Shown piece by piece: positions 1 to 64,000 of a DNA stretch of 64,000 nucleotides; position 1 is the stretch's first letter; the number at the start of each line of letters is the position of its first letter. The position numbers and the translations under genes were made by a program. Origin of the DNA: Sipunculus nudus (taxonomy: Eukaryota; Annelida; Sipuncula; Golfingiida; Sipunculidae); assembly GCA_026874595.1 (NCBI GenBank), contig CM049306.1, positions 16,887,019 to 16,951,018 of the forward strand. Reading direction: 5' to 3'. The notes under the pieces are model-generated. The model made no database searches and was not told the origin of the DNA. It was given only the letters and a program-made list of their open reading frames with translations.

Positions 1-3000
1 GTAAATATATACACACCTATACCTGTTCCCTCAAAATATTATGAACAAGGCACAGCTAATAACCATCTGCACATATGGGGTTTCAGATTTGCCAAGGAGA
101 TGCCACACATAGGCACTTGCTTATCTCCTCTCACACAGACTCATGCATACATGAGGTTGATTTATATATTTGATTTTAAAATCTATTACAATGGCACAAC
201 AAATAATAAATATTATATTTGTTTACATTTATATTATACTGATAAAATGATGCAATATTTTTTTTCTGGTAAATTTCATTTGACCTAAATTTGACAACAA
301 AATAAGTGAATGATGAAAGAAAACTGTAATAATTTCCTGATTGTCTTTAATTTTCACTAAGATAAGGCCATATAGAGTATAAACCTTTTAGTTAGGCCAT
401 ACAGTGATAGTATATATTCTTGTATTTTCTTTTTTTTTTGTTTGTGGAACATTAAAAGTCCCTGTGCATGCACAAGTACAACTATTAACAGTGACCCAAT
501 TATCAGGACACTTTGTCACTGAACCAGGTACTATGGACCTTCTGTTGTCTAGACATACATTACTAGGTCATGAACAACATATATACTTCCACATTAAGCA
601 CCAAATAAGTTGTGCAGCTACTCAAGATGTTCCCTAGATGTAAACAAATCTTTTCTCTGGGAACACAGTGACAGATAACTCACTTCAAGCAGCTCATGAC
701 CAGTATGATGAATGACATTGTGACCCATATTTTTTTCTAATATGATACCCATAACTTGTTCTCCTGTGAACACATCAAGAAGAGTACTTAACATAAAAAA
801 GAGTGTGGTTTGTTTGACAAACTATACCCTTGATGTAGAGATGGTAATCATGTTCATACACAATGGAAACTTCCAATTATGGACACTAGCAGTAGCAGAA
901 ATGAACAAGTCTAAAATTCACAGGACTGTAATAAAGTGTATGACATGTAATAGAGAAATGTCCATAAAAGGCCTGTGAAGTGCAAGGGGCCTTTTAATAT
1001 ATTCAATTAATTGATTTTTTACCTTTGATTCAATTCATGATTCAATAATTACTTCAGTAATGAATTTCAGACTTTTATTTTAATAAAAAAAAATATTTTA
1101 TCACAGTGGATGTTGGTTAATTTTATCAAGTAATGGAACAGCGTAGCTTGCCCCGTATTAATCGCTGCCATTTATGTTTTTATGCAACTGGAGTGGTTTA
1201 GCAGAGTTGAAAAAGTGTGCTCTATCCAAGTTAACAGCTCACTCAGGGTTTCAGGATTGTACATACAAAATGTAATAAAGGAAACAAATCAATTTGCGGG
1301 ACATGAATCTATCACAATTTAATTGAAGGGTTGCAATTCGATGCATTGATTATTTGATGTATTGTTACACCCCTAGTCCATAATATAAAATATCCTATGT
1401 GGGGATGATTACCTATACATCCAATACCTGTGCAACACAAATGTACCACTGAACCTGTCTGTATTACAATTCTATGCAGATTTGTGGAGGAATCCAGCAA
1501 AACCTCCTTAAAGATTTAATGAGCTTGAATATATCTGTTTTCTTAACTTGGTGAATGGATGATTTCTTATAATGTGGTATAATGATCACTAAGATAACTG
1601 CATGCTAGTAATTTTAGACTAAAAAATGGAAAAACTACTGAATGCCAATCAAGAAAAGATTGAAACATGATCCAAAATTAGGTCAATATGTCAATATGTT
1701 TACCAGAACAGATATGCAAGATCACAAAATAATGTCATCCTGTACAAGGTCTTTATTCTCATATTTCATCAACCCTGGATATTCATAAGGGTATCCGTCC
1801 GGCTGGTCACTGCTGAATCATGAATCAGTTCACTCCTACTGTATTGTATCTCACCATTAGAAGGTTTAACTGGGCAGGTGAAACTTTCATATCCAGCCAA
1901 ACCACAACAATTATATACCGAATAAACCCTGAAAACAACATATTTCATTGATTTTTCACTAGTTCAAAGAATACTGACCTCTGCTAAGGAGGTTATGGTT
2001 TCCTCAATGTCTTCTGGTTTGTCTGTTAGCAGGATTAAATAAAAGCTAATCAACTGACTTTTATGAGCAGCATAGGCCAGGAATGACCTAATTAAATTTT
2101 TACATGGATCTGGATAAAAGGTTGGAAACAGTATGACAGTATGATGGCCTGGTCTTAGTGGAGGTTTGTGTTCTACTGAGTGCCAGGGTAGTCACACAGG
2201 ATTTTCTTGGAAGAACTAGAAACAATAAAGACAAAGTGTGTACTAAAAAAGGTAGAGTGGACAGAACTACAGGGGTGGGCTGATGGTAAGTAGGGTAAAA
2301 GAGTACAAGTTAAGATTTGATTGGAGGGGTTGTATGGACAGAGACACACCCCTGTGCAGCTGTCAGTCAGACAGTTGGCTGGTTACTGTGGGTTGTTCAG
2401 TGCTGGCTGGTGTCTGACCTGTGGTCAGGGATCAAAACCTTTCAAAGGCAGACCACATGTGGCCACAAAAACATATACTATAGCCTACACCACTGAATCA
2501 CTACTAGGTTACATAATGTCCTGCTTCAAAACCAGTTTATCTGGTCATCAAACACACTGGCTAGAACCTATTGCAGACCAAAACCAAACAAACAACACTC
2601 AGTTTGCACCTGTCAGGAAACCATGGCAACAAATGTAAACATCACTTTTCAGCATACTTCTGGATGGCCAGTTTTTTGGGATTAAGTGATATTAATAAAC
2701 CAAAAACTAAATCCTTTTGGTGTACTTTCCTAAATTTTTACCTGAAAAGGAAGCCACCTAAGCATCTGATAAACGTAATGACAGCTGTGTTCCAGTATCC
2801 TAATATTTATGTAAACAAAAGTGGAAAATGCCATGTCATTTTGATTTAAATGTCTTGCCAACATCCCTTCTGGCTGATCATGAAGAAAGCTAGACAGAAT
2901 GCAGACACATACAATGAAGAGCTGCAGAAATCTCAGACTGAAAATCTCAATATACTGTGCTAAACTGACAATATGTTTCAACAGTGACAAGACAAACAAG

Positions 3001-3802
3001 TATTTATTATTATTTAAAAGTCAAAAATGTTTGTCAAGGACCAAAGACAGTACAAGTTACACTGGGGTGGTCATGTCACAGGAGTGGTCATCACATGGGG
3101 TTTCCCTGCATATATGTACATATTTATACCTATTTCAGATAACACTGATTATTCTGGTTAAGAAAGAGGTAGTATTTAAATTCATCTTAATAGGCATCAA
3201 CAATGCTTATGTTTCTTTTTAAGTAATCTGATACCTCAGTATGCATTATGCATCATCATAAGGGTTCATCTACATACAATGATGAACTTGCAAACTTCCT
3301 ACAGTTCACTGTGCCTCAAATATCAGCTGATGCATGCAGAACTATATAAACTTAACCGGCTCATGCAAGCTCCATGCTCAAACAATAAATGGCAAGTACA
3401 TTAACACATACATTTAATGAAGTATATGTTTAACTTTTATGACAAAAGGGCAAAGCTGAACTTTTTAACTAATCATCTCAAAAAGTATGGGTGCCTGAAA
3501 ATTATGTTAAAACAGGAAACTTTGGAACAGCTTTCTTTCCAAAACTTTTAAGTTTATACCATATTGAGCAACTATCTGAAAGCTGGTTCATTCTGTTAGT
3601 TCCCTAATCATTTCATTGAAATGAAACAAATTTGGCACTGAAAATATTTTAACAGCTAATATATGAAATTAACAAAGTGAGAGCTGAGGAATATAGTTTT
3701 TTTTTCAAACCTTCACTGAAATTCTTTTGGCACAAGGCTAAATTGCCCCTTGATTTGCAGATCAAGAGTTGCAAACTTCACTTCCAGAAGGGAAAAACTT
3801 AC
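1..3802. other. AT-rich sequence downstream of ADAMTS exon 3 (probable intron)
   Basis: No coding segment is recognisable on either strand. I looked on the minus strand for the ADAMTS furin site, the start of the catalytic domain and the zinc-binding HExxHxxGxxHD motif, and saw none. The short ORFs here have no family signature and are probably chance. If the ADAMTS gene is intact, this is intron between its propeptide exons and catalytic exons that lie beyond the left edge. Confidence 0.5.
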
Positions 3803-3818
3803 CTTAGCTTCAAGGACA
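3803..3818 (-). CDS. Candidate 16-nt microexon of the ADAMTS gene
   Basis: On the minus strand a pyrimidine tract ending in TCTTTCTGCAG is followed by 16 nt and then a strong donor, AAG|GTAAGTTTTT. Exon 3 (4274-4427) ends in phase 1. Joining its last G to this segment gives an open reading V-S-L-K-L plus two bases, so the phase fits. In ADAMTS proteins this is the stretch between the last propeptide cysteine and the furin site, which is poorly conserved, so the residues neither prove nor exclude it. A chance AG-GT pair is a real alternative. Confidence 0.28.
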
Positions 3819-3977
3819 CTGCAGAAAGACTCCACCACATCAGATATAACCATGGGATTTCAATTTGACCTTGAAAATTCATTTGATCCTTCCATCCATG
3901 TGCCTACATACTGCTCCTAGGTTACAGTTGCTAAGAATGAAACATGGCCCAAAAAAAACATAGGGCTGGCAAATATT

Positions 3978-4009
3978 GGGGTTGGGGGAAAGGGGTGGGT
4001 GGGTGGGGG
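3978..4009 (+). other. G-quadruplex-type G-tract cluster
   Basis: Six runs of three or more G are separated by one to three bases, which is well inside the usual four-tract quadruplex rule. It lies between ADAMTS exon 3 and the candidate microexon. The G-rich strand is the template strand of that gene. Confidence 0.6.
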
Positions 4010-4273
4010 ATGGATGAAAGGGACATGCCTTGAAAATAAACAGTCATAATCATTGATTAAATCTATCAGATAATGAATGATGAAATAATTTTCCAGGAAT
4101 ACCTAAAGAGCATGTCACCATCATAAAATGACACAAGCAGAAATAACTGCCTAGATGCCTGTGACTTACTGATACCTCAGAATTCCCATTCTAATACACA
4201 GAACATGACAGTGTTCCATAACTCAGCAACTTAAAAGCAAAGCAAACCTTGAGAAGATGAGGCTTTCACTTAC

Positions 4274-4427
4274 CAGTGTGTGTGTGACATGATTCTGCTT
4301 CTTGCTGAATCTGAGGTAGAGAATCCCACTTGTACACTATGTGAGGTTTGTCTGGCCCTTCCACAGTCTTGTGGTCTGGGTGTGGTTCTATGAAGTATTG
4401 TTCATTCCCTATCCTAAAGGTTCCATG
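4274..4427 (-). CDS. ADAMTS-family metalloprotease, exon 3 (end of propeptide)
   Basis: This exon continues the M12B-type propeptide of a secreted ADAMTS zinc metalloprotease. The acceptor AATTCTTTTGCAG precedes it and the donor CTG|GTAAGTG follows it. The 154 nt encode 51 residues plus one base, entering in phase 0 (as exon 2 ends) and leaving in phase 1. The peptide begins HGTFRIGNEQYFIEP. The G-x-x-x-x-x-x-x-x-YFIEP pattern directly after the exon 2 SICDYM is typical of ADAMTS propeptides, where a cysteine and G-[LM]-x-G segment leads into a beta strand ending in [FY][FL]IEP. It then has PHIVYKW, matching the usual PH-x-[VL]-Y-[RK], and a cysteine near the end (AESCHTHT). The exon is not visible as a simple ATG-started ORF. 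The subfamily cannot be set without the ancillary domains, which lie outside the window. Confidence 0.88.
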
Positions 4428-6319
4428 CTGCAAAAGAATTACAATAAGACATTAAATGACAACTGAGTTCAAGGAGGCTGACAAGTAACACAAACAAAAT
4501 TATAACAGAGCCAAAGTTGATGCCTTGGCAGTTAGTTAATATGATCTGAAACATTTTAAACTTATCATTTTTTTGTTATTGCTTTTAGCAAAAGTTGCAA
4601 ACTAAGGTATTCCAACATGATGCTTACTGCCACTGAATGAATTTAGATTGTGGCTGAAGGGTTCTTGAATATGGAGCAGACCAAATCAATTCATTATAAT
4701 GTTGATTATTATAAATGACAGTTTAACTGTGTTACAAGGAAGCCCTGACTCAAGGTTACCAGATTTACTTTTTATTCAACAATGTTAACGCTATGGTTGA
4801 TCATTAAACTGTGATAAAAATGCAAATAAGGATTCCGCTAAAATTATGTCCATAGCTTCAAGCTCTGATTGATACCTGCCATTGAAGTTTTTTTTTAATG
4901 CAGGTATAAAAATATGCCATAATAGATGCTTTATTACTGTTTTAAAGTACCTGACAGACTTCAAGTTGATAAGTATCTTTGCACCCTTTATTTACTCATT
5001 CATCAGAATTATCATGAAAGAACACTATCTGATCACATACAAATAGTTTTCCCCAAAATGTAATCAAATGTAATACATGAAACAAGCAGGATCCTGAAAT
5101 GGCTGAGGTGACAAATATTTCTGTTGACAAAGCAACTGTGTGGGTGGGATCAGGTACAACACTGGGACCTGAATGCACCTTTCTTACTTTTCCTTCACAA
5201 GGCCTTTATCTGGACAATTGTATACCTTAAACGAGGCAGCAGACACAAGCACAATGGAGTGATCACATTAAAAAAGGTAACAATATGGAAGTACGGAAGT
5301 GAGTACAAAAGATGCTCACAGCATCTCTATACCATATGATCAGATCTGACAAGAGTTCTCCGTCCTCTGTAATAATTCATCACCCTGCCATTGTAGAAGA
5401 GACAAACACCCACCACTCTTATATTGTTTCTTTCTCTTTGTCATGCTCTCTGAACACAAGGTAGACTAAGCTTTACTGTAATGCAAACATGATTTCTCTG
5501 TCATTACAAGCAAGATCTGTATAAACTTACTATGCACTAAGCTCTTAAGCCCATTAGGTCATAAACTGGTGCAATATTGTGAATGAATTGTTAACCAGCT
5601 CAAACATGCTACTACTATGAAGTGGTGCCCAATTCTAGACTAAAATGATGATGGAAAACTGGATCTTTTATACCATGCAAATTAAACAGTTATAAAAACT
5701 TATATTTTTTTTTTTACATTCTTTGTAAGGCATCTTTTTTTCAGAACCAACATATTCTGCTGGACTGAAAATAGTAATAAGACACTTTCAAGGCCTACTA
5801 TGGTACTTGTTTCCTATTTATTATCACTGCATAAAATTAACTGCCACCAAATGTTAACCTGGGTTTAATTTTCTGGGAAAAAAAATCCACAAATTTTACA
5901 TATGAACTACATATGGCAGTATTGTTCTTACATGGCAGGAAAAATCAATCATGAATTTTTTGTGACCCTCCACACTACTGGTAGTATTTCCTATCATTTG
6001 AACGGCTGGTTGTCATCTTGCTTGAGCAACTATCTTTAGGCACTTGATGTTTTGGAGTGTTTTCAGCATCCTATCAACATCTGTAAAGTGTGTTTATTTT
6101 TGGATCAATGGCCTTGGTTCCAAAAGAGGGCTATAATACTATGTAAAATTGTTACAGATTTAATTTCTGGTGTTGTATTAAATATTCTTGAAGGTGCATG
6201 TTTTGTTCTGCTGTACCTCTACCCAGGAGGTTATGTTTTCATTACTGTTTGTTTGCTTGTAAGGAGGATTAAAAAACAAGGGACCCATGGGTCACGATGC
6301 TCAGCTCAAGTTGACCCTT

Positions 6320-6421
6320 AAGGTAAAAATCTAAAATAATATCAGAAGGAGATTAAGAGAAGAAGAGGTAATATAGGCCATGGTTGGTTGATATGATTGA
6401 AGAAATTGTTGCAAATAAAAA
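6320..6421 (+). repeat. Dispersed repeat fragment, pair with 50610-50716
   Basis: About 100 bp run nearly parallel to 50610-50716: both contain AAAATCTAAAATA early, then TAGGCCAT-GTTGGTTGAT, and end GAAGAAATTGTTGCAAATAA. A GACCCATGGGTCA phrase lies just upstream at about 6283 and recurs near 51830. This looks like a fragment of the mollusc-type repeat that continues at 6655. Confidence 0.6.
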
Positions 6422-6654
6422 TCATGTGACATGAGAATGTCTGTACACCTGTGACAGCAGGGGTGCTCAACCAGTGTTGCATCACTAATAAGATTACCCA
6501 GGCAAGGCAAGACCAGAAGTGGGTGGCCTGGAGCTTGACAATGCAAATGAATACAACAGAGCCTCTAAAAAAACTTCAATAACTAGCCTAATTTTTTAGC
6601 TTTTATTTTCAAATTTCAAAATTTAACAAATTAAATCCTTATTTGTACCTGCTG

Positions 6655-6925
6655 TGAAAATTAAATCAAATGTACTTACAGGAACAAAAACATGCCACGG
6701 TCAGAGTCGGGCAAAATTTAAGGTATTAATTTCATATTTATGCTAATAACTTAATTAATTTACAAAATTCAGATCTAATTTTGGGTATACAATTGAATCT
6801 TGATTAAATAAGTTTTATCTCTGAATAAATGTCTCTAGCTTTAACAATTATAATGTTAAGTGAGTAAATATCTTTCCTGAATTTAACAAAGTGCATTTTG
6901 TTTAGGCCCATAAAATTACATATTA
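6655..6925 (+). repeat. Dispersed repeat family, copy A, left part
   Basis: The sequence aligns by eye with copy B at about 55555-55820. Shared phrases include GGGCAAAATTT, AAAATTCAGATCTAATTTT, TATACAATTGAATC and a GGCCCATAA near the end. Copy A is interrupted at a TA dinucleotide by the transposon at 6926-8104 and resumes at 8105. Confidence 0.75.
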
Positions 6926-8104
6926 CCGTAAAATCTGTGAAATTTCGTACAGAAAAAAATAATTAAATTTGTGGAAGTCCGAAATTTAACAATCCATTTC
7001 AGCAGTTTTAAAATTATGGTCTTGACAAGTTGAGAAGCCTCGTCGGCAGTGGGCGATAATAGGAGCCTCAAGTATTCACTCGCCGATTTTGCATTCATCC
7101 GTGTGAACCATGAAGTTTCATGAATAAAAACATTATTTTCTATACTTGTGTTGTTTATTTTACATTAAATCACTTTGGGAAAGTAATCTTAAAAAGTATA
7201 TCTGAAGGATTTAATCCTGTCATGAAGCTCGACACCCGTACATGTTTGCGTGACATCCGGGGCTTTGCTCGGGGACATCGTTTTTCAGTTGGCTTACGCA
7301 TGGAAATCCCCACTAATGGTGCACAGAAAAATTAGAGTTAATTGATCCTCATTTTCCAATATCAAATATCCAACCTCCGTTAAACTTCATGAACGTCTGC
7401 CAGCTCTTTGATGTACCGTTTGATCTCGTGTGACTTGATTGTTGGGTGATACGGTACCCAGGTACTCGAACCTGGGTCGTTCTGGTGTGACATTCAAGAT
7501 ATTGATTTTAAATGTTTTAATGGAAATTAGCATTAATTTTCAAACTGATTAACATTGCTATTACATACACCAGAGCACTGAGCTTGCTTGAAAGAGACCA
7601 ATTTGAACCTGGCTTACACACGGAAATCCCCCTTTACGGTGCACGTAAAGCTAGAATTCTTGAGATCATTTACGGAGTTAATCCTGATTATCCAATTTCC
7701 AACCTCCGTCAAACTTCATGGACGTCTGTCAGTTATTCACAGCGTGTCGCTCTCACCCCAGACAATTAAGCAACTCACATAAGAGATATTTTAAGCTTTT
7801 CTATTGTCGCTGAAACAAAAATCTTAGTTTTCAGTCAAATTACATTCTATATGATGTAGATATAATTCATATTAATTATCAATAGCATGGCATTCACATC
7901 GATTGGACCGGTAGGCTTGTTCAAAACCAGATAACAGGGTGAGGTTACGTCAGTGTTACATTCACGGCAGTCCTGCTAACGTCAAATATGGCGTAACAGA
8001 CCATCGGCAGTTGGAAATTTAACATGTCATTTTAATAATTATGGTTACTGAAGAAAGACCATGTACGAAATTCATCGAGGTACTAAATTTCACAGATTTT
8101 ACGG
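6926..8104. mobile_element. TA-flanked DNA transposon, non-autonomous (1,179 bp)
   Basis: The ends are inverted repeats starting CCGTAAAATCTGTGAAATTT on both sides. They extend to 25 bp with one mismatch and are flanked by TA at 6924-6925 and 8105-8106. The flanks belong to one repeat copy whose uninterrupted relative at 55819-55820 carries a single TA at the same place, so target and insertion are both visible in the window. TA duplication is typical of Tc1/mariner-type (IS630) transposases, but no transposase-like ORF is present. Inside there is an imperfect direct duplication: segments around 7299-7405 and 7620-7735 share GGAAATCCCC, TCCAACCTCCGT and AAACTTCATG. Confidence 0.88.
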
Positions 8105-8440
8105 TACTGACCTTATTTCTGTCATGGTATAGGAACTATATAGGGGAATATTTATGGTAAATATAAAGAAAAACAGATAAGTGGTTTTGATATTAGGCAG
8201 TCCTGAAGTGTGATAATAGGTTTTTGATGGAATATTGAGGTATTTCCTCAATTTTTGAAGGAACGAAGTTGCAGTGACCAAGTTTTTGGTTTGATAGGAG
8301 ATCTTGGTTACATCTAACAGTATGCTGAAATTTGGATTTGTAGGTCTAACAGTTTTAAAAATGTGCCAATTTAACCGACGGGCATACAAACAGATAACAG
8401 ACAATGGACCATAAATATAGCTCAGATGACTTATAGTCAG
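8105..8440 (+). repeat. Dispersed repeat family, copy A, right part
   Basis: The repeat continues after the TA insertion. It matches 55819-56145 through GGTTTTGATATTAGGCAGTC, AAGGAACGAAGT and a final AGCTCAGATGA followed by TAGTCAGCTGA. Confidence 0.75.
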
Positions 8441-11400
8441 CTGAGCTCAAAACTGCTGATAAAGCCCATGAAACTTAATGGAATGGTGGGATATAGACCT
8501 GGGTAGACCCCACTAAAGTTTGCTTTTTAACCAGATAACGTAGTGGGGTCACCTGAATTGTCATTGGAAAAGGTGAACACTCTACTAAGTGCTTTTCTCA
8601 GTATCATCAGGTTCTTACTTCAGTTATATAGTGCAACTTGCCTGAACCTAATAATGAACTTAAAAAGAAAGAAAAAATCCCAAAACATGTGGATGTATGT
8701 TGTGAATTATATGGACATCATATATCATTGATCCTGGCATTGATCATACAGTAGAACCAACCAGTGTTTATTGAGCTGTAAATAACCACAGTGACAACAT
8801 ATAGTTACCGTTCAAATCAGGATGTGAGAAGAAAGATTCTTCTATATTATCTATGTGTAGGTATGTGACAGGAGTGACACAGACAAGTGGAGAAAAAGTA
8901 AGAATTATAGTTAGAGGTGTGTGTGGGTGTTGGGAGACAGGCTTGAGAGCACAGCAAGACAGGAGTATATCATTACTTCAAGGAAAATATAGCAGTGTCA
9001 ATGCAAAGTATCCAAAATAAAACTCAATTTATACAGCCTGTACAGGCAACTACCTGTTCCTGCTATAAGTGAGCTTGTGAATGCTACTAAAATGTTGTAT
9101 GATTTAAATAATAATGTTTGTTATTTGACATCAAAATATATGCTACTAATAAATTTAAAATGCATGCATATCTTAAATGATATATCTTAAATATAAATTT
9201 AATTTATCACTAAAATGAAAAAATGGAACACCTTGTACTACTTTTCATGAAAGGTAAATATATGAAGGATTTATAATGGATTTAAGTGAAAACAAAAAAT
9301 AAAACTGAGTATATAATTTTGATTTGATTACTGATAAGAGACAATTCTATCAAAGCAATACTTTTGAGTGTGATGCTTGTCTTATAATATTTTGATTATA
9401 AGCAATAAGCTTACACTATATATACCAATTTGCAACTATCAAAGAACCGTCAGCTTTTCAGTGAATTGACATATGCCAAAAGTTACCATTCCACAGCTCT
9501 ATATCAAAGTATGAATTGGTCAACTCTATGAATGTGACCTGGATCTTGAAATAACTCTATTTAGCTAAAGTAACAAATTTATTTCCCTTTGCCCAAGGTA
9601 TATATTACAATGTCCTATAAGAATCAGTCCCCTATGGCAACAATAGAGTTCATGCTATTTAAACCCAAAGGAAGTTAGGCATTACAGAATAATAGTAATT
9701 GTAGTCATTCTTCCTGCATATAGGCCAACAAGTGACCAATGCTTTGTAAGATGCTGGAATGATCAAAGAGTCCCCATGGTGCCTGCTAGTCAAGGTTTCT
9801 ATGGTTCTATTGGCCTTGTATGAAGAGTTGTCCTAAAAGGGTTAATCTATACTTTAAGATGTCTTGATAAGAAATGTGTAGAGAGCTTTCTGTGGTGGTG
9901 TTCAATCTTGGCATCAATTTCATGTGCGGAAAACCCTAACATAAATAAAATTATTATATTTTTATGAAAATAAATGAAATATTGGGTTATTAGCCACCCA
10001 GCAGCACCCAGACAAGAGTTTGTTGTGTTTATAACTGCCTGAGGGTAAAGCCAGAAAGGATCTTCAGGGGAAACCAGATATCAAAATAGTAACATGGCTT
10101 AGTAACTAAAAGTTCTGAAATTGGGTAAATCTTGCCACTATATGGTAATTTTCCAGATGGATCGCTGTGAATGCGGCTCAACCTAATATTCTTGCTTGAC
10201 TGAGCATGAATGTCAAATGACTGTATGCTCAACTTCCCTCATCACCAACAAGTCAATCCTTGAGTACAGGTCTATTTCTTGTATGGCACTGGGTACAAGT
10301 CACTAAACAAGAGAGTATCATTTCTGATGACTTAGTGACCCTCAAGTTTAGGGTATATACACAACTAAACCAGTACCAATTACCAACACAAGTGTGTTTA
10401 ACATAATCTATCAAACTTAAGCTGCTGTTTGTTTGAGTTCATTTAAGGTTATTTGGTTCAGGCCTGGGTGGTAGGATGCCCCTGTTGTTAGTGCTTGGCA
10501 ACCATCATCAGGAACTTAACCATTCTCCCCTGTTTCACCAGGTGCATTTGCTCAAGCACACAAGTTCTACTAATGCTGAATGCTGTAGTTTCTCCTGTAT
10601 TTCACAACAGTCACATTAATTTGACATCTGATGTTATATATGCTCATTATAGCACAAACTGAATCCTACTACACATCTCTGAAGTGAACCATCTGCCACA
10701 GATGTATATTTTTTTGTCAAGCTCTCCTCAAACCTTTATTCTGAATGGACTTTCAAACTCGTAGGCTGATTCAGGCTATTTTATTGATTAGGAAAAATCA
10801 TGCAAACATGCTGTACCTAATGAAACATCATTGCAGATATATGAACAATATTTATGAATGATGAAACAGGACTGACAGTGGTAAGAGTTGTACCACGCGA
10901 TTATATTTACAAGTATGAGCCATAATACTGATTATAAATTTACAAGAGTTTACATGATTTAAGCATTATTTATTTCAAGAAAGGCTTGTTTCATTTTAAT
11001 TTTATGTAACTGGATAACATCACTCAGTTATAAAAAGTATCATGATAACTTAAAGAGGAGCTCAGTTAACCACAGGGAGAAAAATATTCATTTTGTATAA
11101 TAAATTAAGCCCTTTCTTTATAACTGGTGCAAGAGCCTGTCTCATATAAAACTCATATAAACCATATCACTGACTTAATTTAAGACTGGAGATACTGTTA
11201 CAGTTGGAAGCTCTTGTGCCAGAACTCACTTATAATGCCATCCTGTGGACAGGAGAGATGATGATATCTGTTGATATCTGTTAACATATCAGAAAGAAGT
11301 GGTCAGACCTTGACAAGAAACCACAAACCACACACAGGCTGGTGGTAATCAGTCGCACAAATGTGTTTAACCTCCTACAGGGCTGATACACTGGGTCTCT

Positions 11401-12131
11401 TGCTGCCAGATTCAGGGCCTGCAGCAAAGGTCAGAACTGGGCAGCACAGAGCCTGCTTGAAGTATCAGCCGCCATGCATGTACATGAAAATGTGAGGGCA
11501 CATTGGCCTTGCTGGGTTTTCAATAGGCTTTGAGAATAATGGGTCCTGAAGGCAAAGTATTCATAATTAAAGATGATACAATCAGAGATCATACTCACTT
11601 TAGGTCAAAGAATATTCTGGAGAATCACCCACTGATTACCACCAGTCCTCATATAGGTTAACCAAAATCCCTGGTCTTGGGGGAAAAACAGTCCAAGTTT
11701 TATTGATAGAACATAATGGTCTATGAAATTTGTAGAAATATGCAGAAATTTGTAGAGTTGTTTTTGTGTAATCTTACAAAAATCCAACCAACAAACACAA
11801 ACATACAGGGATGAAAACATAACCTCCTTGGTTACAATGAAATAAAGATGATAAAATAATATATGAACAAGAAGTAGGGGCCTCTTGATAGAGGAACAAA
11901 CTTTGAAAGACAAACCAGTGCCAAGAGTGTAAACTTGAAAATTCATCATGGAAGGAACTGAGAACTACAATTGATTTTTATGGCCTTTCCATGCACCTTC
12001 GAGCTGATGCCTAAAATCCTGTGCCCATAAAACAAGAAAAAATTTAGTCTGTAGTTATGATCTAACAACATGAATATATGAAAGCATAATAAATTATCTT
12101 CTTGACTTATTTTGAACATTTTATAAAACTT

Positions 12132-12145
12132 TTGAGAAAAATATA
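12132..12145 (+). repeat. SINE target-site duplication, left copy
   Basis: TTGAGAAAAATATA is repeated exactly at 12460-12473, on the other side of the SINE. Confidence 0.9.
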
Positions 12146-12459
12146 GGCAAGGGCTGTGGTGTAACGGTTAAGGTTCCCGGCTCATGATCCAGAGGTCGTG
12201 AGTTCGAATCCCGGTCAGACCCCCACCGTGCCAAGACCCTCAGGCAAGATCCCAACCGCAAGTGTGCCCAAGTCCACCCAGCAGTAGAAATGGGTACAGT
12301 ATACTGAGAAGGTAATCTGTGATGAACTAGCATCCCATCCAGAAGGAGTTTAACTCCTAAGTCGATTCGCCCTATACAGAAACTGGGAGCAGCTCCTCCC
12401 TGACAAGCCAGTTAGGCTCTGGTGTAAAAGCCCAACAGACTTTACCTTTTTACTTTACC
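12146..12459 (+). mobile_element. tRNA-derived SINE, about 314 bp, full length
   Basis: The head resembles a tRNA. It has an A-box TGGTGTAACGG at 12157-12167, a CTCATGA anticodon-like loop (anticodon CAT, so tRNA-Met-like), and a B-box AGTTCGAATCC at 12201-12211. An unrelated body of about 220 bp follows, then a short tail with repeated TTTACCTT. The element is flanked by perfect 14-bp duplications (12132-12145 and 12460-12473), as expected for LINE-driven insertion. The perfect duplication suggests it is fairly young. The body family is not identified. Confidence 0.9.
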
Positions 12460-12473
12460 TTGAGAAAAATATA
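12460..12473 (+). repeat. SINE target-site duplication, right copy
   Basis: Exact copy of 12132-12145. Confidence 0.9.
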
Positions 12474-13262
12474 AAGCAGAATAAAAAATATCAGGAATTA
12501 TGCTTGGTAATTAGGTTTTCCCTCAGTTCCTCCTTACATCCTACATTATCCGTGGCATGTGGAAAATATGCTGAGAGAAATAATTTGTACTGTACTGGTA
12601 GTACTGGACCTACTAGTACCGCAGCATTCTATATTTTCAATATCATATGTCTCATCCCGTATGCCATGCAGAACCTGCAAATATTGCTACATGTAGCAAT
12701 GTGTTTTGCAGGATCCATGCATGTTGAATATCACCTTATTTATTTAGTAAATAAAATTTTTTATCTGCATTCTGCATGCCAGTTCCACATTCTGTGCATA
12801 TGAAATCTTAGCTTAACTGCCATGATGAACAGATGATTTACTTGGTATGGCAATAGCACAAATCCAGTTCCCTTTAAACCTGTGAAAATGACTTGATCAC
12901 CAGCTAAATTTGAATCCACCCTTTCATAAAATGATTGCCAGGTATTATTTAACTAGATATTTTCACTATAATCATGTTGTCAATGAGACATTCAGCATCA
13001 TCAGCCCTGTATCTAATTCTGTTTGAATACGTCATGTCATACCCTGTTTCTGAGTGTCTGCATAATATGCGGTATTCATACAGTGTCTCATATTCTGCTC
13101 AGATTGTTGAACTGTCTGCGAGCACTGTTTTTTATCCAGGGTACTTGTCTGTAATGATACCATAAATTTTTTTCAGGGTTATATCCCAGTTGGTCTAATT
13201 CTGCTTTGGCTACTAAAAAATACTTCAGTCTCTAGCCAACAACTTAGACAGCAAACCAGGAT

Positions 13263-13287
13263 GGGGAGGGGGGGGGGGGGAGGGGGG
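13263..13287 (+). repeat. Poly-G tract
   Basis: A near-pure G run, broken by two A, within ADAMTS intron 2. Confidence 0.9.
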
Positions 13288-15054
13288 TTATGGCTTGTTT
13301 TGCCCAAGGTGCAAAATGCGAGAGGAGTTTTGCCTTTTGTTAACCCTGTGATTGAAGGAGGGTATATTGTCCCATTTATATCCCAAAAACTGCAAAAGCC
13401 TCATTTTTGTACCCCTACAAATTGACAGAGTTTTCAATTTGTGTACTTTTGTGATTGCATTTATATCATTTTGTTTAGTCCCATGATTGGATAAGAGGTC
13501 TCAAGGTCCCAGTGTGTCTACATTTAAATCTCAGTGTATTCTTGACTAAATAAGTCAAAGCAGTATATTAGCAAGGGTTTCAGCTTCATATATGTAGTCA
13601 AACAATCCTTATTAATTAGTCATACAGTTTTCATGATAATTTTTGCATATTACGCATAAATATGAATATATATGCATGAAAGTAAATGATACATGTACTT
13701 AACCAAACCCTGATAAGAAACCATACTAGACAAAGCTGCTAGTTGTACACGTAGAATGGACTAAGAAAACCAGGTGAGACTCCCGCTGGGTTTACTTAAA
13801 TACACAAGTAGACAAGGTTGGAACTGCTCCTATTGTGGCAACAAAATATATTTCAATAGGATGTTCCCCTTTCCAGCACTTGCCGTTATATCCAATACAC
13901 TTTAGGATTTAATATCATGCAGTTATATCAATATAAAAGCATCTGAGATGCTTTTTCATATATAAACATTAAAGCTGTAATACCCTATTTGAGTCTTGGA
14001 TAAACACCAATTACCAATGTACAGTCTGGAAGTCAAGCAAGAGGCATGCATACATCATGTTATAGAAAAATCTATTTGCTGAAATACTGGTTCCATGCAC
14101 ATGGAATCTCTAAGTATTTATTCTGCACAATTCTACGGTGCATTCACATAATAAGCAGTCCAACCTGATATCTTGAGGCTCAGTGAACAGGATTTGTTGT
14201 GAAAGATTAAACTGTGAAAACACTTGAGTTGATCTTTGTAAATGATCCATAGATTATGGACACTGGAATAAATACACAAACACAAGACAGGCTGCCAATC
14301 AATGTTTGTCATATTGATAGGGTATGACATTATGACTGATCTAAGGACCTGTATATACTGAGCTGTTGTGTCTGATAATTTTATCATCTAATAAAAGCCA
14401 GAGATGTAAAAAAGGGGGGGGGGGCAAATAACATGGACAGCAAGGAGATCACAAATTGTGAGTCAGAATGTAAGAAGATATCAAACTCCCTAAACCAGTT
14501 CTGGTTATCCAGTCCACGCCCCACTAACCTTGTCTTTGACCTTTGTGTACTTCCTGGCTCTGAATTAAAGCAGTTTAATTGGAATTTGCTGGTGACTTTA
14601 GTGATACTAACACTGACATGGTGGTATGTCATGCTGGACCAAGACCACGTTTGCTGAGAATGTGTAGCTAAGCTTGAGGGTCCTAAACACATTGTAACTC
14701 TACCACCTATAGGTGAAACATAAACCAGAAATCACAAGACAATGGCATATTGTCAAGGAAGAGGGACATCCACTGGGGGACGCCTGTACAGCATGTGTCA
14801 CCCATGGATAAAACCAATCCATTTCAAATGTTGTCTTGATTGTTTCCAGAACTATGGAGTTATGTGCTGGGACAGAGGTTATTTTGTATGAAACTGTAAC
14901 CTCACAGTAGGTCAAATGAGAAGTTAACTATGTCATAGGATTTCCTGTGGTTACATTGTGAGTTACAAAATATTTGACAAAAAATTATAGAGACAGTGTC
15001 CAGTATCAGAGCATCAACAATCACATGATTGATAAAATCAAGATTTCAATAGAT

Positions 15055-15269
15055 TATATATCTCATTAGATTATGTCTTTTAAGTTCTGCATGTTCTGCA
15101 TAATACCTGCCAATCATGTGCTAAATATATCTCATTAGATTATGTCTTTTAAGTTCTGCATGTTCTGCATAATACCTGCCAATCATGTGCTAAATATATC
15201 TCATTAGATTATGTCTTTTAAGTTCTGCATGTTCTGCATAATAACTGCCAATCATGTGCTAAATATATT
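15055..15269 (+). repeat. Tandem array, 3 copies of a 69-bp unit
   Basis: TCTCATTAGATTATGTCTTT begins at 15061, 15130 and 15199, a constant period of 69. The copies are nearly identical; the third has one visible change (ATAACTGCC for ATACCTGCC). The near identity suggests recent duplication. Confidence 0.95.
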
Positions 15270-16836
15270 CACTTTCACAACAATACTAGCTAATTTCACC
15301 TTCATTTAATATAAATGTCATTGTAAATGAATGGCAAATGTTAACATGCCAGATACAATAAATAGGACCTGCCTTGGTAATCATAAATGATGTATATGTA
15401 CATACTTGTTCCTGTAATAAACATGTATTATCACAGAAATGTAGGTAGACATGAGCTTCAATTCAATGTTTGCTTAATTATATTTAGAGTATTGTTTCCC
15501 TTGCTAAGTTATTGCAATGAACTTCTTTCCAAAAATGTTATCCTCCTTTACAACAATGCAATGGTATATCTTGTATAGAATTTTTATTTTCACAAATATT
15601 TTAACTTTGAGATGAAAATGATGTCCCACAAATTATATTTTTGTGAGATACTGAAAACACATTATAACTATTTAATGTTATGAGTATATAAAAATCATTA
15701 ACATTATTCATATCAAAGATATGGAAACATTATACTTCTTCATAAAAATGCATGCAATTAGTCAATTTTAAAAGGACACCTCTAAGGTCGTGTCTGTTGC
15801 GTTCCCAACATTATAGACAAAGATGTAAGACATGGGAACCAAATCATCTCATTTATAACAGAAGTGACCTTATTTATACAGGTATTTCATGTTAAGCTGT
15901 ATCTGCAATCAATTGTCAGTCACCCATGTCATTCACCTCCAAACCAACGAGAATGGCAGTTATTCTCCTGTGGGAATATCTGTTTGTATCATATTTATAA
16001 CCACTCAATTATCAGCTACACATTGATCTCTATCTTTTGCAATCCATCATGGTTTCTGCAGTTTAAAGCAAACAGTCATCAGGATGCCTTGTTCCATACA
16101 ATTATCATCAAGCTGAAATTACAACTGTATTACTTGTTAGAAGAAATATGATGTACACAGGTACATATGCTATTCTAAATTGGAACAATGAATTTTTTAC
16201 TTTTTCTGTTTAATATAAAGAAGTCCAAGAGCTAAAAGGACTCAGTATCTCTGCATTATAAATTAAAAGAGGATATAAGTACTGTTTTTAAATATTATGT
16301 AATATATGAAACTTAATGGGTGACCATGGATGGCTGGATGGAGCAGGTCAAATTTTGTGCTATAAGTTATCCTTACCCTTCAATATTTTATTTGTACATA
16401 TAATACATTAATGGTGTTATACATAACTTATGTGCTAGGATGGACGTGCACTTTAACTAGGTGACTACTGGATAAGGAGTCATGATAATTGTATAGTTTC
16501 CACTCATGCCCTTGTAATAACCTAACTCTTAAGTTGTACCAGATATAACAACAAGTACTCAACTCAGATATTATCGGACTCTCTACTCTGATCAAGATTT
16601 TTAGTGTGATGTGCAAAGGCTCTTATGCCTCTGGAACAATTTAAAACAATTTAACACAGATGTGGCTCACTAGTTCTGAGTTCTATTCAAGATTTACTTT
16701 TTGGTGTCAAAAGAATAAAGACATTGGGGTCAGCACATCAATCAGTAACTAGTTGGTCTGTGCAAACTAAATGTGTCACTTTTGTATTGTAAAGCAGTTA
16801 ATTACAATGGTTGAAGATACAAATAATGGAGTATTA

Positions 16837-16995
16837 CAGTTGAACCTGTCTGAAAGACCACCTGCCTATATTGAAACCACCCTTGAGTGAACAAAAAGCA
16901 TTCCCATTGACTATAACTGACCTATCTAATGAAACCACTCGTGATAAGACCACTTTTGGCCAATCCCATGGGTGGTCTCATAAGAGGTTTCACTG
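16837..16995. mobile_element. Mariner-like MITE, 159 bp
   Basis: Imperfect inverted repeats of about 25 bp start CAGTTGAACCT on the left and, read on the other strand, CAGTGAAACCT on the right, both ending in GACCACC. TA flanks each end (16835-16836 and 16996-16997). CAGT termini with TA duplication are typical of Tc1/mariner-derived MITEs. There is no coding capacity. Confidence 0.75.
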
Positions 16996-19900
16996 TATAC
17001 AATTTTTCTTACAACTTAATACAAGTCATCCATTCAAAGTATCATGTCTATCTAATTCTGGGATCCAACACATATCAATGCAATGGTATCTTACCAGTGT
17101 TGATGTTAAATTGAAAAACTCTTAAAATCAAATCAGTAGCAAAATGAATGTGGTCAAAACTATTTTGAACATGCCAATGTATATAATAAAATAGTATGCT
17201 ATTGAGTGCCATTAATACTCTATACTTATTAACTCTTCTATGTCACAGAAATCTCATGATATTTATTTATTCTGATGTAAGATTGAGGAGTGCTCCTAAA
17301 CTGGTTTATCCACTCATGTTTATGTATGTACTGGAATATTATTTTAATTTCTTTATTTCATTTATTCCTTTATTTAGATATAGGATTAAGGAGAACTCAG
17401 CCATAGTCCATCAACTCCTCTGTAAGAAATATGTACCAGAACACACATTCACTAGGCTCAGATGGTGTCTCATACTAAGTATATAATAAACCCACCCCAA
17501 TTAGCAGGCTATATATTTTCAAGAGGCCTGGCTTGATATAACTGCTGATGTCTGCCACCCACTGCATGTTCACAAGGCTAACATGAAAGTAATGCTTGTG
17601 TAATAACATGTGGCATCAAGGACGCAAAAGATTTTCCAACTTAGCTGCAGCAGGAGTGACTGTTAAAAAAAAAACCTAGCCTTTGCTCCTGTAGGGTTTA
17701 TATCTGGTTGATACTGAACAGTCAGAACACAGGGAATGCCTCTCACCAACCTGTGACCTGTAAGATGCTGCTGTAATGTATGTTACATTACACCTGTGTG
17801 GGTGTGTGCACAGTCACAGGTGTGCTTCCTCATAGCTCTTACCAAAAGATACGGGTAAGAAAGGTAGCTTTTTATCTTAAGGTTTTACTTATTTCTGATC
17901 CAATTATTTTTTTCAACAAGAATGCAATACAGGTTGTTATTCACACCACCGCTACAGTCTTCTTGTTTGAGTCATATCCCTTTTTAATTTAACATCTGTC
18001 TTGGGAATGCTATTCTGCAGACAGCTTGTAACATAATCTGGTCTTAATCATAATTATAAAGTCATTACCATACTCATTTCAGAATAAACTACAAATTCAA
18101 TTAATAAGGACCATCTGAAGTTGTCACAGTATAGAAAATACCGAGGTAATCAGACCTAGCACTTGACATATTTAATTATATACTAAAGTATATCAAATGT
18201 TATTACCAGAGTGATTTTATGTTATCATTTTAGTTTTTGTCATATCACTGTTAGCCATGATCAAAGTAACAGGTATTGCCATTTCAATGTCAATGTCATA
18301 TAAACATGTACATATGTCACCTGATATAATTGTTAACTGTTATGCAAAGTTCTCCCTGCATTCATCAGACAATTCTTATGAATTTAAAGCATCAAGTAAT
18401 AAGACAGATTACTTTCTTCACAGATCAAATGATGTTAATAGTAGGAAAAGGTAAAGCTAGTAACTTGGTAAGCCTAAGCTTGCTTGGGATGACAGTGATT
18501 GAAATGTGTTTGCATGGTACACCACGAGCTTGAGCCTCAGGTGTGTACTATTTCGGCAGCAGGTGAGCTAGACAGGAGATGGCTGCATAGCTGCCACACC
18601 ATGCATAGCAGAATCCCTTGCTCTGTCTGGGCACTGACTGAGGTTAGCAAAACAGGTTAGGAGCTAATAATCTTGAGTGATAGTATGGTAACATCAGAAA
18701 TGATATCATGAGACCTGAGTACCTCTCCGGCCTAGCACCTTTACCTGAAGAATGCATCACTACAACACAAATCCTGAGAAAACAGTTTTTTTAATATAAA
18801 AAATAAACACATATACATGTTGCAAATTAACTAGCTGACCAGGAATGTGAACTGGTATGGTTTATCCATCGACTCCCGACATTTTAGTTCATTTTTTAAA
18901 GAAGAGCACCACTTAAAAAGTACCGTAAGAAGTTCTTGATCCAATAAGTCTGTTGCATTCATTACATGGCAATTGTTCCTATAACTGCATCAGTAAATGG
19001 TGTCCTATATAGTAAAAAGTTTCTATTTTTTTTGGGTGAAAACTCTACAGATGTGTTAAGACAGGTACACATGGGGCAGCTGACATAGATAAATGGAAAA
19101 ACCATTTTTTAGGTTTTAAAGTGGTAGTGTTTACATTTTGACCATTATCTTATATATATACAGTGTAGTTCTTGATGACTCAATACTTCATGTGTTGCCG
19201 CCTTCTCCATATCCTTATTTATACCTGAGTATATACATAAGAATATATATATATCTGCCATGGTTTGTTTTATATATCATTCAAGTGGGTATTTAAGCAA
19301 AATGAAAAGATACACCAATGAACATGAATACAATCAATTATCTAAGCAGAGAATCAGTATAAGCTGTTTGATGGGCCATTCATCATCCTGCAAACATCCC
19401 CCATGTGTGGTCTGGTCTGGTCTGGTTGTATTTCAGATAGCAGGCTGGAAGTGCCCATTGTAAAAAAGCAAACAACACAACACACTCTTGATACTGGAGA
19501 GTTGAGGATGCATCCCAACCCTTCCCTTATATATGTGTGACGGTGAACCTTGTCCTGGGCTATTCAAAAAGGCTACCATGTGGCATGCATGTTAAACATA
19601 AACCTAAATGTGAATGGAGAGCATGTGGAACTCTCCCAGGACAGGGTTCAACTAATCTACATGCTCAGCTCCAGGTTAATGTTTAATTTCATCTGACATG
19701 GTGTAAGTTTAAGTCACCACTGATCACATTATAGGGCAACTTCCATTTTTAGCTTCAATATCCTCTGCTATAGTTAGAAGCCATCTGTTTGGGCCATGTG
19801 TTTTCTATGACTCTAAATAACAAGCTGTTCTGCCCAACCATGTATCATCTGATAGCAAGAACAAACCTGGTCTGCTATGTCTGTTACCTGACATGGATTG

Positions 19901-20091
19901 TATAATATCTGCTACATGAAACTGCAGTAATACAAAAACCAAGTCTAAAAATATTATTCATATAGGATTGTAAGGAATTTTAAAACTTTTCAGTCTATTT
20001 TTTTTATTTAAGTCAAATAAGATGAATTTTAAACTTCCACAGGTTAAGTTTTGTGTTCTTTAGACCAGAGGGGATAAGGAACAGTGACCAG

Positions 20092-20170
20092 TTTACGGGA
20101 CATAACGGTATCTACGGGACATACCGGTATCTACAAGACATACCGGTATCTACGGGACATACCGGTATCT
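20092..20170 (+). repeat. 19-bp minisatellite, about 4 copies
   Basis: The unit CGGTATCTACGGGACATAC is repeated head to tail with few changes (ACGG for CCGG in the first copy, CAAG for CGGG in the third). The unit contains the palindrome ATACCGGTAT at each junction. Confidence 0.9.
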
Positions 20171-23100
20171 TTTAATAAAAACACATGTATAACCTTGTTT
20201 AGACCAGTGATCTCTAGAGCAGTGTTCTCTGGACAAATGCTCCTTCATGGCCAGATTGTGGAACCATTGTGTTGACTTAGGAGTGAAAAGTCCTTCTACA
20301 CTGCTTTGTTTTATGCTCATTCGAAAAAAATGGTCCCCCCCCCTTTCTGTGGTGCAAAATATCACTATGTTCCCATTCCCTGATTCCCAACCATCACCCC
20401 ACTTCAACTGGATATGCTGTAATCAGCATAGCTTGGACAAGTTGTACCTAGATCAGCAGTCTTCATGGGGAGTATTCACTAAGCCAGTATTTCTAATGCC
20501 TGATGTGAGATCGCAATGAATGAGGGTGGCAGACAGATCAAAAGGAAAATGACTGATGTTTTTTTTCAATGTTACTACTCAAAGTCAAGACCCCTAGTCC
20601 AGTGTTTTACTGTGTTTTATTGGGCTGTGAAAGAGGTTAGAGAGCTAAGCATCCAACATACAGTGGAAGGTCAACCAATATCAGCACTGGCAGTTCCATA
20701 GCTCCCACAACTCAATGTATCTACTGCTAGCCTTTCAGATGTATAACAGCAAGAAGTAGCCATTAGGGCTTCCTTTATCAGTCCAGGGCTTAAGCTAGAG
20801 TTCCTGCATCTCCCAAAGTGTATACCTGCAACCCGCCCCCACCCCCCCTCCCCCACTACCACCATAATACTCCTGAACTTGTCTGATTAGTACTCTTCAC
20901 TTTAGAAGTGACTAAGGAGGCCACCAAAGCCTGTCCTGGGTTTATACTAAAAGTTAACATTTGCACTGATTACCTCTCCATGTTTTCCCCACACTTGTGA
21001 TAACATAAAGAAACCAACTACACTTGACCCTAAAGTAAATCTTGAAAAGTACCTGGAGATGACAGTAGGTCTTGATCTGTATCCTGAAAACCTAACATAA
21101 CCTGTCATCAAATTTAACACATTTCTTGGACATGTGTAAACCTAAATCAATGGCAACATTAACTATGTGAACCTATGCCCCTGCATTGATAAGCCAAGCA
21201 ATTCAGGGATGGGTTGGATAAAGTCCAGGATTCCTCAATCACAGCTCAGACTGATGGAGAAATTTCAATATATTGATTTATGTCTTATTTTTGGGCTGAA
21301 ATTTGGAGATGTGCAAATGACATAATTATAACTGTCAGACCATCATAATTATCACCTCACTATGAAGGCCCATACCTGGGCTTGCTGAAAGTACAAAAGA
21401 AGTAGGTTCAAGCATTGTGACATATTAAAAAAATAATTTAGGTCTAATGATACAAGTGGCCAGAGAAAGAGGTTTGTTTGAAGTTTTGATTGATATCCCT
21501 TTGCCAAGAACATCTCCTTGGGCTTTACCTTGGCCTTCCTCCAGACCAGCTGGCCAATGTGCAAGTAATCAGGCCTACAGTAAAACTGACCACAGGTCCT
21601 TTCTATATTTCATTGAGACACATTACCAGTCATCTCTATGATGCTTATGGTTCTTCCATTTGTAAACTGGCAGCACCTGGGCCAGACACCTGATGTGATT
21701 CCAGCCTCTGCAGCAGCAGCTGTTTTGGATGGATCTGGATTTATGGAGTAGCCATGCAAGATCCTTTCCTACCTCAGCTGAATCAGCAAAGCAACAGCAC
21801 TGAGCTGTACCTACCACTATCAGCAGCCAGTCAAGTCTCCTAAAGCCTTCTTCCAGACAGTTTTGGGGCACCAGCACCGGTCAAAAGTGCAGTGACCACT
21901 AGGTCAGGGAGCTACTGTACCCATTTGTCTAATATATATCACAAATATCAAACTGACAAAACACTAGCTGTTTCTGGGGCCTTCATAATTCATTTGAAAA
22001 GAATATTAATATTTACACTAAGCAGCATCATATTCGAAGAATGCAAATAATTTCAAACAACTGTGTAAAGTATCAGACTCTGGTGTTAATATAACACTGT
22101 TATGAGTGACAAGTCCTGTTTAAAACTATATAATAAAAGGTAAGGCTATATAGTACTATCTAGCATTCACTGATTTGAAATCCTGCTGGATGGAATGAGG
22201 GTTGAAGGATTAGTTATCTGCACATCCCAATGGCAGAGATGCAGTTGGCATGAAGGGCACTCGCTGGTACAGGATATTACCTCAAATCGGGAGTTCATCA
22301 CCCCTGCATGTAGGAGAGCAGCATAGGGCCCATAAAGTCCTTTCATGTGCAGCTCTCACATAGAGACATTAGCAGAACCCCTAGTTGTATCCACAAAGAC
22401 CAAACTAACTGGCCTTTGGGCATCCTACACTTACACAGCCATTACAGGGCAGGCCCCTATTCAGAGAAGCATGACCTCTGTAAGGAGAAAATGGAAGTGT
22501 CATAAGGCCCAGCCCATCATCCTGGGTTTTGATACACCTCTCTGATGGAGGTCTAAGAGTGACAGTCTCAGTAATGAAACTCCAATGGAACATGTCATAT
22601 TAGCTCTCTGCTGCTAGCTTCTTATCCCATGGATTTAGGACAGCTGAAAACTGGGAGAGTGGTATATAGGATTGCATATCCTATCCATCACTTCAGACCT
22701 TGTCATACAGTATTGTGCTAACCAGCCAAAAATCTGATTATACCACCCTGTCAACAATCAGGTGGTGCCCTTGGGGAGGGGCAATGTTTGGGTTACTGAC
22801 AATGTTTAAAAGCTTATGTTGTGCACAAGCTGACTATATTTGACATGCTGTGCAAAACCACAATGAAACCTGATGCACTGAGGACATATCTAGCATTTTC
22901 TATAATTTTGTCCCAATTTTTTTGTAAGCAACTTGTCCTTGGCAGGTTATTGTGAGCAGTATCCAGTTACAGCAAAAGTTTCAGTCATAATCTTCAAAGG
23001 ATGATATTTTCTGCATTATCTTCAATGAAACAGTACCAGTATTCTACATGTAACTTTCTTCAAAATTCAACAATGCTTGGCTCAATAGCATAACATATTG

Positions 23101-23815
23101 CAAAGTAAATGACATTTTAGACCAAAAGGTAGTACCAAAGTAAAGCAGTCAGTGTTTACATAAATTGAAGATAGACAAACAATGTGCAGATAAAATGTGT
23201 CAAGCTACACAAGTTCAATGTAACACACATGTAGCTTGTTGTGCACAGAATGGTTTGGACAACTTACCTAAACAAAAAAACTTATCCAGGGCAAACTTTC
23301 TCACAAGACAGCAAGATGAAAGTTATGTTTAACTGAAAACAACCACTGTGGGAAATGTCCTATCACTGAGGGAATCAACAAATTGAGCAAAAAAGTATAT
23401 TACTAACAGACATTTGTGCTGAGACACACCGGTTTCACCTTGAGAACCTCACCACAAACACCACAAGGCTTTTATTTGTGGTTATGGGAACATCATGAGA
23501 AATATCAAGTATTATTCACCTCCAAAATGAATAAACATACATTAATTATACTCTTAGGTTCATTCCTTTTCCACTTCTTTGATCATATATTTAATAAAAA
23601 CATACCTTTGCTTTGTCAAGGATGGACACATTTATCACTATACTTTGAGAGATGTTTTAAAGTGATAATGATAATTGGCAATTTGTGGCTCACTGGCTGA
23701 AATATCCCATGTGCAAGTGGGTGTGAAATGTTACATACCTTCCGCACCTGTACAGATCTACAAAATGTGTCAACAGGTACCTATTTCTTGGTTTATGTAT
23801 AAACATTGTACTTAC

Positions 23816-24171
23816 CATATAATCACATATACTGAGTGTTGCCTTAGAATCTGAGTGTTCATTCACTACACCACTATGGTAACAATGTCTGTAAGGTTCC
23901 GAATCGTTCAGCCAAGTTCTATTATGATCCAAGTATTGAAAAACCAATCCAGGTGCTATAAATTCAGACTGTGGCACCAGATGCAAATGAAGTTTACTTC
24001 CTGATAATTCTAACTGGAAGATCTTCTTAGAATTCCCTAACTGCTGATCTGCACTTAGATCCCGCTTTCCTCTTTGAAGGAAATGACTCTCTGGTGAGAC
24101 TGGCATCCCTTGCTCATCCACTCGTTTTGGAACCACAACTTGGAAATCCTTCCTGTGGTCTGTTGTTTTGT
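23816..24171 (-). CDS. ADAMTS-family metalloprotease, exon 2 (propeptide)
   Basis: This exon encodes most of the propeptide that keeps a secreted ADAMTS protease latent. The minus-strand acceptor is CTGTTTTGCAG, and the donor after ATTATATG is GTAAGTA. The 356 nt start with two bases that complete the codon begun in exon 1 (G+AC, Asp) and end in phase 0. The peptide opens KTTDHRKDFQVVVPKRVDEQG; the V-V-P-x-R-V-D-x-x-G core is the conserved start of the Pep_M12B_propep domain. It continues with LSGSKLHLHLVPQSEF and APGLVFQYLD, then CYHSGVV and SKATLSICDYM, which match the family pattern C-[YF]-x-G-x-V and [LI]-S-x-C-x-G-[LM]. Here Tyr replaces the usual Gly after Asp. An LQRGKRD stretch is basic but lies too early to be the main furin site. 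Confidence 0.93.
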
Positions 24172-27100
24172 CTGCAAAACAGATTTCAAGATAAAAGCTT
24201 CTGGCTCAATTTGTAAATACTTGAAGAAAATTCTATTTTCAGAATGATTAAACTATAATACTTCATACATTCATCGGAAATCAGCATCCTCCTCTGTTTA
24301 TTTATAGAACCACAGATGCATTAGACTGTTAAAGTTAATGATAACAAAATGGGATCTTATTACAGATCTGACATGAGAGCTCCATGGATGGATGAGAGCA
24401 AAGGGGCCAATGCAGGGTTTATAGCATTTGCCTCCAACCACCATTTTATACTGAAAGTATGTAAACATTAAAACATAATTATATATGGTCCTTGATTAAA
24501 AGGATTTATTTAAATCACACCTGGCTCTTAACAAGATTTATAATGTTGCATTTGGGTAAACAAGGAGCAAAATGTTTGTTTCATTTGAATTTTATTGCTC
24601 TTGCACCTGGATAAATCATCAGAACCTAAACATATAAACTGTCAGGAGATGTGAAAATGCTGTGTATATAATGAGCTACATTTGCAATGTCTGCATGACA
24701 TCGTTTTTTATAGTGCAATAAACTTAAGAGCACCAGACAATCTTTTCCTTGCTATGCAGAGTGGAAAATCATTACTTGTCATTATGTCTGAATAAACTCA
24801 TCACTAATTAAATCATTAAATCTAGATTAAATATAGGTCACACAACTTTGTGAGCATACATCTGTCTGCCCTTGAATTGGGAATTTTATATAAAAAAAAT
24901 TCAAAATGTATCTATGTAAGGTAAAGAAGTACATGTTTTCTGGATTATCAAAGCTGAAGATTAAATAACATGCCTTTCTTATCAATTTTTTTAATCAGAA
25001 AAAATGTTAAAAGGCTAATCAGTCCTTGCTCTTGGCTAAATATTGAATATCAGAAAAAAATATCATCAAAATGACAAGTTGAATTTCTGGATTACATATG
25101 ATACTCAGAAGCAGCATAGACCAGTAACAAGCAAACAGTAAGAACATTCCAGGATCATAGGGTGCACCCATAACAAAGGTGCTCCCACATAACTCAGACA
25201 TACCATACATTTACCTTGACAGTTACTACCCTTTAACCAACACTATACAGCACATTATCTTCCCTGGACTAGCTCCAGAGCTCCAGCATTCCAAACAATA
25301 AATAGGGTATCAATTGGATCTATACACTCACCCCTATTTCAATATACACACTGAGAAGTAGAACCCCAAATTATTCTCCTTGTACAAAGCTTAGGTTATA
25401 GATACAACAATGATTCTGTGCAATAAGGTTTATCATAAAGTAATTAAGTGATTACATTTATATCTTATTGCCAAAAATGAAAATCTATTAAATTTGAATT
25501 TTAAACTGATCAAGTCATGGAAAATATACACGTCATAGTACTGAACATCACTTACACACACTGAACATGAACTAAGCCTGTATCAGTATCATTTGGCCAT
25601 TTTACCCTTGGACGAGCCTTTTAAGGTGATTTTTTTTTTTCAATAAATGAGTGATATGTATATCATCACTACTATTTTTCAGATTGTTGAAAATCTGAAC
25701 TTATACAAAAGTCTTCAATCTTTTCATAATAATAATACTTCTGATACTTATCCATGTGAAATATTTTAAACTTAGGGTGAAAGAAATATTGATGACCCTA
25801 AACATAAACAAAAGTGCAGCTCATTAAAATTCATTATATCTTCTGTTACATCTATAAAGTCCTATCTCCTTTTTATTTACATATATAAAGCCTACACCCA
25901 GACTAGCTCTAAAATGTCTACAACAAAAATATATTCTATTACAACTGGCTTTCAAATAATATTAGCAATGATGTATCCTTATGAATTTAAACCTCAATGT
26001 AATGACAATCAAATATAACTAGAATTTATAGGATTATTTTTTTATTGATCTAAAATGGGTCTTTTTGGACTGCAAAGCAAACCAAGTCATACAAATTTGC
26101 TGAAAAGGGTCTGTCAAGTAAGCCGTTCTGGCTTCTATAGGTCAAAGTCACTCAAGTGAGCAAGGCTGGTTAGTTGTGTGAATAACAAATATACTCAGCA
26201 TACAAATTATCTGCACCACAATACTTGATCTGGGGCAAAGCACCTAAGTTAATTATAAGGTGTACAAACAACAGGTCTAAAGCATTTGCAGCCAATGTAA
26301 TATAGAGGGAGTATCCGGTCTTACAGGCATACCATTATCATACAGATCTCATTATTTCAAAGATTATATATTCATCACACAGTGTCTATTATTTCCCCAT
26401 AGAGAGAAATTACTTTTATAACAGGTTCATTATTAAGCCTGAGCACCAGCATTTCAGGTGACCCTACACCCTGCTCATGGGTGTAGGCAGCTTATTATTT
26501 TGTGACATTCAATTTGGTGTAACTATAATGTTCACAAATTGCTGACAGTGACTTCTTCAAAATGGAAAGCATTTGAAAAAAAAGCAGAAGTTAATTGGCT
26601 TAAATAAATCACTTGGCCAGGACTTGCATTTGAAATAAATACTTGACAGTTGAAAGACGGGAGTAGGTTAGGCCAGGAAAGGTGTACAGGCAGTTTGAGG
26701 GGATGTAGAGTTAAGCTTTTCAGGTACTTTGTACAATGGTCACTTTTGAGAAATTTTGAAACTATAAGCAATTTTCTCTTAAGCAATTTTCTCTTAAGCA
26801 ATCAAAATGGATTTATAAAAGTATGTGAACTTAATATCTAAGTATTTTGGGGGGGTATTTACATAAAACATACTTCTCATCTACATCACTAGCACAGAGA
26901 TTTGTGGCTGGATCCTGGATACACTGCACCTTAAATAGTGCCAATGTTTGACATGGCTTAATCATTAGCCTACTTTGAATGAAGACCTGTCAACTTGCCA
27001 AGCAATTGTGTTCTTTCACCAATCTCGACAATGATAAGTTTTCATTTATAAATGATACACAAAGAAAAAGGCTACCACATGCTTATGGCTATGATTATCC

Positions 27101-28970
27101 CAGGTACACATCTTTGTATACATGATCAATTATCTGTTTGAGGTCCTTCGGTTAATTCATCACAGGACAGGTAAATTAATCTTCAATGTGATAAATTGAT
27201 CAAGGTTCATTGTGTCCATGACAAACATAAACTTATATTTATCATGACTGTCTGAAATGTTCAAAATAAATAGGGCTGCTCTACACCTGTGTACAAAAAA
27301 AGGATATAATTGAGGGTTATTCCTGCGTATATAAAAAATAAAGTAAACTTTTCTCATATTATTTGTCATGTCTGCAATTCATCAATAAGACAGCAAAGTT
27401 TCCCATACATGTATTTAACATATTTGACCCAGTGTATAAAAGAACTTCCCCAGTGTATAACAGAAAGCCACCTCTTGCAGGACTTGCGTTTTATATCCCA
27501 GTACATTAATGCCATCACTTGTAAAGCACTATTTTAGCAGGACGTTTTAGCTGAAGCTCATAAACACCTAGTGAACATTACCCTGCTCCATCTACAGCCA
27601 AATTACACTTCCTACACAATGATAAAGGCATTAAAAGGAATCCTTTAGCGTAAAATTCCATGGAAGTGCAGACAGTTATTGCGTATGGTGTCCCTCTTTT
27701 CTGACCAAACATCTCTTTTACTATAACCTGCACTACAACACTTCAGATCTCAGACATGATAGCATAACTCTCCAGAACTCTTTCACCCCAGCTCCTTTTA
27801 CATCACAAAGCCTGCTACTAAGTTAACAGTTAAAGCCTATGCCTGGAGGAAGCCACGCTTATCCCCTCTACATCTGTGTTGATCTGCCCATATATTCAGA
27901 CTTGTAGTTAACTATAATTGAACTAAGTTCACTCACAGCTGATCAGTGTTTCATGTCTACTTTCCCTAGAGCCTCACTGACAAAAAAATATCTACATGTT
28001 CTTTATCTGAAAACATATGAAGAGAAAATTAAAAACTTTCTAATGAGTTAAGAAATTAGATGATGAAAACCTCTAAACTATCCTGAGAGTAAGTTCACTG
28101 GGTGTATCACCAGCATCCTTCTTCAAATGCTCTACACAAACTATCAAACAACATCAAGGTTACCCAGGGACATGTCAGATGTGTCTGTGTTTTATGTGTA
28201 CAAATATAAACAAGTACTTCAATTTAGCAATAATGTTACATTACGGCAGACATTCATGATCCTGAGTGCATTCTTTATCATGTTTGAGCATGATACCACA
28301 GAGGAGAATTCCTCAACAAAAGCAGTAAAATCAAAAGACATCATATTCAACATGTCCTGTGTAACAGTACTTGTGCAGTATATGTGCCTGACCCAGACTT
28401 GAAAGCCTTTAACAATGAATGGCTAAGCTTCAGAATTTGCATGCATCTATAAAAATGAATTAGATATCACTTCTGTCTTGCAACCATGTATTGTTCATAT
28501 CATTATCTCTCTTGTATAAAGCATCTAATGAATCTAGTACCACGAAGATCAAAAGTTTCAGTTTGGATGACCATCTGTTTTCTACCTGTGAAACTTACAA
28601 TCTTTGCGAAGTTGCAACATCATCTTTGAAAATTTTAGGGAATTTATTGTTATGTTAACCACAATAACAGAGTTGTCTTTTGTGGCAGCTATATTTTCTG
28701 GCTTAATTTGGTATTACTATTAGGTATGTATGGTAAATTTGGTCATGGTTGAGCAAGTATCGTAAAAGTCCAATGGAAACTCGATGAAACTTCCGTGACT
28801 TCCAACAAATGTCTGGAGAAACATACACGCTTTACTTTCAATTCATAATAAATAAGACACAATCACTCAAATTGTCATTGTAAATAAATAATGAGTGGAG
28901 AAGAGCAGAGATGGGGGGGGGGGGGGGGGGGGGCAGCTGCATGACCCGAGTATCTGGCTAGAAGTCTCAC
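24172..28970 (-). other. ADAMTS intron 1 (about 4.8 kb)
   Basis: This intron has a canonical GT donor after exon 1 and an AG acceptor before exon 2, and is phase 1. It is AT-rich with a few mononucleotide runs. A pure G run at 28914-28933 lies within 60 bp of the donor; it is a C run in the transcript. I see no exon and no element that can be defined by its ends. Confidence 0.75.
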
Positions 28971-29142
28971 CTGCTGGTTTCCTGCCTTCCTGGCTGCTAT
29001 CCTGATGGTACACACTCCAACCTTTTCCAACTTTAGCTGCTGATCCCGGGAGGGGGTAGGGTTTCTGCCCGACCCCCAGCGCCAATGTCCAGCTTAACAT
29101 GCCGAGCCACACGAACACATGTGCTCTCAGCATCTGCGACAT
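28971..29142 (-). CDS. ADAMTS-family metalloprotease, exon 1 (start codon and signal peptide)
   Basis: Translation starts at the ATG at 29140-29142, the first in-frame ATG of this open stretch, with a favourable A at -3 (GACC ATG T). The 172 nt encode 57 residues plus one base. The N-terminus MSQMLRAHVFVWLGMLSW continues into TLALGVG. A short basic start, then a hydrophobic core and small residues make a typical signal peptide, probably cut near LGVG|Q. A second ATG three codons later would give a similar signal. The donor is CAG|GTGAGA. The phase-1 end matches exon 2 exactly, which is the main reason for linking this exon to the propeptide across 4.8 kb. The protein is therefore expected to be secreted. 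Confidence 0.8.
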
Positions 29143-30382
29143 GGTCACCTTGTCGCGCAGTGCATCCACATCCAAACCATAAAAGAAGAAGGCTCTCTTG
29201 CAAAGGGACTACTACCCTCTCCTGTTCTACTCCCGTGCCAGCTCCACTCACACCCGCCGACAGGTCTCGTGCATGTGGCTTCACCGTTGCAGTATGTATA
29301 CAGACATCCAGGGCTCCGCCTACCTCAACTCCTTCAACCAATGAGACGCAACACATCGAACCCCTCGCTTACGAGACTGTGGTGCCATCTAGCGATAGAC
29401 TAGGACATGAAAATAACTGTCCTCATCTCCCCACATTCGTTCTATATATAGGCATCACTGAACATATTTTAAATGTAACATCAGCGTATAACCTTTTTTC
29501 TAACGAGATACTCTGTGCAGGAAATGAATTCATCAGTATCAAAGGGGTTACATCGGGGCCTCGAGAAGAAAGGGGAAAACTAGGATGGACTGAAGCTAAG
29601 CCATGACCACATACGCTATGTAAACAACTTTCAACCCAAGACCTGTTCTGATTCGTTGACACGACCTTATTTATTACAAAGGATGGACAAAAATTCGCGA
29701 AAAGAAAATAATATGCCCCCACCCCTATGACTTATACTTTCCTTGTGACCGAGCTTTGACCGATTTCACGACTATGTCACAACCGCTGGCCAAACCTCAT
29801 TTTTCAGATTATCACGTGTCTTTTAAATACGTTCCAGTTCTTTCCCATTTACATTACAGTAAACCTAATGGTGTCCAACTCGATGAATTCAAGCACCTTT
29901 TGTGTCGAAGCGTCCAGACACATTTTCTCATTTAAGTTATACCCTTAAATCCACACCCGTTTGCGTCAAAGATTTTTTCTTTGACGCCCCACTAGACTTT
30001 AGCACTATGCTAACTTTTACTATACCCCCCTCCCCTTCCATCCCCCCAGAAAAATTAATTGGCATTTTACAAAGTATTGCGACTTTAAATTATGTTATTG
30101 TTCCATGTTTATGAGCTAATGTTCTGTTGACATTTAGACTTAAGTGTCACGGTTGGCAAATTGATTCAAGGGGGGGGGGGGGGAGGTTGACGAAGAGAGA
30201 CAGAGATTTAACGGACGGAAGGACACTAAGGCACACAGAGAAGTGGGGAGGGGATTGGATAACTTATAACATTCAGCCAACCCCCTTCTTTACAATAATG
30301 TCGTAACGCAAAGTCTCTGAACTTTTTTTAAAAATCTTATTAAGACTAACTGTGAAATAATGTTTTTATGTCAATAAACGTA
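29143..30382. other. Upstream region of the ADAMTS gene
   Basis: The first 400 bp or so are richer in CpG than the surrounding DNA, as expected around a promoter, but I cannot place a TATA box or a start site. A 173-codon open frame on the plus strand (29085-29606) overlaps exon 1 and has no family signature. A G-rich run sits at 30171-30185. No other gene is seen. Confidence 0.4.
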
Positions 30383-30390
30383 ATTATTAT

Positions 30391-30515
30391 CAGTGGCGTC
30401 AATTTTTCTCCCAGGGTGGGGGGGGGGATGAGTTTGTATATATATATATATATATATATACCTTTTTTCAGCGTCTCTGAGTGTCATATTCAACTATATA
30501 TATATATAATGTAAA

Positions 30516-30553
<38 letters not shown>

Positions 30554-30881
30554 TTTCAGCGTCTCTGAGTGTCATATTCAACAATATATATATATATATA
30601 CATTATATATATATAATTGTTATATATAATTATATATATAAACTCAATCATATTTCAGATAATTATAATGTTTTAGAAAATAAGTGCATTCGTGAATTCT
30701 AAGCAAGGTTTAGATATAACATTAGTAAATGGATTCAAAGTTTTTAATTCTATTTATTAATTAATTTCATTTGCAATATTATAATATAATTCTCTGAAAA
30801 GTGGGGGGATGATAACATTGACCATCCCCCCCCCTTGCAAAAAAGTGGATCCACCCCCATCCCCCTATATTGACGCCCCTG
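30391..30881. mobile_element. hAT-like MITE, 491 bp, with perfect 8-bp duplication
   Basis: The left end is CAGTGGCGTCAAT and the right end, on the other strand, is CAGGGGCGTCAAT, each followed by a G-rich stretch. Perfect 8-bp duplications, ATTATTAT, lie at 30383-30390 and 30882-30889. CAG-G-start termini with 8-bp duplications are hAT-type. The interior is (TA)n plus a duplicated piece: ACCTTTTTTCAGCGTCTCTG occurs near 30460 and again near 30547. No transposase is encoded. Confidence 0.85.
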
Positions 30882-30883
30882 AT

Positions 30884-30889
<6 letters not shown>

Positions 30890-30968
<79 letters not shown>
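30890..30968 (+). repeat. (TA)n microsatellite
   Basis: About 79 bp of pure TA directly abut the right target duplication of the hAT-like MITE. Confidence 0.97.
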
Positions 30969-30970
<2 letters not shown>

Positions 30971-31463
30971 AATCATTAGTTACGCAAATCCAAAAGTTAA
31001 TTCTTTCCGTTATGCACTTAAAACATCATTCACACAATATAAATTACCTGAATGTTTCCCGGACATGTGTAGGGTGTCACGTAAGCGCGTCTTTTTTTTT
31101 GGGGGGGGGGGAAATATATAGATGAGATTGAGAGAATTATACATTCATGATTTTTAGGACTACATCGTGGAGTCTGATGGGAACGTGGATTACACGCGAC
31201 AACAATCAGGTCGTAAAGTCTGTCGCTTCTAACTACGATATCTCACTGAACCCGTTCTCGTGAACACGAACAATACATTGACACAAAACTGGCACCGGTC
31301 ACATGCAGAATAACCATCTAGCATTTTCAACTGAACGACATGTATTATAACGAAGGGGTTGGTTGTCTGTCTATATACACAGTTGATTCTTTGCAGGTAA
31401 GTATACCAATGCGTCATGTCAAGTTCAAAATTTGTATCCCCGGGAAGTATACATTGTTTGAAA

Positions 31464-33069
31464 TAGAGGTGCGGACCGGACCAGTCCGGTCCAGCCAAAC
31501 ATTGTGGACCACTTACACAAAATACTGGACCGCTTATCCCTGGACCATATAAAAATCTTGTTATGAACAAGGTGTAATTAACCTATAGAAGAGTCTCTTT
31601 AGCTACGTAAATGTATTTTAAGCAATGGCAGCTGCAAAAGTAAAACTAGAATACGGGTAGCCGACAAGCGACTACCTGTATCTGCCGAAATCAGAGTGGT
31701 ACGGTGAAGTGAGGCATGGATTGAGTGATAAGGGGAAAGAGTGAGATGTGTTGCACTTCAGCTTGGATGTCTGGCATGTAAACATAACTGTAGGTGGCGC
31801 CACCTGTCATTTGAACAAGAAAACTATCTAAGATGTATACACATGCTAAATTTCAGAAGGATCTGTCAACCCTCTGCCGAGATTCTTGTCGAGTTATTGC
31901 GTTGACATCATTATTAGCATTATTGCTGCTGTGACCTTGCAAAATGCTTCAAGGTCATCCATGTTCCAACCTGACCTAGTGTTTGATAAGGTGCATCAAT
32001 GTTACAGGTTAAGCGATTGTACCTCAATTTTTTTCGAGTTATTGCGTTAACTTCATTTTAGCATTATCGTTGCTGTGACCGTCATCCGTGTTCCAATTTG
32101 ACCTAGCGCTTGATAAGGTGCATCAATGTTGCAGGTTTAGCGATTGTACCTCAGGCTGGACATAGCGATAAGATACATCAAGGCTGCAGGTTAAGTGACT
32201 GTACGTCAAATTCTTTATTTTAACGAGTTACTGCGTTAACATTTTAGCATTATCGCCCCTGTGATATGATTATAGGTGGCGCCACCTGTGCGGAGAGGAA
32301 TGGTCAGAGGTCAACCCAAAATGAGGGAGCAGCAGTTCACATATGACCCGATCATAATTCTGAGTTTCGTAAAATTCCGTTTAGTGGTTACGGAGGAGGA
32401 AACCTATGCAGCGGCGGCCGGCTGAAAACGTTTAGTATCCCCAAAATTCTGTTTTGGCGGATACAATAATATACGTGTATTATTTTATACCTGTACTCTC
32501 TGAGTAACAGTAAAGGGTAATTTTTGATTATTAATTTATGATTAAGGTGACATTGTCAGCATTAGAAATATTGTCCCCTGCTTTGTTAACAATGCTGATG
32601 CTTTTCCTCTGTAACACCATGTGTCAAAGTATAATAAGATTATACATTAACCACATTAAATGCGTAGCCCTAAATCAATACGCTATGTCAACCTGCTACT
32701 GTCCCCGCCCAGTAATTTTTTCAATCAGCTCTCCCACCCTGCATGCACAATTGGCTTTTCATGCACTCTAACCACTATGCCCCGCCAGTACACAAAATAT
32801 TCCATTGTTTTCAGATTATTTACAAACATTGTGATTTTTAATGTCATTAAAAAAATCAAATCAGATAAAACGTATAGATTATAATACATATTATATGAAT
32901 TGCACGGTTTTGCTGTACATGTGATTTTCGGTGTTGTTAAATATTTGATCAAATAAATAAACTACCATTTTTATTTATTATTAACTATATTTTACTAAAT
33001 GGACCGGACCGCCCGGACCGGTCCACCCACTGGACCGGACCGCCTACGGCTGGACAGGACCGCTCTATA
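31464..33069. mobile_element. Candidate hAT-like element with GGACCGG ends
   Basis: The left end TAGAGGTGCGGACCGG and the right end, read on the other strand, TATAGAGCGGTCC can be aligned as divergent inverted repeats. Both ends carry clustered GGACCGG motifs (31474-31555 and 33001-33064). The flanks GTTTGAAA (31456-31463) and GCCTGAAA (33070-33077) match at 6 of 8 positions, the two differences being T/C, as for an old 8-bp duplication. The interior is AT-rich without a transposase and is itself interrupted by the repeat at 31646-32464. Confidence 0.55.
31646..32464 (+). repeat. GGCGCC-array family, copy 1 (nested, short)
   Basis: It starts CTAGAATACGGGTAG and shares more than 100 bp of start sequence with copy 2 at 37903. 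The last 170 bp or so are also shared (GGTCAAAGGTCAAC-like, CAGTTCACATATGACCC, then a GC-rich GCGGCGGC and GTATCC). Palindromes AGGTGGCGCCACCT lie at 31792-31805 and 32274-32287. Between them are roughly 145-bp imperfect direct repeats beginning GAGTTATTGCGTT at 31891 and 32036, with a third start at 32225. The right end folds: GTATCC at 32435-32440 pairs with GGATAC at 32459-32464, with CCAAAA/TTTTGG inside. Confidence 0.75.
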
Positions 33070-33470
33070 GCCTGAAATATTATACTTTATTGTTGTAAAG
33101 ATTCAACGTTACACAATACATCACGATAAAAAGGTCAAATATCGTGTCGTTATCATCATATGTCCCCGTATCGATATGTTGGTAATGTTAGATAACCCGC
33201 TGAAAATCGACGTCCAACATTTAAAATAGTCTCTTAGTGCCATGTATATATATGTATATAGCATCCAAAGGGGAACCGTTCGTCATTGGTACGACACGTG
33301 TGGAATCTCATCTGATTTGATAATCGTTTGGAATTTTATTCGTTGTTTGGAAATACCTTTTATAATGGTGAGCTTATAAAAATATCCATATACAACTTGT
33401 CAAGTGAACATTCTGATTGAAATCTTCATTATAACAGATCATATATATGTATCGTATAATGTGTATATAT

Positions 33471-33543
33471 CGTATCGCGATACGTGTCGTATATTATGAG
33501 GTAATGTACAGTTAGTAACTGTACATTACCTTACGATACGACA
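33471..33543. repeat. Cluster of perfect palindromes
   Basis: CGTATCGCGATACG (33471-33484) is a perfect 14-bp palindrome. Next to it is a 33-bp perfect inverted repeat at 33499-33531, with 16-bp arms AGGTAATGTACAGTTA around a single G. Outer arms TGTCGTAT/ATACGACA at 33485-33492 and 33536-33543 extend the fold. It could form a cruciform or a long RNA hairpin. Confidence 0.9.
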
Positions 33544-33680
33544 TGAACATATAATATATATCGCGATTACATATGTCAGTTACACTATACTTATACATAC
33601 ACACAGCTATATAAAAACTAGCTGTTTACTGATCACATTTGCCAGCAACTTCCACATTCAGTCATATACATCTCGATTAA

Positions 33681-35850
33681 ATGACACTATTTCTGGAAAG
33701 CATATATAAGAAAGAAGCTCAGCTGAATAAGTCTTCCCCAGAGGGCGCTCCGTTGCTCTATACTATAGGCCTACACTCCGTGAAGAACGGAGAATATGAC
33801 ACAGTAGTCATTAAGATTTACCCTAATAATAAACCTTGGATCAATAGTGATCTAAGGAAACTTATTGTATGTAAGCACCAAGCCTTCACAAGCAATTCAG
33901 ATATGACTTACAAAAAGAAACTGATTCTGTCATTGAGAAAGCCAAACAACAATATAAAAAAAAGTAGAAAAACTGTTCCATAGCCAGCAATCAAAAGATG
34001 CTTGGAAGGGTCTTCAGGAATTAAATGGTATAACTAAAAGCAAGAAAGAATGCTCACTGCTTGCTGAAAATGGCTATGCTGACAAATTAAATACGTTCTA
34101 TGCGCGTTTTGATGAAAGTGACTTCTCAAAGGAAAACGATGAAATTCAGAGCAGTCTGAGAGCAAATTTAGAATCATGCGATGATAGCATCCTTACTGGT
34201 CTAACTGATGTAAACAAAGTGTTAAGTAAGATTAATGTAAAGAAAGCCTGTGGACCCGACAAAATCAGTGGCAGATTAATTAAAACCTGTAGAAATAGTT
34301 TGTCCTTCATCATACATCCCATTTTTCAATTGTCTCTCTCCTTATGTAAACTACCAAAACTATATAAGACCGCAGAAATAATTCCAGTCGCCAAAAATAA
34401 CTCTCCTGGAGTGATGAATGATCTTAGGCCTGTTGCACTTGCATCTATTCTCGCAAAATCTTTGGAGCGAATAGTTCTCAACAAATTACTTCCAATTGTT
34501 AAACCAATGCTAGATCAACATCAGTTTGCATATTCATCCAACAGGTGCACAAGCGACGCTATATATTGTCACATTAACTCATTATATTTATCAACACTTA
34601 GACAGGGACCCCATGCAGAAATTATGCCAGATCACTTTTCATTGATTATTCTTCAGCCTTCAATACAATACAGCCACACATTATGATCAATCAGCTCTGT
34701 AGGTATAACATTCCTCCTTCCTACTGTCTATGGATTCTAGATTTTCTCTCAGATTGAAGACAACATGTTAGAACAATTAAGCAAAGAGACTTCTTCAGAT
34801 ATAATCATAAATACTGGTGCTCCACAAGGCTGTGTTCTGTCAGCAGTCCTTTTTATTCTTAATAAAATAATTTGTCTGTGAGCCTTTCAGATTGTAAAAT
34901 TATCAAATATGCAGACGACACTGTCATTCTAGGCCTGATACAAAAGAATGATGAATCGCTCTACAGGAAAACCATTCAATATGTGACTGGTTGGAGTTAG
35001 GAACACTACCTTCAATTAATTGTGAAGAAGACTAAAGAAGTAGTCTTTGATTTTAGGAGATCAAAATCTGTAATTACCCCAGTTGCTATCAAAAATGAAG
35101 ATGTAGATATTGTAGAAAATTATAAATACTTAGGATGTATTATTGACAGGAATCTGAATTGGAAAGAACATGTGTTGAATCAATCCAAGAAAGCAAAAAA
35201 AAAAGATTATATTACCTTTATTATCTAAGAAAGCTAAATATTGACAAAACCATAATTACCATGTTTTATAATTCAGTAATTTCCAGTGTCCTTATACTTA
35301 TTCACTGGAGTGCTGGTTTACAAATATATCTGATAAGTTATAGAAAAAGTTAAATAATACCAGAAAGAGAAGTTGTAGAATAACTAGTATACTTCTCTTG
35401 CCACACACCAGGAAATCTGTGAAACCAAAACAATGGCCTTCATATCAAAGGTCATGAATGATACAACTCATCCCCTATATTCAGAGTTCCGTTTTTTACC
35501 TTCAGGTAAACGCCTAGATACAATATTCTCCAGAACAACTCGTTTTAAAAAATCTCTCGTACCATACAGTATTAAACTTTTTAACTCACAACCCTCTTAG
35601 ATATTTAATGTTTTGAATTATGTGTTTTTTACCTGCAGAATTATCTGTTTTATCAGTTTTACATGCTTATTTTTACATGCATAGTCAATATGATATGTGT
35701 TATTTTTAATGTAATTTTATGTATCATTTTTATGTATTTATCTATTTACTTGTCTATTTTTATGTAATGAATTGCAAGTCAGCGACAAATTCCTGGAAAT
35801 GAAGGCTAATAAATGTTATCTTATCTTATCTTATCTTAACTTATCTTGTC
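33681..35850 (+). mobile_element. Non-LTR retrotransposon remnant, CR1/Rex1-like, 5'-truncated
   Basis: Reverse-transcriptase motifs appear in order across shifted frames. KPWINSDL at about 33835 is the linker typical of Rex1/CR1 ORF2. Then come KACGPDKISG (about 34240), DLRPVAL (about 34420), HQFAYSSNR (about 34520), GAPQGCVLSAVL (about 34815), the catalytic YADDT (about 34905) and a C-terminal YLRKLNIDKTII...FYNSV region. Stops and frameshifts break it repeatedly, and the endonuclease domain is missing. It ends with repeats of TTATC (35816-35845), a short-repeat tail as in CR1-group elements, preceded by AATAAATG. It is inactive. Confidence 0.88.
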
Positions 35851-37322
35851 CACGAAATTCAATAGGAATTGCCACTGCAGCTGTATTTCGCATTTTCTGC
35901 TAACCTTTAAATATATAATTAAAAATACCACTTGGAAAATTTTGAGATTATAAATAAATATATACTATTATCTTTATGTGCACATATACATACTATAGTA
36001 TATATACTTGTATATCAACGAGAACGAATAATATTTTCAATAATACTTTCTGTCCTATCAGAAACAATACGGCTTGTGGACGCTGACTGACTGAAGATGT
36101 ACCTCTGACGCTCCAGTTGAAAGGGTCTGAGACCCGTTCCATGGGCGCTCCCTATATAGATGTTAATTTTGAAAGGCCCCATAGAGGAAGTTGCCATCAA
36201 GCCAAGCAGAGAGCCGAATCAAGCCACCAGCGTGGCCGGGGTGGGGCGGGGGAAAGTAGAGATATCCGAGGAGTATAAGCAATAGCATCCACAGTTACAA
36301 CGCAACAACTCGGATCACGCCAACCTGAACCATGCATCCGCTAAGGACACTCCGAATACGTATCGCCATTACCTTCATCGGCCAGACTTGTGGACGCATA
36401 ATTGAGTTGTTAATGTTAAAGTGATTAAACACAAGGACCTTCTTATTATGAGACCTAGAGCATGAGCAACAAAATCAAATGAAGAAGTTCTGTGCTCAGT
36501 GTGCCTATATATTAAAGTGTCAAGCTATGTTCATATAAAATGAGAATGTAATAATAAAAGTGAGCAAATGACCTGTAGATACTACGTAAAATATCAGTTC
36601 ATACTAACTTTTTTTCAGTGCATGCATGAACTCAGGAATCTTGACTGAAAGTGAATAATTAAATAGAGAATTTTATATAGAGGTCTTCGATGAGCGAATG
36701 ATTGCTGGATGAAGTATTAATCCTTAAAACTATCAATTTTGCAATCGATTTCGATGCTAAATCATGCGTGCATGCAAACTTATCTATAAACTATCTAGTA
36801 TCTTCATACATGATCGTATTCCAAATAATCATCAGTGTCCCCTCTGATATATAGTTAAGCCCTTCCTCTGTATATTATACCTTCAAATTTGTGGGTCAGG
36901 ATGCTGAAAGTCCATGAACTGCAGTAATACCCACATACACGTTATATATACGTTATATAATTCTGGTCACGATGCCGTAGTCCATATACAGGTATATATA
37001 TCATTATATGTGACATACCCCGACTAATGTTATTTCACGTTATTTCCTCGCGGATAGGACCTGAACATTTATCAGAGTTGAGTTTGATGCCTTTTGTGTC
37101 TATTTTGTGTGTGTCACATGTCGGAACTCAGGATTCCTGGAAAAACGACGTAACTCTATCATTTTTTTAGTAAGACCTATGCTATAGATCCACTGTATAC
37201 CACTATTATATACCTCTGCCAGTTCACGTATATAAACGCGCATGCACTTGGAAACACGAAGATTTTTAACGCATGTTTATACGCATATATATCCGCGCTA
37301 TAATGGAAATACATGCAGTCTT

Positions 37323-37327
<5 letters not shown>
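35851..37327. other. Intergenic, no gene recognised
   Basis: AT-rich DNA with a GC-richer island at about 36060-36390. The island has no convincing ORF or splice pattern and may be a first exon, a promoter or an old repeat. Otherwise I see nothing definable. Confidence 0.4.

Positions 37328-37374
<47 letters not shown>
37328..37374 (+). repeat. (TA)n microsatellite
   Basis: A pure TA run with related ATATATGTATAT sequence up to 37428. Confidence 0.95.
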
Positions 37375-37383
<9 letters not shown>

Positions 37384-37902
37384 TGTGTATATACATGTGC
37401 GCGTGTATATATATATATGTATATATGTTCTGGTGCAGGCATTTATACTTTTTTTCTTAATTTTATTGTTTCATCCTGACGGACGAACAAACATTAGAAT
37501 GGATATTACAATATCTTCTGAAACTTAAATCCAAAATTCTGGTACAGTATATATAGATCTATATATATTTTATGGATGTTATGAACAGAAGGGGTTCAGG
37601 CCGATCCCGTTAACCTCGACCCAACCCCAAATCCGGGTCTGTAAGTAGATGATCAATATAACCTGCTTGTATTTACATTACCAGGGTTTTTCTAGGTTAA
37701 CATTTAAGTGCAAAATAATAAAGCTTTTACTATTAATCAGTGACAACCTTTATTCCGCTTTTAAGAGATCAAACGACAAGAGGATATTTTATTTTTTTTA
37801 GGCTCAGTATTTATAAAGCCACTCAATTATATATATGCATAGGTAGGCCTATATTCGAAAATGGTCATTATACATATACTCTTTACCCTTTGCAGATTTT
37901 AC

Positions 37903-39285
37903 CTAGAATACGGGTAGTCGACAAGCGACTACGTGTATCCGCCATAATCAGAGTGGAAAGGGTGAAATGAGGCATGGATTGAGTGGCAAGGGGAAATAGA
38001 GTGAGGTGTGTTGCATATTAGCATGGATGTCTGTAGCTGAAATGTGTATGTAGGTTGTGCCTTCTACCACAAAATCCAGAAAGCTGTCCAAGTTGTATAC
38101 ATATGCAAAATTTAAGGCATATAAGTCGAACCACTACTTGTATATGAGTGATTTTATCCCACAGAAGAAAATCAGAAGGATGCTGTGCAAAAATTGTGGC
38201 AGGTGGCGCCACCAATCTTGTGTATGATTCAGAGCTATGTGAGATCTATACACTTGCAAAATTCCAGGGGGATATGTCCAACAAGTCCTGAGATATAAGC
38301 CTGAATGTCTGCAGCGTTTACATAAATGTAGGTGGCGCCACCTGCCAAAAAAATCGAGAACGCTATCCAAGATGTATAAACACGCAAAATTTAAGGCAAA
38401 TAAATCAAACCACTACTGAGAAATGAGAGATTTTAGCCCACGGCAGACAAACAGACGGACGCTGTGCACAAATAGTTGCAGGTGGCCCCTCCAGTTTTGT
38501 GTATGATAAAGAGCTATGTTAGATCTATACACATGCAAAATTTTGGCCAAATCGGTCAAACGGTTCCCGAGATATGAGCTTGGATGTGTGCAGCGTAAAC
38601 TAGATCCACTGCCGAGATATGAGTGATTTTATCCCACGGCAGACAAACAGACGGACGCTGTGCAAAAATGGTTGTAGGTGGCGCCACCAGTTTTGCGTAT
38701 GATAAAGACTATTTGTGATATCTATACACATGCAAATTTTCAGGAAAATACGTCAAACCAGTTCGGAGATATAAGCATGGATGCCTGCAGCGTGAACGTA
38801 AATGTAGGTGGCGCCAATTGTCATAAAATCAAGAAAGCTATCCAGGATGTATACTCATGCTGAATTTCAGGTGAATTAGTCAAACCACTGCAGAGATATG
38901 AGTGATTTTAACCCAAGGCAGACGAACAGATGGACACTGTGCAAACATGGTTGCAGGTGGCGCCACCTTTTGTTGTGTATGTTATGAAGCTATCCAAGGG
39001 ATACATTTGTACACAAATTTTTTCCTGATCGGTCAAACGGTTCCCGAGATAGGCGGGTTTATGTGTGGAAAAGACGCACAAATGGACACTGGGCAAAGAA
39101 GGAAAGGTCAAAGGTCAACACGAATTGGGTAGGCACCAGTTCACATGTGACCCAATAATTGGTGTAAGTTTCGGAAAGATCAGTCCAGTAGTCTCAGAGG
39201 ATTTCTCCGGAAACCAACGCGGCGGCGGCGGCGGCGAAACCCGGTCAAAAACATAGTATCCGCAAAACTTCGTTACAATGGACAT
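37903..39285 (+). repeat. GGCGCC-array family, copy 2
   Basis: The start CTAGAATACGGGTAGTCG and the GC-rich end (GGCGGCGGCGG, then AGTATCC) match copy 1. Near the start GTAGTCG-acaag-CGACTAC is a perfect 7-bp hairpin, with GAATAC and GTATCC able to pair outside it. The middle is a tandem array whose GGCGCC or degenerate cores lie at about 38206, 38334, 38484, 38680, 38810 and 38959. Two half-units alternate: A (CCACCTG, CAAGAAAGCTATCC) and B (CCACCAGTTTTG, GATAAAGAGCTAT). A to B is 149-150 bp and B to A is 128-130 bp. One A unit is missing between 38484 and 38680. Short phrases such as ACAGACGGACGCTGTGC recur in each unit. No protein is encoded. Confidence 0.8.
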
Positions 39286-40841
39286 TACATGCATGTGTCA
39301 ACTTAGCCGCCGACGGCGACGCAACAGGTTTCAGGTTTCTGTTGCGTCGCCGGCCCACCATAGGGCAAACTGGGGTTATAACACGATACGATCTTTTACT
39401 CTTAGAAAGGAAATTGTTTAAAAATATTTCCTTTGGTTTTAACATACCAATGTTCACATTATCTAGTATGTCAAAAGGCCTGCAATAAAAAATAACCATT
39501 CTGGAAAGCATGAAACACCTGTAACATCAACAATTGATTTATTTGTCCAGATGGAATTGAAGCATTAACAGTTCGGCAGACATCTTGCATTCCGTGGCAT
39601 TCCTGTATAATGTTTTAGGCCTGTGTACTGTTATGTTTATATTTTACTTCCTCGGTGTAATGTTTTTCAGTGGTCAAATATACAATACATATAGAAGTAC
39701 TGAGCAGTTGTGTATGGAGCAGTTCGCAGTTGTGTATGGAGTGTTATAATCACATGTAGTTAACTGCAGGTGCAATCTATGGACTCCACATTGCGTCAGT
39801 CACTAAAAAAGAGCAATTGAGGAGTCCATTCTTATGGGCTAGTGTCAACTTTGAAATCCACACTTATAATGTAAATGTAACTGTAGATGACGTCTGAGCA
39901 GGTATTAAATAAGGTCTTCTGAGCAGGTATTAAACAAGGTCACAAACGTCTGCTCGTGTCGTTGAACAAACAGGATCACGCCTCTGATAGACAACATATA
40001 TGATATTCTGGTCACGGTTACGTCGGGGTCCAGCTGCTGGTCGACATACGTGGTACGGATGCACCATCTGCACTTGGGACGGCGGGGATTTATACTGGTC
40101 TGGAGGCATGTATCAAAAGTCGTGCCAGCATGCTAAATCAGGTGTTCAACTAGTGATTTGCTGTTTTAATGACACGAAGGACGGATGTTACAGTCAAATG
40201 TTATTATTCTACACGAATTTGTATATAAAGAGAGACGTGTAACTGTTTTGAGGATCAATTGAAGCAGTGCCATTTTGCCCCGCTGTCATAAGAGACTATC
40301 GAGATCATGATGTCAGAGTGCCATACTCCGCAAGGAAGAGAACCGCACTGTGAGACTCGATGAGGATGATAATATTGTAGTCATTTTTGTTAACGCCTCA
40401 TTCATGGTCCACAATTACGCTGTCACAAAAATCAGACCGATCGTTAGATAAGTTTGTGTAATTTCTAAATGTGACCGGTATACTGCCGTCAGTTTCGATT
40501 GTTATTTATTTGTTGTAGTCTGTGTACGTGCAAGAGTGTACACACTGTGGTATTATTTGTTAGCAGCGCGCCAAAGCTGTAATCCACCTCGGAGCAAAGA
40601 AACTGGGTTGTCACCTTTGACCCGATAATTAATTTCCGTCAATTTATGATTTGTCTGCAGTTTCAAGGTATAATTATATGTATGATGTAGTAGTAAGCGT
40701 TATATTTAATATAGGTAATACTATCCAGTGCTTATACGTTTCTGTGATACATTGGATGAACTTACTCAATTATTAGTAATATTGTTAATTTGCATATAAA
40801 TAGTGTACCTGGTTTTGCCGCCAAGTTTCCCGATTAACGTC
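39286..40841. other. Intergenic, no gene recognised
   Basis: Mixed composition with scattered CpG. GCCGGCGACGC-type sequence sits near 39305-39355, with GCGACGCAAC/GTTGCGTCGC inverted arms at about 39318 and 39342. The ORF at 40000-40242 has no family signature. Confidence 0.4.
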
Positions 40842-40900
40842 ACTTGGCAGGCAACAATTGAACTGGAGAGTTCAATGTCATGTGTTTTTCTCTTTCCAGA
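40842..40900 (+). repeat. 59-bp direct repeat with hairpin, copy 1
   Basis: It begins ACTTGGCAGGCAAC and ends TTTTTCTCTTTCCAG, and is repeated with about three changes at 41211-41269. Both contain ATTGAACT-ggag-AGTTCAAT or the 7-bp core of it, a tight hairpin. The pyrimidine-rich end followed by CAG also resembles a splice acceptor. Confidence 0.85.
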
Positions 40901-41210
40901 TACGTAATTTTCAGTGTATTTCCTGAATTAGTGTGTCAATGTCATATTCAGTAGAGTAGGTCAGTCAATATATTGTCAGAATAACGGAAATGTTATCACA
41001 CACATACTATTTTGCTAAATGTGGTCAGAAAGTTTGATTTATCAATGACCAAAGGTGGTCATCTAGTAATAATGTTCTCAATGTGTAAACACATTGTAAG
41101 TGCCGCACATTGTGTTAGTGAATGTTAACTGCATGTAAACTCTGAAAACTGAGTATATATTCTGTGTATATTTCCTATTGTACATTTGTCGCCGTTTTAA
41201 TTGTATATAT

Positions 41211-41269
41211 AACTTGGCAGGCAACTATTGAACTGGAGAGTTCAATGTCATGTGTTTTTCTCTTTTCAG
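41211..41269 (+). repeat. 59-bp direct repeat with hairpin, copy 2
   Basis: Copy of 40842-40900, about 370 bp away, ending TTTTTCTCTTTTCAG. The intervening 310 bp are not duplicated. Confidence 0.85.
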
Positions 41270-41379
41270 CACATTAAACATGTATACAGCACATTCTGTG
41301 TTGTGCTTCGGATGGTGATTGTGACTGAGACTGAGAGACGTGATCTGTATATATATATGTGCGGCCCACTACCCCAGTA

Positions 41380-41870
41380 ATTGTCCTTAACCAAACCCGG
41401 TGTGAAACTACTGTTACATAAATTAATGAATTATGTCTCCCCTCCCTTGGGGGGACACATGCAAATATTTATTTATAAAATAGTGTTTGGTCTGTCGCCG
41501 TCCTTGGCGTCGTCAAGCTATTTCATTTGTAGTGAACGCAATAACTTTTTCTTTTTTTTTCCCATGAAATTTGAAATTTAAAATTGTTTCCACCAATATC
41601 ACGGACGAGTTCGAAAACCGGTGATTTTGACCTTCAACATGGTCAAATAGGCCGAAATATAAATTTTTGGTGAACTTTTGAAGTAATACATATTTGTTCC
41701 TCTAATTTGTAACAATGATTGTTTCAACCAAGTAATTTAAGAGTTCAGAAATCGGTGACCTTGACCATCTTCAGGGTCAATCAGCCGGAATAGAATTTTT
41801 TTGTGAATGCTGTGACTTTTTAAGTAATTCGTATAATTTCCTCAAATTTCGGGATGGGAGGCCCATATAT
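41380..41870 (+). repeat. Old mollusc-type dispersed repeat
   Basis: The string CCTCCCTTGGGGGGACAC, the phrase GTGTTTGGTCTGTCGCCGTC and repeated GGTGACCTTGACC-like segments (near 41622 and 41756) are in the style of common molluscan interspersed repeats. An approximately 130-bp internal repetition is visible (AGTTCGAAAACCGGTGA and AGTTCAGAAATCGGTGA). Family and ends are not resolved. Confidence 0.5.
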
Positions 41871-41947
41871 ATAGAGTATGGAGGCATATATCTGTTTTTG
41901 CATTGCTATAGTAAACCTCATTCTATAGTTATAAAAGTGAGTTTACA

Positions 41948-41951
<4 letters not shown>

Positions 41952-41992
<41 letters not shown>
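41952..41992 (+). repeat. (TA)n microsatellite
   Basis: Pure TA run. Confidence 0.97.
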
Positions 41993-41995
<3 letters not shown>

Positions 41996-42382
41996 TCTCA
42001 CTGTCCAAATGAATCTGAATGGCACACTTTTCTGTGTTGATATTATAGTTACATAAGAGAATTATAAGCTTTGGACAACATTGAAAAATATTATATTTAT
42101 CACTATTTTGCCATATTATCAGTAAAATAAAACATGCTTTATTTAATTATTCATCTCACACCACGGTATGATAATTGATAGTTGATATATACTCTATATA
42201 AATAATACGCATTTTTTCTCTTTCTGACATGGGTGCAAGATTCTTTGGTCAGTTCCGTCTTTATGCAAAAGTGTATATAATTGCAATTGCAAAATAAAAA
42301 AAAAGTGGAGAGTGGAACAGACTATAATAATATAAATAATGATAAATAAATATTATCCTATATTGTCGTAGTGGCAGTATTG

Positions 42383-42384
<2 letters not shown>

Positions 42385-42424
<40 letters not shown>
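42385..42424 (+). repeat. (TA)n microsatellite
   Basis: Pure TA run. Confidence 0.97.
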
Positions 42425-42427
<3 letters not shown>

Positions 42428-42969
42428 TGAGAATATGTCATGACGATAACTATGTATATTTTTACAACCATCAAGTTCTGCCGTCTTGTTGCCAAGTGGC
42501 ATATAGTGCCACTGCCTGCATGTAATGCATGCATGGGTTCCTAACAGTAAATATAGAACCTCACTTTAAAAGTGCATTAATTCCAGATTCATCCCGCGTC
42601 TCTGAATGATCAAAATGAGGAGTGTGGGCACATTTTCTCACCATGCACTAACTGGCATCGTTATCAAATTTGAGACTTGCCAATAAATCCTATCTTACCA
42701 TTAATAAGTCAATTTATATTTGTTAAGATGTAGGAATTATTGCATTTTTGTGGGGACGGATTTATAAAGAAAAGAAGGGGCACAGAGTGAAGCCATGAGC
42801 GATTCCTTTTACGCAGTAACGGCCACGCGCGGTATGCGGTCGGTTGCGGCAAAGCCGATTCCTTTTATGCGGTTGCGGTTTCGGATTATAAAAACATTAA
42901 TGCATGTATGGTTGTGTATATAGTATAACTCTTTTGTATTATATATATATATTCAATAATTATTCCTGC

Positions 42970-43018
<49 letters not shown>
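42970..43018 (+). repeat. (TA)n microsatellite, interrupted
   Basis: Two TA runs joined by TAATAT. The region 42425-43890 otherwise shows no recognisable gene; CpG-rich direct repeats with GATTCCTTTTAYGC occur at about 42808 and 42859. Confidence 0.9.
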
Positions 43019-43019
<1 letters not shown>

Positions 43020-43897
43020 AATTACATTAATTATCCCTGCGTTGTTAAACATGCATGACTATAAATAATACGAAACAAGCTGCTTGAATCGAAACAGGTA
43101 TATAGACGCACTGCATGTGCAGATCACTCACTATGAATGCCAAGCAAATGTTTCACACAGCCTAGGCCTATATGTATTGATTTATATCGATGTTTTGAGA
43201 ATGAGAATGATTTTCCTTTTCACATAGGGTGTTAAACACGTTTAATCCTGCATGAGAAACCCCTATTTGAAGTATAGGCATAGATAGTGGCCTACAACTA
43301 ATGGGCGGGATTCCTCGTCTGACGCCATCCGTCTAATTTTTTTTTTTTTATTTTTTTGTCGGATGACAGGCCGGATACGTTTAACGGTTTATGGTATACG
43401 GCAACTGCATAAAATTTAAAAATGCATCGGTCCATCATAATATTAATATCATATGTTTGACTATTGCTGGATTTTCTACTGTCATTTCTTCCATACAGGC
43501 CCCTATACTTCTGAATCCCAGAGTTAGATTTGACCTTAGTCCATCTCTGGACCTTCTTGTCCTATAATATATTATTACCGTATTAATTTTATTTCATAAG
43601 TAGGACGCGATAGGGTCCAGAAAAGGCAGAAATCGACTCATTTTTATGCTGCGCCCCTCACCCTTTTTTCTAAATTCTGTATTCACTCCTGTATTAATTA
43701 ATAACTATTTAAAAATTTGACAGATAATGAATATAAATGAAATACTTGCAATTGTCAGCTCGACAAATTTCAATGATAAACAAACTTGAGTCTTGACTTT
43801 GCCTCTGCAATGGGAAACTTCAGAAAGGATTCACCACAACACGTGCGATTCTCAAACTCGCCATATTAAAAAGATACCTTCGAGGAAGAAAGATGTC

Positions 43898-43899
<2 letters not shown>

Positions 43900-43949
<50 letters not shown>

Positions 43950-43950
43950 A
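43900..43950 (+). repeat. (CA)n-(TA)n compound microsatellite
   Basis: About 19 CA units run into TA units. Confidence 0.97.
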
Positions 43951-46205
43951 ATATAGGCATGCAGGGGCATAGCGTGGTCTTGGCACGGGGTGGTGCGTTT
44001 GAGCACATTTCGGACTATTAACCAAGGCCGTTTTTTTTTCAACATGCACACAAATGAATATACATATTGGACTCTACATAATATAATATATAATATTAAA
44101 GTATATTAAAGTATATTATATATACGCAAGTATATGCTTTATTGTGTTTATAAAGGAACAGCTTTATTCCATCACTTTCTTTCATATAGATGTAAAGATG
44201 CAGTCGGAAATTTACCTGCTTCACCGATATTAAAAGTAGCAACTTTTGGGCTCCTTTCTTAACTAGAAATTATCCTTGATATTGATTCCAGTCTCCCGAG
44301 GCTAATAAAACTATGATGAGAACAAGCCCACGCAGTTGCGTCTCAGCTAAGGTAAAATACGACATGCCCTTGTTTAATAAAAATAAATGGGACTCGTCCG
44401 CGTTATTTTTAAAATTTCAATATAATAATATAATTTTTGCCTTTGAATCCATTGTGATATTATATTTTGATTATAAAAGAAAAAAAAAGGTTTTCATTGA
44501 TTTTATTATGATTTACCGACGAGGGAATACAATCACCACACAATGATTTGGATTTCTCATGCATCCAACAATAATTTGGATCTTCCAATGATTGGATTTC
44601 ATAAAGCGATTTCACTAGAATCAGAATACCTGGTGAATTGGTAATTAAAATAGCTAGAATATCAATGAATAAATAGCAAACTAAATTTCAAGGACCACCG
44701 GTTTTATGTGAGGTATTTATAAAGATTTTATTTTTACTTGTCTTTAGGCAAGTGGTGTTTTCTGCTCGATTGTTGAACCCTTCCTTTAACATATATACCT
44801 GGACTTCTGCCTGAAAAGCCTGACACATCGAAACTTTAAATTTTTAGGGGACCAAAAGTGTATGCGTCTTATAAATATGTTGCCCTTCGGTCCTTCTTGC
44901 CACTTGTCATGAAAGTTCATATCCTTTTCATTCATTCGACTTAATCATATCTGCGCTGGTTCCTCTGAGTTTAATATTTAGAAAAAAATATTTCAAGCTT
45001 AATTGCACCCTCGAGCATATACACAGTAAGCTATTGTAATTGAGGGGTTTGGTGGGCAAAATACTGAACAAATTATATATACGATGAAAGAACCCCCAAC
45101 CCTACGCCTTTGATAGGCCTACATTTGCATTTTCGTTGTGCCCATATACCGGTATACACTAAATATTGTCCACACTTGATAGACTTCTCACTTCTGCCAA
45201 GTTCTGGCGTCTCTCGCGTCAAGAGCAGACACGTTTCCAGAACTACTTTACGTAGTCTCTCAAACAGACGCCAGGTGCCGCTTTGCCGCCATAAAACCAG
45301 TGTAGTGGCGAACCTACATGGAGAGTCTGGCTGTAAAAGACATCGGCGGCCGTTTTGAAGCCTGTTTCCTGCATTTCTTTGCCACCATGAAAGAGTATAC
45401 GCCATGACACACTATAACAAGTTCAGCCAAGTCAGACGATTGTGCTAAACGAAAAAGTGCCTCTCAGAATGAAACAAGTTTATACCCCATACTTAGACTG
45501 AGCACTTTGATTAATATTAGCATATACACCTTTCTTGCATACCATATGAATGTTTAAAGTATTGTATGAATGGTAGGCCCAGGTAGAAATTATGAAAGGG
45601 TAATAATAATAATTTTGGGCTTTAGGCCTACTTTACTTTGGAGACTGCGGCTCTAAGTCCTTTTATAGACCCCCAATTGATATAGACAGGCTGAGTTTAA
45701 CCGCTTGTGACGCAGAAATTTACAAAACAAAAAATACTTTTCAATTTCAGATTATTTTTAGGTCACTTGAGACAAAATATTGGTGCACCTATATACATGC
45801 ATCATTAACATGTAATGTGATTTGTCATCGCTAATTTATAATTTTATAATAACTGCAGAATGACATACACGTGTAGGTCCTAATGAATAAGTCCATGATC
45901 AATGATGCGATCAAATAAATTGATATATAGGTAAACAAATCACTAAGTATAGTTTTTATGCACTGAACAATTTATACAGTCCACAGTCTAAGCATACTTT
46001 GTTTCCTTCTCAAATGTTATAAATCAAAAATAAAACGCTTCATTTATAAAACAGTTGAGTCCCACACGTGAATGTTTCATACATGCATATTTCCCCCGTG
46101 TAATGAGGACTTGTGTGTGTAAGGGGGGGGGGGTATTTTCGTATTGTGCGTGTTGCTCCTCTCACGAAATGTCCACCATGACAATAGGATGTCAAACTAT
46201 ATATA

Positions 46206-46209
<4 letters not shown>
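43951..46209. other. Intergenic, no gene recognised
   Basis: A CpG-richer block at 45180-45420 is the only part with gene-like composition. A 110-codon minus-strand frame there (45073-45405) lacks any recognised domain. The rest is AT-rich with an approximately 10-G run at 46122-46131. Confidence 0.4.

Positions 46210-46251
<42 letters not shown>
46210..46251 (+). repeat. (TA)n microsatellite
   Basis: Pure TA run. Confidence 0.97.
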
Positions 46252-46255
<4 letters not shown>

Positions 46256-47111
46256 CCATGGCCTGTCCGACTTTGCAATGGCCCATGTCCATGATCATGT
46301 GTATACGACTATACATGTAAACGTGTCTGTGTGTGTGTGACGTTAACACATGACCTAAAAATGCAACTGATAGAACTGCATGAAACACGATTAATTTAAA
46401 ACATAACCCATTTAACATCTCGTAAATACCACATGTGATTTAAATATATAAAAAACACCCCGCACATGTCTTGCACAAACTTGCTTCTGGTTAATTATTT
46501 ACCGACAGATGTCGCTGCAGTGCACGGGCCAGTTGCATTCTACCTTAATCGACAAGTTCCTTAAATTATCCTGTTCCTCATACAGCCATTACTGCCCCCT
46601 CGACTTCTTTAGATTTAGGTGAAGCGTATTTATCTCATGATTTTCTGAATGCGTCAAAAAGTAGACCAAACGCCTCGCAGCAAGGGTCAAAACAGCAGTG
46701 TATACATAGACTCCAGAATCTCTTGCAGGTCACCCCGTAACAATAACCATTACACAAAGCATGGTCCCTGCTACGTAAACGTATACATACTAATTGCTTC
46801 TGTCATGGCAGTTATGAGCAGTATGACCAGTGTCTTCTTGGACCATAATACACAATAACGAAAGTAAAATGCACTTACGGTTGCCAATATGATGCAGATG
46901 TAGGCCTATTGAAAATAAGATATAAGGTACTTTTGCCATGGGGAAGAAGTTTTAATGTCACCCCTTATATGACACTGATAATAACACTGCCTTTTCTGGA
47001 AAGTACGATCATATCGTGTTCAAATACCACTTGTCTCTATATATAGGGAGGGGAGGAAACACTTGTCTGTTATCGATACAAGACGTTTCTTCGCTGCAGG
47101 CGGCTACATAT

Positions 47112-47335
47112 GACTGTTCTCAATCAACTGCAGTCCCTAATAAACTCGCTGATATGCCTCAGGTAAAAGATCAGTAAATATTTAAAAATAATGATCCACG
47201 TTTAATTTTAGTAGCTATCGAAACCATGAAACATACTTATTGTTGTCACAATGGTGTAATCCGATGTCATGTTGTTAGGCAGTAAACATGCAGGCAGTCA
47301 AAGAAGATGACATAGATCTGTTGCATATACCTTGG
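47112..47335 (+). pseudogene. Putative decayed first-exon region, paralogue of 63800-64000
   Basis: About 220 bp align with the window's last 200 bp. Shared blocks include AAACTCGCTGA-ATGCCTC around a start codon (ATG at 47154-47156), GCTATCGAAACCATGAAACA, and GGCAGTCAAAGAAGATG followed by GA-C-GTTGCAT. In the right-hand copy an ATG exon of 21 nt can splice to an open second exon. Here the same donor position gives 20 nt, and a four-base insertion lies near the acceptor, so the joined frame is broken unless a different donor (CAG|GTAAAAG) is used; that frame then stops after about 18 codons. I read it as a decayed duplicate, but an alternative short gene model is possible. No protein family is recognised. 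Confidence 0.4.
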
Positions 47336-48924
47336 CTTATATTGTAGACTAACTCTCACTGTATGGCTATATCAGAATCAATATATGGCAGGGCCTAATG
47401 ATATAGAGTCTGATTAAATCAGGCTAGCTAAGTACCTTTCTGATAACACCGTCATTGATTTATGATTACATGTACACCATGATAACAGATTTTGAAGTTG
47501 GTAAAATATTAAGAAAAACACAACAGTTGATTGTTATTATGACATGAGCATTTACGATGAATTGATCTACTCAGTCCTACCCAGTGATCTTGTCTGCATG
47601 GGTTTTATTCGCGATAATTCATTGTTTGGAAGAATATTCTTTACAAATCACTTCTGTCCTTAAACAAATATGCAGACGTTCCAATATTTTTGTGTAAAAT
47701 TAACTGAATTAAAGTAACAATATTATCTGATTGGCAGTATTAACTTTGTGACTCTGTTACATTGATTATATCTGTGGACTGAGAATGGCATCTTTCCAGT
47801 GCAGATGGGTGAAGGTTGATTATTGAGACCTCTATTTTTGCTTTTGAGAAAAGTGTGACCACATGTTTAAAATATTTGCTTTTGCTTTATATAAATTTGA
47901 TGATGTATACAGTATACTCCATTCCACCACCCCTATCCACCTGATTTTTCGTGATAATTTTTATACAATGCAATAAAGTTTACCTTTATTTACCCCAGAG
48001 GCAAATCAGACAAATATGGCAATTACCTAACAGCAAAATAATATTCTCCTTTGTATGGATTCCATATGATTAATTCAAAAAGAAATATGACTGAACAGAT
48101 GTATACGATCTTGCGACATATCTGTGGTGATAAGATGACAGACTAAAATTACATCTACTTGAAGATTCGTAGTGATGACGTCTCAGTAGTATTTGTACGT
48201 CATATGTTTGTTATGTCACAGATACGTCCCTCCTACTTCACATGGATAAACAGAGATAGTCACTTGGACTGACCCCATCATTTTTGCACCTCTTTCTAGA
48301 CAGGTTCACACTGGCCCAGGATCATAAATGAAATATATTTATTTCACCCATATTTCATTCTTCATAAATTGCAACATTACTTCCTTTGATAAAAGCTAAT
48401 TTTAGTAGCAAATTAAATATATTTGAAATTTAGATCAATAAGGTTGACAGGGGTGTAGGAGCAGAGTATAGTGGTTCAAATAATATGGATATTGTTTATT
48501 AAATATTCCTAATTTTGTTGGGCAACATTCTAACGTGAACCCTTTTTAGATTTTTTGGGGGGAGGGGGCTACAGTATGTCACAATTATCAAATCTAAATT
48601 TTATAAATGATTATATTTTCATAGTATATGAATAACTACATCAAATATTTAGAAAAAAATTATGGTCCACTTTTTTTTAGGAGCGAAAACTCCCCTGTAA
48701 TCAACCTTTACTTAATAGTGCATCGTCACCAGCTGGTATGATTTATATTGCAGTTTACTGGTATCAGTGGTTAAGAACATGTTGCAAACTTTGTTGACTG
48801 TCCTGTCATATTTTTGGATTATCTCAAACATTCAGTGCAAAGTAAGACATTATTTGTCACTCAGGTAGTCGGCAGAGTAACTCTTGCAGGGTCAGAAATT
48901 TTTATACTGTTTCACCTGTATAAG
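47336..48924. other. Intergenic, no gene recognised
   Basis: AT-rich DNA without ORFs of note or definable repeats. Confidence 0.4.
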
Positions 48925-49660
48925 TTAGGGACCCATGGTCTCGATTCTCAGCTGAATTTGTCTATAACGATATGTTTATAAACTTTTTCAAAATATTGGT
49001 CCTGTGATCAGTTTGAAGCTAACCTGTCTACCCAGACTGGAGTTATCATCCATAAGCTAATTTGTGAATGGATGGGCCGTGTGAACATGACTTTTGACCT
49101 TGTGACCCCAAAATCAAAAGGAAACTGCCACTATTGGTAGGTGTGCCACATTTGGAAGACAGAAGTTTGCGATGAAAAGTTTGGCTTAAAATGTATCCAC
49201 AATCTTTCTAAAGTAGCGGGTACTGTGAACTTAACCTTTTTGATCCAATGACCCAAGAATCAAAAGGGTTCTTACATTATTGGTGGGTCATATATAAGTC
49301 AAGTTTGAAACCAATATTTCAATCAAAATCGGTGTTATCATCTGAAAACTAATATGTGGATAGATGGCCCCTTCACCTTGACCATGTGACCCCAAAATCA
49401 ATAAGTTTCTTCCACTGTTGGCAGGTGAGTAGTATTTGGTAGATGGAAAGTTTGGGAAGAAAAGTTTGGCTTAAAATACTTCCTGTCTTTTTTAGGAGGG
49501 AGTCCTGTGACCTTGCTCTTTGACCTCATGACCCCAAATCAATAGAGTTCTTGCGTTAGAGGTTGGCCATGTGCAAGTCAAATTCATGCATATAAAATGC
49601 AAACAAATTTGACTGACATACAGAAAGACGAAAAGACGGACGGACAGGGTTATTAATATA
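48925..49660 (+). repeat. Mollusc-type repeat with GACC-phrase tandem units
   Basis: It starts near GGGACCCATGG and ends ACAGAAAGACG-AAGACGGACGGACAG. It contains three or four imperfect units of about 140-150 bp, each with GACCTTG-GACCCCAAAATCAA and a TTCTTCCACTNTTGG-like phrase (near 49090, 49245, 49375 and 49510). This style of repeat is common in bivalve and gastropod genomes. It is non-coding. Confidence 0.65.
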
Positions 49661-50609
49661 GGGCATCAGCTTATTCAAGAAGGGCCTTAATAAAACACAA
49701 GGTTTTAGGACACTGTGTGCCCACAGATGAAACCACAGTTGCAAATCTGATAGTATCAATATAATTTGGCAGTCTCAAAATAAAGAAAAAAATGCATCAA
49801 AACTAGAAAATATACAGGTGGCGCGACTGGCGCCACAAGCCTTTGGGAACTGAAGAAATCGATCATAATCAATAAACACACTATAGGTTTCAGAACACTG
49901 GATGAAACCACAGCTAAGAAACTGACATAACTGCCATCATTTGATGGTCTAAACAAGGGACCCATCAGTCGTGGCGCTAAGGTGATTGTGATTTGACTAG
50001 AAATGTATCACCATTGTGATACAAGTCGATAAAGCTTATGAATATCATGGACATGTCAGGCTATTAAAAAAAGAAATATTATGTAATATGTGAGTAAATG
50101 ATATGAAATAACCTGTTAGATTAATATGGAGTAAAATATAGTGGTTTATTTTTTATTTACTTGGGAGGGGTTGAAAATAGCCATATATTTGTGCAAATAT
50201 GAATGCAATGACAGTTTACTAAGCAGTGGTAGAATGATGATAAGATTTAAATTTGACAGATATCATGTTATGATTAACTATGCTGATTAGGGGATTTATG
50301 AATTTATGACTGTGTGACATGATATCTCTTCAGTCTTGACAAGGTACATTATTTTTATTCCCACCACGTCTACATTTTACACAATATTGACATACTTTCT
50401 GGCATGAATTTAGGTACCTATGGACAAATAGTTACACAAAATTTAAAAAATATGAATACATCTGTTTCATCTTGTTCTTGTTTACGGAGGCTGACACTGG
50501 GATGGGGTTTGGGGAAGGGAACAGTGAGGGCAGCAAGGAGGGGTGGATGTAGCAAGAAAAGGAGAGGAAAGAGAGGAGAACTGAGCATTCAACAGTACTT
50601 TAACACCTG
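49661..50609. other. Old repeat fragments, no gene
   Basis: The interval 49680-49990 holds two related pieces (CACTGTGTGCCCACAGATGAAACCACAG and a similar phrase near 49885) and a GGCGCGACTGGCGCCAC segment at 49820. The rest is AT-rich with no gene recognised. Confidence 0.45.
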
Positions 50610-50716
50610 GAAGGTTAAAATCTAAAATATTATTAAATATAGATAAAGCCTAAGAGCAAGAGGTAACCTAGGCCATAGTTGGTTGATTTGATTGAAGAAA
50701 TTGTTGCAAATAATAT
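50610..50716 (+). repeat. Dispersed repeat fragment, pair with 6320-6421
   Basis: See 6320-6421. It shares TTGGTTGAT and GATTGAAGAAATTGTTGCAA. Confidence 0.6.
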
Positions 50717-51225
50717 TTTGAGATCTGGCCGTGCATTTCCATGGGTTACCTTTTTTTTACCTTTTTGAGCTGTTGACGGTTAAAAAGTTTACACATTTGT
50801 CTTATGAGATCCAATTTTTTAATAAACCTATTTTCGGGGGGAAGGGCGGTTATGATGGGAGTTACAATGCCTCTGTCTCTCTGTATATATTTTCTTTAAT
50901 TATTAAATATTATGCTATAGCAATAGAACTATTGTTCAAAGTGCCAAGGAGCAAGGACTCAGTGGGGTGGTGGAAGGGGATGGTGGGAGTTACAACAACC
51001 CTGCTTGTACATACGGGATATGAAATAAATTCAACAGTGCTTACAGGAAAAAAAAATTTAATTCATAATTATTAAATATTTAAAACAGGCAGAAAGATGG
51101 AAAAACAAGCAAATCATTTATTCCTATTCTACTGAACCAGAAAAAAATAACAATATTTGCAATAATTCTTTTTTTTTCATTACGTGAGTTTTTTCCAGGT
51201 TTAAAATGTTACTATTCATTTACAG

Positions 51226-51228
<3 letters not shown>

Positions 51229-51288
<60 letters not shown>
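51229..51288 (+). repeat. (TA)n microsatellite
   Basis: About 60 bp of pure TA. Confidence 0.97.
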
Positions 51289-51292
<4 letters not shown>

Positions 51293-51417
51293 GAATATTT
51301 CAGTTGATTCACATTCCTAAATTGCTTCAACATTTAAACATTTATAGCTAATTAATCTGGATTATACTTAGTACCTGTCACAGAATGGGTTGGAGGTAAG
51401 AAGGGAGGCATTGGGGT

Positions 51418-51577
51418 GAGAGAGAGAGAGAGAGAGAGATAGAGAGAGAGAGAGACAGACAGACAGAGACAGAGAGAGAAGGAGAGGGAAAGAAGGTGAG
51501 AGAAAGAAAGAAAGAGAGAAAGACAAAAGACAGAGAAAGCAAGACTGCCAGAGAGAGAGAGTGAGAGAGAGACTTTT
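51418..51577 (+). repeat. (GA)n-rich purine tract
   Basis: GAGA, GACA and GAAA runs for about 160 bp. All long ORFs here are translations of the tract. Confidence 0.95.
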
Positions 51578-51814
51578 TGGTAATTTCTGGTAATTTCCTG
51601 ACCCAGACACTCACAGAGGCAGTAGGCCAGGAGTAAAGGAGTTATATAACTGCTTACCCTTAACTTGATGTAAACGATCAACACAGAGTGTGTGAAAACT
51701 TGAATTAAACCTACAGTATTTGATCAATTGGTTTCAAATAAATTTCATATTTTAACAGATGAAATGCTTATGTGTACAATGCTGTGAAAATTAAATCCAC
51801 AGCACTAACAGAAA

Positions 51815-52335
51815 AACAAGTGACCCATGGGTCATGACGCTTAGCCGACTGACATGTTGATAATATGTCCTTGCCCAGACAAACTAATAAAGATAGGTGA
51901 CATCATTGTTCATGCATATTGGAAGACCCATAAGCACAACAAATTTGATGACAATCCAGCCAGCCTTTCATGAGGAATCAGGCAATTTGTGTGTATTTTG
52001 CATTATTTCTTGGGTGCTCAAACATACCCCAAAACTCTTAGAATATAGGTCACTGTGACCAAATTTCAGGTTCCTGGGAAGAATTTTTGAGGATGTCAAG
52101 TTAGAAGATTTTGGGCCCCATGGTTATGATTTGTGCCCTACTTTGGTATCAAATTTTCAATTATTCTGAGGGGTGCTGATAAGCCCCATAGGCCAGAAAA
52201 TATGGGTAACAGAGACCTTAATTCACGTTTCCAAGGAAACTTTTACCAGATCTCCCTGGATGTCATGTTTGAAGATTCTAGGACCAATGGTTACAATTTG
52301 AGCCCTGTTAAGGGACGACCGCATCATTGAAGGAC
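51815..52335 (+). repeat. Mollusc-type dispersed repeat
   Basis: It begins with AAACAAGTGACCCATGGGTCA and continues with phrases about unit length apart: AATATAGGTCACTGTGACC and AATATGGGTAACAGAGACC, each followed by TTCC-GG-AA. This is an internal repetition of about 170 bp. It is related to the 6283 fragment by the GACCCATGGGTCA start. Confidence 0.5.
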
Positions 52336-53284
52336 TCATAAATAGAGAAAAAAAGTGTTAAAGTGTTTTTTTTATTTAGATGGTGCCACTAGTCCACAAG
52401 AACTGTTGAAACCCTCGATGATGAATATGCATGCAAAAATCAGGGTGATCAATGCAATAGTTGTTCAGATACTGGAGCTTTTATATCAAAATTTTTAGCA
52501 AGACACTTATGACAATTGTTAACATTATAGATATTATGATGAGAAATTGTCTTTAAGATTTGATTTTTTTATCACATTTGAATATTTTTTTTAACATGTA
52601 TCAGAAAAAAAAGGAAAGAAATCTGAGTTATAAAACTAATACATGTGTTAAAAATGGACCCAATGATCATAACAAACCAATATATTATACAATGAGCAAA
52701 CTGGAGTTGGGAATGTTTATTTTTATTAACTGAAATAAAGGAATAAGTTATATAAATTTTGATTATTTACCCAGTATCATGAAACAGCTGATACAGCTAT
52801 GAGTCTTATGTTATTAGTCAAATATATTGACATCTTTAATGAGCACTGAGTATTATTTTAAATTTTTGACACATTTCATTTTTTTCCAAATTTTCTAATA
52901 AATATAAACCAACAAATTTAACACCTTGAAAAGACCTGGAAATTTAGATTTTTTTTTTAATGTAATCAACTGCATCCTTGTCTGTCATTTGCTTGCTTCA
53001 TATAATCCCTTATAGTAAACAACAATTTTATTTAATTATTTTCTTTTTTTCATTTTATGATTTAAACTAGATATTTCTTGGCACCGCAGGTGCCATAGTA
53101 TCACCAGACAATAATTCCCCCCTCGTTAAGAATAGTCCCCTCCCCCATCTTCTGCAGCATATATTGACACTTGGCAAGAGACTGTGGAACATCTGTCAAC
53201 TTGAGAAACAATATTTTTCATCAAATATGGAGGCATAAACAGAGAATCACTCTTATGAAAAGGGAATAAATTTATACTATAAAA
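52336..53284. other. AT-rich spacer, no gene
   Basis: A degenerate GGTGCCACTAG segment at 52382 resembles the GGCGCC-array family. Otherwise there is low-complexity A/T sequence. Confidence 0.45.
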
Positions 53285-55260
53285 AAGATAAGGTAGGTGG
53301 CGCCACCTGTCTGGTTGACGAGAAAACTCTCCAAGATGGATGTACATGCCAAAATCGAGACCAACACATTGAAGGACTCTTCAGATGTATGCAATTTTCA
53401 TCTAAAACAAATGTACAGATTGACACAACACAAAAAAATAGCAGATGGCTCCACCAGTCATGCATACAAGATGGAGGAGGCAAAGATCTATGGTTAATGC
53501 ACAGTTTCAGGCAAATAGGGCAAATCACTCCTCAGAAAAGGGCATTTATTTATTTGTCTGGTTTACAAGAAAACTTTCCAAGACGGATGGACATGTCAAA
53601 TTTCAGACCAATACATTGAACCACACCGAAAGCACATGTACAGATGGACACCATGGCAAAACGACTGCATATGGCGCCACCAGTCTTGCCTATAAGATGG
53701 AGGAGTCCAAGATCTATGGATATGAACAATTTCAGGCCCATAGGCCAACTCACTCCTGAGTAAAGGGAATTAATTTTTTCTTAAAAAAAGGGAAGGAAGG
53801 TGGCGCCACCTGTCTGGTCTATGAGAAAATTTTCCACGATGAATGGACATGCCACATTTCAGACAAATACCTTGAACCACTGCGGAGATAAAAGCGATCT
53901 TCACCGTAAGCACATGTATAAATGAAGGCAATCGTAAAATGATTGCAGATGGCGCCACCAATCTTATGTACAAGGTGGAGGAGTCCAAGATCTACGGATA
54001 TGCACAGTTTCAGGCCAAATCACTCCTCAGAAAAGGGCATTAATTTATTCTACAAAAACGGGGAGGTTAGTGGCGCCACCTGTCTGGTTTATGAGAAAAC
54101 TTTCCACGATGGATGGACATGCCAAACTTTTAGACAAATACCTTAAACCACTCCGGAGTTATAAGCAATTTTCATCAGAAGCACATGTATAGATGGACGC
54201 CTAGGCAAAAAGATTGCAGATGGCACCACCATTCTTAAGTAAAAGATGGAGGAGTGCAAGATCTATGGATATGCACAATTTCAGGCCAATAGGGCAAATC
54301 ACTCCTCAGAAAAGGGCATTAATTTATTCTACATAAACAGGAAAGTAGGTGGCGCCACCTGTCTGGTTTACGAGAAAACTTACCAGGATGGATCGACATG
54401 TCAAATTTCAGATCAATACCTTGTACCACTCCGGAGATATGAGCAATTTTCACCCAAAGCACATGTACAGATGGACGCCACGGCAAACGATTGCAGATGG
54501 CGCCACCAGTCTTGAATACAAGATGGAGATATTCAAGATCAATGTACATGCACAATTTCAGCCCAGTCAGTCCATAAGTTTTAGACTTTTAATGCTCACA
54601 GTACTGTCAAGTGGCAATGATAGGGTATTAAAAGGCACGAAAACAAGTGAAAGACAGAAGGTGGCACCACCTGCCTTACGCAAAAGACAAAGCTATCCAA
54701 GATCTTCGGTCAATTTGATTTTTGGACCAATCCATGCATCCCTTGTTGAGATATTTGTAATTTTGTGTGATTTTCACCATATATGGCAATATTCAAGGTC
54801 AAGGCCACTCTCATAGGAAAGGTCATGATCCCAATTTAAAAATATATCATCCCATAACCCATGTCTATGTATATGCATAATATGAAAGAAATCTGTCTAT
54901 AAGTTATAATGGCCACAGTATTGTTAAGTGGCAATGAAGGGGGTATAAAATGGCACAAAAACAAGAAAAGGATAACAGGTGGCGCCACCAGTTTCCGATA
55001 CATGACAACACTATCCAAGATCTTTGGTCAAATTAATTTTTGGATCAATCCATGCAAGATTTCTTGAGATATTTAAGAATTTGTGTGATTTTTCCCCCAA
55101 AATGGACCTATTCAAGGCCAAGTCACTTTCCTAGTGTAGGTCATGACCCCAATTTTAAATAGGCTTTGTCCTCTCACCCATATCTATGCACATGTCAAGT
55201 TTGGTAAAGTTCTGTGACATATTTTTTGAGTTATCGCGTCCAAACGAAATCTCTGCGGCG
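53285..55260 (+). repeat. GGCGCC-array family, copy 3 (long tandem array)
   Basis: A dimeric tandem array. A units carry GGTGGCGCCACCTGTCTGGT and GAGAAAACT; B units carry GATGGCGCCACCAGTCTTG and AAGATGGAGGAGTCCAAGATC. Cores lie at 53299 (A), 53802 (A), 53951 (B), 54072 (A), 54222 (B, changed to GGCACC), 54351 (A) and 54499 (B), with a B unit also at about 53671. A to B is 148-150 bp and B to A is 121-129 bp, so the full period is about 270-279 bp. A second, related pair of about 318 bp follows, with cores near 54663 and 54981 (TATCCAAGATCTT, TTTTTGGA-CAATCCATGCA). Several ATG frames run through the units, but they reflect repetition of the DNA and not a protein. Confidence 0.88.
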
Positions 55261-55539
55261 GAGTCGACGCAATATCGTGCCTCAATCATAGTAACTCCAG
55301 ACTTTGTCTGGCAATACAATGAAAAAATACCCAAAACAACTACTAGAGGAGGGGTTGGACAATTAGATCCAGTTGAAAGGTCAATAAGGGGACAAATAGA
55401 GGGGCTTTAGTAAAGCCTAGGTGTGACATGGTCTCTTAAAAAAAAAACGGTAATAAAAGCTACAGTTTTTGGTCAGTTCCTTTCAAATATCAGAATTTAG
55501 CAGCTGAAATCCTCGCTAAAACCATGTGCATGGTTTGAA

Positions 55540-56150
55540 AATCAAAATAAAGGGCTTACAGGCATAAAATGTGTCATGGCCAAAGTTGGGCAAAATTTCA
55601 GGTACTAATTTTATGTTCATACGAATAACTTTTGAATTTTGAAAAATTCAGATCTAATTTTCAGTATACAATTGAATTGAATCTTAATTAAATGAAGTTA
55701 TATCCCTGTAAATTAGTCTCTAGCTTAAGCTATTCTCATGTTAAGTTATTAAATATATTTCCTGATTTTTTACAAGATGCATTATATTTCGGGCCCATAA
55801 CTTCAACAAATTATGCAATACTGACCTTATTTTTGGTATGTACATTGAAAATGTAAAGAAGAATATTCATATTTACTATGATCAAATTCAGATCAGTGGT
55901 TTTGATATTAGGCAGTCTTGAAGTGTAACAATGGGTTTTTAATGGAGGGTTTTCCTTAATATCTCAAAGGAACGAAGTCCTAGTGACCCAATTTATAGTA
56001 AGGTAGGAGATTTTGGGGACAAGTAACTGTATGCCAAATATCAGATTCATAGGTCCAACAATATCGAAACGTGCTAGTGTAACAGATGGACAAAGGACCA
56101 CGACTATGGCTCAGATGAGTTTTAGTCAGCTGACCTAAAAATCTTTATTT
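55540..56150 (+). repeat. Dispersed repeat family, copy B (uninterrupted)
   Basis: Full-length relative of 6655-6925 plus 8105-8440. The TA at 55819-55820 corresponds to the insertion point of the 1,179-bp transposon in copy A. Confidence 0.8.
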
Positions 56151-56884
56151 TCATTCAAATATAAAATTATCTCCCCTCCACAGCACCCTTCCACCTGCTA
56201 AGGCAAAAAAAATTATCCATTTGTTGACTTAAATAGGTCAACAGGACAAGTCATCGAAGTAATACTGTATGATACATTTTGTCTGTCCGGGAATAAACAG
56301 TATGGAAGAGGCGTGGAATACAAAATTAACTGTTTACCTTAAAAAAAAACTGTTTCTTATGATCGTTAGAAAGGGTTTAATGTAAAAAAAAACACCTTAA
56401 TTCGTGGGTAGCAATGAACTAGAAGGTAATAAATGGAATGAATATTTAATACACAAACATACACTCACCAATATCAATGTTTCAGTTATTATTATTATTG
56501 GCAAAATTACATGAATTACAAACCTTTCAAACATTGGAATACGAGGCTGCATTTCATATTATATATTTTAATCACAAAACAACAACTGGCATTACAAATC
56601 TCAAACAATTCCTGTCATGCTTCAAGATCTTGCATTAATTTCACATGAAAACAAGGATTACAGGTTAAGTGGATAATGTTCTAACCATTAAAACTGAACA
56701 TGGATACAACCCAAACCAAAACAGAAAAACACTAATGGCTTAACTGCATGGAAGTTTAGTCATGCCCATAAAACTTAACGGATTCTGTACAGTGCAAAGG
56801 ATCAAGAATGTGCTGCTATCTCTGGGCAAATGAATGAACTACTTCACACGGGTGGTCTCAAACTGAGAACATCTCACAGCATTC

Positions 56885-56926
<42 letters not shown>

Positions 56927-57737
56927 TAATAGGACAGACCTTACAGGTCAGTTTTATGGCTAAAACTGAAATACAAAACTCTACAAACAATGCACGAACA
57001 ATGGATGAAAGTTTGTTGCTGTACTGAATATTATTAGAATTTTTCTGGACACAAAAAATGAATAATAACAAATATAATAATATTAAATGAAAAAGGGAAT
57101 CAGAGCCATCTTTCCACAATACAGGACCATAAATAATACAAAGACATGCAAATCATATCAATGTCTTCTTGATCCACCAAAAAAATAAGTTAATTTGTAT
57201 ACACAAATTCTAACAATAGAACTGGCCAGTACTTTATATGAAAAAAAAAATTTATATAATTGGATCCAAAATATTATTTCCCCGTTGTGAGTGATCATGT
57301 CCACATCTGTTTTCTGCTTATAGTATTGTAAACCCAACTATACATTCATTATTAAACTTATTACAGGGTGTGAACTACAGGAAGAAATGACAAAAAGTGT
57401 TTACCTGTAATGACTGAACAAGAAATTTGAGTATAAAATAAGAGACATATCAGACATTAATTCTAAATTATACTATATTATATTATAAAACTATCACCAC
57501 ATTCTTACACTAGATAATTATTCATTTGCAAGGTAAACATTCCAAACAAACTTTCACTTAAACTTCAACACCATGACAATTTAATGAGCCCAGCTCAGTT
57601 AATATCCCCCAGAAATAATAAGGATGAATTATTTGAAAACTTTTAAAGCTGGAAAACTGAAAAATGTCTTCCTGTGCAAAGTATGCAAGGCACTGATAAC
57701 AGATCAGGATGTAAATAAAATTACATAAATCTTAAAT
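56151..57737. other. Spacer downstream of BRF2
   Basis: AT-rich, with a (GA)n run at 56888-56922. A minus-strand ATTAAA at 57580-57585, about 150 bp past the BRF2 stop, could serve as its poly(A) signal. No other gene is seen. Confidence 0.45.
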
Positions 57738-58781
57738 CTATTTCCTTCTTGTAAACAGACAAGGGTACTCTGTGTCTGCCTCTCTTTTCTTGACACTGGA
57801 AGAACTTGATGAATCTTCATCAGCAGTCTCTGCATCTTCTATCTCAGCTTTGGCCCTAGCATAACAGTCCTGCAGCAGAGTTTCTTTGTGTTCAATAATA
57901 TCCTGTATATGAAAACAGAGTTTCTTATCTGATAAGCTATCTGAATCCTCACTCATCCATGGCATCTCTTTGACTAGTTTCATCAATACTTCTTTTATTT
58001 CTCTTAATCTCCTCTGTGCAGTTACATTAATATCAATTTTGTATTTACTGCAAAACTGCCGCAATGTCACTTTCCAGTTTGTGATGCAGTCAGCGGATTG
58101 CCAGGCAAGATACAGAGCTGCAGTGAGAACTGGTTCCCTGGCACAACCATATGCCAGCCATACATCCTTGCATAACTGTATTATTTTCATGGTGTAGTCA
58201 GAAATTGTCTGGTCTTCAATTCCAGTTTTGTTGCAAAACTCTGGAACCATTTCATCAACACATAGTGATCTTGCTTTCATTCCCATAGTTCTTTCTACAA
58301 GTTTTACTGCCCTTCCCAACTGGACCACATCACTTTTTAACAGACTTGCTATTTCCATGAGTCGCACTGGCCAATCATGTAACCGACAAACTAAATACAC
58401 ACATCCAGATGCTAAATTAAGTTTTAAATTGATTGGGTGTTTTCTGTATTTGGTATATACAGTGTTCATCATGTCTTTGCTTTCGTTTGTCATCTGTTCA
58501 TTCATTGATAAAACAGAACAAAGAGTGTTGACCCTGTTCTGTGCTTCTTTGGAACCTGCAGGAACTGCCCGGACGCTGTCATCAGCTCTGATAAAGTGGA
58601 CTGGCAGGGACGACAGGTAGCCCTTTGATCTGCCATCCGTTAAAGCACTGTTGTCCCAGCCGGCCTGGATATAGTCGACTGGTGACTCATCCAGCACGAA
58701 GCCACAGTCCACGCAAACCACCAGTACATCATCGTCTTTATCTAAGTTGACGCTTTTACAGGATGGACATGAAGCTGCCAT
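57738..58781 (-). CDS. BRF2: BRF2, TFIIIB subunit for RNA polymerase III type 3 promoters
   Basis: This gene encodes a TFIIB-like factor that joins TBP and BDP1 at SNAPc-dependent promoters (U6, 7SK and similar genes) to recruit RNA polymerase III in the nucleus. The 347-residue product opens with a zinc ribbon: Cys5, Cys8, Cys23 and Cys26 in CPSC and CVDCGFVLDE. Two cyclin-like repeats follow, at about 75-165 and 180-270, with LASGCVYLVCRLHDWP and LTAALYLAWQS as their core helices. The tail (about 275-347) is acidic and serine-rich (SSSSSS) and ends YPCLFTRRK. Human BRF2 is longer (about 419 residues), so the C-terminal region is shortened here. The whole frame is one exon, whereas vertebrate BRF2 has introns. 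The start ATG has a good context (ACA ATG G) and nothing longer is open upstream. No disabling mutation is seen, so an expressed gene is more likely than a retrocopy. Confidence 0.92.
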   Translation of the reverse strand: MAASCPSCKSVNLDKDDDVLVVCVDCGFVLDESPVDYIQAGWDNSALTDGRSKGYLSSLPVHFIRADDSVRAVPAGSKEAQNRVNTLCSVLSMNEQMTNESKDMMNTVYTKYRKHPINLKLNLASGCVYLVCRLHDWPVRLMEIASLLKSDVVQLGRAVKLVERTMGMKARSLCVDEMVPEFCNKTGIEDQTISDYTMKIIQLCKDVWLAYGCAREPVLTAALYLAWQSADCITNWKVTLRQFCSKYKIDINVTAQRRLREIKEVLMKLVKEMPWMSEDSDSLSDKKLCFHIQDIIEHKETLLQDCYARAKAEIEDAETADEDSSSSSSVKKREADTEYPCLFTRRK

Positions 58782-59786
58782 TGTTATACCCTCACTGTTA
58801 TCGTATTAACTTTACGATAAGCGATGTGAAAAAGCTACAACTGAACCTAACGTCCCTCCGTCATGCTTTCGAGTGTTGCTGAATTGTTTCATTCAGTGGC
58901 GCCGCCTATCGCTATATTTCATATGGACTTGTGCCAATACGTGTCGAATGTTAATCACCCGTATTCGCCTCTATCTTGTCAACATATAGCATGAATCCAA
59001 CTGACAATTTATTCGCAACATTTCACAGGTACACACTGTGCAAGATGAACTTCAAGTTTTTTAGTTCCGACAGCTGGCTGAACAAACCAGCAGGGAAAGG
59101 ACCAAGCTATGCATTGTTGAAATGGTATCGACTAACATTTAGATGTCGAAGTCGGGAGTTGGAAGTCCGACATGACAACATCATGAACATGTTGAGCCGT
59201 TGAGAGAACCGTGACTAAAGCCCCGATCATTTTCTGCATTGAAATGTGGAATATTGGCATGGAAATTCAGCAATAAGAATAAAATATAGAATAAAACTAA
59301 TATGGGAGTGATATTGATACTTAATTTTGGGATAATAAACTGGACCTTTATCTGTCCTTTGAATACATGAGTGAAAGCGAGAACGTGTGAATGGATGATA
59401 TTTTCTGCATATTAGGATTCCTTTTTGTCCAAAACTCATACCAAATATTTTATTTAGAAAATAAGCAAAATTGCTATGATAAATAAATTAATCAAGTGCT
59501 CTGTCCTGTATTAATAACAAGGGCGGACTGGGTCACCAGTGCCAAAAAGAAGAAGAGAGAAAAAAATATCCTGATGCTTGTGGACCAACGGGTATGAACT
59601 AAATATTGATGTCGGCTGGCCGATGGCATGAAACTTGGACCGCTCTTAATCAGATTTACAAGGCCTGTCCCCCGCCCCAGTCCGTCCCTGAATAAAACGC
59701 GAGAAAACCAATTTTATGTGAAAAATACCATATACTAAATAAAACAAAAATAAGTGACAGTCTGAAGATTCCAGGTCCTAAACACT
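58782..59786. other. BRF2 upstream region
   Basis: The first 200 bp are richer in CpG than the surroundings and include GTGGCGCCGCC at about 58899. A 75-codon plus-strand frame (58976-59203) lies divergently but has no known domain. No other feature. Confidence 0.4.
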
Positions 59787-59796
59787 ATGCATATTA

Positions 59797-60274
59797 GTGG
59801 TATGCCGATTTAACGATAAAATCGATGATTGGTCGTTTTCTTTCAAAATCGTTTAAATCAGTTGCATTTTTGCAAAATCTATTAAAACGATTATGTATGC
59901 AAATGCAAAGAATTTAATCCTGTCAGGGATATACGAACACAAAGAAACGAACAGCATCGAAACGGGACCTTGCGCTGCCAACGATCGTCCGACGGGAAGT
60001 CTACCTTGGATGCTAGCACGGTTTCCGCGCAAGGCAGGTGGAGAATGATACTACGTTAGATCTATGCGGGTGAATTGTTGGTTTCATTATGAATACCGAT
60101 ATACATGTCAGACAATTTACTGGGACTCAATATTTTATGTACTAATATACGGCAGATGTAAAGGTAATAAAGTACATGAAATAATCGATTAATAATCGGT
60201 CACCGGTCGTTTTGATTGTTCAGTTAATTATGAATCATCGATCATGATTTTAAAATCACTTCCTATCATTTTAA
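59797..60274. mobile_element. Candidate insertion flanked by a 10-bp direct repeat
   Basis: ATGCATATTA occurs at 59787-59796 and again at 60275-60284. The enclosed 478 bp contain repeated AAAATCG/CGATT motifs (ATCGATGATTGG near the left, ATCGATTAATAATCGGTCACC and ATCGATCATG near the right), a pattern seen in hAT-derived MITEs. The very ends do not form clear inverted repeats, so this is only a candidate. Confidence 0.3.
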
Positions 60275-60381
60275 ATGCATATTAAACTTGAATTTCAGAG
60301 GGGTTAGTACTTAATAATGCATTATTTTATCATGTGATACAATTATTCTGATTCAATATACAGTGCCACCAACTGGCTGTG

Positions 60382-60592
60382 AAATGAATGCATGCTAGAA
60401 TGCATGAATGAATGTGTATATATATGCATAAATTAATGCACAACTGAATGCACAAATGAATGCATGAATGTATGAATGTATGAATGTATGAATGTATGAA
60501 TGTATGAATGTATTAATGTATGAATGAATGAATGAATGAATGAAAACATGAATACATGAATGGATAAATGAATTGATGGATGAATGGAGGGA
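60382..60592 (+). repeat. GAATGTAT/GAATGAAT microsatellite
   Basis: Imperfect units of GAATGCAT, GAATGTAT and GAATGAAT run for about 200 bp. Confidence 0.95.
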
Positions 60593-61286
60593 GGAAGAAA
60601 GGGAGACCTCGAGTGATGAGATAAATGAACATAATCTATTTTATGGAATTTTATGATATTTTCTTTACAAATTTATAACCCTCTTCTTCTGTCATATAGA
60701 CATAATTAAAGTGTCTTATGTGATTATTTACAAATTGGTGTGGTTGCTGCATACAATGTTTTACTGTGTTTATTCAGTTTTATTTTTACTAACAATCGGA
60801 TCTGTTATGGGACATTTCCTGCTCAAAGTCTGGAATGAACCACTATTCAAAATATTTTATCAACTTTTCATATCGGAATATACTGGGGGATCTTTACATT
60901 GGTCAAACAAGTGGCACGGATACATACATACAAACAGTCGTTATATATACCCATGCACGTACCCTCAATACAAGCGTAATTTAATTAGTATATAGCTCAT
61001 ATCATCCTGGGAAATATTGGTAAAACAGCTATATGCAAATTATGGTATCCGGCATCTGACATAAGACGTCCAGTGTTTAATATGTAAATGTATTACTTGT
61101 TTGTGAATGTTTCCAAGCAGAGAACAGGACTGGGCGGGAAGTTAAAATGGCAAGCAAGCGGGCACTTTATAAGCCCATTGAAAATGAGAGTGTGGAAATC
61201 AAAAACAAACGGTAAGAAGGTCAACATGTGTTTTCTTTGTCACCAACAAATGAAAGATAATCATGGTTACAGCCACTGAATTTGTA
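60593..61286. other. Intergenic, no gene recognised
   Basis: A 94-codon open frame (60711-60995) starts with a hydrophobic stretch but has no family signature, and its splice context is unclear. Confidence 0.35.
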
Positions 61287-61374
61287 GAGCCAAAGACAGT
61301 TTTCTTCTCTCAGCCTATTATCGCCCAAACGAGCCAAAGACAGTTTTCTTCTCTCAGCCTATTATCGCCCAAAC
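61287..61374 (+). repeat. 44-bp tandem duplication at a transposon target
   Basis: GAGCCAAAGACAGTTTTCTT and the next 24 bp occur twice without change (61287-61330 and 61331-61374). Each copy ends TCGCCCAAAC, and the second TCGCCCAAA (61365-61373) serves as the left target duplication of the foldback element. Confidence 0.95.
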
Positions 61375-61697
61375 GGTCGGTCTTTTTACCGAGCGCTAGC
61401 GCTCGGTTGGACTTTTTACCGAGCGCTACCCTGGATTCACACCAGGCATTGCTCTGACCCGCGTGGGGCTACCGAGCGCTCGGACTTCTTACCGAGCGCT
61501 ACCCTGCCCTAACAATGCAATGGGCAGTGTTTTTACATACTTTGGACTACCAAGCGCTAGGGACTTTTTACCGAGGGCTACCCTGGATTCACACCAGTCA
61601 TTGCTCTGACCCGGCAGGGGCTACCGAGCACTCGGACCTTTTTACCGACTCAGAGCGCTACCTTGTTCTAACAACGGGCAACGCGCAAACCATAGGC

Positions 61698-61709
<12 letters not shown>

Positions 61710-61750
<41 letters not shown>
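61710..61750 (+). repeat. (TG)n-(TA)n compound microsatellite
   Basis: Lies in the centre of the foldback element. Confidence 0.95.
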
Positions 61751-61755
<5 letters not shown>

Positions 61756-61879
61756 TACGATAAACATACATATAAATTCAACATATATATGTTTAAATAC
61801 ATTTATTAATATATCAGTAGCCTATATAAATATAATATATAATTAAAATTATGCTATATATTTATATATATATATATCA

Positions 61880-61892
<13 letters not shown>

Positions 61893-61948
<56 letters not shown>

Positions 61949-62090
61949 CGAGCGAAAGAGACAATGTAAAGAAAAAGAGAGCGCTATACCATAGCCTATA
62001 TAATATTTATCCGATATAGGCTATAAAGGAGAGAGAGAGAAAGAATGAAAGAGAGAGAAAGAAAGAGAGACAGACAGAGAGAGAGAAGAA
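61893..62090 (+). repeat. (TA)n, then (GA)n-rich tract
   Basis: A TA run (61893-61926), then GAGA runs with interruptions, form the right half of the foldback centre. Confidence 0.9.
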
Positions 62091-62578
62091 CCTGAAAAAA
62101 GTTCTTAGCGCTCGTTAGTCCCAAGCCCAAGATGTTTGAAGTATGTAAGAACACTTAATTCCCGTTGTAAGAGCAGGGTAACGCTCGGTAAAAAGTCCCA
62201 AGCGCTCGGTAGCCCCACGTGGGTCAAAGCAATGACTTGTGTGACCCCAGGGTAGCGCTCGGTAAAAAGTCCGAGCGCTAGGTAGCCCCATGCTGGTCAA
62301 AGCGATGCCTGGTGTGAATCCGGGGTAGCGCTCAGTAAAAAGTCCGAGCGCTCGGTAGCCCCATGCTGGTCAAAGCGATGCCTGGTGTGAATCCAGGGTA
62401 GCGCTCGGTAAAAAGTCCTACCGAGCGCTAGCACTCGGTAGCGCTCGGTAGCGCTCGGTAAAAAGACCAATCCTCGCCCAAATACTTCAGAGAATTTGGG
62501 GACTCTGACATTTGTAATATAATATACTATTTATTATCCACTTGTCCTAATATACTTTGACAAGGATGTTTGGCCGAA

Positions 62579-62776
62579 CTATAGCCGCCTGCAGCGACGA
62601 AACGTCTTGCACCGTTGACAGACGAATGTACCCTCGGATATACCTAACATTTTATAGTTAGCCTTGGTGTAGACAGAGTGTCCGTCTCTATAATACAGAG
62701 ATTGAAAGCACTGCATGCATTCTTGTGGTGCCCTGTCTGATATTACTAAATGTCCCTCCTCTGGCCAAATTACCAA
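62579..62776 (-). CDS. Possible Cys-rich exon, function unknown
   Basis: An open frame without an ATG start. Its peptide has two C-x2-C pairs, ECMQCF and FVCQRCKTF, about 37 residues apart, a spacing compatible with a small zinc-binding fold, and it ends RRCRRL before a stop. Amino-acid use looks protein-like. Part of it (the KTF-RCRRL end, DNA 62582-62608) matches the plus strand at 47079-47106 with one mismatch. A real terminal exon or a fragment of a degraded mobile element are both possible; no family is recognised and the left border is not fixed. Confidence 0.3.
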   Translation of the reverse strand: MVIWPEEGHLVISDRAPQECMQCFQSLYYRDGHSVYTKANYKMLGISEGTFVCQRCKTFRRCRRL

Positions 62777-63799
62777 ACATTATCTAGCAAACATACCCTT
62801 ACCTACGACTCCTTACTTGTTTTCTTGCTCAAATAAGAAAATGAAACATATAATCCAGGTTCAAAGTTAAGAAGCGATGCTCGCAGTTTTCTAACCAAAC
62901 ATGATATGTTGCTTTAGGGTCAAGGACACAGGGAGAAGCCAGTTTTCAAATTCCTTTCTCTGACTGGCTGTTTGGTTTCAGTCTCATTCATCTTGGGAAT
63001 CCAACTTAATTCCAAGCATAACATTTACTGCCTGGTCCCTAAAATAGTGCCATCTAGTGAATAAAACAGAAAGTGCAAGCAAAACAATGGTTCCAAGCGG
63101 GGGTGGTTGCCACCTGCAAATTTTCTCGTTTTCACTTATTAGAAATGGTTCACACACCAAGTAAAGACCAACGTTTGTTTATTTTAAGCTTATTATCTAA
63201 TTTATCTAAATATCTGTGTCCTCGCTCGCACACCAATATTTTCAAGAGTGCTCGTAAGTCTCGCTGGGAGGCTTACTAAGTAGGCTACCCTTGGTGGCTA
63301 GCCGAAATATAGAATTTGTCCTACGCTTCCAGTCTAATGTCTACCTGTGCACTTCTGACATTCATCATAGATAGGTAGATCAGAAAAAATTGACATTTAA
63401 ATATTTTCTAACAAATTTGGTATCATTGGATAGGAAATGTGATGAATAACATGTTTGTTTTTAATATGATTTGAAAACATTATTAAATTCAGAGATATTT
63501 CAGAAAAACAACTCTTGAATTTGAGTGAACTTTGCCCGATTGAATGGGACTCAATATTATTAGGCCCTGCCATATATTGAGTCGATAGCCATACAGTGAG
63601 AGTTTCTACAATATAAGCTTGGACTACACGCCACCAAATGCCCTTGTAACCAGTATCAACAGGTGTTTATTACCCTCGCGTGCAGTCATTCTTCAGCGCC
63701 GGGCCTGTTGAAACAAAATGTATCAACATTTTAGCTGTCAATCACTCGAGTCAGCGGGCTATCAGTGAGGTTATCAAGTGCACCTGTTCGACTGTTCTT
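62777..63799. other. Intergenic or gene-upstream sequence
   Basis: Moderate CpG near 63660-63780, just before the putative start codon at 63825. No repeat with definable ends. Confidence 0.35.
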
Positions 63800-63824
63800 C
63801 TCTGTCCCTACTAAACTCGCTGAC

Positions 63825-64000
63825 ATGCCTCTGGTTAAATGGTCAGTAAATGTTTAAAAATGATGATCAAAATTTGATTTTAGTTGCTATCGAAACCATG
63901 AAACACATACTTTTTGGTGTTAAAATGGTATAATCCTGTGTCTTGTTGTTTGGCAGTAAACAGGCAGTCAAAGAAGATGCAATGGATCCGTTGCATCTTC
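63825..64000 (+). CDS. Putative gene start, truncated by the window end
   Basis: ATG CCT CTG ... TCA (63825-63845, peptide MPLVKWS) is followed by GTAAATG, a fair donor. After about 110 bp, TTGTTTGGCAGTAAACAG offers two acceptors. Using the second gives a continuing frame, AVKEDAMDPLHL, open to the window end. The same region exists at 47112-47335 in decayed form, and the start-codon context and the second-exon segment are the best-conserved parts, which favours a coding role. The protein family is not recognised and the acceptor choice is ambiguous. Confidence 0.35.

Follow-up and report, generated by a model that had tools for sequence, protein, structure and literature searches.

A dispersed foldback transposon family in Sipunculus nudus with a sequence link to MULEs and an SGNH-NADAR gene in longer copies

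The stretch of DNA analysed here (the window) comprises 64,000 nt of Sipunculus nudus, positions 16,887,019-16,951,018 of CM049306.1 (C1 below) in assembly GCA_026874595.1 (1.43 Gb, 153 contigs), with 36.4% G+C and a CpG observed/expected ratio of 0.45. A single 355-aa open frame on the minus strand at 57738-58805 encodes a BRF2-type TFIIIB subunit (PF21886), the nearest solved chain being the Transcription factor IIIB 50 kDa subunit; a Reprolysin-family propeptide (PF01562) at 23690-24205, also on the minus strand, is probably an ADAM/ADAMTS-like exon; a plus-strand reverse-transcriptase fragment at 33958-34686 (RVT_1, below cut-off) is probably from a LINE; and a 278-bp tandem repeat of 3.4 copies at 53624-54565 overlaps a 155-aa open frame. 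The feature under study is a non-autonomous foldback element at 61374-62473 on the plus strand, with its 5' C-end on the left and its 3' end on the right.

The element is flanked by exact 9-bp copies of TCGCCCAAA at 61365-61373 and 62474-62482, as the initial annotation had proposed, and a count on the sequence bears out the agreement that it gave for the inverted ends, 21 of 24 positions, the mismatches falling at positions 1, 3 and 5. The left arm (61374-61693, plus strand, inner limit approximate) consists of an outer ACCGAGCGCT hairpin segment followed by GGACTTTTTACCGAGCGCTACC... units with spacings of 73 and 79 bp, and the right arm (62106-62473, minus strand) of 73-bp units (TRF 62174-62418, 3.3 copies) with outer 10-bp TAGCGCTCGG repeats at 62429-62460; the right end reads GACCAATCC in this copy and GACCGACCC in the majority of tabulated copies. 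Both arms are rich in ACCGAGCGCT/AGCGCTCGGT, as first described, although the unit that builds them is 73-74 bp long (TRF period 73, 3.3 copies; spacings 73 and 73) and not the roughly 92 bp originally estimated. Within one mismatch, TACCGAGCGCT occurs at 20 sites in the window, all 20 inside the element, against an expectation of 0.06, and the best match between the two arms extends over 118 nt at 93% complementarity. When the outermost 60 nt are folded as single-stranded DNA, the hairpin segments fold far better than shuffles (left, -19.2 kcal/mol, z -6.50; right, -17.9 kcal/mol, z -4.85), and a single 73-nt unit is not exceptional against its shuffles (z -1.35). Between the arms lies a core (61694-62105, limits approximate) of TA/TG and GA microsatellites and short family-specific stretches in which no coding was found. 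The element as a whole gives no sign of a transposase gene, its longest stop-to-stop frame being 101 aa and none of 13 transposase proteins or pieces matching it, in agreement with its earlier description as non-autonomous.

The left flank contains an exact 44-bp tandem duplication (61287-61374; copies 61287-61330 and 61331-61374), and because this repeats the left-flank copy, TCGCCCAAA is present three times. Since the last base of the 44-bp unit is the first base, C, of the element, the tandem duplication is probably younger than the insertion. Of 200,000 random 1.1-kb spans drawn from the window, 286 had some 9-mer in common between their 19-bp flanks, so that the 9-bp duplication at this site is, taken alone, suggestive; the family-wide data described next settle the matter.

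The element is one copy of a dispersed mobile family. Exact copies of a 23-bp end, GGTCGGTCTTTTTACCGAGCGCT, number 125 in the assembly, of which 62 are forward and 63 reverse (control, 0), and a 20-bp end within two mismatches occurs 238 times forward and 259 times reverse, 497 in total (control, 1 + 1); a 19-bp piece of the family end has no exact match in viral contigs. A search of the genome itself returned 326 match rows and 853 first-look candidates, 40 of them scored. We examined 42 distinct places (the window, L009-L028, L039-L058 and L060), taken mostly from the top of two match lists and hence biased toward copies with well-kept ends. An end pair was found at 36 of them, L020, L025, L026, L054, L055 and L057 having been dropped before counting for want of a clean pair, and for L040, L051, L053 and L058, which offered several possible pairs, the outermost was used. 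A further locus fetched for another reason, L059, has a single family end only. Among the 36 copies, exact target duplications measure 8 bp in 18 and 9 bp in 7, with none exact at 10-12 bp; duplications with one mismatch add three of 8 bp, two of 9 bp and one of 10 bp, and five copies have none. Mismatched pairings of left and right flanks (1260 in all) yielded no exact match of 7-10 bases and two 8-mers with one mismatch. The 9-bp duplication that the initial annotation took as characteristic is therefore real but belongs to a minority class. Its broader picture of a dispersed family with target duplications and a varying number of units is upheld by the exact ends, the end pairs and the unit counts given below.

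The ends of the family are fixed and asymmetric, 5'-CGGTCGG... and ...CCGACCC-3' (5'-CGGTCGGTCTTTTTACC...GGTAAAAAGACCGACCC-3'). Read in the orientation of the element, 35 of 36 copies begin with C and all 36 finish with C; the 5' end starts CGG in 34 (the others, one TGG and one CCG), and the 3' end begins GG in 35 (one GA). The asymmetry is thus a property of the element. The smallest copy measures 874 bp and the largest 8698 bp; nested inserts or different cores occur in several of the longest, and two copies (L043 and L044) have in common a further core of roughly 1.5 kb with 97% overall identity. Unit markers number 2-8 in the left arm and 2-9 in the right, approximate counts that in a few copies include unit-like matches outside the arms. 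Where arms could be aligned over at least 200 bp (26 of 36 copies), mean identity is 93.5% between left arms (257 pairs) and 90.9% between right arms (226 pairs); left and right arms are 84.6% identical within a copy (16 pairs) and 84.2% between copies (377 pairs). Left arms are thus closer to the left arms of other copies than to their own right arm, which suggests that one already differentiated master spread, and we infer that the arms diverged from each other before the copies dispersed.

Two insertions have visible empty sites. One, L018 on C3, interrupts a dispersed repeat of which an uninterrupted relative lies inside the window (63534-63820, minus strand); in this diverged empty site both flanks adjoin and the duplicated bases occur once, somewhat diverged. 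The other, L060, lies within a 46-bp tandem array, which provides a direct uninterrupted site, and its duplication is GAACACAG. Two features of the foldback class are present: long inverted arms of tandem units whose number varies from copy to copy, and insertions scattered through the genome that show target duplications and empty sites.

Three longer copies with the same ends connect the family to a transposase. L040 (C14) measures 5.4 kb, L041 (C1) 3.9 kb and L042 (C1) 2.6 kb; the first is flanked by an exact duplication of 8 bp and the last by one of 9 bp, with none seen for L041. They have in common a long core, mostly 93-98% identical and unlike the window-type core, from which different large deletions have been taken. 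In L042, 296-712 bp from the 5' end, a 139-residue open stretch corresponds to the C-terminal part of a MULE transposase: among 13 queries compared with the 36 elements, the only match below E 0.5 was that between this peptide and L060b, a MULE piece of the same genome (31% over 89 aa, E 6e-5 for that query). The peptide contains TNNNAESANHILK, where the aligned residues of L060b are TNKSIESFN; the pattern TNN..E..[NH], which we take to mark the catalytic glutamate, is found in four of eight MULE proteins or pieces (L037, L036, L033 and L029) and in none of five Merlin proteins. Pfam gives no MULE match for the peptide, perhaps because PF10551 (99 positions) covers another part of the protein, and what assigns it to MULEs is homology to PF10551-bearing proteins and loci. 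Of its 85 matches in the genome, 10 lie near PF10551 MULE matches on the same strand (C1:11546763, C3:47639851, C4:56381908, C6:12967172, C6:58345598, C8:1285267, C10:64541577, C11:73938830, C12:52897140 and C17:26671516), and at three of these the peptide and PF10551 searches report the same open-frame length (C3, 446 aa; C6:58345598, 903 aa; C17, 395 aa).

At one of these loci, on C8, an exact 20-bp family end at 1284665 is followed by the C-terminal part at 1285267-1285575 (55%, one stop) and a MULE domain at 1285910-1286200, which places the domain 1.2 kb inside the family end. A co-location test, in which 150 of 252 MULE and 150 of 209 Merlin candidates were scored and 100 of the 125 exact ends were listed, placed none of 131 MULE-domain matches within 20 kb inside 115 listed ends; that set predates the C8 end, and the empty result counts against the MULE reading unless this end is counted. 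No intact transposase lies between intact family ends among the copies examined, so that the initial annotation's expectation of a MULE transposase with these ends is borne out by a remnant inside L042 and not by an intact gene. The best candidate loci for a MULE gene with family ends are C10:37451572-37453888 and C8:1284665-1286200.

Several other elements came under consideration. The longest copy, L039 (8.7 kb), is not autonomous, the frames of its insert (926, 391 and 341 aa) resembling Gypsy pol and gag by eye. A MULE of about 6.6 kb adjoining L060 (L061/L060, C5:49440831-49447440), with SWIM and PHD matches that are weak and below threshold, is bounded by 313-bp inverted ends of its own (GGGACACACTGAAACCCGGGCCC) and lies side by side with the family copy in the 46-bp array; it was rejected as the partner of the family. 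L036 holds at 1-2799 a second foldback-like MULE with a 308-aa MULE frame, GA-rich inverted tandem arms and ends TTTAAGTGTAATACAAACATT; it represents a different family, and its matches to the window family are simple repeats. L037 encodes at 946-2328 an open 461-aa FLYWCH + MULE (Phantom-type) protein, with no inverted ends found in the stretch examined. Family ends are absent from the L036 and L037 stretches examined.

The common long core also carries a second gene. On its opposite strand, L040 contains a piece resembling SGNH/GDSL hydrolases, which falls short of the curated cut-off (PF13472, E 3e-4), and a NADAR domain, which exceeds it (PF08719, E 1.6e-15; nearest solved structure YbiA, E 1.4e-9), the two in offset frames, and an intron, GTAAGC...TTTCAG, upstream of the fusion exon joins the reading frame. 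At loci on C7, C12 and C16 a single open frame, of 290, 290 and 300 aa respectively, spans the SGNH and NADAR parts, although on C16 NADAR is matched at its end in a different frame, the frame being open over most of its length. The C7 locus is, in outline and by position only, a complete element, with ends at 5653884 and 5658343 enclosing SGNH at 5655677, NADAR at 5656070-5656546 and, on the opposite strand, the final codons of the transposase (5657795-5657872). On C12 an end at 65904387 is followed by the C7-type order, the other end being absent among the ends listed; C16 has the same order, and C10 has a partial NADAR match (90%) with a transposase part (93%) that contains one stop, both without ends among those listed. 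The last 26 residues of the L042 peptide, opposite the SGNH-NADAR gene, recur in L041 and at C7, C12 and C16 with 96-100% conservation, so that the gene is convergent with the last transposase codons in a fixed position at four loci. The deletions took different parts: L042 keeps the transposase part and has lost the SGNH-NADAR coding part, and L041 retains NADAR along with the final 26 residues of the transposase. These sequences show longer copies that have the family ends, have been reduced by internal deletion and carry the C-terminal part of a MULE transposase or the convergent SGNH-NADAR gene. This sequence link to MULEs and the SGNH-NADAR gene are new relative to the initial annotation, whose foldback and Mutator-like reading is supported; the window copy is ordinary for its kind, and the gene-carrying subfamily is the unusual part.

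We tentatively propose that the family descends from a two-gene animal MULE in which a transposase gene read inward from the 5' C-end and a spliced SGNH-NADAR gene, convergent with it, was a resident component as opposed to a chance capture. In the gene-carrying subfamily the transposase has been pared down, at four loci to roughly its 26 final codons, and the SGNH-NADAR frame is open at C7 and C12 and over most of its length at C16, as if the protein helped the element or its host; the protein would perhaps act on NAD/ADP-ribose or on ADP-ribosylated nucleic acid. Against a resident gene stands the idea of recent capture from the host in the manner of Pack-MULEs, which we regard as a rather doubtful though reasonable alternative. 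The intron leans toward it, because the GT...AG intron of L040 joins the frame as that of a captured gene would, and MULEs tend to acquire fragments of host genes (PMC6446971, in the part cited). However, no single-copy host source was recognised, eight of the nine SGNH-piece matches in the genome lying beside NADAR matches, and the fixed convergent position relative to the last transposase codons recurs at four loci. Four of the nine matches are 95-100% identical, two of which lie between family ends (C14, as read; C7, by position), and five are diverged (48-68%), with stops in four. That no host source is evident and that the diverged copies are decayed both lean toward a resident second gene. 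Derivation of the NADAR piece from a LINE ORF1 was judged unlikely, as an intron splits the gene.

Which enzyme moves the family is a separate question. MULEs are defined by target duplications of 8-11 bp (PMC6446971, in the part cited), the range into which all 25 exact duplications fall, but by itself a mixture of 8 and 9 bp fits Merlin as well as MULEs, because the MULE Muta1 also makes 8 or 9 bp (PMC5225508, in the excerpt used). A Merlin (IS1595-type) transposase, with the L042 fragment a mere passenger, would accordingly account for the duplications, and Merlin domains with open frames exist in the S. nudus genome; we nevertheless find it improbable. Merlin elements are described, in the accessible portion of the source, as making 8- or 9-bp duplications and having inverted ends of 24-462 bp that start 5'-GG (PMC8101967), whereas the family starts with C at its 5' end in 35 of 36 copies. 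No DDE_Tnp_IS1595 transposase was seen between family ends among the matches listed, where none of 110 chromosomal Merlin-domain matches fell within 20 kb inside the 115 listed ends; five Merlin loci of about 3 kb lack the family ends, and five Merlin proteins found no match in the 36 elements. Separately, 40 of the 150 scored IS1595-type transposase matches lie on small contigs C101-C138, many with equal scores, and these contigs are possibly bacterial and rich in insertion sequences. Local inverted duplication of a minisatellite without transposition, the refuting case named at the outset, has in its favour the minisatellite-like arms and the 44-bp tandem duplication in the left flank and is as good as ruled out by dispersed copies with fixed ends, exact target duplications in 25 of 36 and two empty sites.

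We therefore consider it very probable that the window copy is a non-autonomous cut-and-paste transposon of a MULE-lineage foldback family moved by a MULE transposase; by its sequence relationships it is a non-autonomous derivative of that lineage. A MULE transposase encoded elsewhere would bind the ends and perhaps also, as extra sites, the TTTTTACCGAGCGCTA boxes repeated in the arm units, by analogy with Galileo, for which additional binding sites in arm repeats are reported in the excerpts used (PMC4079207; PMC3688188). It would cut with a stagger of 8-9 bp and move the arms together with any core, so that cores would travel as passengers, the core of window-type copies being presumably microsatellite filler, and arm units would be gained and lost through slippage or unequal exchange.

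Among described elements, Tm1, a Mutator/Foldback element of root-knot nematodes, resembles the family most fully: as reported in the excerpted account, it has foldback arms of tandem units, asymmetric outermost bases, duplications of 8-10 bp and mostly non-autonomous copies with a rare MULE-encoding member (PMC3169594). Its outer bases, 5'-CGGTTAA...CCTACCC-3' as against 5'-CGGTCGG...CCGACCC-3', are alike in the outermost four at each end, a likeness, including the asymmetry of the first base, that we treat as a resemblance and not a test. The differences lie in the arm unit (73-74 bp in the family, about 14 bp in Tm1), in the prevailing length of exact duplications (8 bp, as against 9 bp in Tm1), in the transposase, since Tm1-A encodes a FLYWCH-MULE (Phantom-like) protein and the family is known by the C-terminal part alone, and in the SGNH-NADAR gene, none being described for Tm1 in the portion of the report cited (PMC3169594). 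Muta1, an active MULE of Aedes aegypti, likewise generates 8- or 9-bp duplications without sequence preference, as shown in yeast, but is autonomous, with demonstrated activity and no tandem-unit arms described in the excerpted text (PMC5225508). Rehavkus shares with the family a MULE-related transposase, a similar duplication length and, in Rehavkus-1_TC, a tandem repeat in the inverted termini; 9-bp duplications and a PHD finger are given as its features, according to the parts of the sources used (PMC6446971, PMC10218199). In the family the 8-bp class prevails over the 9-bp class, 18 to 7, and a PHD finger has no match in the 139-aa C-terminal part, the only part of its transposase known. 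Muta1 is a Phantom-type element. The sole support for that placement is the clade name Phantom_Muta2 (PMC13359780).

Tetris of Drosophila virilis is, like the window copy, a non-autonomous foldback element with tandem-unit arms and duplications of 8-10 bp, but its units measure 220 bp and, in the excerpted report, its transposase was not found, so that it is assigned to Mutator by duplication length and precedent (PMC4079207). Foldbacks of this type have been filed by duplication length with the transposase missing; here the link to MULEs comes through the sequence of deletion derivatives that have the same ends. For the second gene, no published MULE with a NADAR gene was found among the matches listed in open-licence PMC literature, and a search of that literature for 'NADAR domain' with 'transposable element' found only the Ectocarpus study (PMC12477816). 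In the part of that study cited, Gypsy elements of Ectocarpus and Tx1 LINEs of Crassostrea gigas are, like the longer copies of the family, transposable elements with a YbiA-type NADAR domain; these are retrotransposons, in contrast to the DNA transposon described here, in which NADAR is fused to an SGNH-like domain and an intron lies upstream of the fusion exon (PMC12477816). If the SGNH-NADAR gene is indeed resident, a NAD/ADP-ribose domain of one type would have been taken up by a DNA transposon as well as by some Gypsy and Tx1 elements, which would point to a need that transposons share and offer a testable role for a domain whose function is poorly known.
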